A stretch of DNA of 33,363 nt. Source: Nitrospinota bacterium (GTDB lineage Bacteria; Nitrospinota_A; UBA7883; JACRGQ01). The notes below the pieces were generated by a model. It saw only the letters and a list, made by a program, of their open reading frames with translations. It was not told where the DNA came from and did not search any database. Each line of letters opens with the position of its first letter. The first letter of the stretch is position 1. A program made the translations under genes and the position numbers. Shown here one piece after another: positions 1 to 33,363 of this stretch. The stretch spans positions 1-33,363 of the forward strand of contig JACQEX010000059.1 of the NCBI GenBank assembly GCA_016200345.1. The letters are read 5' to 3'.

Positions 1-1
1 A

Positions 2-250
2 ATGGCGCGCGGGGCCAGAAAAAAGTTGGGCGCGGACTACGGCCTCTCGACCACCGGCGTCGCCGGGCCGGGCGGCGGGACGAAAGAAAAACCGGCGGGG
101 CTTGTGTATATAGCCGTTTCGTCCGTCAAAGGTGAGATTGTAAGGCGCCTCATGTTTGGCGGGGAAAGGGAGGTAATCCGCGAGAGAAGCAGTTTCGAGG
201 CGCTTTTTTTGCTCTTCCAATCATTAACCGTTGATGAAAGGGGCCGATAA
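2..250 (+). CDS. cinA: CinA C-terminal domain (nicotinamide-nucleotide amidase), 5'-truncated by window edge
   Basis: Only the last 82 residues are in the window. They carry the stretch TTGVAGPGGGTKEKPAGLVY, which matches the conserved C-terminal part of CinA/PncC. This domain deamidates nicotinamide mononucleotide to nicotinate mononucleotide in pyridine-nucleotide salvage. The ATG at base 2 is almost certainly an internal methionine, because the family's domain is about 160 residues and starts well upstream. Full CinA also has an N-terminal MoCF-like domain; whether it is present cannot be seen here. The stop is 17 bases before ccmA, so the two may be co-transcribed. Confidence 0.85.
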   Translation: MARGARKKLGADYGLSTTGVAGPGGGTKEKPAGLVYIAVSSVKGEIVRRLMFGGEREVIRERSSFEALFLLFQSLTVDERGR

Positions 251-267
251 GGGGATAATCACTCCTT

Positions 268-972
268 ATGTATAAGGGAAGGATAGAGTGTAGCGGGGTC
301 GGCAAAAAATACGGCGACTTCACCGCCTTAAAAAATGTTGACCTCCTGATTGAGGCGGGGGACTTCCTCGTCCTCTTCGGCCCGAACGGCGCCGGGAAAA
401 CAACGCTGTTAAAAATCCTGTGCGGAATGACGCGCCCGACCTCCGGCGTCGCGAAGGTGGGCGGGGCCGATTCGCACTCCCCCGAAATACGCGGGAAAAT
501 CGGGGTGATATCGCACAAAAGCTATCTTTACGACTCGCTCACCGCGTTTGAAAACCTGGAGTTTTACGGCCAAATGTACGGCCTGGAAAACCCGAGGGCG
601 CGCGCTGGGGAGTTGCTTGAAACCGTGGAGCTGGCCCAGAGAAAGGACGACATGGTGCGCTCTTTTTCGCGCGGCATGACACAGCGGCTTTCCATCGCGC
701 GCGCGCTCGTGGCCGACCCGGATTTTATTTTTTTGGACGAGCCTTTCACAGGGCTTGACCACCATTCGGCGGTCGCGTTCCAAGCCCTTCTGTCCGCCCT
801 GCACAAGCGCGGCAAGACCGTGCTGATGATTACGCACGACATACCGCTTGGCGTCGCCGCCTCCACCCGCGTGGCGATTCTTAAAAACGGGCGGAAGGTG
901 TTCGACGAAAAGACGGACGGCCTGGGTGGCGACAAGTTTATGAAAACTTACCTCGAGGTGGCGGGGAAATGA
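268..972 (+). CDS. ccmA: Heme exporter ATP-binding protein CcmA
   Basis: This 234-residue ABC ATPase energises the CcmABCD machinery that releases heme-loaded CcmE for cytochrome c maturation at the inner membrane. Walker A is GPNGAGKTT (residues 38-46), the ABC signature lies in FSRGMTQRLSI (133-143), Walker B is FIFLDEP (153-159) and the switch histidine follows in ITHD (near 190). Many ABC ATPases share these motifs, so the assignment rests mainly on the ccmB, ccmD and ccmC genes directly downstream. Its stop overlaps the ccmB start by four bases (ATGA), which suggests translational coupling. Confidence 0.88.
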   Translation: MYKGRIECSGVGKKYGDFTALKNVDLLIEAGDFLVLFGPNGAGKTTLLKILCGMTRPTSGVAKVGGADSHSPEIRGKIGVISHKSYLYDSLTAFENLEFYGQMYGLENPRARAGELLETVELAQRKDDMVRSFSRGMTQRLSIARALVADPDFIFLDEPFTGLDHHSAVAFQALLSALHKRGKTVLMITHDIPLGVAASTRVAILKNGRKVFDEKTDGLGGDKFMKTYLEVAGK

Positions 973-1652
973 AAAACACGCTTTTGTCGGCGCGCGCCGT
1001 TTTGATGAAGGATTTGCGGACCGAGTGGCGCACGCGCGAGTTTTTGGGGCACACCTTCATGTTCGCCCTTCTTGTGATAGTGATATTTAATTTTGCGTTC
1101 AAAATCAACCCGCAAAACGCGCCCGGCTTCGCCTCTGGCATACTTTGGATTTCGTTTCTTTTTGCCGGGACGCTCGGACTTGGGCGCTCCTTTTTGGTGG
1201 AAAAGGAAAACGACTGCATACAGGGGCTGGCCCTTTCGCCGGTGGATCGCACCGCGATTTTTTTGGCGAAGTTCGCGGGGAACCTAATTTTTCTTTTGAT
1301 AATACAGGTGATTGTCGTTCCGGCCTTCATCGTGCTTTACAACGTGAACGTGATGGAAAATTTTTTCATGCAGTGCCTTGTTTTCCTTTTGGGGGACGTG
1401 GGGTTTATGACGCTTGGGACGCTTATCGCCGCCATGTCCGTGAACCTAAAGGCGCGGGAGATACTTTTGCCCGTCCTGCTCCTTCCGTTGCTAACGCCGT
1501 TGCTTATATTTGCCGCGTCGGCCACCGCGTCGCTCGTCGGCGGGGACGACCCGTCGGCGTACCTCGGCAGGATCAGGTTGCTTGCGGCTTTTGACGTGAT
1601 ATTTTTTGTTGTGTCATTGCTGGTCTTTGAATATATCATGGACGAATTATGA
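969..1652 (+). CDS. ccmB: Heme exporter membrane protein CcmB
   Basis: A 227-residue polytopic inner-membrane protein of the length usual for CcmB, the permease partner of CcmA. About six hydrophobic segments are visible; the first follows the charged stretch KDLRTEWRTREF, which is typical of CcmB N-termini. The conserved-looking early motif LGRSFLVEKENDCIQGL sits between the second and third segments. The start overlaps ccmA and the stop overlaps ccmD by ATGA junctions, so the operon is continuous. No frameshift or truncation is seen. Confidence 0.88.
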   Translation: MKNTLLSARAVLMKDLRTEWRTREFLGHTFMFALLVIVIFNFAFKINPQNAPGFASGILWISFLFAGTLGLGRSFLVEKENDCIQGLALSPVDRTAIFLAKFAGNLIFLLIIQVIVVPAFIVLYNVNVMENFFMQCLVFLLGDVGFMTLGTLIAAMSVNLKAREILLPVLLLPLLTPLLIFAASATASLVGGDDPSAYLGRIRLLAAFDVIFFVVSLLVFEYIMDEL

Positions 1653-1780
1653 TTTATTTGTTTTCGGCCTTCGGGATTATCTGGCTTGCTTTGTTCGCGT
1701 ACATTTTCCTTATTGACAGGAAATGCGCGGATTTGGAAAAAGAAATTGCAAATCTTGGAAAAAATTCTAAGGCTGGCTGA
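1649..1780 (+). CDS. ccmD: CcmD family small membrane protein
   Basis: A 43-residue reading frame between ccmB and ccmC. It encodes one N-terminal membrane helix (residues 2-22, MIYLFSAFGIIWLALFAYIF) followed by a charged cytoplasmic tail, DRKCADLEKEIANLGKN. That is the usual CcmD layout: one helix, then a basic and acidic amphipathic tail. CcmD binds CcmC and CcmE and is needed to release holo-CcmE from the complex. The ATG overlaps the ccmB stop (ATGA) and its 3' end overlaps the ccmC start region. Its size makes it easy to miss; position and topology are the evidence, since sequence conservation in this family is low. Confidence 0.8.
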   Translation: MIYLFSAFGIIWLALFAYIFLIDRKCADLEKEIANLGKNSKAG

Positions 1781-2459
1781 CCACAGGCTCGTTCGCACGG
1801 GCCTCGTCCTCGCCTCCGCCGTTTTGATGACGGCGGCGTTGTATCTTTCGCTTGTGTGGGCCCCCGAGGCCGTGGGCGAGACGGACGTGTACAGGATAAT
1901 ATTTTTCCACGTGCCGACGGCCATCATGTCCTACCTCGCCTTTTTTATCGTGTTCGCCGCCAGCGCCGCGTACCTTTGGAAAGGGGAGCTTTTATTCGAC
2001 CGCGTCGCAAGGGTCGGGGGCGAGCTAGGCGTTCTCTTTTGCTCGTTGATGCTTTTGACCGGCATGATATGGGGCAAGCAAAGATGGGGCGCGTGGTGGC
2101 TTTGGGAGCCGCGCCTTACGACGGCCCTTATACTCTTGGTGATATACGCAGGATATCTTGCGCTTCGAAACGTGGTGGACAACCAGATAACGCGCGCGCG
2201 ATACGCGGCGGTTTTTGGGATAATCGGGTTCATTGACGTGCCGATCGTCCACTTCGCGATAAAGATGTGGGGCAACATCATGCACCCCGTCGTCATTAAA
2301 TCGGCCTCGGACACCGGGATGTCGCCGGAAATGACCGTTGCGCTCCGCGTCGGCATGCTCGCCTTCCTCGCCCTTTTTGCGACGGTGTTTTTGCTTAGGT
2401 TTAGGCTGGAAAATCTTTCCGCCCGCGTTTCCTCGCTTCGCGCGTCGTCCGGAGACTGA
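1755..2459 (+). CDS. ccmC: Heme transporter/handling protein CcmC
   Basis: About 234 residues with six predicted membrane helices. CcmC presents heme to CcmE in the periplasm. The signature tryptophan-rich loop is WGAWWLWEPRLT, with Glu where many homologues have Asp. Candidate heme-ligand histidines lie in IFFHVP and PIVHFAIKMW, flanking that loop as expected. The start is uncertain: TTG at 1755 gives a usual-length N-terminus and overlaps ccmD by 26 bases; TTG at 1746 and ATG at 1686 are alternatives in the same frame. The ATG would overlap ccmD by 95 bases and add an unusual polar extension, so it is less likely. The downstream HD-domain gene follows closely. Confidence 0.85.
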   Translation: MEKILRLADHRLVRTGLVLASAVLMTAALYLSLVWAPEAVGETDVYRIIFFHVPTAIMSYLAFFIVFAASAAYLWKGELLFDRVARVGGELGVLFCSLMLLTGMIWGKQRWGAWWLWEPRLTTALILLVIYAGYLALRNVVDNQITRARYAAVFGIIGFIDVPIVHFAIKMWGNIMHPVVIKSASDTGMSPEMTVALRVGMLAFLALFATVFLLRFRLENLSARVSSLRASSGD

Positions 2460-2475
2460 CAATGCTGGCAAGATC

Positions 2476-3327
2476 ATGACGTTGGCGCGCTCGGCGGAAC
2501 AAACAACCGGTTTTTCGGAAGGCGGACAGGCGGACGACACGCACGTACAAAGCGCGCGCGTAACCGCCAACATCGTCGAGACCATAGAGCCGGCCCTTGG
2601 CGCGCATTGCAAAAGGGTGGCGATGCTGGCAAAAATAATCGGCGCCAAGATGGGGCTGGGACGGCAGGAGCTTGTGAATTTGGAGATTGCCGGCCTGTTG
2701 CACGACATGGGAAAGCTGTCCATCCCGCCCCAGTTCAAGGACGTGCCGTTTGCAAGGCTGGACGAACACGTCGCGGAGGAGGTGAACGTCCACACCGTTT
2801 TTACAAGGTCGCTTCTTGCCTTCTGTCCGGCGTACTCCGAGGCGGGGGTTATCATTAGGAGTCACCTGGAGCATCTGGACGGAACGGGCCATCCCGACGG
2901 ACTGGCGGAGGAAAATATTCCGGTCGGCTCCAAAATATTGGGGGTCGCAAACGCCTTTGACGAGCTAATCCAGCACCGGTTTTTCACGCTGGAGGTTTTC
3001 ACGTCGGAGACGATGAAGGAGGTGTTCGCGTTTTCCCATTTGAAAAAATATGCCGGCAAACATTTTGACCGCGGAATAGTGGAGATTCTTGAAAAAGAGG
3101 TTGTCGGCACGATTCACGACACCAGGGTGGAGTCCGTGACCGTTGAAAGGCTGGAGGTAGGCATGATAACTTCCACGGACATCGTCACAAAAGACGGCGA
3201 GCTTTTAATAGCCGCCGGCGTAATGCTTAACCAGCCCCAGCTTCTGCGAATAAGAACCTATTACAATTTGGGGATGCTGGGGCGCAACGTGTCGGTGTCC
3301 GTACAGAAGGCGGTCAAGTTTAAATAG
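2476..3327 (+). CDS. Divergent HD-GYP-type phosphodiesterase domain protein
   Basis: A 283-residue protein with an HD-GYP-like domain at about residues 30-210 and a C-terminal segment (225-260) of the kind that often follows HD-GYP domains. The HD pair is in LLHDMGK (H76-D77), with further histidines at H44, H106 and H130. The signature is HLEHLDGTGHPDGL rather than the canonical HHExxDGxGYPxGL: the second His of HHE is Leu and Tyr of GYP is His. HD-GYP enzymes hydrolyse cyclic di-GMP; the loss of one metal-ligand position leaves catalysis here doubtful. It may be a sensor or a variant enzyme. The ATG at 2476 is chosen because upstream in-frame codons overlap ccmC; no strong ribosome-binding site precedes it. 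Confidence 0.75.
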   Translation: MTLARSAEQTTGFSEGGQADDTHVQSARVTANIVETIEPALGAHCKRVAMLAKIIGAKMGLGRQELVNLEIAGLLHDMGKLSIPPQFKDVPFARLDEHVAEEVNVHTVFTRSLLAFCPAYSEAGVIIRSHLEHLDGTGHPDGLAEENIPVGSKILGVANAFDELIQHRFFTLEVFTSETMKEVFAFSHLKKYAGKHFDRGIVEILEKEVVGTIHDTRVESVTVERLEVGMITSTDIVTKDGELLIAAGVMLNQPQLLRIRTYYNLGMLGRNVSVSVQKAVKFK

Positions 3328-3336
3328 GGGGTGGTT

Positions 3337-3588
3337 ATGTCCGAGGCGGAAAAAGTCGTGAGGGAGGCCGAGGCGATAAGGGGGGATTTGCTGGGTTGGA
3401 AAGAATCCGGCAACTACACCGGCCCGCAACTGCGCGAGTTAAACACCATCGTCAACAACATGATTATCAGCCTGACGATGATAAAGAACCATAAATCCGA
3501 GATGCAGATGCACGTCGACGTCTTTCTGCCGAGGGAAATGGAAAAGGCCAGGAAGCTTCTCTCCCGCCTCGAAAACAAACAACCCTAA
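3337..3588 (+). CDS. Small helical protein of unknown function
   Basis: An 83-residue soluble protein predicted almost entirely helical and charged, with no cysteines and no membrane segment. I do not recognise the family. It starts nine bases after the HD-GYP-like gene, with a good ribosome-binding site (AGGGGG, five bases before the ATG at 3337), so the two genes are very likely one transcript. A GTG at 3331 is in frame but lies inside that ribosome-binding site. A partner or regulatory subunit role for the HD-domain protein is possible, but rests on adjacency alone. Confidence 0.65.
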   Translation: MSEAEKVVREAEAIRGDLLGWKESGNYTGPQLRELNTIVNNMIISLTMIKNHKSEMQMHVDVFLPREMEKARKLLSRLENKQP

Positions 3589-3600
3589 ATTTTTAGAGTT

Positions 3601-3750
3601 AACCGCCAAGTCGCCAAGAAGAGAAAAGAATAAACCACGAAATTCACGAAAGAACACGAAAGGGTTGTTTTTTTGTTTGCTAAAACCAACCATCCTTTTT
3701 TCGTGCCTTTTCGTGCTTTTCGTGGTTTGCCTTTTCGCCTTCGCGGTCAT
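3601..3750. repeat. TTTCGTG inverted-repeat element between convergent genes (copy 1)
   Basis: The left side holds short repeats of the form ACCACGAAA, TTCACGAAA and AACACGAAA (about 3632-3662). The right side holds the complement, TTTCGTG units ending in TTTTCGTGGTTT (about 3694-3728). An outer pair, ACCGCCAAG...GAAAAG against CTTTTCGCC...GCGGT, extends the symmetry. It lies exactly between the 3' ends of a plus-strand and a minus-strand gene. A transcript from either side would form a long imperfect hairpin, so it may act as a bidirectional terminator. A related copy lies at 31093-31189. Confidence 0.7.
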
Positions 3751-3796
3751 CCCTGCCCATCTTGCGGGCCGAAGGGGCTTCGCGTGATAATTTGGT

Positions 3797-6223
3797 TCAG
3801 AAAAGGGGGCGGGGTTCCGGGTTGGCGAAAGTCTTTACCGACATCTTTCCGTCTTTCACCATCAGCGAGACGTCCCCCTCGTCCTGCGTCTGCAATATTT
3901 CCAGATTCGCGTCGTGAAGGGCTTGCATTGTTTTTTTCGCCGGCATCCTATATCGGTTTAGTTTTCCCACGCTGATCACCGCGATTTTCGGCGAGACCGC
4001 CAGTAAAAAGGCGGGGGTCGTGGAGGTGCCGGAGCCGTGGTGGCCCACGTGGAGCACCTCCGCCTTTGGAACGGCGTTTTTTTTCATCAGAAAATTTTCG
4101 GTCTCTTTTTCGCAGTCGGCGGGAAGAAGCGCTGTTCTCCCCTCCGTGGCAAGGAGTATCATCAGGGAAATGTTGTTGTTCTTTGCGTTGGGGTGCTCTT
4201 TTATAAATTCCACGGAAGGATGTATAACGGAAAAATCCGCGACGCCAGAGAGCGGAAGGCGCATGCCGGCGTGGAGGCCAAACCTCGGGATGTCCGCCTC
4301 GTCCGCAATCGCCCGTAGCGCCGAAAGCGCCTTGTGCGGCTCGCCGTTGTCCATATACCGCGCGACCTTTATCCCCTTCATCACGGAAAAAAGTCCGCCC
4401 ACGTGGTCCATGTCCCCGTGCGTGGCTATCACCGCGTCCAGTTTTTTTATTCCAAGCCTTCTTAGCTCCGGCAAAATCACAATTTCGCCGAGGTCGTAGT
4501 CGCCTATCCTCACGCCGCCGTCTATCAAAATATTTTTCCCGTCCTTAAGCATGATTAGGGTGCTGTCCCCCTGCCCCACGTCGATAATCCTGACCTCCGA
4601 AAATGTCCTTTCTGCGGGCCAGTAGAAGGCGAGGAGGGCCGCGATAAGAACCACAGCCGACGACGCGAAAAGGCGCGACCGAAAAACCCAAAGAAAAAAA
4701 ACCGCGTAAAACAAGGCCGAGAGCCACATTGCGGGCGGGGGGCCGGAAAAGGACAAAAGTTTGGAAGAGCCAAAAAAACCGGCCGTGAACTCTATGCCGG
4801 AAAAAGCGACTGACGAGGCCCAGGCAACTGCGGAGCCAAGCGGCTCCCATAAATTTCCGAGGGCGTGAGCGACAAAGACGGAGGGCACCGCGAACATGGC
4901 TATCGGGACGGCGATAATGTTGGCCGGAACGGAAAACGCGTTCACTTCGTTAAATGTGCGCATAAGAAGCGGCGCCGTTACAAACGCAAGGAGAATGGAG
5001 ATTTTGGCTACATCCCAAAAAAATTCCGCCGTTTTCGAGAATGCGTCTCGCTTTTCCAAGAGTCCGTCCAAAGGTTCCGCTTTGCCCCTTCCCCTTAGCA
5101 ACATAAGGGCGATGGCCGTCACCGCCGTGTAGGACATAAGGAACGAAAAGCTGGAGAGCGCGCGCGGATCCAAAAGAAGGATTGCAATAGCGGACACGGC
5201 AAGGGAATTGATTATCTCCCCCTCCCTTCCAAAAATCATGGAGAGGAAAAAAATCGTCGCCATAATTCCGGCCCTTCTGGAGGGGATGTTCGCGCCCGTC
5301 ACAAGCACGTAGAGAACCACGGCAAGGATGCAAAAGAGCGCGGCCCATTTTCTGTGCGCGCCCGATTGCGTCCACTCCGGTCGGAGAAGGTAAAACAGGT
5401 AAAAAAAGAAGGCGTAAAAAATTAAATATGAGAACGCGCTTATGAAGCCGACGTGCAGGCCGGCAACGGCCAAAAGATGCGCTAGGCCGGATGAGGAGTA
5501 GGCCCGTTTTTCCCTTGGAGTAAGTGCGCCCCTTGTTCCGATAGTCATGGCGGATGCCGAGGCAGACTCGACCTTCGGGTATTCCCTCACGATAAAATCG
5601 CGGATGTTTCGCCTAAGCCTTTCGGCTGTTGAGAGGGGTCTCCAGGCTCCGGCCTCGGAGATAATGGAAAGCGAATCCTTTTTTGAAAGATTTGTCACCA
5701 CGGTTATGCCGGACTCCCTGTAATATTCCTCCTTGTCGAACCCGCCGAAATTTTTGAACCCTATGACAGGTTTTAGGTAGGCGTTGGAAAGCAAAACCCT
5801 GTCGCCCGGAATCGGAGGCATGGCGTTGTAATAAAGTCCCACTTGCACCAAACCCGAGGCCTTTTGTCCGTTTAGTTTTTCGACGGAGAGAGCAAACCGC
5901 CCGCCCCGTTTGTAATATTCAATCGGCCCTTTTACGATTCCCTCGACCTCGCACTTTCTTATCGGCACCATTCTGTTTACGTGGTCGGGCGCGTTCAAGG
6001 CGGCGTTTGAAAAAGAGATGCTCAACAATCCCGCGACGGCGAAAATGGGAATTAGCGGTTTTCTGGAGATTTGAATCGGGGCGAGCGCGACAATTAAAAC
6101 CGAGACGCCCGTAAGAATGGTAACTAGCAATGGGTTAGGGAATCCCAAACCGCCGACGACAATTCCGGCGACGACGGCCAGCGCGAAGTATAATGACGGA
6201 AGACGAAGCAACTCCCCATTCAT
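3797..6223 (-). CDS. comEC: DNA internalization competence protein ComEC/Rec2
   Basis: An 808-residue inner-membrane protein with the full ComEC domain order: an N-terminal membrane and DUF4131-type region, a central multi-helix Competence domain (containing GLAHLLAVAGLHVG near residue 240), and a C-terminal metallo-beta-lactamase-like domain from about 540. The last domain has DVGQGDSTLI, the metal-site motif THGDMDHVGG (601-610) and GHHGS (727-731). ComEC carries single-stranded DNA across the inner membrane during natural transformation, and its lactamase-like domain is thought to be a nuclease. It lies 36 bases downstream of a secreted phosphoesterase gene. No frameshift or missing metal ligand is seen, so the protein looks functional. 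A pilus retraction ATPase and PilC are encoded elsewhere in the window. Confidence 0.93.
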   Translation of the reverse strand: MNGELLRLPSLYFALAVVAGIVVGGLGFPNPLLVTILTGVSVLIVALAPIQISRKPLIPIFAVAGLLSISFSNAALNAPDHVNRMVPIRKCEVEGIVKGPIEYYKRGGRFALSVEKLNGQKASGLVQVGLYYNAMPPIPGDRVLLSNAYLKPVIGFKNFGGFDKEEYYRESGITVVTNLSKKDSLSIISEAGAWRPLSTAERLRRNIRDFIVREYPKVESASASAMTIGTRGALTPREKRAYSSSGLAHLLAVAGLHVGFISAFSYLIFYAFFFYLFYLLRPEWTQSGAHRKWAALFCILAVVLYVLVTGANIPSRRAGIMATIFFLSMIFGREGEIINSLAVSAIAILLLDPRALSSFSFLMSYTAVTAIALMLLRGRGKAEPLDGLLEKRDAFSKTAEFFWDVAKISILLAFVTAPLLMRTFNEVNAFSVPANIIAVPIAMFAVPSVFVAHALGNLWEPLGSAVAWASSVAFSGIEFTAGFFGSSKLLSFSGPPPAMWLSALFYAVFFLWVFRSRLFASSAVVLIAALLAFYWPAERTFSEVRIIDVGQGDSTLIMLKDGKNILIDGGVRIGDYDLGEIVILPELRRLGIKKLDAVIATHGDMDHVGGLFSVMKGIKVARYMDNGEPHKALSALRAIADEADIPRFGLHAGMRLPLSGVADFSVIHPSVEFIKEHPNAKNNNISLMILLATEGRTALLPADCEKETENFLMKKNAVPKAEVLHVGHHGSGTSTTPAFLLAVSPKIAVISVGKLNRYRMPAKKTMQALHDANLEILQTQDEGDVSLMVKDGKMSVKTFANPEPRPLF

Positions 6224-6259
6224 GGCAAAAATTCTACCCCGAAAAGGAGTATTTTGTGA

Positions 6260-7609
6260 CTAGCGGGAGAGGTCGAGGGTTTTGGAAAGGTCCCCGGCGA
6301 GTTTGCGTTCTCCGCCAAGCGGTTTTAAGGCGAACCGTTTTTCAATCAGCTTCAATATAGAGGTGGAGTCGTAGACGGTGTGGTCAACATAACCGTTTTT
6401 TGCGAACGGCGAAATAATAACGGCGGGCACGCGGTTTCCTGGGCCCCATTTGTCCCCCTTTGGCGGTGCGACGTGGTCCCAAAATCCGCCGTTTTCGTCG
6501 TAGGTCAGAATAATCACCGTGTCTGCCCACGCCTTGCTGTTTTTAACTGTGGAGACGATTTCGTCTATCTCCCTGTCGCCGTTGTCCACCGTTCCCATGC
6601 CGGGGTGCATGCTTAGGTTGTCGCCCGGTTTATAAAAGGCCACCTGCGGGAGTTTGTCTTCGTGGATGTCTTTTATTAAATCTTCCCTGTCGGCGAGGTT
6701 CTTTTTGAAGCAGGCCGAGCCGTGCTTGCACGATTTGAAATACAAAAACGGCTGGTGGTGCGGGGAGAAGCGCGTCGGCTTGTCGTCCCACGCGTAGGTT
6801 ATGTCCTTCAGCGCCATTTTCCAGCCCTGCGAGTACCATTTCCACGAGACGGATTTTTTCGTAAGCCTGTCGCCGATTGTCGGGGCGGACTGCGGGGGTA
6901 GAATCGGCGCGGTTTCCGTGTTGTAGGCTCCGGGCCATTCCGGCAACATGGTGTTGACCGCGTATCCGTCCGGCGTAACAAGCCCGTCGGCAAAACGGGT
7001 TGGGTCGTCCACGTGCGAGGCGATTATCGAGGGGCGCGCCTTTTTATGAACCGGCGGCGCCGCCGAGACAAGCCACATATGGTTTAAAAAGGAGCCGCCG
7101 AACGCGCCCATAAAAAATTTGTCGCAAAGCGTGTACTCCTTGGCGTATTTCCAAAGCGCGCTGTTTTCGTTTGAGTGGTACCCCATGACAAGCCCCTTGG
7201 CCTTGGCTCCGGCGAATTGGACGAAGCGGTTGTTAAGCCCGCCGTTTATCTGGAACTGGTTTTGATAAAACCTGTGGACCGGGTTTGGAAGGAGCTCGGT
7301 GCGGGGGAAGAGCGCGTCCAGGCTGAACGGCTCGTTTTCCACCGACGACGGGGTCAAGGCGTCGTTCCCCTTGATGGGCGGAAGGGCCAGACGCGCGTAC
7401 TCCTCCCCCTTTGCGTCAATCTGTTTGGCGAATGTGGCGCCGGAGGCCGTGTCGGCCCCCGGGAACCCGTACATCATGTTGTCGAAGCTACGGTTCTCAA
7501 TATACATAACGACGATATGGTTGATTTTTTTAATGGGGTCGCTCGCCTCCGCGCGCGCGGTCATGGCGGACACGAGCGCCAAAAACAAAAGCAAAAACCG
7601 TTTTTTCAT
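6260..7609 (-). CDS. Secreted phosphoesterase (acid phosphatase / phospholipase C-like, PF04185 family)
   Basis: A 449-residue protein with a clear signal peptide (MKKRFLLLFLALVSAMTARA, cut probably after residue 20 or 22). Family motifs are HIVVMYIENRSFDNM near the N-terminus, where ENRSFD holds metal and nucleophile positions, a central GGSFLNHMWLVSAAPP, and a C-terminal ITYDENGGFWDHVAPP. These fit the AcpA/phospholipase C superfamily, which releases phosphate from phosphomonoesters or phosphodiesters outside the cytoplasm. Substrate cannot be told from sequence. The start at 7609 puts the signal peptide first; the frame stays open upstream, but that part is Pro/Arg-rich and lies within truA. 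GGGGG directly precedes the ATG. It shares a 32-base divergent promoter space with truA. Confidence 0.85.
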   Translation of the reverse strand: MKKRFLLLFLALVSAMTARAEASDPIKKINHIVVMYIENRSFDNMMYGFPGADTASGATFAKQIDAKGEEYARLALPPIKGNDALTPSSVENEPFSLDALFPRTELLPNPVHRFYQNQFQINGGLNNRFVQFAGAKAKGLVMGYHSNENSALWKYAKEYTLCDKFFMGAFGGSFLNHMWLVSAAPPVHKKARPSIIASHVDDPTRFADGLVTPDGYAVNTMLPEWPGAYNTETAPILPPQSAPTIGDRLTKKSVSWKWYSQGWKMALKDITYAWDDKPTRFSPHHQPFLYFKSCKHGSACFKKNLADREDLIKDIHEDKLPQVAFYKPGDNLSMHPGMGTVDNGDREIDEIVSTVKNSKAWADTVIILTYDENGGFWDHVAPPKGDKWGPGNRVPAVIISPFAKNGYVDHTVYDSTSILKLIEKRFALKPLGGERKLAGDLSKTLDLSR

Positions 7610-7627
7610 CCCCCGATTGTAACCCGG

Positions 7628-7635
7628 TTTATAAT
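7628..7635. promoter_or_regulatory. Overlapping divergent -10 elements between truA and the phosphoesterase gene
   Basis: TATAAT (7630-7635) reads toward truA and its complement gives TATAAA toward the phosphoesterase gene, in an intergenic space of only 32 bases. For truA the hexamer ends six bases before the ATG at 7642, so a transcript from it would have little or no leader; no ribosome-binding site precedes that ATG. The -35 boxes are weak on both strands, so this is a tentative assignment. Confidence 0.4.
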
Positions 7636-7641
7636 GCGTGG

Positions 7642-8397
7642 ATGGAAAAAAAGAGCCATCCGTTGCGGAACATAAAGTTGACGCTGGAGTTCGACGGCAC
7701 AGACTACATGGGGTGGCAGTTTCAGGCGAAGGGGGCGACGGTCCAAAGCGTGCTTGAGGACGCGGTGCAGAGGATATTGGGGAAACGCGCGCCAATCGTG
7801 GCCTCCGGCAGGACGGACTCGGGGGTGCACGTGCTGGCGCAGGTCGCAAGCGTAAGGGGGCATTTTCCTCTGGACGACAAGGGGTTGCAACGCGCGCTTA
7901 ACGCCATGCTCCCGCCGCAGATAGCGGTGACAAAGGCGGAGACGATGCCGCCGAATTTCCACGCGCTGAAGGACGCCAAGTGGAAAAAATACCGATACGT
8001 GGTCTACAACTCGGAGGTGAAAAGCCCGATGTTGCACAGGACCTCGTGGCACATCATTGCCCCGCTTAAGATAAGCGACATGAGGAGGGCCGCCGCGGCG
8101 CTGGTGGGAAAAAAAGACTTCGCCTCTTTCATGGGGTCTAATAGTTCCGTAAAAACCTCAATAAGGAATATAATCTCTCTTGACGTGAAAAAACGAGGCA
8201 AAATGGTGTTCATCGAGGTTACGGCGAACGGTTTTTTGCGACAGATGGTGCGCAACATAGCCGGGACGCTCGTCGAAATGGGCAGGGGCCGCATAAGGCC
8301 GGAGGCCATGAAGGAGATACTTGATGCGAAGGACAGAAGGAAGGCCGGGCCCACGGCTCCCCCGCAGGGGCTTTTTTTGGTGGAGGTCGGTTACTAA
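7642..8397 (+). CDS. truA: tRNA pseudouridine synthase A
   Basis: A 251-residue TruA, which converts uridines 38-40 of the tRNA anticodon stem-loop to pseudouridine. The catalytic motif is GRTDSGVHVLAQV, with D59 the expected nucleophile. FDGTDYMGWQ near the N-terminus and NGFLRQMVRN in the second half are further family motifs. Length is normal. The stop overlaps the trpE start (TAATG), starting a five-gene run truA-trpE-gpsA-larB-larC with almost no gaps. There is no Shine-Dalgarno-like sequence before the ATG. Confidence 0.95.
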   Translation: MEKKSHPLRNIKLTLEFDGTDYMGWQFQAKGATVQSVLEDAVQRILGKRAPIVASGRTDSGVHVLAQVASVRGHFPLDDKGLQRALNAMLPPQIAVTKAETMPPNFHALKDAKWKKYRYVVYNSEVKSPMLHRTSWHIIAPLKISDMRRAAAALVGKKDFASFMGSNSSVKTSIRNIISLDVKKRGKMVFIEVTANGFLRQMVRNIAGTLVEMGRGRIRPEAMKEILDAKDRRKAGPTAPPQGLFLVEVGY

Positions 8398-9878
8398 TGA
8401 TTAAGCCGGACAAAAAGACGTTCGTCGAGCTGTCGAAGAAGGGGAACGTCGTGCCCGTCTATTGCGACATATTGGCGGACATGCACACGCCGGTCGGCGC
8501 GTTCCAAAAAATTTCCAAAGGCTCCAAGTACGCCTTCCTGTTGGAGAGCGTCGAGGGGGGCGAAAAATGGGGGCGCTACACCTTCGTCGGCGCCTCGCCA
8601 AGCCTTGTAATCAGGACTTCCGGCGCGGAGGGAACGCGCATAACCCCGAAAAAACGCGAGAAATTCAAGCTCTCGTCCGACCCGCTGGAGGTGATAAAAA
8701 AAGAGATGTCCGCCTACAAGCCTGTGGCGGTGGAGGGGCTTCCCCCGTTTAACGGCGGGTTTGTCGGCTCCATCTCGTACGACTGCGTGCGGTTTTTTGA
8801 AAAACTTCCCGACAAGGCGAAGAAGGACCAGGATTTCCCGGACGCGGTCTTCATGCTGGCCGACTCCATGGTGGTTTTCGACAACGTGAGGCAGACCATA
8901 AAAATACTCGTCAACGCCCACGTGGACAAGGCCCCCGGCAAGGTTTATGACGAGGCGGTGGCAAAAATAAAAAAACTTTTGGAGCTTTTGGAAAAAACGG
9001 AAAAGGCCCCGAAAAAAACTGGGAGCGGAAAACTCGCCAAGCCGTCGTCCAACACGAAGGAGGCCGATTATTACAAGTCGGTCGAAAGGTGCAAGCACTA
9101 CATAAAGGAGGGGGACATTTTTCAGGTCGTTCTCGCGCAGAGGCTTTCCATAAAGCTGGGCGTCCCGGCGTTCGAGGTCTACCGCGCCCTCAGGTACGTA
9201 AACCCGTCGCCGTACATGTATTTTTTAAAACTGGACGACTGGGAGGTCGTGGGCGCGTCGCCGGAGATTCTTTCGCGCGTTCAAAACGGCAGGGTGGTTC
9301 TAAGGCCGCTTGCCGGGACGAGAAGGCGCGGCAAGGACGAGGCGGAGGACAAACAGCTGGAGCGCGAACTGTTGAACGACCATAAGGAGCTTGCCGAGCA
9401 CATAATGCTCGTTGACCTCGGGCGAAACGACGTCGGCCGGGTGAGCAAACCGGGGACGGTGAAAGTGACCGGATTGAAGATGGTGGAAAAATATTCCCAC
9501 GTCATGCACATCGTCTCGAACGTCGAGGGGGAGCTTGCGGACGGCAAGGATTGTTTTGACGTGATACGCGCCTCGTTCCCGGCTGGCACCCTAAGCGGCG
9601 CCCCGAAGATAAGGGCGATGGAGATAATTGACGAGCTGGAGCCGACCCGAAGGGGGCTTTACGGCGGCACCGTCGGCTACTTCGGATACAACGGCAACAT
9701 GGACCACGCCATCGCCATCAGGACGCTTGCGGTTAAAAACGGCGTGGCGCAACTCGGAGTCGGCGCCGGGATAGTGGCAGATTCCGACCCCGCCAGCGAG
9801 CAGATGGAATGCATGAACAAAGGCAGGGCGCTACTGCGCGCGATAGAGCTTGCCACCGCAAAGGACAAAACCTTATGA
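8397..9878 (+). CDS. trpE: Anthranilate synthase component I
   Basis: A 493-residue TrpE. It converts chorismate and glutamine-derived ammonia (from TrpG) to anthranilate, the first step of tryptophan synthesis. The N-terminal lobe carries LLES (residues 48-51), the motif linked to tryptophan feedback inhibition. The C-terminal chorismate-binding domain shows PSPYMYFLKL, RPLAGTRRRG, VDLGRNDVGRV, FPAGTLSGAPK and GAGIVADSDP. The lone trpE is unusual in that neither trpG nor other trp genes are next to it in this window. It overlaps truA by one base and gpsA by four bases (ATGA). Confidence 0.95.
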   Translation: MIKPDKKTFVELSKKGNVVPVYCDILADMHTPVGAFQKISKGSKYAFLLESVEGGEKWGRYTFVGASPSLVIRTSGAEGTRITPKKREKFKLSSDPLEVIKKEMSAYKPVAVEGLPPFNGGFVGSISYDCVRFFEKLPDKAKKDQDFPDAVFMLADSMVVFDNVRQTIKILVNAHVDKAPGKVYDEAVAKIKKLLELLEKTEKAPKKTGSGKLAKPSSNTKEADYYKSVERCKHYIKEGDIFQVVLAQRLSIKLGVPAFEVYRALRYVNPSPYMYFLKLDDWEVVGASPEILSRVQNGRVVLRPLAGTRRRGKDEAEDKQLERELLNDHKELAEHIMLVDLGRNDVGRVSKPGTVKVTGLKMVEKYSHVMHIVSNVEGELADGKDCFDVIRASFPAGTLSGAPKIRAMEIIDELEPTRRGLYGGTVGYFGYNGNMDHAIAIRTLAVKNGVAQLGVGAGIVADSDPASEQMECMNKGRALLRAIELATAKDKTL

Positions 9879-10894
9879 GCGGCGGGACGGGAAAAAACGC
9901 ATTTTCCGTCGTCGGCGGCGGAGCGTGGGGGACGGCCATTGCAAACCATCTGGCGGCGAACGGGAAATCGGTTCAACTTTGGGCGTACGAAAAAGAGGTG
10001 GTCGCCGAAATAAACTCCGCGCACACAAACACGATTTTTCTTCCGGGAATAAGTCTGGACGAAAGACTAAAGGCCACCGGCGACCTCGCGGCCGCGTGTT
10101 CGGCGGGGATGATTTTCTTCGTTGTTCCATCGCACGTCATGGAGGGGATTATCAACAAAATGATTCCGTCTCTCGGCAAGGATACGATAATAGTCTCCGC
10201 CACAAAGGGGATAGAGACAAAAAATCTGCGGCTTCCGTCGGAGATATTCGACGCGCTACTGCCGCCGGAGATGGCGAAAAACCTCGTCTGTTTTTCCGGC
10301 CCGTCGTTCGCCAAAGAGGTGGGGCTTGGACTGCCGACGGCGATTACGGCGGCCTCGCGCTCGCAAGCGTCGGCGGCGGCGGTTCAGGATGCGATGAGCA
10401 ACTCAAAGATGCGAATCTACACGCACGACGATTTAATCGGCGTGGAGCTCGGCGGCGCCGTGAAAAACGTCGTCGCCGTGGCCGCGGGAATATCGGACGG
10501 CCTTAAACTTGGGCACAACGCCCGCGCGGCGATAATCACGCGCGGACTTGCGGAGATGACAAGGCTCGGAAAGGCCTACGGTGCGCGGGCCGACACGTTC
10601 TCGGGTCTTTCGGGAATCGGCGACCTAATACTTACGGCGACCGGCGATTTAAGCAGAAACAGGACGGTCGGCATAAGGCTTGGGGGCGGCGAGACGCTTT
10701 CGCAAATCACCGACGGCATGAAAAGCGTTGCCGAGGGAATTTTGACGAGCAAGGCGATTTTCGAGCTGGCCCTAAAGAAAGGGGCGGACATGCCGGTGTG
10801 CAGGGAGGTTTATCTCGTCTGCCACGAGGGGAAGGCCCCCAAGGAGGCGGTGGCCGACCTGATGGGGAGAAAATTAAAGGGCGAGTTCTACTAG
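9875..10894 (+). CDS. gpsA: Glycerol-3-phosphate dehydrogenase [NAD(P)+]
   Basis: A 339-residue soluble enzyme that reduces dihydroxyacetone phosphate to sn-glycerol-3-phosphate for phospholipid synthesis. The dinucleotide-binding loop is GGGAWGT (residues 14-20). Other family motifs are ATKGIETKN, FSGPSFAKEV and the catalytic-lysine region GAVKNVVAVAAGISDGL. The ATG at 9875 is chosen because it gives the usual short lead into the Rossmann loop and forms an ATGA overlap with trpE; the frame is open further upstream, but only inside trpE. larB starts three bases after its stop. Confidence 0.95.
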   Translation: MSGGTGKNAFSVVGGGAWGTAIANHLAANGKSVQLWAYEKEVVAEINSAHTNTIFLPGISLDERLKATGDLAAACSAGMIFFVVPSHVMEGIINKMIPSLGKDTIIVSATKGIETKNLRLPSEIFDALLPPEMAKNLVCFSGPSFAKEVGLGLPTAITAASRSQASAAAVQDAMSNSKMRIYTHDDLIGVELGGAVKNVVAVAAGISDGLKLGHNARAAIITRGLAEMTRLGKAYGARADTFSGLSGIGDLILTATGDLSRNRTVGIRLGGGETLSQITDGMKSVAEGILTSKAIFELALKKGADMPVCREVYLVCHEGKAPKEAVADLMGRKLKGEFY

Positions 10895-10897
10895 GCG

Positions 10898-11656
10898 ATG
10901 GACAAAAAAAAACTTCTGCAACTGTTGGGGGAGTTCAAGGCCGGCAAAAAGTCGCTTTCCTCCGTTGCGGAAAAAATCGGCTCGATGGGATATGAGGACA
11001 TTGTCTTTGCAAAGGTGGACCACCATCGAAAACAAAGGCAGGGCTTTTGCGAGGTGATTTTCGCGCCCGGCAAAACCCCGGCCCAGGTGGGGGCCATAGC
11101 AAAAAAACTTTTGGAAAAATCCGACACGCTGTTGGTGACTCGCGCAAGTGCAAAGGCGTATAAAGAGGTTAGGAAGGCAAACAAGCTTGCCGTTTATCAC
11201 GAGCTTTCCGGCGCGATAACGGTGGAGCCGAAGGCTGGGAAAAAACGGCGCGGCAACCTGCTGATAATTTCCGCGGGGACTTCCGACATACCGGTCGCCG
11301 AGGAGGCCGCGGTTTCGGCGGACATTATGGGTATGCGGGTAACGACGGTTTTCGACGTCGGCGTGGCGGGGATACACCGCCTTCTGTCCCAGCGAAAAAA
11401 TTTGGACGAGGCCGACTGCGTGATAGTGGTTGCCGGGATGGACGGCGCGCTTGCAAGCGTCGTCGGCGGTATGGTCTCCAAACCGGTGATAGCGGTGCCA
11501 ACGTCCGTCGGCTACGGCGCCGCGTTCAACGGGCTTGCGCCCCTGCTGGCCATGCTTAACTCCTGCGCGGGCGGCGTTGCGGTGGTGAACATAGACAACG
11601 GCTACGGGGCCGCCGCGCTCGCGCACAGAATACTTTCGCCAAAGGTGGAGAAATGA
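10898..11656 (+). CDS. larB: Nickel-pincer cofactor biosynthesis protein LarB
   Basis: A 252-residue protein whose C-terminal half (about 120-250) is the AIR-carboxylase-like fold of LarB, with SAGTSDIPVAEEA, DVGVAGIHRLL, VVAGMDGALASVVGG and PTSVGYGAAFNG. LarB carboxylates the pyridinium ring of nicotinic acid adenine dinucleotide and hydrolyses the phosphoanhydride, the first step toward the nickel-pincer nucleotide used by lactate racemase and its relatives. The N-terminal 110 residues are the LarB-specific extension that separates it from PurE. It is coupled to larC by an ATGA overlap. larE and a larA-type enzyme are not in the window. Confidence 0.9.
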   Translation: MDKKKLLQLLGEFKAGKKSLSSVAEKIGSMGYEDIVFAKVDHHRKQRQGFCEVIFAPGKTPAQVGAIAKKLLEKSDTLLVTRASAKAYKEVRKANKLAVYHELSGAITVEPKAGKKRRGNLLIISAGTSDIPVAEEAAVSADIMGMRVTTVFDVGVAGIHRLLSQRKNLDEADCVIVVAGMDGALASVVGGMVSKPVIAVPTSVGYGAAFNGLAPLLAMLNSCAGGVAVVNIDNGYGAAALAHRILSPKVEK

Positions 11657-12810
11657 GGACGGCATACCTGGATGCCTTTTCGGGAATAAGCGGGGACATG
11701 GTGGTCGGGTCTTTGCTTGATGCGGGCGCGTCGTTGACAGTTTTAAAACGCGAGTTGAAAAAACTCGACATGGGCGGAAATTCCGTCTCGACTGAAAAGG
11801 CGAAGCTGAACGGGATTTACGCCACGAGATTCAAGGTGAAGGTCGCGGAAAAACAAAAGAACCGCGATTACTCCGCGATTAAGAGAATGTTGGAAAAAAG
11901 CAAACTGGACGCGCAGGTTAAGGAAACCGCGCTCGCCGTTTTTCGCGCAATCGGGGTCGCTGAGGCGAAGGTTCACAACCAGCCGCTGGAGACGGTGCAT
12001 TTCCACGAGGTCGGCGCGGTGGACTCGATTGTTGACATCGTTGGCGCCGCGATATGTTTTAAAAACCTTGGCGTGACGCGCTTCGAGTGCTCGCCGGTGC
12101 CGACGGGGCGCGGGTTTGCCAACACCCAGCACGGGATAATGCCGATACCGGCCCCGGCGACGATACTGTTGTTGAAGGGGGTTCCGATATCGCCCGACGA
12201 CACGCAGATGGAGTTGACCACGCCGACCGGCGCCGCGATTGCCTCGGTGCTCTCGTCGAAGTTCGGTTCTTTACCGGCCATGAGACCGGTCGCGGTCGGC
12301 TACGGCCTCGGCACAAAAATACGGCAGGACGGAGTGCCGAATCTTTTTCGCGTGATAATCGGCGAGACGGACGGGGCGGCAAAAAAACTGATGGTGGTGG
12401 AGACGAATTTGGACGACGCCACGCCGGAGGTCGTAAGCTTTGCGGCGTCGAGGGCGTTGGACGCCGGGGCGTTGGACGCGTGGGTTGCGCCGATAACGAT
12501 GAAGAAGGGGCGACAGGCGTTTTGCCTCTCGTTGCTATGCGACCCGTTGAACGCGGCGAAACTTCGGAACCTTTTGTTGGAGGAGACGCCCACGCTCGGC
12601 GTGCGGCAATACGAGGTTCAAAGGTTCGAGTTGGAAAGAAAAACCGTGCGCGTAAAAACCAAGTGGGGCGAGGTGAGGGTAAAAATCGCCGTCACTCCGT
12701 CCGGCAAAAACCGGATGAAGCCGGAGTATGAGGACGTTCGTTTGATTGCCGAAAAAAGCGGCAAACCGTTTTCCGTTATTTACGCCTCAGCCCTCTCCGC
12801 AGTTTTGTAG
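11653..12810 (+). CDS. larC: Nickel-pincer cofactor biosynthesis protein LarC (nickel insertion)
   Basis: A 385-residue protein of the LarC/DUF111 family. It inserts nickel into the bis-thiocarboxylated pyridinium nucleotide made by LarB and LarE. Family motifs are YLDAFSGISGDM at the N-terminus, HFHEVGAVDSIVDIVG, the region PVPTGRGF, and ETNLDDATPEV opening the C-terminal part. In some lactobacilli larC is expressed through a programmed frameshift; here it is one uninterrupted frame. It ends the truA-larC gene run; downstream is nearly 700 bases without an intact gene. Confidence 0.92.
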   Translation: MRTAYLDAFSGISGDMVVGSLLDAGASLTVLKRELKKLDMGGNSVSTEKAKLNGIYATRFKVKVAEKQKNRDYSAIKRMLEKSKLDAQVKETALAVFRAIGVAEAKVHNQPLETVHFHEVGAVDSIVDIVGAAICFKNLGVTRFECSPVPTGRGFANTQHGIMPIPAPATILLLKGVPISPDDTQMELTTPTGAAIASVLSSKFGSLPAMRPVAVGYGLGTKIRQDGVPNLFRVIIGETDGAAKKLMVVETNLDDATPEVVSFAASRALDAGALDAWVAPITMKKGRQAFCLSLLCDPLNAAKLRNLLLEETPTLGVRQYEVQRFELERKTVRVKTKWGEVRVKIAVTPSGKNRMKPEYEDVRLIAEKSGKPFSVIYASALSAVL

Positions 12811-13090
12811 TTTTTTCACTTTGCTCAAATTGCGTTGGAATCCAATATAGTCAAATATGCAAGCCCCACCCACTAACCATTATTAGGTGGTGTCTCTGTT
12901 TGAATATTTCGTGTATTTATTCTGTCCTCCCGCACTTGATGCGGGATCCATTTCCTTAGATTTCAACGGAATTGGACCCCGGTTCAAGCCCGGGGTGACA
13001 AGAATCCTGACACATATTTCAAACTTAGACCCCAGCCATTATTAACGCCGCCATTCGTTGTTCGATTTAAGGTAGTATGATTCGTGGCGT
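12811..13090. other. Intergenic region without an intact gene, 5' half
   Basis: No open frame of protein-like character is seen here. It is AT-rich near larC and contains the inverted pair of stem-loop repeats listed separately. It then runs into the start of the broken Bro-N reading frame at 13091. No convincing promoter or intrinsic terminator could be placed. Confidence 0.5.
12924..13001. repeat. Inverted pair of TGTC...CCCG stem-loop repeats
   Basis: The left unit contains the perfect hairpin CCCGCA-cttga-TGCGGG (12929-12945). The right unit contains ACCCCGG-ttcaagc-CCGGGGT (12976-12996). Read on opposite strands, the two units follow the same pattern: TGTC, a C-rich stem, a TTGA loop, a G-rich stem, then TCCA and TT. 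They are therefore two copies of one repeat in inverted orientation. Similar short palindromic repeats are common between genes in many Proteobacteria. They may form one larger hairpin in RNA. Confidence 0.65.
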
Positions 13091-13222
13091 ATGAACCAAG
13101 AAAATAACAGTGGCGAGACAAGTACAAAAATCTACCTTTTCAAGGGTAAACAAATCCGAAAAACTCTCCATCAAGGAGAGTGGTGGTTTTCGGTGAATTT
13201 GGGGTCAGACCTTGACATTTGA
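13091..13222 (+). pseudogene. Bro-N (phage antirepressor-type) 5' fragment, cut by a palindromic element
   Basis: The frame from ATG 13091 reads MNQENNSGETSTK and then IYLFKGKQIRKTLHQGEWWF. The second part closely follows the start of BRO-N domains (IxxFKxKxIRKTxHxxEWWFSV). After WWFSVN the homology stops and the frame enters the palindrome that starts at 13201, ending at a TGA inside it. Bro-N proteins are DNA-binding antirepressor-like proteins found in phages and as orphan chromosomal genes. A probable internal piece of a Bro-N gene reappears at 13443, so the gene was broken and partly lost. It is not expected to be functional. Confidence 0.7.
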
Positions 13223-13262
13223 CAAAACGCGCACCTAATGTCAAATGTCAAGGTCTGACCCC
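13201..13262. repeat. GGGGTCAGACC palindromic element, copy 1
   Basis: Two perfect 24-base inverted arms (13201-13224 and 13239-13262) flank a 14-base loop. The left arm begins GGGGTCAGACCTTGACATT. The right end is followed by a second copy of its terminus: CTGACCCCCACCAC occurs at 13255-13268 and again at 13280-13293. The element sits inside a Bro-N gene. No transposase is nearby, so it is a non-autonomous MITE- or REP-like element. Confidence 0.85.
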
Positions 13263-13371
13263 CACCACCCCCCCACCACCTGACCCCCACCACGGAAGAT
13301 AAAAAGAAATTGAAACATTTTTAATAACGGAGAGCTTGCGCCTTATGCAACGGTTGAAAAATATTTAGTAC
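13263..13371. other. Intergenic remnant sequence
   Basis: C-rich direct repeats (CCCACCACC) give way to AT-rich sequence. No gene is recognised. It joins the palindrome to the RhuM-like fragment. Confidence 0.4.
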
Positions 13372-13449
13372 GAGCGCGAATTGGATGAGAAATCAACTAC
13401 CGAGGATTTCTCGGTAGTTCAAAAGGAAGGAGCGAGGGGGGCAAGCTAA
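13372..13449 (+). pseudogene. Possible RhuM-family fragment
   Basis: One frame reads ERELDEKSTTEDFSVVQKEG, which resembles the segment (E)GELDExST...xVQxEGxRxV found in RhuM-family proteins, phage- and toxin-associated genes of unclear function. Only about 22 residues align before the frame stops at 13449. Neither the upstream helix-turn-helix part nor the downstream YNLD region is present. The assignment is moderate because the fragment is short. Confidence 0.45.
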
Positions 13450-13499
13450 AAGCGGAGGGAAGCGAGGTGGTTACAAAATGTCACCAACTGAAAATTGTC
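13443..13499 (+). pseudogene. Possible Bro-N internal fragment
   Basis: The frame KLKAEGSEVVTKCHQLKI resembles the internal Bro-N segment WRKLKxRLKxEGxEVVTxCHGLKL. It is in a different reading frame from the Bro-N start at 13091 and separated from it by the palindrome and the RhuM-like piece. It runs up to the 3' end of the minus-strand gene at 13501. Together the pieces look like one gene broken by insertions and deletions. Confidence 0.5.
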
Positions 13500-13500
13500 C

Positions 13501-15747
13501 TTACTTCACGCTGAAGTTTTGGATGTTGATCGAGGTTATTTTTTCCAGGTCGCCGCGTCTTTTCATCCTTTCCGTAAGGTGGGCGACCAGCTTGTCCTGC
13601 GCGTAGTGCGTGTCTGAATAAAACTTGTCCCTAAAAAATCCCTCTATCTCTTTCTCTATCGTCATCTCGTAAAGAAACTGCTTTTTCTCGGCGGTCGTTA
13701 AATCCTTGCCGGAAGCGAAGGTTATCTCCACGTCCGCCGTCATAACCTTCACCTGCTGGGCGTTGTAGTCCACCGGGACGATTATCCCAAAATTAAGGTT
13801 CTTGTTCTGCACCACCGGTTTTGGCGTGACCAGTCTTTCTTCCTTCTTAGCCAACTCAATCGGCTTTTCATGCTTGAGGCCCTCTTTCGGAGTCTCTGTC
13901 TTTGCCGGGGGCTCCTCCTTCTTTTCGGGGGGGGGTGCCGCGGCCTCTTCCTTGGCGGGCGGCTTCGCTGACGCCTCCTCGGTTTTTTTCTCGACCGGCT
14001 CCGTTTTCTCCGCGACTTTGGGGGCCTCGGGTTTTACCGGCTCTTCGTGTTTTGCCTCCTCTGTCGGTTTGACCGGTTTTTCGGCCTCCTTCTTTTCAGG
14101 CGCGGCAGGCGCGGGGGGCTTTACCTCAGCTAATCTCTTCTCCGGTTTCGGAGTAGCTTTTAATGCCGTCGTGATGTGGCCCTTCTTGGCAGTAATCAAC
14201 CTGGCGATGTCTAGATTGTGCCTCGCGCCGAATACGATTAGTGCCAGCGAGGCCGCCAGTGAAAAGGCCGCGATTTTTTGTCTTCGGCTTAGTTTCGGAA
14301 GTCGGATAAGCGCACGTTTTTTGACCTTCTCCGTTTCTTCCGCGTGTTGCTCCGCCTCCTCCGCGGCTTTCCCCGATGGTTCGGGCGCGGGAGTTTGTTG
14401 CGCTTTTTCCGGCGACTTTCCGTTGGCCGGGGCTTGCGCTTGGAAAGCCTCGCTTTCGAACAATTGCGAGGTGTCGGTCGCCTCCTCTTTGAAGAGGTCT
14501 TGTATGTTTGCCGACGAGGTATCGGCGGACGCCTCCCCGACTGCAGGGGCGGCTTCCGTTGCGAAAAGCGCGTTTAGGTCGTCCTGCGAAATTTCCGGTG
14601 TTGCGGCCGGGGCCGAACCGCCGGCCGGTTTGTCAACCGACGCCTCGGCAAACAGCGCGTTTAAATCGTCTTGGGAAATTAAGGCGTCCGACGGGTTTTT
14701 CTCCTCAGCCTTTTCCGGCGGTTGATTTGCGCCTGTGACGGCCATCAAACCCTCGACGCTCTCGCCGGTTATTGCCGCCGGAGCAGTTGGCTTGTCGGAG
14801 TCGTTTGTGGCGAATCCGTTGAGGAGAGCGTCAATATCGTCCTGTCCCGCTATGGCCGGTGTTTCGGTTTTTGCCGAGCCACCGAACAGGGCGTCAATAT
14901 CGTCCTGTCCCGCTATGGCCGGTGTTTCGGTTTTTGCCGAGCCACCGAACAGGGCGTCAATGTCGTCCTGTCCCGCTATGGCCGGTGTTTCAGTTTTTGC
15001 CGAGCCACCGAACAGGGCGTCAATGTCGTCCTGTCCCGCTATGGCCGGCGCCGGTTTTTGTTCGACCACCGGTTTGGGTGGTTCGGGAGTTTTTGCCACC
15101 GCGTTGAAGATTGCGTCCATTTCGTCTAGCTGAGACACCGGTTTTTTTTCAACCACAGGTTTGGGCGGTTCGGGGGTTTTTGTGACGTTTCCAAAGAGCG
15201 CGTCAATGTCATCCTGTCCACCAATCGCAACAATCGGCTCTATGTTGGCGGCTGAACTGAAAATCGCGTCCAGATCGTCTTGGGTGGAGGCGGGTTTTAG
15301 CACCGCCGCCGGTTCGGGTTTCGAAACCTTTTGTTCGGGGGCCTGTTTGCCGGTTTTTATTTCCGTGGCGACGTTCCCAAAAAGGGCGTCAATGTCGTCT
15401 TGGGCCGTTGTGGTTTTTGTCGGTTTTTCATTTAGGGCGTTAAAAATCGCGTCCAGATGGCCTTGTTCAGAGGGGGTTTGTAGGGGGGTGGTGACAATAA
15501 CTTGGGCCGCCGGTTCTTCCGGAGCAGGTTGTTCCTCGATTTTTTTGGCCGTTTCAACAACGGGGGCCGATTGCACGGGAGCTGTCTTGTTAACCATGGG
15601 TTGGGTTTGGTTCGAGGCTATCTTCTTCTTTTTCTTAACGAAAAAGATGTTTTCGCAACTGGCGCAATGGGCGTAGGTTCCGCTATCCGCGATGGATTCA
15701 GAATCCACCTGGTATTTGGTCGAACATTTCGGACAGGTCAACAACAT
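13501..15747 (-). CDS. Zinc-ribbon membrane protein with repeated QDDIDALF peptides and a FliL-like C-terminal domain
   Basis: A 748-residue protein. Residues 1-36 are an MJ0042-type zinc ribbon (C5, C8, C28, C31). Residues 95-430 are low-complexity linkers holding about eleven short acidic-hydrophobic peptides of the type QDDIDALF (for example at 116, 156, 178, 239, 260, 281, 302, 359, 388), with weaker ones at 97, 207, 414 and 426. A basic stretch precedes one membrane helix (492-509). A Pro/Lys/Glu-rich linker (530-645) then leads to a folded C-terminal domain (650-748). That domain, with its late helix region and ending NIQNFSV, is laid out like FliL. Peptides of this type resemble the SQxEIDALL peptide of FliM/FliN. 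Function is not known; the topology predicts repeats in the cytoplasm and the last domain in the periplasm. Confidence 0.8.
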   Translation of the reverse strand: MLLTCPKCSTKYQVDSESIADSGTYAHCASCENIFFVKKKKKIASNQTQPMVNKTAPVQSAPVVETAKKIEEQPAPEEPAAQVIVTTPLQTPSEQGHLDAIFNALNEKPTKTTTAQDDIDALFGNVATEIKTGKQAPEQKVSKPEPAAVLKPASTQDDLDAIFSSAANIEPIVAIGGQDDIDALFGNVTKTPEPPKPVVEKKPVSQLDEMDAIFNAVAKTPEPPKPVVEQKPAPAIAGQDDIDALFGGSAKTETPAIAGQDDIDALFGGSAKTETPAIAGQDDIDALFGGSAKTETPAIAGQDDIDALLNGFATNDSDKPTAPAAITGESVEGLMAVTGANQPPEKAEEKNPSDALISQDDLNALFAEASVDKPAGGSAPAATPEISQDDLNALFATEAAPAVGEASADTSSANIQDLFKEEATDTSQLFESEAFQAQAPANGKSPEKAQQTPAPEPSGKAAEEAEQHAEETEKVKKRALIRLPKLSRRQKIAAFSLAASLALIVFGARHNLDIARLITAKKGHITTALKATPKPEKRLAEVKPPAPAAPEKKEAEKPVKPTEEAKHEEPVKPEAPKVAEKTEPVEKKTEEASAKPPAKEEAAAPPPEKKEEPPAKTETPKEGLKHEKPIELAKKEERLVTPKPVVQNKNLNFGIIVPVDYNAQQVKVMTADVEITFASGKDLTTAEKKQFLYEMTIEKEIEGFFRDKFYSDTHYAQDKLVAHLTERMKRRGDLEKITSINIQNFSVK
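14828..15060 (-). repeat. 63-bp tandem repeat inside the QDDIDALF protein gene
   Basis: GCGTCAAT recurs at 14828, 14891, 14954 and 15017, a strict 63-base period. It encodes a 21-residue unit containing AIAGQDDIDALFGGSAKTET, three complete near-identical copies plus a diverged fourth. Neighbouring copies differ by very few bases, which indicates recent expansion by slippage or unequal recombination. The older, diverged repeats on both sides show the protein has grown this way before. Confidence 0.9.
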
Positions 15748-15774
15748 AATTAAACTAACTGCTCCTCAGCTACG

Positions 15775-15802
15775 ATTATACGGCATGTGCGCGAATAGTC
15801 AA
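15775..15802 (-). promoter_or_regulatory. Sigma-70-type promoter for the QDDIDALF protein gene
   Basis: On the minus strand TTGACT (complement of 15797-15802) is followed after 16 bases by a perfect TATAAT (complement of 15775-15780). The start codon is 27 bases downstream of the -10 box. An AGGAG at 15762-15766 is a possible but rather distant ribosome-binding site. Confidence 0.7.
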
Positions 15803-15915
15803 AAAATGGGCGCCAAACATCATGAACCGTCAATTTATCGTTTGGAGTGGGTGATTTACTCAAAGCGTATCTCCTTGAGAAATATACCTAATCTCCAAAT
15901 ACTTTAAATTCATGC

Positions 15916-15944
15916 TTGACATAATTCCTCTTTTCTTCTAACAT
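15916..15944 (+). promoter_or_regulatory. Sigma-70-type promoter for the lytic transglycosylase gene
   Basis: A consensus TTGACA (15916-15921), a 17-base spacer and TAACAT (15939-15944). Transcription would start near 15951, leaving an untranslated leader of about 185 bases that contains the stem-loops at 16019-16108. Confidence 0.7.
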
Positions 15945-16018
15945 TTCACTACCTAAGGGAGTACTTATCAAGAATCATTCCAAATAAAGAAACTAACTAT
16001 AAGAACTTTGTAACAACA

Positions 16019-16108
16019 TAAGCCGGGCGTAAGGAAACCGAAAGATTGCCCGGTCAGCTTACTTGTCGGTTTGCGGTTGCCAACCATACGATGGTTCGCA
16101 ACCCAGGC
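16019..16108 (+). ncRNA. Structured 5' leader, candidate cis-regulatory RNA
   Basis: First stem: CCGGGC (16023-16028) pairs with GCCCGG across a purine-rich loop (GTAAGGAAACCGAAAGATT). The loop's GTAAG can alternatively pair with CTTAC just downstream of the stem, a possible pseudoknot or switching helix. Second stem: a long hairpin, GGTTGC-c-AACCAT, loop ACG, ATGGTT-c-GCAACC (about 16075-16103). The ribosome-binding site (AAGAGG) follows about 20 bases later. I cannot match it to a riboswitch class I know; the conserved cores of the cyclic di-GMP and cyclic di-AMP classes are not visible. Confidence 0.4.
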
Positions 16109-16136
16109 TAGAGATTAACCTTTTTAAGAGGTGCGA

Positions 16137-16796
16137 ATGAGGCCAGTCATCAAATATGCTTTTTCTGCCATTTTTGCGTTTGGAGTCTCCTATGTCATCG
16201 GAACGGAGTATCTAAAATCCCAAGTTAGGGAAGGCGAGGCGAACGGAAAGCAGATTGAGGAGGCTATTTTAGCCCAGAGAGAATGGAACACGGCAAACGC
16301 GAAGTCGCTTAAGACCAAGGCCAAAATTGTCTCAATTTTGAGCGGTTTTAAGAGAACGATGCACCACGACCCGGTGTTGATGGCCGATTTAATTATAAGG
16401 AAGAGCGCCCAGCACAAGCTCGACCCGTTCCTTGTTTTGGGGATGATAAAAACCGAAAGTGATTTTAACAGCATGGCGGTTTCGAACAAGGGGGCCATGG
16501 GGCTTATGCAGATTCAGCCCACCACGGCCCTGCATCTTGCGCCCTACGGAAATTTCGGGTCGGAAAAATCCGAGCGTCTACGGTTGGACAACGAGTTGAA
16601 CATAAGCCTTGGCACAATGTACATCTCAAAGCTTTTACACAGGTTTGGGAAGCTGGAGCTTGCGCTGGAGGCGTACAACAGGGGGCCGGAGGGCCTGCAC
16701 AGGGACATAGCGGAGGGGGATTACAACGGCTCCTACTACGCCGGCAAGGTTATACATCATTATCGGCAGTATAAGTTCGGAACCTACCCCTCCTAA
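16137..16796 (+). CDS. Membrane-anchored lytic transglycosylase (SLT domain)
   Basis: A 219-residue protein with an N-terminal membrane anchor (about residues 5-22), a helical linker, and an SLT-type lysozyme fold from about residue 82. The catalytic glutamate is E107 in IKTESDFNSMAVS; the family motifs GAMGLMQIQPTT (119-130) and ALEAYNRGP follow. Such enzymes cleave the glycan strand of peptidoglycan with formation of 1,6-anhydro-muramic acid, acting in the periplasm. The ATG at 16137 is preferred over the in-frame GTG at 16131, because the latter overlaps the ribosome-binding site AAGAGG. It stands alone, behind a strong promoter and a long structured leader. Confidence 0.9.
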   Translation: MRPVIKYAFSAIFAFGVSYVIGTEYLKSQVREGEANGKQIEEAILAQREWNTANAKSLKTKAKIVSILSGFKRTMHHDPVLMADLIIRKSAQHKLDPFLVLGMIKTESDFNSMAVSNKGAMGLMQIQPTTALHLAPYGNFGSEKSERLRLDNELNISLGTMYISKLLHRFGKLELALEAYNRGPEGLHRDIAEGDYNGSYYAGKVIHHYRQYKFGTYPS

Positions 16797-16904
16797 CTGG
16801 AAATCCGCGATTTCGGCGCGATCTCCGCTTTCGCGGGGACAAGTTTACGCCCGCCCCATCTTAATTTTTTCTGATACGCCCCAAGGTCATGAGGGTCATC
16901 ATGA

Positions 16905-16979
16905 GGGTCAGGCTTGACTTATTGACTTATTTTTTTGCAATTAGGTTTTTTGAATAAGTCAATAAGTCAAGCCTGACCC
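16905..16979. repeat. GGGTCAGGC palindromic element (second family)
   Basis: Perfect 26-base inverted arms (16905-16930 and 16954-16979) around a 23-base loop. The left arm starts GGGTCAGGCTTGACTTATTG. It shares the outer GGGTCAG and an inner TTGAC with the other palindrome family but has a different interior. The left end is preceded by partial repeats (ATGAGGGTCA twice). The right end is repeated downstream: a 23-base segment at 16962-16984 recurs exactly at 16987-17009. Confidence 0.85.
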
Positions 16980-17009
16980 CGAATTTATAAGTCAAGCCTG
17001 ACCCCGAAT

Positions 17010-17320
17010 CCGAATCCGGCGGCACTACTCCGCTTTAGGCTATGGTCGCAGTGGCTTGCCCCCTGCGTTTTCGGTAGGTACGGGCTTTTTTCGGCAACCT
17101 TCATCAAAGTATCCTTCGTCAGCCATCGTGCAGTCTCAAACCGCTCACTCTGATTCACATTTTAAAGTCTCAACCATTTACTGCGGTGATGCACGCTCTG
17201 ACTTGGAATGCTGAAGTTCATGACCGTTTACTGCGGCCTGTGCATCGGCCTGTCAAGGCCGGTAAAAATACCGCTTAACAGTACGCCGACCTCATTTTTT
17301 TAAATGCGCCCCGACTAGTT
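17010..17320. other. Intergenic region with no recognised gene
   Basis: No convincing coding frame is present. Short repeated phrases occur (ACCATTTACTGCGG near 17173 and ACCGTTTACTGCGG near 17223), as does a small hairpin (GGCCTGTCAAGGCC near 17248). A minus-strand open frame that ends inside the palindrome is not protein-like enough to call. Confidence 0.4.
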
Positions 17321-17348
17321 TTGTTCTTTTCAAAAACCGGGTTAGAAT
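17321..17348 (+). promoter_or_regulatory. Possible promoter of the pilT operon
   Basis: TTGTTC (17321-17326), 16-base spacer, TAGAAT (17343-17348), giving a leader of about 80 bases before pilT. The -35 match is poor, and no sigma-54-type GG/GC pair was found in the upstream sequence. Confidence 0.35.
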
Positions 17349-17436
17349 ATGCCGACGATAGGCCCGTCCGTTTTATTCTCGGCAGACGGCCGTTTGGCGG
17401 GCCAGCGGTTTTTGGAAATTATTTTGCGGGGAGCGA

Positions 17437-18627
17437 ATGAAATCTACCGATCTTGACTACATAATGACCACCATGCTCGAATCACAATCCAACGTGTCCG
17501 ATTTAAACATCACCGTCGGCAAGCCGTTGCAGGTGGAGAACTCCGGCGAGCTTGTGGAGGTTCCCATCGTGCCGACGGTCAAAAAGCTCACCCCGTTCCA
17601 GACGGAGACGCTGTCCCTTACGATAGTAAATTCCGACAGGCGCCTCACCGACATATTGTTGCGGGAAGGCTCGTGCGACTGCTCGTACCAGGTTCCCGGA
17701 AAGGCGCGCTTTCGCGTGAATATTTTTTCGCAGAGGTCGAACTACTCCATAGTGCTAAGAAAACTCGCCACCCGCATTGCCACCATAGAGGAGATGAAAC
17801 TGCCCGCGCTTTTCCTGGAGATAGCGAAGGAGAAAAACGGGTTTGTGCTGGTGACCGGCTCCACCGGTAGCGGAAAGTCAACGACCCTTGCGGCGATGCT
17901 GGACGCGGTGAACCAGCTAAAGTCAATCCACGTCGTAACGCTGGAGGATCCGGTAGAGTTCGTGCATCCCCATAAAAAGGCGACGTTCAACCAGCGCGAG
18001 TTGGGGACGGATTTCGACGCCTTTTCAAGCGGCTTGCGCGCGGCCCTTCGGCAGGCGCCAAAGGTCATACTCGTCGGCGAAATGCGCGACCGGGAGACGG
18101 TGGAGATAGGAATGTCCGCCGCCGAGACCGGGCACTTGGTCATGAGCACGCTCCACACGGTGGACGCGGGCCAGACGATAAGCAGGATCGTCGGCATGTT
18201 CGACCAGGAGGAGGAGAAGCTCCTCCGCATCCGGCTTGCCGAGACGGTTCGGTGGATTGTCTGCCAACGGCTGGTGCCGAGGCTTGGAGGCGGGCGCGTG
18301 GCGATACTGGAGATAATGGGGAACAACCTCAGGGTGAAGGACGCCATCCTGCACGGGGAGCAGGAGGGGAAATATTTTTACGACATAATATCCGCCGCAG
18401 AGGCGTTCGGATGGCGCACGTTCGACATGAGCCTGGTGGAGGCGTTCTCCCAGGAGTCCATATCCGAGGAGACCGCGCTTGCATATGCGTCCCGCAAGGC
18501 GACCGTCGGCAGGGGCCTTGACTTGGTCAAGGCAAAACGCGGCGAGAAAACAACCAACATCGAGTCGCTTTCCCTCGACGGCAGTTACGGCGAGGAAAGC
18601 CCGATGGATCCAAAGAAAAAGAGGTGA
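17437..18627 (+). CDS. pilT: Type IV pilus retraction ATPase PilT/PilU family
   Basis: A 396-residue hexameric-type secretion ATPase that drives pilus retraction. Walker A is GSTGSGKST (141-149), the Asp box is TLEDPVEF (168-175), the Walker B region is ILVGEMRD (211-218) and the His box is STLHTVDA (237-244). The N-terminal PAS-like region is present. The C-terminus extends past the usual PilT end with a charged tail finishing MDPKKKR, and the usual AIRNLIREGK helix is replaced by KDAILHGEQEGKYF, so PilU is an alternative. The ribosome-binding site GGGAG precedes the ATG. It is the first gene of a tight cluster with pilC and pilS. Confidence 0.88.
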   Translation: MKSTDLDYIMTTMLESQSNVSDLNITVGKPLQVENSGELVEVPIVPTVKKLTPFQTETLSLTIVNSDRRLTDILLREGSCDCSYQVPGKARFRVNIFSQRSNYSIVLRKLATRIATIEEMKLPALFLEIAKEKNGFVLVTGSTGSGKSTTLAAMLDAVNQLKSIHVVTLEDPVEFVHPHKKATFNQRELGTDFDAFSSGLRAALRQAPKVILVGEMRDRETVEIGMSAAETGHLVMSTLHTVDAGQTISRIVGMFDQEEEKLLRIRLAETVRWIVCQRLVPRLGGGRVAILEIMGNNLRVKDAILHGEQEGKYFYDIISAAEAFGWRTFDMSLVEAFSQESISEETALAYASRKATVGRGLDLVKAKRGEKTTNIESLSLDGSYGEESPMDPKKKR

Positions 18628-18630
18628 TGC

Positions 18631-19227
18631 ATGGAAGTAACCTGTCCTTCATGTTCTAAAAAAATCAACCTGCCCGAGGATAAGGTTCCAAAGGGGCAGT
18701 CGTTTAGTTTCGGCTGTCCGTCGTGCAAGGAAAAAATCAAGGTGAACCCGGACGGGACGACGGAGCAACCCTCCCAGGGCGAAACTTTTGGCGATTCCGA
18801 CGCGCCGGGCGCGTTGGTGTGCCACACGGACCACGCAAAATTTAAGTCCGCGTTGGAATCCATGGGCTTTAGGGTGCACGCCCCCTCGGGCCACGCCGAG
18901 GCGATAAACGACCTGCGGTTGAATAATTACCGCCTGGTTTTGGTCACGGACGATTTTGACACGATTCCGCACGAGAACGACGGGGTTCTAAAACATCTTC
19001 AGGAAATGCCGATGGCCACCCGGCGAAAACTTTTTGTGGCGTACGTCGTCAAGGGGGCGCGGTCGTACGACAACATGGAGGCGTTCGCAAACAGCGTGAA
19101 TATAGTGGCGAACCACGAGGACGCCGCAAAAGGGGGCTTTGGGGAACAGTTGTCGAAGGCGATGAAGTCCAACGACCTGTTTTACAAGGTGTATTTCGAG
19201 TGCATGACAGCCCTGGGGAAATCGTGA
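18631..19227 (+). CDS. Zinc-ribbon protein with a receiver-like domain
   Basis: A 198-residue soluble protein. Residues 1-36 are an MJ0042-type zinc ribbon (C5, C8, C29, C32). A short linker leads to a domain from about residue 65 (ALVCHTDHAKFKSALESMGF) with the alternating strand-helix pattern of a response-regulator receiver. YRLVLVTDDF sits where the phosphoacceptor strand would be, but a clear phosphorylatable Asp with its acidic pocket and Lys cannot be confirmed. It may be a pseudo-receiver. It starts three bases after pilT and ends one base before the CNB gene, so a role in control of pilus retraction is likely but inferred from position. Confidence 0.7.
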   Translation: MEVTCPSCSKKINLPEDKVPKGQSFSFGCPSCKEKIKVNPDGTTEQPSQGETFGDSDAPGALVCHTDHAKFKSALESMGFRVHAPSGHAEAINDLRLNNYRLVLVTDDFDTIPHENDGVLKHLQEMPMATRRKLFVAYVVKGARSYDNMEAFANSVNIVANHEDAAKGGFGEQLSKAMKSNDLFYKVYFECMTALGKS

Positions 19228-19228
19228 C

Positions 19229-19657
19229 ATGGCCGGCATAAAACCGAATTTGGTGGAGCGATACTCGAACGGGCAGAACGTCGTGTCCGAGGGGGTGCTT
19301 AGCTCCAAGTGTTATGTGATTCTCTCCGGCAAAGTTCGCGTCTCAAAAAAGAAGGACAACCGCACCGTCACCGTCGCTCTGCTGAGGGAGGGGGACACGT
19401 TCGGCGAGATGGGCCTGTTTCAGGACACCGTCCGGTCGGCAACGGCCACCGCCGTCGGCGACGTGGAGGTGGGGGTTATAGACAAGGCGGATTTTAAAAA
19501 GATGCTTTCCGCGTGCCCGGACAACATGAGGTACATCGTCAACTCGCTTGTAAACCGTCTGCGGCTGACCACCAACAGCCTTGTGGCGATAGGGGTTCAG
19601 CTTGAAAAGGCCAAAAAGTCGCTTGATCCGTTCGCGCTGAAAGACCAGTTGCACTAA
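19229..19657 (+). CDS. Stand-alone cyclic nucleotide-binding domain protein
   Basis: A 142-residue protein made almost entirely of one cNMP-binding fold. The beta-roll is seen in CYVILSGKVRVSKKKDN and LREGDTFGEMGLFQDTVRSA; the latter is the phosphate-binding cassette (GEMGL...RSAT). It ends with a helix instead of a DNA-binding domain, so it is not a CRP/FNR transcription factor. It lies between the zinc-ribbon gene and pilC, overlapping pilC by one base (TAATG). A nucleotide-sensing adaptor for the pilus motor is plausible. Which nucleotide it binds, if any, cannot be told; R in RSAT is compatible with cAMP or cGMP. Confidence 0.82.
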   Translation: MAGIKPNLVERYSNGQNVVSEGVLSSKCYVILSGKVRVSKKKDNRTVTVALLREGDTFGEMGLFQDTVRSATATAVGDVEVGVIDKADFKKMLSACPDNMRYIVNSLVNRLRLTTNSLVAIGVQLEKAKKSLDPFALKDQLH

Positions 19658-20859
19658 TGCCCACGTACGTTTATAAGTTCCAGACAAAAATCGGCGTGCA
19701 AACCGCGGAGTTGGAGTCGGAATCGCTGGAGGCCGCTACGGCCTTCCTCAAGAAACAAAAAATAACGCCCATAAGCGTAAAGGAAAAACCGAAGGACATT
19801 CTTGCGTTTTTGGGCGGCGGCCAGCCCACGCCGAAGGACATCGTCGTTTTCGTCAGGCAGTTCGCCACGATGATAAACGCCGGCCTGCCGCTCGTCCAGT
19901 GCCTGGACATTCTCGGCTCGCAGGGCACCAACAAAGTTTTCAACAGAACCATAATGGACATCAAGTCGCGCATCGAGCAGGGGGACACGTTCGCGGACTC
20001 GCTCAGGCGGCACCCGCTGGTGTTCGACCATCTTTTTTGCAACATGGTGGAGGCCGGCGAAATAGGCGGTATTTTGGACGTGATATTGTTGCGCCTCGCG
20101 TCCTATATAGAGAAGGCGATGGCGTTGAAGGGGAAGGTGAAGTCGGCCCTTGTCTACCCCGTCGCAATCATGGTCATAGCGGTCACGGTCGTCACCTTTC
20201 TATTGGTGTTCATCATCCCGCAGTTCGCCACGATGTTCAACGACATGGGCGGCATGAAGCTACCCGCCGTGACCCTAAGCGTCATCTGGCTGAGCGATGC
20301 GCTTATACACAACTGGATTGCTTTTGCCGGAACCCCGGTTGCGCTTTATTTTGCCATCAGCAAATACAACAAAACCGAGAAGGGGAAATTTGTCATAGAC
20401 TCGCTGTTGCTAAAGCTCCCGGTGGTGGGGATACTCATCCAAAAAATATCCGTCGCAAAATTCAGCAGAACCATGGGAACCCTGATATCCTCGGGCGTCC
20501 CGATAATAGAGGGGCTTGGCATCACCTCCAAGACCGCCGGCAACAAGGTCATTGAAAAGGCGGTGAGCGACATAATCGAGGACATAAAACAGGGAAAAGG
20601 GCTTGGCGAGCCGCTGAGGTCGCAGGGGGTTTTCCCGCCGATGGTGGTGCAGATGATAGAGGTCGGCGAACAGTCCGGCGCGCTCGACACGATGTTGAAC
20701 AAGATAGCGGATTTTTACGACCAGGAGGTTGACGACCAGGTGGACGCGCTGACCTCGTTGTTGGAGCCGATACTCATGGTGTTTCTCGCGATAGTCGTCG
20801 GCTACGTCGTCATAGCGATGTACATGCCAATATTCAAGATGGGCGCGGGAGCCGCCTAG
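19657..20859 (+). CDS. pilC: Type IV pilus inner-membrane platform protein PilC (GspF family)
   Basis: A 400-residue GspF/PilC-type protein: a short N-terminal strand region (TYVYKFQTKIG), then two copies of the cytoplasmic helical-bundle domain, each followed by membrane helices. The first repeat contains FVRQFATMINAGLPLVQCLD and MVEAGEIGG, the second FSRTMGTLISSGVPIIEGL and MIEVGEQSGALD. PilC links the pilus assembly and retraction ATPases to the growing pilus. The start overlaps the preceding CNB gene by one base. The pilB extension ATPase and the pilin genes are not in the window. Confidence 0.92.
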   Translation: MPTYVYKFQTKIGVQTAELESESLEAATAFLKKQKITPISVKEKPKDILAFLGGGQPTPKDIVVFVRQFATMINAGLPLVQCLDILGSQGTNKVFNRTIMDIKSRIEQGDTFADSLRRHPLVFDHLFCNMVEAGEIGGILDVILLRLASYIEKAMALKGKVKSALVYPVAIMVIAVTVVTFLLVFIIPQFATMFNDMGGMKLPAVTLSVIWLSDALIHNWIAFAGTPVALYFAISKYNKTEKGKFVIDSLLLKLPVVGILIQKISVAKFSRTMGTLISSGVPIIEGLGITSKTAGNKVIEKAVSDIIEDIKQGKGLGEPLRSQGVFPPMVVQMIEVGEQSGALDTMLNKIADFYDQEVDDQVDALTSLLEPILMVFLAIVVGYVVIAMYMPIFKMGAGAA

Positions 20860-20882
20860 GCCGCCTGGTCGCAAGGGGTCTG

Positions 20883-22550
20883 ATGGAGAAGCAGACAATC
20901 CGGCCGCTTTCCATGATTCTCGAGGAGGCGGTCGTGATAAAGGCGTTAATCGCCTTTAGGGTGGCGGCCGTGTCGTTCTTTCTCGGCGTGGTCATAATAT
21001 TCCAGAACGAGTTTGGCTCGCTAATCCATCCGTTGCCCATCTCCATGCTCATCGCCGCCACGTATCTCCTCTCCGTACTTTATCTCACGGTTCTGGGGCG
21101 GGTGCAAAACACGGCGCTTTTCGTCTATTTACAGCTTGCCGTGGACTTGTTGATAGAGACGGGCATAATTTACTACACCGGCGGCGGGAACAGCCCGTTC
21201 ACCTTCCTCTACCTTCTCACAATTGTTTCTTCCGTCGTTGCGGCGCAACCTTACAGCGGCTACGGGCTGGCCTCGGGCGCGAGCATACTTTACGGATTGC
21301 TGGTCAGCCTCGAGAGCTACGGCGTGCTGTCGCCGCCCCCTTTGCTGGCCGCCAACCCCGGCAACGTACATCCGCAGGGATACGTCTTTTTTATGGCGTT
21401 GGTCCATATGTCCGCGTTTTATCTGGTGGCGTTTCTAAGCGATTTTCTCTCGCGCAGGCTAAGGCAGACCATTCATTCCCTCTCGGCAAAAAGCTCGGAC
21501 CTCACCTACCTGCAGGCGTTCCACCAAAACGTGATAGCCAACATGGGGAGCGGGTTCATGGCGCTGGACAACGACGGAGTGATCGTCTCCTCCAACAACG
21601 CGGCGGAGCAGATTTTGGAGTCGCCCAAATCCTCCTTCATGAAAAAAAGAATCGAGGCGGCTTTTCCCACCCTGGTCGTGGAGTCCGGGCGCGGGGTGGA
21701 GAACAAGAGCGAGTGGAGCTACGTTGCGCCGGGCGGGACGAAAAAACTTCTTTCGTTCACCAGCTCGCAGTTTAAGGACGCGGACGGGTCGGCCCTGGGT
21801 GTGATAATCATTTTTCAGGACATAACAAATTTTAAGCTTATGGAGGCGGCGGTCTCGAAGTCGGAACGGCTGGCCGCGATGGGGAGGATGGCCGCCGGCC
21901 TAGCGCACGAGATTAAAAACCCGCTCGGCTCCATAAGCGGCTCCATACAAATAATCAAGGATTCGATGGAAAAGGGGAACACGGCCCCCAACGAAAAACT
22001 TATGGCGATAATTCTAAGGGAGACCGCAAGGCTGGACAGCATCATAGGGAGGTTTCTCTCCTACGCGGCCCCGAACACAAGGAAGGTGCCGGACGTCGGT
22101 CTTTCCGCGCTTTTGTCCGATTCGGTCGCGCTCTTTTCCAACGACGCAAGGTACGCCGGGCACGTCAGGGCGGAGTTGGACGTTGACGAAAGGATAAGGT
22201 GCGAATGCGACCCCGAGGCGTTAAAACAGGTTTTTTGGAATTTACTGCTTAACGCGGCCCAGGCCATGCCGGGCGGAGGGACGATTAAAATATCCTTGAA
22301 ACCCGTTCCGGGAGAGGGGGAGGCCTCCGGGAGGTGCCTTTTAACTTTTTCCGATTCCGGCGCCGGTATTTCCAACGAGTCGCTCGGTAAAATTTTCGAG
22401 CCGTTCTTCACCACCAAAGAGGGGGGAACCGGGCTTGGCCTGCCTCTTGCCCTTAAGATTATAGAAAGCCACGAGGGGACACTCGCCGTCCGGACCAAAG
22501 AGGGGGTCGGCACCACCTTTTCAATCCGCCTCCCCATAACCCCGCTATAA
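20883..22550 (+). CDS. pilS: PilS-like sensor histidine kinase
   Basis: A 555-residue kinase. The N-terminus has about six membrane helices (residues 20-190). A PAS domain follows (about 205-320; NVIANMGSGFMALDNDGVIV). The dimerisation/phosphoacceptor helix has H342 in GLAHEIKNPLGS. The ATPase domain carries the N box NLLLNAAQAM, G1 DSGAGIS, the F box FEPFFTT and G2 GGTGLGLPLA. This layout and the pilT-pilC neighbourhood match PilS, which with PilR controls pilin transcription. pilR, a sigma-54 activator, would be expected next but is absent; a dksA-like gene follows instead. The ribosome-binding site AGGGG precedes the ATG. Confidence 0.85.
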   Translation: MEKQTIRPLSMILEEAVVIKALIAFRVAAVSFFLGVVIIFQNEFGSLIHPLPISMLIAATYLLSVLYLTVLGRVQNTALFVYLQLAVDLLIETGIIYYTGGGNSPFTFLYLLTIVSSVVAAQPYSGYGLASGASILYGLLVSLESYGVLSPPPLLAANPGNVHPQGYVFFMALVHMSAFYLVAFLSDFLSRRLRQTIHSLSAKSSDLTYLQAFHQNVIANMGSGFMALDNDGVIVSSNNAAEQILESPKSSFMKKRIEAAFPTLVVESGRGVENKSEWSYVAPGGTKKLLSFTSSQFKDADGSALGVIIIFQDITNFKLMEAAVSKSERLAAMGRMAAGLAHEIKNPLGSISGSIQIIKDSMEKGNTAPNEKLMAIILRETARLDSIIGRFLSYAAPNTRKVPDVGLSALLSDSVALFSNDARYAGHVRAELDVDERIRCECDPEALKQVFWNLLLNAAQAMPGGGTIKISLKPVPGEGEASGRCLLTFSDSGAGISNESLGKIFEPFFTTKEGGTGLGLPLALKIIESHEGTLAVRTKEGVGTTFSIRLPITPL

Positions 22551-22703
22551 GCCCGTATAATATTTTAAATGTTCATTTGGGGCCAAAATGTGCCATAATT
22601 GCCCGGTTCTAGCCCGTGTCTTGCATGCAATTGCATCGGAAATCGGGCGATAAAAACGGCGTACTTACTGAAAATACAACCATTTTTAAGGATTTAAAAG
22701 GCG

Positions 22704-23102
22704 ATGAAGAACAAGGCTCACAAGGGATTGCTGGATCAGCTGGTTGCTAGAAAGCAGGAGCTTATCGCGCTTGAACAGCATAGCAGTCCCGATAAAATAC
22801 AAAATTTGGATTTGGGGCACGGCGACGACATGGACATAGCCGAGTCCATCGTGGAGCAGGAGATGTCCATCACCATGAAGCTTCGCTCGTCCAACGAGAT
22901 AATAATGATAGACGAGGCGATTGAGAAGATTAAGAAGGGCGATTACGGCACCTGCGAGAATTGCGAGAGACAGATTGAAAACAAGCGGTTAAAGGCGAGG
23001 CCGTTCGTGAAATTTTGCATCGAGTGCCAGGAGGAGATGGAGCGCAACAACGAGGAAAGCGCGTCCCCCGGCACGTTGCCGCAATTTGGGAAACTAGAGT
23101 AG
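22704..23102 (+). CDS. dksA: DksA/TraR-family C4 zinc-finger transcription factor
   Basis: A 132-residue protein with an N-terminal coiled coil and a C-terminal four-cysteine zinc finger, C84-x2-C87-x17-C105-x2-C108 (YGTCENCERQIENKRLKARP follows the DksA pattern). The acidic coiled-coil region (GHGDDMDIAES) is typical. DksA-type proteins enter the RNA polymerase secondary channel and, with ppGpp, tune rRNA and stress promoters. Length is slightly below E. coli DksA (151), so a DksA-like paralogue is possible. The 153-base gap upstream holds a GCCCG...CGGGC pairing and a palindromic TTGCATGCAA, possibly a structured leader. Confidence 0.85.
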   Translation: MKNKAHKGLLDQLVARKQELIALEQHSSPDKIQNLDLGHGDDMDIAESIVEQEMSITMKLRSSNEIIMIDEAIEKIKKGDYGTCENCERQIENKRLKARPFVKFCIECQEEMERNNEESASPGTLPQFGKLE

Positions 23103-23149
23103 AGTAGGACCACAGGGTTTAATTTTCATAGAAGAAGAGGTTATAAAAA

Positions 23150-23392
23150 ATGTTTGACATTAAGTTGTACGCGCAGGCATTGGACGTTTATCCGCAACAC
23201 TATGTTTTAGTCAACGTCATGGTGGCCAGGATGAGGCAGTTGCAGTCCGGGGCCGAGCCGCTGGTGGAGTCCGAGGGTCTTTCGTTGTTCGACATAACGC
23301 TACGGGAGATTGTCGAGGGCAAAATAGTCATGAAGCAGGTTGAGGAAGTGGTAAAGCCGACCCTCACGCTCAAACCGGAGCATCTGGAGTAG
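23150..23392 (+). CDS. rpoZ: RNA polymerase omega subunit
   Basis: An 80-residue protein fitting RpoZ: QHYVLVNVMVARMRQLQSGA aligns with the conserved helix region (NRFxLVxxAAxRARQLxxGA), followed by LVE and the short helix ITLREIVEGKI. Omega helps assemble and stabilise the beta' subunit. The segment VMVARM is less typical than AAKRAR, so the subunit is divergent. RBS AGAGG lies upstream. It sits between the DksA-like gene and DUF1844, a cluster of transcription-related small genes. It is not next to gmk or spoT as in many bacteria. Confidence 0.75.
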   Translation: MFDIKLYAQALDVYPQHYVLVNVMVARMRQLQSGAEPLVESEGLSLFDITLREIVEGKIVMKQVEEVVKPTLTLKPEHLE

Positions 23393-23408
23393 GCCCCCAA
23401 AAAAATAA

Positions 23409-23798
23409 ATGGAAGACAACAAGGATTTTATCTTTCGCGACAAGCGACGGGGGGCCAACCCCGACGGCGGCGAGGAAAAATCGTCTTCCGCGCCGCCCGA
23501 TAAATCTGGAACCGGGGCAAAAACCGGCTCCATGCCGAGGATGGAAATAACATTCTCAACGTTTTTACTCTCGCTTTCGACGTCGGCCGCAATGCACATG
23601 GGAGGGTTTACCGACCCGGCCACTGGCGTGGCTGTGCCGCAAAATCTTGAGCTTGCAAAGCAATCTATTGATATACTTGGACTGCTGAAGGACAAGACAA
23701 AAGGGAATCTTGACGCGGACGAGGAAAAAATGATGGACTCCGCTCTTTACGAACTTAGAATGCGTTACGTCGAAGAACTTAAGAAGAAGGGGGCTTAA
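23409..23798 (+). CDS. DUF1844 family protein
   Basis: A 129-residue soluble protein. After a charged, disordered N-terminus it has the DUF1844 core: MEITFSTFLLSLSTSAAMHM, then NLELAKQSIDILGLLKDKTKGNL and a terminal helix (EEKMMDSALYELRMRYVE). DUF1844 proteins are small, common in Deltaproteobacteria, Acidobacteria and relatives, and have no established function. It lies 16 bases after rpoZ and two bases before fliN, so these genes are co-transcribed. Confidence 0.85.
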   Translation: MEDNKDFIFRDKRRGANPDGGEEKSSSAPPDKSGTGAKTGSMPRMEITFSTFLLSLSTSAAMHMGGFTDPATGVAVPQNLELAKQSIDILGLLKDKTKGNLDADEEKMMDSALYELRMRYVEELKKKGA

Positions 23799-23800
23799 AT

Positions 23801-24178
23801 ATGGCCGATATGGATGACGAGTATGGCGCCAAGGTAAAAGTAAAGGAAATACCGGAGGAAGAAGGACGTGCCATCTCCGAAAAAACGGAGGAGGAAAAAC
23901 GCGCCCTCGCGCAAATCTCGAAGGAGCTCGACCAGTATCTTGACATACCGCTTACCGTCAGCACCGAGCTTGGAAGGACCAAAACAAGCGTCCGCGAGGT
24001 TCTTAAATACAACCCCGGCACGGTGATACCGCTTAACAAACTCGTCGGCGAACCTATGGAAATTTTCATCAACGGGATGCTCACCGCCAGGGGCGAGGTC
24101 GTCGTTGTCAACGAGCGGTTCGGCATCCGCGTGACCGACGTTATTGACCCGATGGATCTCATACGCCAGCAGACCTGA
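23801..24178 (+). CDS. fliN: Flagellar motor switch protein FliN
   Basis: A 125-residue protein with an acidic N-terminal extension and a C-terminal SpoA domain: LDIPLTVSTELGRTKTSVRE, VLKYNPGTVIPLNKLVGEP and VNERFGIRVTDVI match FliN closely. FliN forms the lower C-ring of the flagellar rotor with FliM and FliG. It is alone here, without other flagellar genes, between DUF1844 and ksgA. It lacks an EIDALL-type peptide at its N-terminus. Type III secretion SctQ proteins share the SpoA domain, but the length and sequence favour FliN. Confidence 0.9.
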   Translation: MADMDDEYGAKVKVKEIPEEEGRAISEKTEEEKRALAQISKELDQYLDIPLTVSTELGRTKTSVREVLKYNPGTVIPLNKLVGEPMEIFINGMLTARGEVVVVNERFGIRVTDVIDPMDLIRQQT

Positions 24179-24200
24179 CCGGCCGCGCCAAGCCCCGCTA

Positions 24201-24986
24201 ATGTCCCGCGCAAGGTTCGGCCAACATTTTCTGGTCGACGGCGAGATAATCCAAACAATCATTGAATCCGCCGAAATCGGCGCCGACGATATCGTCGTGG
24301 AAATCGGCCCCGGAAAAGGGGCGCTTACCTCCCATTTGGCCGGATGTTCTGGAAACCTCACGTTGTTGGAGCCGGATCGGCGACTTGCCGACGAGTTGCG
24401 GCGCGCCCATAAAAACGCGCGCGTTCTGGTGCAAAGGGGGGAGGCGATAAACTTTGCCGGGTTTCCCGCGCATGTGGTGGTCGTCAGCAATCTTCCCTAT
24501 TACGCCTCCGTGCAGATTTTTAAGCATCTCTCGGAAAACAAGGGGGCGATTTCCCGGATGGTGCTGATGTTCCAAAAAGAGGTGGCCCAGCGCATATCGG
24601 CGGGGCCGGGGGGACGGCACTACGGCTCGCTTTCGGTTTGGAGCTCGTATAACTGGGAGATGGAGCAGGTTGTCACCGTTCCGGCCAAGGCGTTTGCACC
24701 GCCCCCGAAGGTGGAGTCGGCGGCGCTCCGTTTTAGGCCGCGCCTAAAACCGCCGGTGGACGGGGACGAGCAGGAGTTGTTTAAGCTGGTTCGCTCCTCC
24801 TTCGTGCTAAAGCGGCGGACGCTTGTGAATAATTTAAAAAATATTTATCCGGCGGACGCGTTGAATGCCGCGATGGAGTCCGCCGACCTCGGCCCGAAGG
24901 CCCGCGCGGAGGAAGTTTCGCTGGAGCAGTTCGCCAAGCTCTCGCAGTTGCTCGGCTCCCCCCCGTTGGAGCGGAAAATTTTGTAA
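24201..24986 (+). CDS. ksgA: 16S rRNA (adenine1518-N6/adenine1519-N6)-dimethyltransferase
   Basis: A 261-residue RsmA/KsgA that dimethylates two adjacent adenines in helix 45 of 16S rRNA late in small-subunit assembly. Motifs: FGQHFLVD at the N-terminus, the SAM loop EIGPGKGALT (34-43), motif IV NLPYYAS (97-103) and a C-terminal domain with FVLKRRTLVNNLKN. The ATG at 24201 begins just before FGQHF, as in the family. Its last 90 bases before the final two codons (24889-24978) are duplicated at 27747-27836. Length is normal, so the enzyme looks intact, ending LERKIL. Confidence 0.95.
   Translation: MSRARFGQHFLVDGEIIQTIIESAEIGADDIVVEIGPGKGALTSHLAGCSGNLTLLEPDRRLADELRRAHKNARVLVQRGEAINFAGFPAHVVVVSNLPYYASVQIFKHLSENKGAISRMVLMFQKEVAQRISAGPGGRHYGSLSVWSSYNWEMEQVVTVPAKAFAPPPKVESAALRFRPRLKPPVDGDEQELFKLVRSSFVLKRRTLVNNLKNIYPADALNAAMESADLGPKARAEEVSLEQFAKLSQLLGSPPLERKIL
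24889..24978 (+). repeat. 90-bp direct repeat, upstream copy (inside ksgA 3' end)
   Basis: These bases, from TCGGCCCGAAGG to GAGCGGAAAA, recur at 27747-27836 with a single difference (CAGTTG against CAATTG). They encode the last roughly 30 residues of KsgA. The repeat may be an attachment-site-like duplication or the scar of a local duplication. Confidence 0.95.
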
Positions 24987-25030
24987 TTGGAATAAAGCAA
25001 GAATGATTGACAAAAAATGCGAGGAACCAG

Positions 25031-25171
25031 TCAACCCGCCAATGCGGGCATTTCTTCCCAAATTTTATTTTCCAAAACCCTACCAGCTTTCTTTTTAAAT
25101 ACGCCACCCCACTGCTTGAAGAAAAAAGGCACGTCCTTTTGCAAACACTGGTTTTTTATTTCTAGGGGTAC
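25031..25171 (-). pseudogene. Gp37/Gp68-type (DUF5131) C-terminal fragment
   Basis: Read on the minus strand, 46 codons from the palindrome edge to a TGA encode [20 protein letters not shown] and then [17 protein letters not shown]. This matches the C-terminal end of the phage Gp37/Gp68-like DUF5131 family (IRDQC...[10 protein letters not shown]...GRxLDGxxWxEMP). The large N-terminal part with its three-cysteine motif is gone: the reading frame upstream is palindrome sequence. These proteins are usually encoded next to TcmP, a fragment of which lies at 27311-27643 on the same strand. Confidence 0.72.
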
Positions 25172-25242
25172 GGGGTCAGACCTTGACATTTGACAAACTT
25201 TCAAAAAACATACATGAATGTCAAATGTCAAGGTGTGACCCC
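25172..25242. repeat. GGGGTCAGACC palindromic element, copy 2
   Basis: Arms at 25172-25195 and 25219-25242 pair with one mismatch (GTGTGACC instead of GTCTGACC) around a 23-base loop. The loop, the flanking GGGGTAC on the left and ATTCTGCC on the right are shared almost exactly with copy 3 at 27649, so copies 2 and 3 are recent relatives. The left edge abuts the DUF5131 fragment. Confidence 0.85.
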
Positions 25243-25254
25243 ATTCTGCCTTTT

Positions 25255-25333
25255 GATTTGACTATTTTTACCGGAGCGCATATCATTTCGTCATGGCAAA
25301 GGGGTCAAGCAGGGGTCATATGGGAAATGTCGG
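25255..25333 (+). promoter_or_regulatory. Duplicated promoter segment A
   Basis: TTGACT (25258-25263), a 17-base spacer and TATCAT (25281-25286) form a good sigma-70-type promoter. About 79 bases around it recur at 26813-26892. Downstream of the -10 box are two GGGGTCA motifs, the same terminus as the palindromic elements. The first gene downstream starts at 25452, leaving a leader of about 160 bases. Confidence 0.65.
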
Positions 25334-25451
25334 TTAATATATTTTTAGGTTCTGGGCTACGGTAATTGCAATCCACTTATACGGAGGTATCGAAATCAGG
25401 AGAATGTCATCTAGGAAATATTGGCTTACATGGCTTAAAAAGGGAGAGTAA
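25334..25451. other. Leader region before the first exported-protein gene
   Basis: AT-rich, no coding frame recognised. AGGGAGAG at about 25441-25448, just before the ATG at 25452, serves as ribosome-binding site. Confidence 0.45.
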
Positions 25452-25862
25452 ATGAAAAACTATCTTTTACCTTTAGCCTTAATATCCGCGTTTGTAATGT
25501 CCGCATACGGCGGTTCTAATTCTCCGGCGTTGTTCGGCCAAACAGAAAATTTGACAATTGGCACGCCTACGCTCACGACTACAAGGCAAAATGTCCTCAA
25601 TATTGCCTCAAACAAAACATTCGGCGGAGTCCCGTTCTGCTTTCTTATTAACCGCGTGGCGGCTGCCGGTATGCTACGGGACTATTCCGACAAGCAGATT
25701 GAAAATGGTCTCTGCATGACCTCGATAGAGGTAGTTTGGGCCATCGGCACCGACGACTCGTTCAAGGAGGACGTGTGCGGGCAGGCGGCTCAATATATGA
25801 TGATAGAATTCAATAAACGGTTCCCAGGCCGGTCACCAAATGAAGTAATCGGCAAGTGCTGA
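25452..25862 (+). CDS. Small exported cysteine-containing protein, unknown family
   Basis: A 136-residue protein with a probable signal peptide (MKNYLLPLALISAFVMSAYG) and a mature part holding four cysteines (C63, C88, C109 and the last residue C136), which could form two disulfides in the periplasm. The central region (FGGVPFCFLINRVAAAGMLR; DYSDKQIENGLCMTSIEVVW) looks globular and mostly helical. I do not recognise the family. It lies in the AT-richer zone between the two ksgA-end repeats, behind duplicated promoter segment A, and its composition differs from the housekeeping genes, suggesting horizontal origin. Confidence 0.65.
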   Translation: MKNYLLPLALISAFVMSAYGGSNSPALFGQTENLTIGTPTLTTTRQNVLNIASNKTFGGVPFCFLINRVAAAGMLRDYSDKQIENGLCMTSIEVVWAIGTDDSFKEDVCGQAAQYMMIEFNKRFPGRSPNEVIGKC

Positions 25863-25999
25863 GCCTGCGATTTAACAGCTGAACTGTGGTTTTTTATACA
25901 TCATTGGGACTTCTTTTGAATGCGTAATAGTCGTGCAACACATAAGAAATAATAAGAGCCGATTGGGTCGGTTGCTGTAAGACAATTAAAGAGGATATT

Positions 26000-26626
26000 A
26001 TGAAAACGATATTTATCTTTTTAATCATTCTTTTATCCCCTGCGTTTGCATGGGCTGGTGACATAGGAATACAAGCTGGGACAACTATTGTCGGTCACGA
26101 ATATAACGAGGTCCTAAACCGTTACATCGAACGAAAAATAACTATCTGGGGCTTTTCAGACAATACATTCTCAATAAATGGGGGAACCACATTTGGAGAT
26201 GCCGACGTATATTTCCCCAACGAAAAAAAGACTTTGGAAAAATTGGTTTGGGTAATGGATAAATCGTTGGAGTGGTCTGATATAGCAATTAAGAACAATG
26301 CGTCAGCCTCCAAACTGTTTGGCTGTTTTTTGGGCGAGGAAGGATTTAAGGCCACATCATGTCCATCTGACAAGCTACTTGCTGCGGTGAATCACAGTGG
26401 ACGCATAATATTCAGCTTTAAATCTTCCGTGATAGGAGGAAAGGCGATACCAGAATTGAAGGCTAATTTTTTCAGTTATGCTATAGGCTCACTCCCCGAC
26501 CGCGAGGCCGCTATTTTAATTCCTTATGAAGAGATTAAAAAATTGAAAATCGCCGTCCAAAATATAGGCGAAGCGATAAAATGGGCCAAAGAACGTGCAA
26601 AAAAGGAAAAAGAGTTGTTCAAATAA
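26000..26626 (+). CDS. Exported protein of unknown family
   Basis: A 208-residue protein with a clear signal peptide (MKTIFIFLIILLSPAFAWAG, cut probably after A19). The mature part starts with strand-like sequence (DIGIQAGTTIVGHEYNEVL), has two close cysteines (C109, C121) and ends with a highly charged helix (IKWAKERAKKEKELFK). No family is recognised. GAGGATATT before the ATG gives a ribosome-binding site. It follows the 25452 gene after 137 bases with no evident promoter of its own, so both may be read from promoter segment A. AT-rich codon use supports foreign origin. Confidence 0.65.
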   Translation: MKTIFIFLIILLSPAFAWAGDIGIQAGTTIVGHEYNEVLNRYIERKITIWGFSDNTFSINGGTTFGDADVYFPNEKKTLEKLVWVMDKSLEWSDIAIKNNASASKLFGCFLGEEGFKATSCPSDKLLAAVNHSGRIIFSFKSSVIGGKAIPELKANFFSYAIGSLPDREAAILIPYEEIKKLKIAVQNIGEAIKWAKERAKKEKELFK

Positions 26627-26812
26627 ACTGCACGAAGTCATTTGCCGAATATCGGTTTATATATTTTTTTATTAAAAGCCCCTAGAAAGGGCCGGGGTTG
26701 CTACGCTCCACCATTAAAGGCAAATATGGGCACTGGGTGGAAGAGATAGTTTTCTGAACCCCAGCGTCTTCCTCATTTCAAAAATCTGCTACCGTCCCGT
26801 GACGGGCGGCGT
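26627..26812. other. Intergenic region before promoter segment B
   Basis: No gene is recognised. Two hairpins are visible: GCCC-ctagaaa-GGGC (near 26679) after a T-rich run, and CCCGT-g-ACGGG (near 26796). Neither is followed by a proper T-tract on the plus strand, so terminator function is unproven. Confidence 0.4.
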
Positions 26813-26892
26813 GATTTGACTATTTTTACCGGAACGTGTATCCTTATCTTCATGGCAAAGGGGTCAAGCAGGGGTCATATGGGAAATGTCGG
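26813..26892 (+). promoter_or_regulatory. Duplicated promoter segment B
   Basis: TTGACT (26816-26821), a 17-base spacer and TATCCT (26839-26844). The segment repeats segment A (25255-25333) almost base for base apart from the -10 region and one extra base. It carries the same pair of GGGGTCA motifs. It is positioned to drive the gene at 26935. Confidence 0.6.
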
Positions 26893-26934
26893 CTTATAAA
26901 ACTAGGCTCTAATGCTGGGAGAGGAAACAAGCCT

Positions 26935-27246
26935 ATGAAAAAACTTCTGACAGTTTTTGGCCTGATTGCGATTTTGTTCCTACTCTCCACACAGGTTACG
27001 ATTTTTGTAATTCCTCCTATCGGAATACTTCCGGAAGGGAAAACCCTCGTAATTTCACGGTTAAACAAGACAAATTTTATTGATAGTGCAGATTCTATGT
27101 GTGAACGATTACAAGGAAACGTGAATTTGTTGTGTCGGGCCATGTCTATGGGAACTGTAGTAAAAATTGCAAAAGTTTATGCAAGGCTTCCCTATAGTGA
27201 GTGGCTATACCTTATTTCGACAGGGGGGAAGAAGTATGATAAATAG
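26935..27246 (+). CDS. Small membrane-anchored or exported protein, unknown family
   Basis: A 103-residue protein with an N-terminal hydrophobic segment (residues 4-28), acting either as a signal peptide or an anchor, then a small domain with two cysteines (C56, C67) in SADSMCERLQGNVNLLCRAM. The cysteine spacing could allow an intramolecular disulfide. No family is recognised. The ATG at 26935 follows GGGAGAGG at a workable distance; the frame is open further upstream but only through the promoter segment. It is the third exported-protein gene in the repeat-bounded zone and has its own copy of the promoter segment. Confidence 0.6.
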   Translation: MKKLLTVFGLIAILFLLSTQVTIFVIPPIGILPEGKTLVISRLNKTNFIDSADSMCERLQGNVNLLCRAMSMGTVVKIAKVYARLPYSEWLYLISTGGKKYDK

Positions 27247-27270
27247 GTGGAAAGTATAAAAAACAGTGTT

Positions 27271-27321
27271 GGGGTCATGTTGGTGTTGGGGTCATGTTTG
27301 ACTCACTGACTTATTTTGACG
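27271..27321. repeat. Half-element related to the palindrome at 16905
   Basis: GGGGTCATGTT occurs twice (27271 and 27288). The second is followed by TGACTCACTGACTTATTTTG, which tracks the left arm at 16905 with only a few differences. No matching right arm is found, so this is a single-sided remnant. It supplies the stop codon that ends the TcmP fragment. Confidence 0.6.
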
Positions 27322-27643
27322 CATGATCTGCACATGGCAAGGAAACCATAAAGGCAAACAAGGGTGATGGAGGTGAAAAAGGGTTGCTTTTTCGTTTTTC
27401 CAGTTCAGACAAGCCGTCAACAAAAGAAGTGTTAAAAAAATATGAGTTAATTTTAGGGCCGGTTTGCACTGAAGCAAGTTTCTCCTTAAGGTGGGTAAAG
27501 ATATCGGTATTCTGTTCGATAAAAACGCATTGAACGTTTCCCGCCTGCCATTGGTTTCCTAGCCTGGCAATTGTTTTGTCCGCAGAAGTAACTGCGGCAA
27601 CAGGGGAGCCTGACGGAAAATTAGTGTATTCGCCGGGGCCTGG
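27311..27643 (-). pseudogene. TcmP (three-Cys-motif partner protein) internal fragment
   Basis: On the minus strand a 110-codon open frame starts at the palindrome edge with GPGEYTNFPSGSPVAAV, then NVQCVFIEQNTDIFTHLKEK, then LSELEKRKSN and PSPLFAFM. This follows the TcmP pattern: (FAGPGEYxxGxxGSPxxAL, FxFIExxxxxFxxLxxxL, then a strand ending FxFxDPFG). The N-terminal region and everything after the PLFAF strand are missing. Both breaks coincide with palindrome-family sequence (27649 and 27288-27320). TcmP proteins are encoded next to Gp37/Gp68-type proteins, the other remnant on this strand. Confidence 0.7.
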
Positions 27644-27648
27644 GGTAC

Positions 27649-27719
27649 GGGGTCAGACCTTGACATTTGACACACTTTCAAAAAACATACATGAATGTCA
27701 AATGTCAAGGTCTGACCCC
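27649..27719. repeat. GGGGTCAGACC palindromic element, copy 3
   Basis: Perfect 24-base arms at 27649-27672 and 27696-27719 around a 23-base loop nearly identical to that of copy 2. Its right terminus is tandemly repeated: CTGACCCCATTCT at 27712-27724 and again at 27725-27737. The left edge abuts the TcmP fragment; the right edge is 9 bases from the second copy of the ksgA end. Confidence 0.88.
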
Positions 27720-27746
27720 ATTCTCTGACCCCATTCTGCCTCGGGA

Positions 27747-27836
27747 TCGGCCCGAAGGCCCGCGCGGAGGAAGTTTCGCTGGAGCAGTTCGCCAAGCTCT
27801 CGCAATTGCTCGGCTCCCCCCCGTTGGAGCGGAAAA
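27747..27836 (+). repeat. 90-bp direct repeat, downstream copy (ksgA 3'-end pseudogene fragment)
   Basis: It matches 24889-24978 at 89 of 90 positions. In the ksgA frame it continues past LERK into a Lys/Pro-rich tail instead of stopping. That frame ends at a TGA (27941-27943) that overlaps the start region of the following HTH gene. It could therefore be the original 3' end of ksgA rather than the copy. Confidence 0.92.
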
Positions 27837-27942
27837 CAGTTAATCGGCAAAAATCGCCAAAGACGCCAAAAGCGCAAAAAAGGCCAATAAGGCCAAAAGC
27901 GCAAAAGCCCTCCGCCCTCTTCCGTTGTATAAAAGGGGCATG

Positions 27943-28353
27943 ATGACAAACAGAATTCAGAATACAGAAGTCAGGATACAGAACGGGAGCGAGGGCAGGC
28001 CTGAGACGCTTGCGTTGCCTTCCGCCTCGGAATTAAGGATTCAACAATTTGAGCAGATCCAAATGGCGAGTTCCTATTTGATGAAAAGGGCGAAAAGGGG
28101 GAGTGTGCGCGCGGTCAGGATGCTTTTGAATTGCGGCAAGCACGCTTTTAGCCTGCTTGAGGCCGAGGAGGGGACGGAATGGCTGGCGCCTGGAAAGTGC
28201 GCCGACATGATTGGCGTGTCGGTCAGGACAATCCAAAGGGCCGTGGAGTCCGGGGCGTTGTGCGTCTCCCGAACGTCCGGGGGCCACAGTCGTATTCAGA
28301 AAAAGGATTTTGAAAAGTGGCGAACCGTTCAAAAACCCCCCGAAAATGACTGA
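27943..28353 (+). CDS. Excisionase-like helix-turn-helix protein
   Basis: A 136-residue protein. The C-terminal 55 residues are an excisionase/MerR-like winged HTH: WLAPGKCADMIGVSVRTIQR, then AVESGALCVSRTSGGHSRIQ and KKDFEKW. The N-terminal 75 residues are polar, then helical, with no known motif. Such domains serve as recombination directionality factors or as small repressors. The ATG at 27943 has AGGGG four bases upstream; ATG 27940 and TTG 27925 are alternatives. It follows the downstream copy of the ksgA end directly, and no integrase gene is in the window. Plasmid or phage regulator is an alternative. Confidence 0.7.
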   Translation: MTNRIQNTEVRIQNGSEGRPETLALPSASELRIQQFEQIQMASSYLMKRAKRGSVRAVRMLLNCGKHAFSLLEAEEGTEWLAPGKCADMIGVSVRTIQRAVESGALCVSRTSGGHSRIQKKDFEKWRTVQKPPEND

Positions 28354-28532
28354 AATCGCGACAAACGCGACAGATTTGACGTTAAGGACGGCGCGCCGGA
28401 ATCAACGCGGGGTTGTTGCATGAAGATTTATTTAAGCAAAGATTTGTGGATTGCGCCGGGGGCTTTGGTGGGATAGACTTTTGGGGAACCTGCAATAGTT
28501 GCCGGTAACGTAATTTTTGAGAGGAAACAAAT

Positions 28533-31094
28533 ATGCCTAATTACCGCAGGTTTATAATTAAACCTTCGTTGCCAGAAAAGCTTAAACCGCTAAGCGACAT
28601 CTCCTACAACCTGTGGTGGACTTGGCACCCGGACGCGGTGAACCTTCTTCGCAGAATAGACCCCGATTTATGGGAAAAACTGTACCACACGCCCACAAAA
28701 GTGCTTGGCTCAATCTCGCAGGAACGCCTGAGGGATTTGGAATACGACGACGGTTTCATAACGCACATGGAGCACGTCGCCGGGGAGCTGAAAGAGTACA
28801 TGAATGAAAGCACGTGGTTCGAGGAGTTTTCGGTCGAAAGCTGGAAAAAAGAAAACCACATCGCCTACTTCTCGTTTGAGTTCGGGTTGGACGAGTGCCT
28901 GCAAATATATTCCGGCGGCCTCGGCGTGCTTGCGGGCGACCACTTAAAGTCGGCCAGCGACCTTGGCATACCCATCGTGGCGGTGGGCCTTGCCTATTCG
29001 CACGGATATTTCATGCAGTACCTCAACAGGGACGGCTGGCAGATGGAACAACTGCCCGAGAACGACTTTTACCTCCTTCCGCAAAAACGCGCCAAGGCGG
29101 CGGACGGCTCGATAATTAAAATCGAGGTTCCTTTTCCCGGCAGAAAAGTCACCGCCCAGCTCTGGCGCGCCCAGGTCGGTCGCGTTCCGCTCTATCTTCT
29201 GGACACGAACATAGCGGATAACTCCCCGGAGGACAGGGCGATAACGTCGCAACTTTACGGCGGCGACATAGAGATGAGGATAAAGCAGGAGATTCTGCTC
29301 GGCATCGGCGGCGTTCGCGCCTTGGAAAAGCTTGGGATAAACGTGTCGGTCCACCACATGAACGAGGGGCACGCGGCCTTCGCGAGCATCGAGCGCATGT
29401 TGCAGTGCATGAGGAAGTTCGGGTTCACCTATCCCGAGGCCCGGGAGGCGATAGTCTCGTCCACGGTTTTCACCACGCACACGCCGGTTCCGGCGGGCAA
29501 CGACAGGTTCGAGCGCTGGATGCTGGAAAAATACATGACGCCGGTTCTGGAAGGGAGCGAGATACATTCCGCCGAGGTTTTGGCCATGGGAAGGGAAAAC
29601 CCGGCCAACGACAAGGAGCTTTTCTGCATGACCGTTCTGGCCCTGCGTTTGTCGGCGGCAAGCAACGGCGTATCCAAACTGCACAGCGTGGTTTCGCGCA
29701 AGATGTGGCGGAACATCTGGCCCGACGTGCCGCTTAGCTCGGTGCCGATCAAGTCCGTCACGAACGGAATCCACATCAGGTCGTGGATTTCCGAGGAAAT
29801 GCGAAACCTGTTCGACAGGTATCTGGGGGAATCGTGGATTAGCAAGCCGGGCGAGGACGCCACTTGGAAGCGCATAGTGAAGATTCCCGATTCCGAATTG
29901 TGGCGCACGCACGAAAGGCGAAGGGAGCGGCTCGTCGGCTTCGTCCGCAAGAGGCTGGTGGAGCAGTTGCGCCGAAAGGGCGGCTCCGAGTCCGAAATAA
30001 TCGAGGCGCAGGGGGCGCTGGATCCGGAGGCGCTGACCATCGGGTTCGCCCGCAGGTTCGCCACGTACAAACGAGGAAGCCTTATTTTTCACGACGAGGA
30101 GAGGCTGGCAAAAATTCTCAACAACAAAGAGAGGCCGGTGCAGATTATTTTCGCGGGCGCGTCCCACCCGCGCGACATGGACGGAAAGGACATAATCAAG
30201 CAAATCATCCACGTCGCCGCCAAGGAGCAGTTTAGGAGAAAGATAGTTTTTGTCGAGGGGTACGACATAGACGTGGCGCGCCACCTTGTGCAGGGTTGCG
30301 ACATCTGGCTGAACAATCCGCGCAGGCCGATGGAGGCCAGCGGAACAAGCGGGATGAAGGCCTCGGCCAACGGAGCGTTGAACCTTTCCATATTGGACGG
30401 ATGGTGGGACGAGGGGTACACGCCGGACGTCGGCTGGGCCATCGGCGCGGGCGAGGAATACGAGGATCAGGCGACGCAGGACTCGGTGGAAAGCCGGGCC
30501 TTGTACGACATTCTGGAGCGGGACGCAATTCCGTTGTACTACGAAAAAGGGTCGGACGGACTGCCCCGCGGGTGGGTTTCAAAGATGAAGTCCAGCCTCA
30601 CGAAGCTGAACGCGCAGTTCAACACCAACCGGATGTTGCGCGAATACACGGAAAAATTCTACCTTCCGCTCGGATTGCGCTGGCAAAACTATGTGGAGGG
30701 GGATCCCGCCATAATCAAGGGTTTTGCGAAATGGAAGCAGGGCCTGGAGGCGGAGTGGAAAAACATAAAGCTCGTCGAGGTTTCCGACGGCGTGGTGGAC
30801 GTGTTCAAGGTCGGCGAGATGAAGCAGGTTTCCGCCATGGTTTCGCTCGGCAAAATTAAGCCGACCGACGTCGTGGTGGAGTGCTACTACGGGCCGATGG
30901 ACCACGTGGGGGACATCAAGGACGGCGAGACGGCCATTTTGGAGTTCGAGGGGATAGCGAAGGACGGCCTTTGCAAATTCTCCGGAAACATTCCGTGCGA
31001 CAACGCTGGTCTTTTCGGGTTTGCGGTGAGGATCTTGCCGAACCACGAGAATTTGTTGCACAAGTGGCTCCCCGGCCTGATAACCTGGGGTTAA
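28533..31094 (+). CDS. glgP: Alpha-glucan (glycogen/maltodextrin) phosphorylase
   Basis: An 853-residue phosphorylase of the shorter bacterial/archaeal alpha-glucan phosphorylase family (TIGR02094 type), with the N-terminal DUF3417 domain (LSDISYNLWWTWHPDAVNLL). It releases glucose-1-phosphate from alpha-1,4-glucans. Substrate and cofactor motifs: YFSFEFGLDECLQIYSGGLG, VHHMNEGHAAF, TTHTPVPAGNDRF and, at the pyridoxal phosphate site, GTSGMKASANG with K609 the Schiff-base lysine. GAGAGG precedes the ATG at a normal distance. The gene stands alone; no glycogen synthase is near. Its 3' end runs directly into the TTTCGTG inverted repeat. Confidence 0.95.
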   Translation: MPNYRRFIIKPSLPEKLKPLSDISYNLWWTWHPDAVNLLRRIDPDLWEKLYHTPTKVLGSISQERLRDLEYDDGFITHMEHVAGELKEYMNESTWFEEFSVESWKKENHIAYFSFEFGLDECLQIYSGGLGVLAGDHLKSASDLGIPIVAVGLAYSHGYFMQYLNRDGWQMEQLPENDFYLLPQKRAKAADGSIIKIEVPFPGRKVTAQLWRAQVGRVPLYLLDTNIADNSPEDRAITSQLYGGDIEMRIKQEILLGIGGVRALEKLGINVSVHHMNEGHAAFASIERMLQCMRKFGFTYPEAREAIVSSTVFTTHTPVPAGNDRFERWMLEKYMTPVLEGSEIHSAEVLAMGRENPANDKELFCMTVLALRLSAASNGVSKLHSVVSRKMWRNIWPDVPLSSVPIKSVTNGIHIRSWISEEMRNLFDRYLGESWISKPGEDATWKRIVKIPDSELWRTHERRRERLVGFVRKRLVEQLRRKGGSESEIIEAQGALDPEALTIGFARRFATYKRGSLIFHDEERLAKILNNKERPVQIIFAGASHPRDMDGKDIIKQIIHVAAKEQFRRKIVFVEGYDIDVARHLVQGCDIWLNNPRRPMEASGTSGMKASANGALNLSILDGWWDEGYTPDVGWAIGAGEEYEDQATQDSVESRALYDILERDAIPLYYEKGSDGLPRGWVSKMKSSLTKLNAQFNTNRMLREYTEKFYLPLGLRWQNYVEGDPAIIKGFAKWKQGLEAEWKNIKLVEVSDGVVDVFKVGEMKQVSAMVSLGKIKPTDVVVECYYGPMDHVGDIKDGETAILEFEGIAKDGLCKFSGNIPCDNAGLFGFAVRILPNHENLLHKWLPGLITWG

Positions 31095-31189
31095 ACCACG
31101 AAAGACACGAAAAAACACGAAAAATTTAGGTTTAAGAGGGACTGAAAAGAACAGCCCCCTTTTCGTGAGCTTTCGTGCTTTTCGTGGTT
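31093..31189. repeat. TTTCGTG inverted-repeat element between convergent genes (copy 2)
   Basis: Left side: AAACCACGAAAGACACGAAA and a further ACACGAAAAA (31093-31124). Right side: CTTTTCGTGAGCTTTCGTGC and TTTTCGTGGTT (31157-31189). The two sides pair as a long imperfect hairpin. As with copy 1, it fills the whole space between a plus-strand stop (glgP) and a minus-strand stop (parE), so it is a candidate bidirectional terminator. Confidence 0.72.
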
Positions 31190-31195
31190 GAAGCG

Positions 31196-33085
31196 TCAGA
31201 CGTCGAGGTCGAAGCCGGCCGCGTTTTCTTGAATGAACTTAAACCTGGCTCCGGAGTCTTTCCCCATCAGTCCCTGAAAAGTCTCCTCGGTCTCCTTTTC
31301 GTCCACCAGCGTGACGCGCAGGAGCCGTCTTTTCGAGACCTCCATCGTGGTCTCTTTCAGCACGGACATTGGCATTTCGCCAAGTCCCTTAAAGCGCGAG
31401 ACCTCCAGTTTGCGGTGCTTGTATTTCGCGAGAAGTTTCTCCTTCTCCGCGTCGTCGGCCGCGTAGAACGCCTCCTTGCCCATCTCTATCCGGTATAGCG
31501 GTGGACAGCTTAGGTAGATGTGCCCGTGGTCTATCAACCGCCTCATGTTGCGGTAAAAGAACGTGAGCAACAGCGCGCTTATGTGGGCGCCGTCGACGTC
31601 CGCGTCGGTCATGATTATAACCTTGCCATACCTCAGCTTGCCGATGTCGAATGTCGCCCCGATGCCGGTGCCGATGGAAAGGACCAGCGCCTGAATCTCC
31701 GCGTTGGCCTTCAGCTTTTCGTCGCCGGCGTTTTCCACGTTCAGAATTTTTCCGCGCAGGGGGAGAATCGCCTGCGTCTTGCGGTCGCGCGCCTGTTTGC
31801 TGGAGCCGCCCGCCGAGTCCCCCTCCACGATGAAAAGCTCGGACTCGTCCGGGTCGGTCGAGGAGCAGTCGGCCAGCTTTCCCGGAAGGGTCAGCCTGTG
31901 CGATATCGCCCCCTTGCGGTGGACCTCCTCCCTCGCCGCGCGCGAGGCCATGCGGGCGCGGGCCGAAAGCTCCACCCTCGCCAGTAGCACGTCCGCCACG
32001 GAAGGATTCTCGATTAGATATTTTTCAAACGCAGGGCGGACTATCGCCTCCACCTGCGTCGCCGTCTCCGGCGTGTTAAGCCTGTCTTTGGTCTGTCCTT
32101 GGAATTGCGGTTGCTCCACAAGCACCGAAAGAATGGCGGTGAGCCCCTCCCTCGCGTCGTCCCCGGTAATCGGCGTCGCCTTTCCCTTGGGGGCCTTGCG
32201 CTCCATTACGTCGCGGATTGTCTTTACTATGGCGTTGCGAAGTCCGTTCTCGTGCGTTCCGCCGTCCACCGTCGCTATGGAGTTGCAGTAGCTCTCCACG
32301 CGGGACTCGGTGCGCTCGGTCCACTGAATGGCCGCCTCGCATTTGATGGGGGTGTCCACGCTTACGAAAAACGGCGCGGGCATTACCCCCTTTTGCGCCC
32401 CGAGGACTTTTGTGATGTAGTCCAAAATTCCATTTTCAAAATGAAAATGTTTTTTATCCCCCGTGCGGGCGTCGGCAACGCTTATTTTCAGGCCGCGATT
32501 GATGAACGCCTTTGTCTCGGCCCTGTCGCAGATGGTCTTGAAGTTAAACTTGGGCTTTCCAAAAATCTGCTTGTCGGCCACGAAATGAACGCTTGTGCCG
32601 CGCTCCCTCGTGGCGCCGCGTTTTTTAAGGTCAGCCAGCGGCTTGCCGCGCGAGTAGCTTTGGGTGTATTCGAAGCCGTCCCTTTTTACCGTCACGTCCA
32701 GTCGCTCGGAAAGCGCGTTTACGACCGAGATGCCGACCCCGTGCAGACCGCCGGAGGAGGAGTAGCTCTTGTTGTGGAACTTCGCCCCCGCGTGAAGCGT
32801 GCACATGATGATTTCAAGCGCGGGCCTTTTTAGCTTCTCGTGCTTGTCCACCGGTATTCCGCGCCCGTCGTCGGATACGGAGACGGCGTCGTCGGCGGTG
32901 ATGGTGATGTCTATTTTTTTGCAGTGGCCGTTTATCGCCTCGTCCACGGAATTGTCAACGGCCTCCCACACCAAATGGTGAAGACCGGTGCTGTCGGTGC
33001 CGCCGATGTACATCCCGGGGCGGACGCGAACCGGCTCCAACCCCTCTAGAACGGTTATGTCCTTAGCCGTATAGTTGTCAGCCAC
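31196..33085 (-). CDS. parE: Type IIA DNA topoisomerase subunit B (ParE/GyrB)
   Basis: A 629-residue ATPase/TOPRIM subunit. The GHKL ATPase motifs are DNSVDEAINGH, SDDGRGIPVD and GGLHGVGISVVNALS. The TOPRIM part has EGDSAGGSSKQARDRKTQAI and the metal triad region TDADVDGAHI. The C-terminus has RFKGLGEM. Length and the sequence PPLYRIEMGKEAFYA fit ParE; LPLRGKILNVENA is compatible with GyrB, so the two cannot be fully separated. The start is GTG at 33085 (reading MADNYTAKDITVLEG), overlapping the parC 3' end by eight bases. That parC-parE order favours topoisomerase IV. Confidence 0.85.
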   Translation of the reverse strand: MADNYTAKDITVLEGLEPVRVRPGMYIGGTDSTGLHHLVWEAVDNSVDEAINGHCKKIDITITADDAVSVSDDGRGIPVDKHEKLKRPALEIIMCTLHAGAKFHNKSYSSSGGLHGVGISVVNALSERLDVTVKRDGFEYTQSYSRGKPLADLKKRGATRERGTSVHFVADKQIFGKPKFNFKTICDRAETKAFINRGLKISVADARTGDKKHFHFENGILDYITKVLGAQKGVMPAPFFVSVDTPIKCEAAIQWTERTESRVESYCNSIATVDGGTHENGLRNAIVKTIRDVMERKAPKGKATPITGDDAREGLTAILSVLVEQPQFQGQTKDRLNTPETATQVEAIVRPAFEKYLIENPSVADVLLARVELSARARMASRAAREEVHRKGAISHRLTLPGKLADCSSTDPDESELFIVEGDSAGGSSKQARDRKTQAILPLRGKILNVENAGDEKLKANAEIQALVLSIGTGIGATFDIGKLRYGKVIIMTDADVDGAHISALLLTFFYRNMRRLIDHGHIYLSCPPLYRIEMGKEAFYAADDAEKEKLLAKYKHRKLEVSRFKGLGEMPMSVLKETTMEVSKRRLLRVTLVDEKETEETFQGLMGKDSGARFKFIQENAAGFDLDV

Positions 33086-33363
33086 GCGCGACTCCGATTA
33101 ATTTCTTTTTTGGCCCGCCGTATGCCCTGCCAGAGCCGGCCCTCGCGCCGAGCTCCATGGAGGAGACTTTTACCGCGTCGTCCTTGCCGGCGGAGAACAT
33201 GAACGTAAGCACGTCCCCCTTCGCCACGTTTCTTGCCGTTAAAACCTTCTCTCCCTCGTGCAGTTTGATTAGGCGCACGCCGCCGCCCGGCCCGGTGAGA
33301 ACGGGCACCTCGTCCGCCTTGAACAAAAGCCCCTTTCCGCCGTTGTGCGCGACGTACAAAAGC
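33078..33363 (-). CDS. parC: Type IIA DNA topoisomerase subunit A (ParC/GyrA), C-terminal part, truncated by window edge
   Basis: The last 95 or so residues of a ParC/GyrA-type subunit. They show the beta-pinwheel pattern of the C-terminal DNA-wrapping domain (KGLLFKADEVPVLTGPGGGV; RLIKLHEGEKVLTARNV). The frame runs off the window at 33363, so the breakage-reunion domain with its catalytic Tyr cannot be seen. The stop (33078-33080) lies just inside the parE start, which indicates translational coupling. The GyrA-box region is out of view, so ParC and GyrA cannot be separated from this piece; the gene order suggests ParC. Confidence 0.78.
   Translation of the reverse strand, partial: LLYVAHNGGKGLLFKADEVPVLTGPGGGVRLIKLHEGEKVLTARNVAKGDVLTFMFSAGKDDAVKVSSMELGARAGSGRAYGGPKKKLIGVARG

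Follow-up and report, generated by a model that had tools for sequence, protein, structure and literature searches.

A gene encoding 748 amino acids (positions 13501..15747, minus strand), located in the 33,363-nucleotide stretch of Nitrospinota DNA analyzed here (the window), very probably specifies an accessory protein of the flagellar motor that combines a FliL-like domain with mimics of the FliM N-terminus. From its N-terminus, the protein consists of a zinc ribbon, a disordered tail carrying a peptide array, a transmembrane (TM) helix, a P/E/K-rich linker and the FliL-like domain. We consider the link to the motor strong and the link to CheY, which is drawn from sequence likeness, plausible. 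The novelty lies in a FliL-like protein with a FliM-mimicking cytoplasmic arm, which is not described in the literature searched; FliL itself is already known. The gene is located outside the flagellar operon, in a genome of 2.24 Mb distributed over 113 contigs (92.9% complete).

The first 36 residues (15640..15747; all features of the gene are on the minus strand) form an MJ0042-type zinc ribbon, predicted to be cytoplasmic, which matched PF13717 above its cut-off (E=6.5e-10) and TIGR02098 (E=6.3e-6), and fell narrowly below the cut-off of PF13719 (29.1 bits vs 29.3). The tail is acidic, with a net charge of -41 over about 418 residues. The hydropathy maximum marks a single TM helix (aa ~490-508; 14224..14280), and the basic residues that precede it are, under the positive-inside rule, consistent with a cytoplasmic location of the tail. 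Beyond the helix, a linker defined by its composition, rich in P, E and K and predicted to be periplasmic (aa 510-648; 13804..14220), has no aromatic residue along its 138 aa. It leads into a conserved domain of roughly 100 aa at the C-terminus, folded by prediction (aa 647-748; 13504..13809), which would lie across the membrane from the peptide tail, that is, in the periplasm. A previous sequence-only reading of this DNA had proposed a membrane-tethered cytoplasmic tail, with a zinc ribbon at its tip and about eleven FliM-like peptides. The ribbon and the peptides (ten strict, plus the looser QGHLDAIF) were borne out, and the single helix with its basic flank fits the proposed tether, but the linker and the folded C-terminal domain had been overlooked.

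The first peptide of the array, QGHLDAIF (aa 95-102; 15442..15465), was read from the translation. Motif scans identified the second, QDDIDALF (aa 116-123; 15379..15402), the third, QDDLDAIF (aa 156-163; 15259..15282), the fourth, QDDIDALF (aa 178-185; 15193..15216), and the sixth to ninth, which comprise three further copies of QDDIDALF (aa 239-246, 260-267 and 281-288; 15010..15033, 14947..14970 and 14884..14907) and one QDDIDALL (aa 302-309; 14821..14844). A scan with the strict core pattern, [DENQ][ILVM][DN][ASD][LIFM][LIFM], recovered the fifth, LDEMDAIF (aa 207-214; 15106..15129), as well as the tenth and eleventh, both (IS)QDDLNALF (aa 359-366 and 388-395; 14650..14673 and 14563..14586). 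Ten strict cores were present between aa 118 and 395, whereas 2000 shuffles of the same region averaged 0.02 and never gave more than 1. Repeat detection in the DNA revealed a 63-bp (21-aa) tandem repeat with 3.5 copies and 98% matches (14828..15048), evidently a recent expansion of the array. Because these 21-aa units are nearly identical, the raw peptide count is inflated; the remaining peptides sit in unrelated spacers.

The same peptide recurs throughout the homologue family, whose named members come from MAGs labelled Nitrospinota, Nitrospinales, Nitrospinaceae or Nitrospirae, several of them from groundwater. Among 104 distinct peptides, the successive core positions are I/L (96%), D (96%), A/S (85%), L/I (90%) and F/L (92%); the final hydrophobic position is often F, where FliM has L, and in some homologues S, A or other residues replace the Q-D ahead of the core. 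The number of strict peptides per homologue ranges from 2 to 25, the repeat units measure 20, 21, 25, 27 and 30-32 aa, and the spacers are unrelated. The arrays grew independently and the peptide alone was retained. The largest homologue, from genome G003 (L029:7313-12082), has 1589 aa and carries about 25 FliM-like peptides; these belong to two array types that follow one another, with units of 32 and 30 aa.

In the 18 FliM-bearing Nitrospinota genomes, the N-terminus of FliM is MSQVLSQEEVDALLRG or close to that, and, set against these FliM N-termini, the array peptides have the SQxEIDALL-like sequence of a FliM-type docking peptide. A degenerate DNA pattern encoding [QE][DE][DE]-h-D-A-h-[LF] was scanned over 24 whole Nitrospinota genomes, with the reversed pattern as a control. 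Counted from the listed places, the pattern matched 60 times: 38 matches were in the peptide-array gene, FliM N-termini accounted for 18 and the other 4 were scattered, so that 56 of the 60 were confined to two genes, while the reversed pattern matched nowhere in the 24 genomes. Seven of the eight matches in the window's genome lie in the array gene, and the eighth is FliM. The four stray matches are single occurrences, for example in a glutamate-synthase-like enzyme and a ScpB-like protein (named by eye). Together, the shuffles and the genome-wide scan rule out that the array is a chance product of low complexity. The same observations bear on the possibility that the protein is a polar scaffold of the ZitP or GltJ type, whose peptides would have no relation to FliM and would simply be acidic repeats of low complexity. 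A zinc ribbon plus TM does occur in the flagellum-less genome G007, which speaks for this explanation, but the motif lies far over the shuffled expectation and is almost limited, genome-wide, to FliM and the array gene, and the FliL-like domain is missing wherever FliM is missing. We therefore regard such a scaffold as very improbable.

The C-terminal domain was modelled with AlphaFold (AF2) from an alignment of 16 rows, giving a beta-beta-alpha-alpha-alpha-beta arrangement with a pLDDT of 88.9. When this model was searched with Foldseek against 350,542 PDB chains, ranks 1-10 were all FliL periplasmic domains, followed by stomatin SPFH domains, with TM scores of 0.56-0.65 and modest E values (2.7e-3 and up). 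The FliL structures among the first ten ranks include 6AHQ, 6AHP, 7SGN and chain O of 9HMF, a C. jejuni motor scaffold, which we take to be FliL. A homologue from outside the phylum, in G315 (found at E=2.5e-17), gave a model with a pLDDT of 88.6, for which FliL occupied the first ten ranks and rank 12 (E 1e-5 to 4e-4, TM up to 0.82). Both models have the stomatin/SPFH-like periplasmic fold of the FliL family, and by this modelling the C-terminal domain has the FliL fold. In the Pfam scan, the window protein had no match to FliL (PF03748) and the G315 homologue matched it weakly (E=0.004, 18.1 bits vs a cut-off of 24.6, the match ending at the last residue); a search of the domain profile against PDB sequences did not find FliL. 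In hhalign comparisons with the FliL proteins encoded in these genomes, the initial domain profile gave no significant alignment (P=0.099), and the profile enriched with divergent homologues aligned end to end (P=9e-4). Because the Pfam FliL cut-off was not reached, we name the domain FliL-like and not FliL. The window's genome encodes a canonical fliL separately, adjoining fliM. It also contains a further FliL paralogue on contig C91 (L160:9946-11901), adjoining a receiver-plus-TPR protein; a comparable receiver-plus-TPR protein is found near the flhF/flhG cluster (L157:10187-11389).

The mimicry of rotor tails may extend to FliN as well as FliM, because the tails of two homologues match the FliN N-terminal motif (FliN_N, PF16973): that of G315 (L111) in four stretches (9.7e-12) and that of G023 (L041) weakly, below the cut-off (0.0014). 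In G315, FliN itself apparently does not carry this motif. That FliM and FliN tails both appear mimicked would suit a stator-rotor adaptor operating without CheY or FlhG, whose peptides bind the C-ring (FliM, FliN or FliG) and physically couple a FliL-type stator ring to the rotor, acting as recruiter or brake. The FliL fold agrees with this idea, as does the report that the N-terminal region of FliL can negatively modulate motor output (PMC10127578). The highly variable copy number of the peptides argues against such an adaptor, which we consider improbable. Moreover, we know of no receptor for the FliM N-terminus within the C-ring.

If the protein serves the flagellum, the gene should follow FliM across genomes; the sequence-only reading had named co-occurrence with flagellar and che genes as one check, and homologues common in non-motile genomes as an observation that would speak against it. 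The FliL-like domain was present in 16 of the 18 FliM-bearing Nitrospinota genomes and in none of the six FliM-less ones (Fisher P=2e-4, not corrected for relatedness). Thus, the expected association was observed and the contrary one was not, and the proposed link to the flagellar motor is now backed by the FliL fold, by the co-occurrence with FliM and by a motif that is nearly exclusive to the FliM N-terminus and the array gene. Regarding the two FliM-bearing exceptions, the zinc-ribbon start of the gene sits at a contig end in G020, and no copy was detected in G004, an assembly of 410 contigs. The FliM-less set comprised G007, G014, three species of genus g12 and G010; this last genome, though counted as FliM-less, is uninformative and probably just incomplete, since FlhF is present and completeness is 78%. 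Three FliM-less genomes (G015, G016 and G022) retain 11-15 CheW-domain matches and have no array gene. Consequently, the gene tracks the flagellum and not chemosensory systems at large, and a link to the latter in general is ruled out.

The genomic neighborhood offers a second view of this association. In flagellated relatives, the gene order is SLT, array gene, GatB. The SLT lytic transglycosylase, which in the window is divergently transcribed (16131..16796, plus strand; PF01464, 7.1e-24), is the most conserved neighbor across the phylum and also adjoins the G315 homologue. A flagellum-specific role for this neighbor is ruled out, since FliM-less genomes keep SLT homologues: in G014 the SLT gene adjoins GatB and the slot between them is empty, and in G007 it lies beside a truncated orthologue of the array gene. 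This orthologue (L112:5492-7186), which occupies the same slot, has a zinc ribbon, an acidic tail, a C-terminal TM and one peptide, DEDIDALL; it lacks the FliL-like domain and represents a natural truncation. This pattern suggests a flagellar function for the FliL-like domain and the array, and an additional role for the zinc ribbon. As both the ribbon and the TM are present in flagellum-less G007, they probably have a role independent of the flagellum. Elsewhere in the window, positions 17437-22550 (plus strand) carry a Type IV pilus/T2SS-like cluster with a T2SSE ATPase, a cNMP-binding protein, T2SSF and a PilS-type kinase. Within this cluster, a 198-aa protein (18631-19227) has a second zinc ribbon (Zn_ribbon_4) followed by an apparent degenerate receiver domain.

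We hypothesize that the protein is a FliL-type accessory whose multivalent mimics of the FliM tail capture, most likely, CheY~P; to this explanation as a whole we assign an even chance. FliL forms a ring around the stator (PMC6426602), and, judging from its fold, the C-terminal domain would form or join such a ring in the periplasm. One helix would span the inner membrane, and inside the cell a disordered acidic arm capped by the zinc ribbon would present about eleven FliM N-terminal motifs beside the C-ring. Displaying copies of the FliM motif at this location, the arm would act as a multivalent decoy or antenna for binders of the FliM N-terminus, CheY~P being the most likely. Holding CheY~P at the motor could raise its local concentration and buffer switching, or could make stator engagement CheY-dependent. 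Polar targeting could be a further contribution of the zinc ribbon, by analogy with that of ZitP, which acts via PopZ (PMC5182065). If the ring were decameric, like crystal FliL, ten arms would bring around a hundred mimics of the FliM tail close to the C-ring. A stator-ring-anchored antenna of this kind, in which FliL-type rings concentrate CheY~P (and perhaps FlhG) at the C-ring, is a more tentative proposal, and we place it somewhat below an even chance.

Since CheY~P binds FliM/FliY at the EIDALL sequence (PMC9126983), the simplest interpretation is that the arm captures CheY~P. The window's genome has genes for CheA and for receiver proteins. We judge the odds to be about even that CheY~P is the main partner of the peptides. 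The 'CheY sink' of the sequence-only reading is one of two live readings, since FlhG has been reported to bind this FliM N-terminus too and to act on FliM/N through it (PMC12826062). In this main rival, the peptides bind FlhG, a MinD-like ATPase, and hold it at the pole or motor, setting flagellar number and C-ring assembly in a HubP/FimV-like manner. FlhF and FlhG are adjacent in the window's genome, and FlhG contains DQADTLR, which fits the DQAxxLR motif. HubP interacts with FlhG and is built on the same general plan, with a single TM, a periplasmic domain and, in the cytosol, a large region that is acidic and repetitive (PMC8789113), and the ZitP zinc ribbon is a pole-targeting element (PMC5182065). 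However, the periplasmic domain of HubP is LysM and not FliL-like, and those parts of the HubP literature that were available describe nothing like an EIDALL array. The results fit both partners; we consider capture of FlhG less likely than not, and our model retains CheY~P as the preferred one.

If CheY~P or FlhG is captured, motor control would include a stator-side decoy of the rotor, and the coupling of signal concentration, stator engagement and flagellar number becomes a testable question. The antenna, if true, would add a level of motor control that is not known in other flagella, with rotor tail motifs (those of FliM and, in some lineages, FliN) copied onto a stator-side protein. For flagellated Nitrospinota, known here only from MAGs, the protein would also be a motor component present across the phylum and named by no family model. 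In the literature searched, neither a long cytoplasmic arm nor rotor docking peptides were described for any FliL-type protein, and nothing turned up on FliL with a zinc ribbon and FliM or on FliL with Nitrospinota.

Finally, we compared the array protein with known systems. It shares with Caulobacter ZitP an N-terminal zinc ribbon (zinc_ribbon_5 superfamily), a TM and a C-terminal extracytoplasmic domain; the latter is DUF3426 in ZitP, which had no match in the Pfam scans of the array protein, and FliL-like here. GltJ/AgmX of Myxococcus has the same layout of N-terminal zinc ribbon, TM and C-terminal extracytoplasmic domain. In the descriptions of ZitP and GltJ/AgmX that were available in part, neither has a FliM-like array. 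The peptides share the core SQxx[IVL]DAL[LF] with the EIDALL peptide of FliM/FliY, the nearest being the membrane-proximal copies (ISQDDLNALF vs LSQDEVDALL in FliM; ISQDDLDALL or VSQDDLDALF in homologues), but they are repeated many times along an arm tethered to the membrane, where the rotor subunit has a single one, and their last L is frequently F. By analogy, HubP provides the nearest functional layout (PMC8789113), HubP/FimV likewise combining a single TM with a periplasmic domain and a large, repetitive and acidic region in the cytosol; HubP differs in having LysM, for which the Pfam scans gave no match in the array protein, and TPR, in place of a FliL-like domain and a zinc ribbon. Like FliL (PF03748), the array protein is a single-pass membrane protein, its N-terminus predicted to be inside, with a variable linker and, at the C-terminus, a stomatin-like domain for which the same fold is predicted. 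The sequence of this domain has diverged too far to match Pfam FliL. In contrast to the 2-28 cytoplasmic residues of known FliL proteins (PMC10127578), a cytoplasmic arm of about 490 aa, bearing the zinc ribbon and the peptide array, precedes its helix.

Follow-up and report, generated by a model that had tools for sequence, protein, structure and literature searches.

The question of how small defence systems move without a recombinase of their own goes back to the description of insertion with long target duplication (Nobusato et al., 2000) and is still debated. Such insertions are described for restriction-modification genes in Helicobacter (PMC1643837, PMC3031569). A second precedent is provided by cis-mobilizable elements (CIMEs), integrase-less islands that have kept their att repeats (PMC5704250, PMC3146451). 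The locus analysed here, at the 3' end of ksgA, is one of five of similar layout in a single genome and resembles both systems. As in the target-duplication insertions, the insert is small, is often composed of restriction-modification genes, is flanked by long direct target repeats and is devoid of a recombinase; here, however, the target is a gene 3' end in four of the five cases, and the repeats at one of them, nth, are different alleles, of which the foreign one is attached to the gene. With CIMEs and other integrative elements of gene 3' ends the locus shares a 3'-end insert, a gene left whole, att-like direct repeats and the lack of a remaining integrase, but the inserts of the present genome measure only 1.0–2.8 kb, occupy five unrelated sites and are flanked by repeats of 35–220 bp, and no related integrase-bearing element was seen here. 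The anatomy of the present case fits target-duplication insertions and CIMEs alike and falls fully within the definition of neither. On our best reading, the ksgA case belongs either, as a variant, with the long-target-duplication insertions or with the integrase-less islands flanked by att repeats. The interest of this genome is that it holds five such insertions and that the nth repeats are distinguishable alleles, which makes it possible to test copying of the target against arrival of a foreign end from sequence alone.

The ksgA locus and its direct repeat

The DNA analysed, a stretch of 33,363 nt hereafter called the window, corresponds to contig C73 in a MAG of 113 contigs (genome 2.24 Mb) from a groundwater-type bacterium, and its nearest relatives among the genomes compared are Nitrospinota. 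The ksgA gene (24201–24986, plus strand; RrnaAD, Pfam PF00398, E 1e-56) is intact, and its product ends in LERKIL* and is 61 % identical to the orthologue in G001, a genome of the same genus. Its end, as far as the last codons before the stop, forms the first copy of a 90-bp direct repeat (24889–24978, plus strand), the second copy of which (27747–27836, plus strand) starts 2858 bp downstream. The copies agree at 89 of 90 positions, with a single G/A difference, exactly where the original prediction had placed them. Translated, they differ synonymously in one of 30 codons, and their last codons diverge: copy 1 is followed by a stop and has a family-typical tail length, and copy 2, the distal end, which reads ...GCGGAAAACAG, continues into repeats. 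Because the 90-mer of the ksgA end has only these two occurrences in the whole 2.24-Mb genome, chance is excluded.

The segment between the copies had also been described as foreign-looking, and this was borne out both by its composition, about 40–47 % GC as against 52–59 % in the flanks, and by comparison with G001, the sole other genome of the genus returned by the search; no same-species empty allele was found. In G001 a glgP-like gene follows about 115 bases after ksgA, with one ksgA end and no insert. The order in the window is ksgA, the segment, the second repeat copy, an HTH gene and then the glgP-like gene (28533–31094, plus strand), an open reading frame similar to the G001 orthologue that directly follows ksgA. 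Since the two genes are direct neighbours in G001, the 2.8-kb segment was, as judged by gene order, inserted at the ksgA 3' end without damage to the gene. At 66 other ksgA loci, each with 1.5 kb or more of downstream sequence, no repeated gene end was seen; ksgA is therefore no recognized integration hot spot, and its end was rejected as a common attachment site.

Contents of the insert

Two gene fragments, both on the minus strand, lie towards the borders of the insert. The 3' end of a DUF5131 gene, the remainder of which is absent, adjoins repeat copy 1 (25031–25163; Pfam PF07505, E 2.8e-9, model positions 198–243 of 243, above the cut-off), and an internal piece of tcmP lacking both start and end adjoins the second of two hairpin elements (about 27379–27641; NCBIfam TIGR04474, E 7e-5, model positions 40–120, under the curated cut-off). 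The original prediction of two broken mobile-type genes is right in that both are broken, but they are better described as pieces of a phage/defence-type pair. Like the TcmP-DUF5131 pair, the fragments occupy one strand in the order expected of the pair; unlike it, both genes are broken here and the sequence between them has been replaced by repeats and three ORFs. We read the segment as a tcmP-DUF5131 pair that was probably broken afterwards, by hairpin-associated events.

The three ORFs, all on the plus strand, are predicted to encode small proteins of secreted type. ORF1 (25452–25862, 136 aa) and ORF2 (26000–26626, 208 aa) have signal-peptide-like starts and can still be called orphans, as the original prediction had called all three: no relative of ORF1 was detected, including in the plasmids and viral contigs searched, and none of ORF2 in the 145 genomes searched or in viral contigs. 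ORF3 (26935–27246, 103 aa), by contrast, belongs to the phage-associated family phrog_37309 (E 8e-43); relatives 56–66 % identical occur in 12 viral contigs, in one of which the family member adjoins a repressor-like ORF. The tcmP fragment had no relatives in the plasmids searched. No integrase was found in the insert among ORFs or Pfam, NCBIfam and PHROG matches, a search that very short remnants could escape.

Further loci of the same layout

The genome was surveyed for unique direct repeats of at least 28 bp, at least 80 % identical and spaced 1–15 kb apart, in 1.73 Mb of sequence (77 % of the genome, window included). Exactly five were found, with repeats of 35–220 bp and inserts of 1.0–2.8 kb. 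Every one of them encloses defence-type genes: C5-methyltransferase systems in three cases, a PADLOC candidate in one and the tcmP-DUF5131 remnants in that of the window (C73, 90 bp). Four of the five lie at host gene 3' ends. Besides ksgA these are the end of a sigma-54 (NtrC-type) regulator gene including its stop codon (C20, 57 bp), with a type II restriction enzyme and a C5 methyltransferase between the copies; that of the endonuclease III gene nth (C70, 41 bp), with a C5 methyltransferase and an HNH protein; and that of an ilvE-type aminotransferase gene (C77, 35 bp), with the PADLOC candidate defence protein PDC-S13 (E 1.6e-129). The fifth repeat (C91), of at least 106 bp and with a hairpin, encloses an XRE regulator, a restriction enzyme and a C5 methyltransferase. 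Three of the five brackets hold one of the nine C5 methyltransferases, for which random placement gives an expectation of about 3e-7, a figure that serves as a guide because the thresholds were picked after the first cases had been seen. Around five other methyltransferase loci no direct repeats of at least 15 bp were found, so the repeats are not general to methyltransferase loci.

The recurrence of the layout on four other contigs bears on the possibility that the ksgA arrangement was produced by metagenome assembly. The MAG consists of 113 contigs, and a 90-bp repeat can exceed an assembler's k-mer; yet both junctions lie in non-repeated sequence, the copies are one base apart, and the alternative path through the graph, which gives a circle plus an empty site, would itself presuppose this mobile segment. 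We regard an artefact as scarcely credible.

Two repeat pairs with a spacing below 1 kb and unnamed cargo, on C79 (644 bp) and C106 (665 bp), are not counted among the five. The pair on C79 (locus L266; 12959–13018 and 13601–13662), a 63-bp direct repeat of 86 % identity 644 bp apart, surrounds two small ORFs of unknown family, has a GGGGTCAGGTCTTGCA repeat alongside and is possibly a sixth case. On C15 (locus L209) a small ORF is flanked by a 139-bp direct repeat of 99 % identity (83–221 and 653–791).

Native and foreign gene ends

At nth the tail encoded by the gene-attached copy is K-LGVGRSR*, that of the distal copy is K-IGVMRHR*, and both have their stop at an equal position. The Nth proteins of G001, G005, G006 and G008 have the C-terminus xGVxRHR*, and the distal DNA and the G001 nth end have AGACATAGATA in common. 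The distal tail is genus-typical and LGVGRSR* atypical, so that the displaced copy is the native one and the gene-attached copy is foreign. A foreign attached end means in turn that a gene end came in with the incoming DNA, which plain duplication of a target would not yield; nth shows what a Campbell-type or att-type event leaves behind, and it is the one locus from which the polarity is read. At the ilvE-type locus on C77 the gene-attached copy is the family-typical end, so that the polarity of nth is not repeated there. In our reading the ends at ksgA would have the same polarity as at nth.

These comparisons weigh on the reading of the insertions as plain ones with a long target duplication, by which resident DNA would have been copied to both sides and no foreign gene end would have arrived. 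The anatomy matches, with repeats of 35–220 bp and a cargo of restriction-modification genes, and given that the data come from a single-strain MAG, the ksgA case may have arisen by plain duplication. A copied target would, however, be identical at the outset, whereas the nth copies are different alleles, native-like at the distal and foreign at the attached position; and the copies at the regulator locus, with a stop at the end of both, differ in three codons, all synonymously, where an untranslated copy would be expected to drift at all positions. For these insertions we consider plain duplication unlikely.

A gene end carried in by an att site would also leave a foreign gene-attached end. 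This is one argument for a decayed element of the cis-mobilizable kind, in which attL and attR were kept and a site-specific integrase was lost or acted from elsewhere; further, such elements classically insert at gene 3' ends, and there are known islands that retain att repeats but have no integrase (PMC5704250, PMC3146451). Set against this are five inserts of 1.0–2.8 kb with no integrase found in any of them, the complete lack of repeated ends at the 66 other ksgA loci, and five unrelated target genes with no evident common core, which argue against one classical site-specific integrase. We give this explanation, too, a low probability. The original prediction of an integrative element stands in so far as the insertion leaves ksgA intact, four more such loci exist and the nth ends are att- or Campbell-like; the insert's lack of an integrase, an HTH gene that is not the element's excisionase (see below) and the other ksgA loci speak against it.

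Proposed mechanism

Our current working hypothesis, to which we would give about an even chance, is that a small defence cassette entered in a Campbell-like way, by means of short homology to the gene end, and was later scrambled by hairpin repeats. A foreign cassette, originally tcmP-DUF5131, would have entered at the ksgA 3' end, the 90-bp copies being its borders. The incoming DNA, for which a circle or an equivalent form is the simplest assumption, would have brought its own ksgA end, and one exchange within the shared end would have attached the gene body to this imported end, with the cassette next and the displaced resident end last; ksgA stayed whole. As no recombinase is present in any insert, host short-homology recombination, or an enzyme supplied from elsewhere, would have carried this out, and other defence genes would have come into this genome by the same route on at least four further occasions. 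The middle of the ksgA insert would later have been broken up by, and given way to, REP-like hairpin elements and passenger genes.

It is tempting to extend this, as a tentative possibility that we hold to be rather less likely than not, to a lineage-wide route, recombinase-free or trans-acting, that delivers small defence cassettes to core-gene 3' ends and leaves border repeats which are allele pairs recording the donor. If true, resident gene ends would be exchanged for those of the donor at unrelated core genes.

Hairpin elements and other dispersed sequences

The three repeat elements that had been noted in the insert are indeed repeats, but they are two copies each of two elements, both dispersed genome-wide. 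Element H is a REP-like hairpin with 24-bp arms, of which copy 1 (25165–25247) abuts the DUF5131 break and copy 2 (27642–27740), with a TGACCCCATTCT tail, links the tcmP fragment to repeat copy 2. Element R occurs on the plus strand at 25254–25339 and 26797–26898. About a dozen copies of H and eight strong copies of R are present in the genome, two of the latter in the ksgA insert. A tandem 16-bp repeat seen on inspection of the sequence (27266–27298, plus strand) may be the remnant of a further RAYT/REP-type unit. Dispersed hairpins with 24-bp arms and RAYT-like start remnants are features shared with REP/RAYT repeats; unlike those, no Y1 transposase gene was found here beside H or R, and the one inspected Y1 transposase gene with upstream repeats (C53) has a repeat that differs from both. 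Another H hairpin, of a shorter-loop type, lies elsewhere in the window at 13201–13262.

Copy 2 of the ksgA end is cut directly by H at its left and by the leader of the HTH gene at its right, and elsewhere in the genome H elements are found at junctions of gene fragments. Both observations would suit a local duplication or template switch that put a ksgA fragment downstream independently of the arrival of the cassette, with hairpins making the junction. Such an event leaves unexplained the brackets at nth, ilvE and the regulator, which are without H and always surround defence genes, and we judge it highly improbable. H hairpins as the cause of the direct repeats in all cases were likewise rejected, as C20, C70 and C77 lack them. 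In the Campbell-like scheme the hairpins would act only after entry.

The gene just outside the insert that had been called excisionase-like encodes an HTH_17/BldC-like protein (27940–28353, plus strand), whose match to the excisionase-type HTH family is at the cut-off and no better. Its leader (27847–27942, plus strand) recurs on C21, C38, C74, C77, C91 and C98, at several of them with an HTH paralogue, so the gene is not specific to the ksgA insertion. By its sequence relationships it is a member of a dispersed host family, and it was rejected as the excisionase of the element. In the window and at the six other loci the leader is made up of A-rich repeats in 9-bp phase and precedes an HTH_17 gene or what remains of one, and at four of the seven an H hairpin is located at most about 130 bp upstream.

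Copies of R are also associated with a further restriction-modification locus (L111; C45, 25500–30851), where two inverted copies (2405–2475 and 5135–5214) enclose genes for a type II restriction enzyme and a C5 methyltransferase, with another hairpin sequence, of the GGGTCAGG type, alongside.

Follow-up and report, generated by a model that had tools for sequence, protein, structure and literature searches.

The window considered here, a stretch of 33,363 nucleotides of Nitrospinota bacterium DNA, carries between rsmA and glgP a minus-strand open frame that a preliminary description of the sequence had read as an unannotated internal fragment of TcmP, cut at both ends by repeat elements. The frame raises the question of whether it is indeed a piece of a tcmP gene and, if so, what became of the rest of that gene and whether the repeats beside it had a part in the truncation. 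The features discussed below are collected in Table 1.

Table 1 Features in and around the rsmA-glgP gap. Positions refer to the window.
Feature	Position	Strand	Remarks
rsmA 3' end, original copy	24889..24978	+	
DUF5131 remnant	25046..25162	-	last ~40 residues; PF07505, identity to G006 partner
second 83-nt unit	25165..25247	+	98% identical to the unit at the tcmP break; flush with DUF5131 break; DNA hairpin -27.2 kcal/mol, z -9
rep2 promoter-leader	25252..25346	+	TTGACT-17-TATCAT, then GTCATATGGGAAATGTCGG; ahead of 136-aa ORF
136-aa ORF	25452..25862	+	signal-peptide-like start (by eye), no family; between the remnants
208-aa ORF	26000..26626	+	signal-peptide-like start (by eye)
second rep2 promoter-leader	26812..26898	+	91% identical; ahead of 103-aa ORF
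103-aa ORF	26935..27246	+	hydrophobic N-terminus, no convincing family
weak half-element	27288..27320	+	related to 16905-16979 hairpin: 86% over 28-29 nt, E 1e-4
tcmP remnant	27347..27640	-	in frame, residues 51-148 of 375-aa TcmP; TIGR04474 and identity to G006
83-nt REP-like unit	27642..27724	+	flush with tcmP break; DNA hairpin -30.1 kcal/mol, z -11
rsmA 3' end duplicate	27747..27836	+	89/90 identical, 22 bp right of REP unit

The TcmP and DUF5131 remnants

The frame at 27311-27643 is free of stop codons across all of its 110 codons, and its translation includes the peptides quoted in the preliminary description. Searched with the TIGR04474 profile of NCBIfam, as had been proposed there, residues 2-83 of the frame matched profile positions 40-120 of 263 (E 6.6e-5), at a score of 23 bits that lies below the curated whole-protein cut-off of 53 bits. 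A score below the cut-off is expected, as the remnant represents only about a third of a protein, and we therefore refer to it as a TcmP remnant rather than as a member of the family. A Pfam profile search of the 110-codon frame gave no match. The alignment to an intact relative agrees with the TIGR04474 result: the frame is 56% identical, over 98 aa (E 2.1e-35), to the 375-aa TcmP of a genome of the same family (G006), a protein that itself scores 201.8 bits against TIGR04474 and whose match sits within an open frame of 382 residues. Given this alignment, the TcmP match is real and not due to chance, and the reading of the frame as an unannotated internal fragment on the minus strand holds. 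When the DNA of the remnant is aligned to the G006 TcmP, 27347-27640 corresponds to residues 51-148, and the homology is confined to these 98 residues. The extent that had been given to the fragment is thus right for this part, while the final 11-12 codons of the frame are non-homologous to TcmP and read into the half-element.

The similarity stops at FAF(M/I), residue 148, directly ahead of the DPFG motif, which is nearly invariant across the TcmP family alignment and which we take to be the counterpart of catalytic motif IV. What is lost comprises the N-terminus as well as the whole sequence from DPFG onward. Like TcmP, the remnant has the GPG motif and the end of the acidic strand, and it is 56-58% identical to the members from G006 and Gallionellaceae; unlike TcmP, it amounts to about a quarter of the protein and has no start, DPFG motif or C-terminal region. 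As it ends just before DPFG and is without the C-terminal region, the protein predicted from it cannot be an active enzyme. The longest ORF in the remnant frame that starts with ATG, GTG or TTG has 52 aa, and the ORF list holds no minus-strand ORF of at least 90 aa at the remnant, in agreement with the earlier remark that standard gene calling would miss the fragment for want of a start codon.

The fold was considered for the intact G006 relative rather than for the fragment. The AlphaFold model of this relative (pLDDT 86.5, pTM 0.86) matched mostly SAM-dependent methyltransferases when compared with the PDB by Foldseek (best E 1.6e-5). Among the 50 matches listed, the TM-scores are modest (0.20-0.41 when normalised by the query and up to 0.52 when normalised by the target), and the methyltransferase likeness should therefore be considered as a statement at the level of fold. 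With this in mind, the G006 relative is predicted to have a class I methyltransferase-like fold, of which the remnant retains the first part of the core, without the DPFG motif.

A search of 60 genomes with the fragment, its own genome included, gave matches at E <=1 in 15, and besides its own genome only G006 matched strongly, the remaining 13 being found at E 0.047 or worse. In its own assembly, 27347-27640 is the single match to the TcmP family. The phage records searched with the fragment gave no match and the plasmid records only one weak match (26% identity, E 0.7), to an annotated tcmP on a Mycolicibacterium plasmid. A search of PDB sequences with the TcmP alignment gave nothing significant. 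In the literature, the passages found for 'three-Cys-motif partner' give the name in lists only.

The description of the locus as a TcmP fragment, correct in itself, covers only half of what is present. At 25046-25162 on the minus strand lies the C-terminus of a DUF5131 protein (PF07505, profile 198-243 of 243, 33.4 bits against a cut-off of 28.9, E 4.8e-8). This piece had been missed; across 43 aa it shares 84% identity with the partner protein of G006. In a scan of GTDB representatives, relatives of the G006 TcmP were found at 16 loci, the G006 locus included, and in 11 of these tcmP is immediately followed by a DUF5131 gene of the same strand. The strand of the DUF5131 remnant and its order relative to tcmP match those of the intact pairs. 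On the basis of these comparisons, what the window retains of a single destroyed TcmP-DUF5131 pair is a piece of each gene, in the original order. The assembly to which the window belongs contains a single fragment of each of the two families, and the missing parts of both genes are absent from it; it should be noted that this assembly, in 113 contigs, is about 93% complete, and that what is missing could have escaped assembly. Another genome of the same family (G002, contig C18, L070, ~1981-2100, minus strand) also carries a degenerate piece of DUF5131 from the C-terminus, with no GGGGTCAG hairpin adjoining it.

The two intact G006 proteins are recognised by PADLOC, TcmP as PDC-M30A (6e-49) and PDC-M41A (2.3e-14), and DUF5131 as PDC-M30B (2e-117) and PDC-M41B (6.9e-121). 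PADLOC lists PDC-M30 and PDC-M41 as candidate anti-phage systems, and it is by this label only that the pair is a putative defence system. As in PDC-M30 and PDC-M41, in which A is TcmP-like and B is DUF5131, both components occur here, encoded on a single strand in the order that is usual for them. These systems, however, consist of adjacent intact A and B genes, while the window has two remnants 2.2 kb apart; both genes are truncated and the system is dead.

Hairpin units at the breaks and across the genome

The repeat at the upstream tcmP break is an 83-nt REP-like unit composed of GGGGTAC, a 24-bp inverted repeat and CATTCT. The similarity to TcmP stops at 27640 and the unit runs from 27642, whereas the palindrome at which the break had been placed (27649) comes 7 nt further on; the repeat does adjoin the remnant, and the exact break, at 27641/27642, falls at the start of the unit rather than at the palindrome. 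The DUF5131 break meets the second unit in the same manner, so that both breaks contact the GGGGTAC side of the unit within 1-2 bp. At the other end of the tcmP remnant, about 27 bp separate the break from where the half-element (27288-27320) ends. This element is weak and shows no significant DNA fold (z 0.20). The claim that the fragment is cut by repeats at both ends is thus correct for the upstream end, which is flush with a hairpin unit, and was not borne out for the downstream one. No Rfam model matched within the window at gathering thresholds, and the matches obtained at loose thresholds were set aside as chance-like hairpins to eukaryotic and viral RNA models.

Half-sites of the unit were searched in the assembly with up to 3 mismatches, yielding 24 half-sites that were grouped into 13 REP places, 6 of which carry the 83-nt unit in near-identical form (94-100%). 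Two further hairpins, at 16905-16979 and on C91, are of another type; they were inspected but are not among the 13. We then scanned with Pfam and NCBIfam the 64 open frames of at least 25 aa that run into a hairpin edge at these places. Family matches at E <=0.01 were found at 6 of the 13 places, and in 5 of these cases the match to the profile breaks off at the hairpin edge. These comprise DUF5131 and TcmP, as described above, a HigB toxin (profile 57-91 of 91), an FGE-sulfatase (25-56 of 255) and a DUF1016/YhcG nuclease (DUF1016_N 66-137 of 137, together with YhcG_C, which occurs once in the assembly). The flush frame on C24 (Ig-like) was dropped as a truncated gene, as the frame covers the missing start of the domain; C77 (MazE-like, E 0.018), as well as C91a/b and C37 (by eye, no family support), were left out of the count.

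As a control, 59 frames at 13 random points in the gaps of the window were scanned with Pfam, and no gene truncated in the manner seen at hairpins was found; the sole match was to Rpb6/omega, apparently an intact gene lying in what had been counted as a gap. This control is small; it was drawn from one contig, in the window's own gaps, with five points in one gap, and was scanned with Pfam only. The contrast of 5/13 at hairpins vs 0/13 at random points comes from a small sample and is suggestive. At the HigB place (contig C54, L058, ~2066-2584), a HigA-like antitoxin frame, recognised by eye, adjoins the HigB-like toxin cut at the REP unit.

The assembly has four Y1_Tnp matches, among them a Y1 transposase gene of the RAYT type (C53:532-855) that is flanked by GGGGTCAG / CTGACCCC motifs, lying between GGGGTCAGGTCTTGCAAA and TTGCAAGACCTGACCCC. 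The sequences flanking this gene may point to a REP/RAYT relation, but have only the GGGGTCAG core in common with the 83-nt unit. The system resembles REP/REPIN elements with their TnpA_REP (RAYT) in that short hairpins are repeated and dispersed, and in that the same genome has a Y1 transposase gene between motifs with the GGGGTCAG core. It differs in that only 13 places were found with the query used, and in that several copies adjoin truncated genes rather than lying between whole ones. GTAG and CGTC denote super-families of REP elements (PMC3733652), and neither tag was found in the sequence of the 83-nt unit. Cleavage in vitro beside REP hairpins has been described (PMC8266576). Among the papers listed, our literature search found no report of REP units bordering truncated genes, which is not proof that none is in print, and a search for the GGGGTCAG palindrome gave nothing relevant among the matches listed.

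The gap itself was compared with that of G001, a genome of the same genus, in which about 115 bp lie between rsmA and the start of glgP, without the insert. The G001 sequence just past rsmA resembles 28441-28482 of the window, just upstream of glgP, and the gap in the window is about 3.5 kb longer. The insert contains the two remnants, the two 83-nt units, a duplicate of the rsmA 3' end, three small ORFs that gave no convincing family match and two promoter-leaders. The two copies of the rsmA 3' end are 2.86 kb apart, with the duplicate beyond the REP unit.

Origin of the truncated pair

The locus is the ruined form of a gene pair of known kind, and apart from its interesting pattern the decay is ordinary. 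We consider it probable that a TcmP-DUF5131 pair once occupied the rsmA-glgP gap on the minus strand and has since been destroyed; we infer both that the pair once functioned at this place and that the hairpins were the sites at which its breaks arose. The process would have begun with an intact pair in the rsmA-glgP gap of this lineage. A RAYT-type single-strand transposase could then have cut beside a hairpin at one end and joined elsewhere, or dispersed REP copies could have recombined with each other, and the promoter-leaders and small ORFs would have been gained in the gap later. Truncation linked to REP units, by RAYT or by recombination, is plausible, although one end of the tcmP remnant is away from any hairpin and the repeats flanking the C53 RAYT gene share no more than the core motif with the 83-nt unit.

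The cause of the breaks is disputed by an account in which the genes decayed through random deletions and the REP units came later, or are nearby by chance, without causing anything. This account is a variant of the preferred one, as it likewise accepts the pair as a ruin, and we regard it as possible, though on the whole unlikely. The tcmP break that is not at a hairpin fits it, as does the G002 DUF5131 tail, which became degenerate with no such REP unit adjoining and thus indicates that the gene decays without these units too. Random deletions would, however, have to explain why two distinct breaks both fall within 1-2 bp of one and the same end of the unit, and why three more genes, elsewhere in the genome, are cut right at a hairpin of this kind. 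It is also conceivable, yet quite improbable, that no intact pair was ever present and that REP units brought pieces of tcmP and DUF5131 into the gap as passengers. That both fragments are flush with the same (GGGGTAC) end of the unit would be in line with such capture; the 2.5-kb stretch between two units in direct orientation, like the 90-bp duplicate of rsmA, hints at segmental movement, and the insert is absent in G001 of the same genus. Separate captures, however, would not favour fragments that keep the strand and order of the intact pair, and the assembly has no donor copy. Finally, one might take the 110-codon frame for a functional short protein instead of a remnant, as it is open over its full length. 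The part homologous to TcmP is, however, preceded by no start codon, the longest started ORF has 52 aa, both the DPFG motif and the C-terminal region are lacking, and the last codons read repeat DNA, so that this is very improbable.

Taken alone, the destroyed TcmP-DUF5131 pair is one more dead gene pair overlooked by annotation. It gains a little weight from the fact that both candidate-defence genes end at copies of the same hairpin, and that three unrelated accessory genes in the genome likewise end flush with hairpins of this kind. A wider reading, which we put forward tentatively and hold to be rather doubtful, is that REP hairpins act as break points, at which RAYT activity or recombination between REPs repeatedly cuts accessory genes (defence, toxin-antitoxin and nuclease), leaving one part fused to the hairpin while the rest is lost; REPs would in this way prune the defence repertoire and seed new promoter-gene cassettes in the gap. 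Should such flush contacts recur in other genomes, REP/RAYT activity would offer a concrete way, open to testing, in which defence genes are lost from bacteria.

Other contents of the gap

The rsmA duplicate was considered as an integrase attachment site and rejected, as family searches of the insert's ORFs revealed no integrase. The sequence that follows it, 27837-27944, was likewise rejected as the original tail of rsmA, as it resembles the sequence beside other REP units and as rsmA of the same genus ends otherwise. This sequence consists of a lysine-rich tract with a 9-nt period, followed by a CAGAATTCAGAATACAGAAGTCAGG stretch, and is akin to the REP-adjoining sequence on C77 and C38, as in a dispersed repeat. 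Between the rsmA duplicate and glgP, at 27925-28353, lies an ORF of 142 aa that encodes a domain of the excisionase/HTH_17 type (HTH_17 in Pfam, 3.8e-7); this ORF is absent from the rsmA-glgP gap of G001. For the 208-aa ORF of the insert, no relative was found in the 11 other genomes searched (12 with its own).

The rep2 promoter-leader is present in 8 copies in the genome (91-100% identical), two in the window, two on C45 and one each on C108, C53, C54 and C38, with weaker relatives in G001, G006 and G009. Each copy precedes a different ORF, including an HKD+Snf2-like helicase and, as judged by eye, a C5 DNA methyltransferase, and the repeat ends sharply at AAATGTCGG. The rep2 repeat looks like a portable promoter. 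Elsewhere in the window, in-frame 63-nt tandem repeats are found at 14801-15060, inside a 748-aa minus-strand protein.
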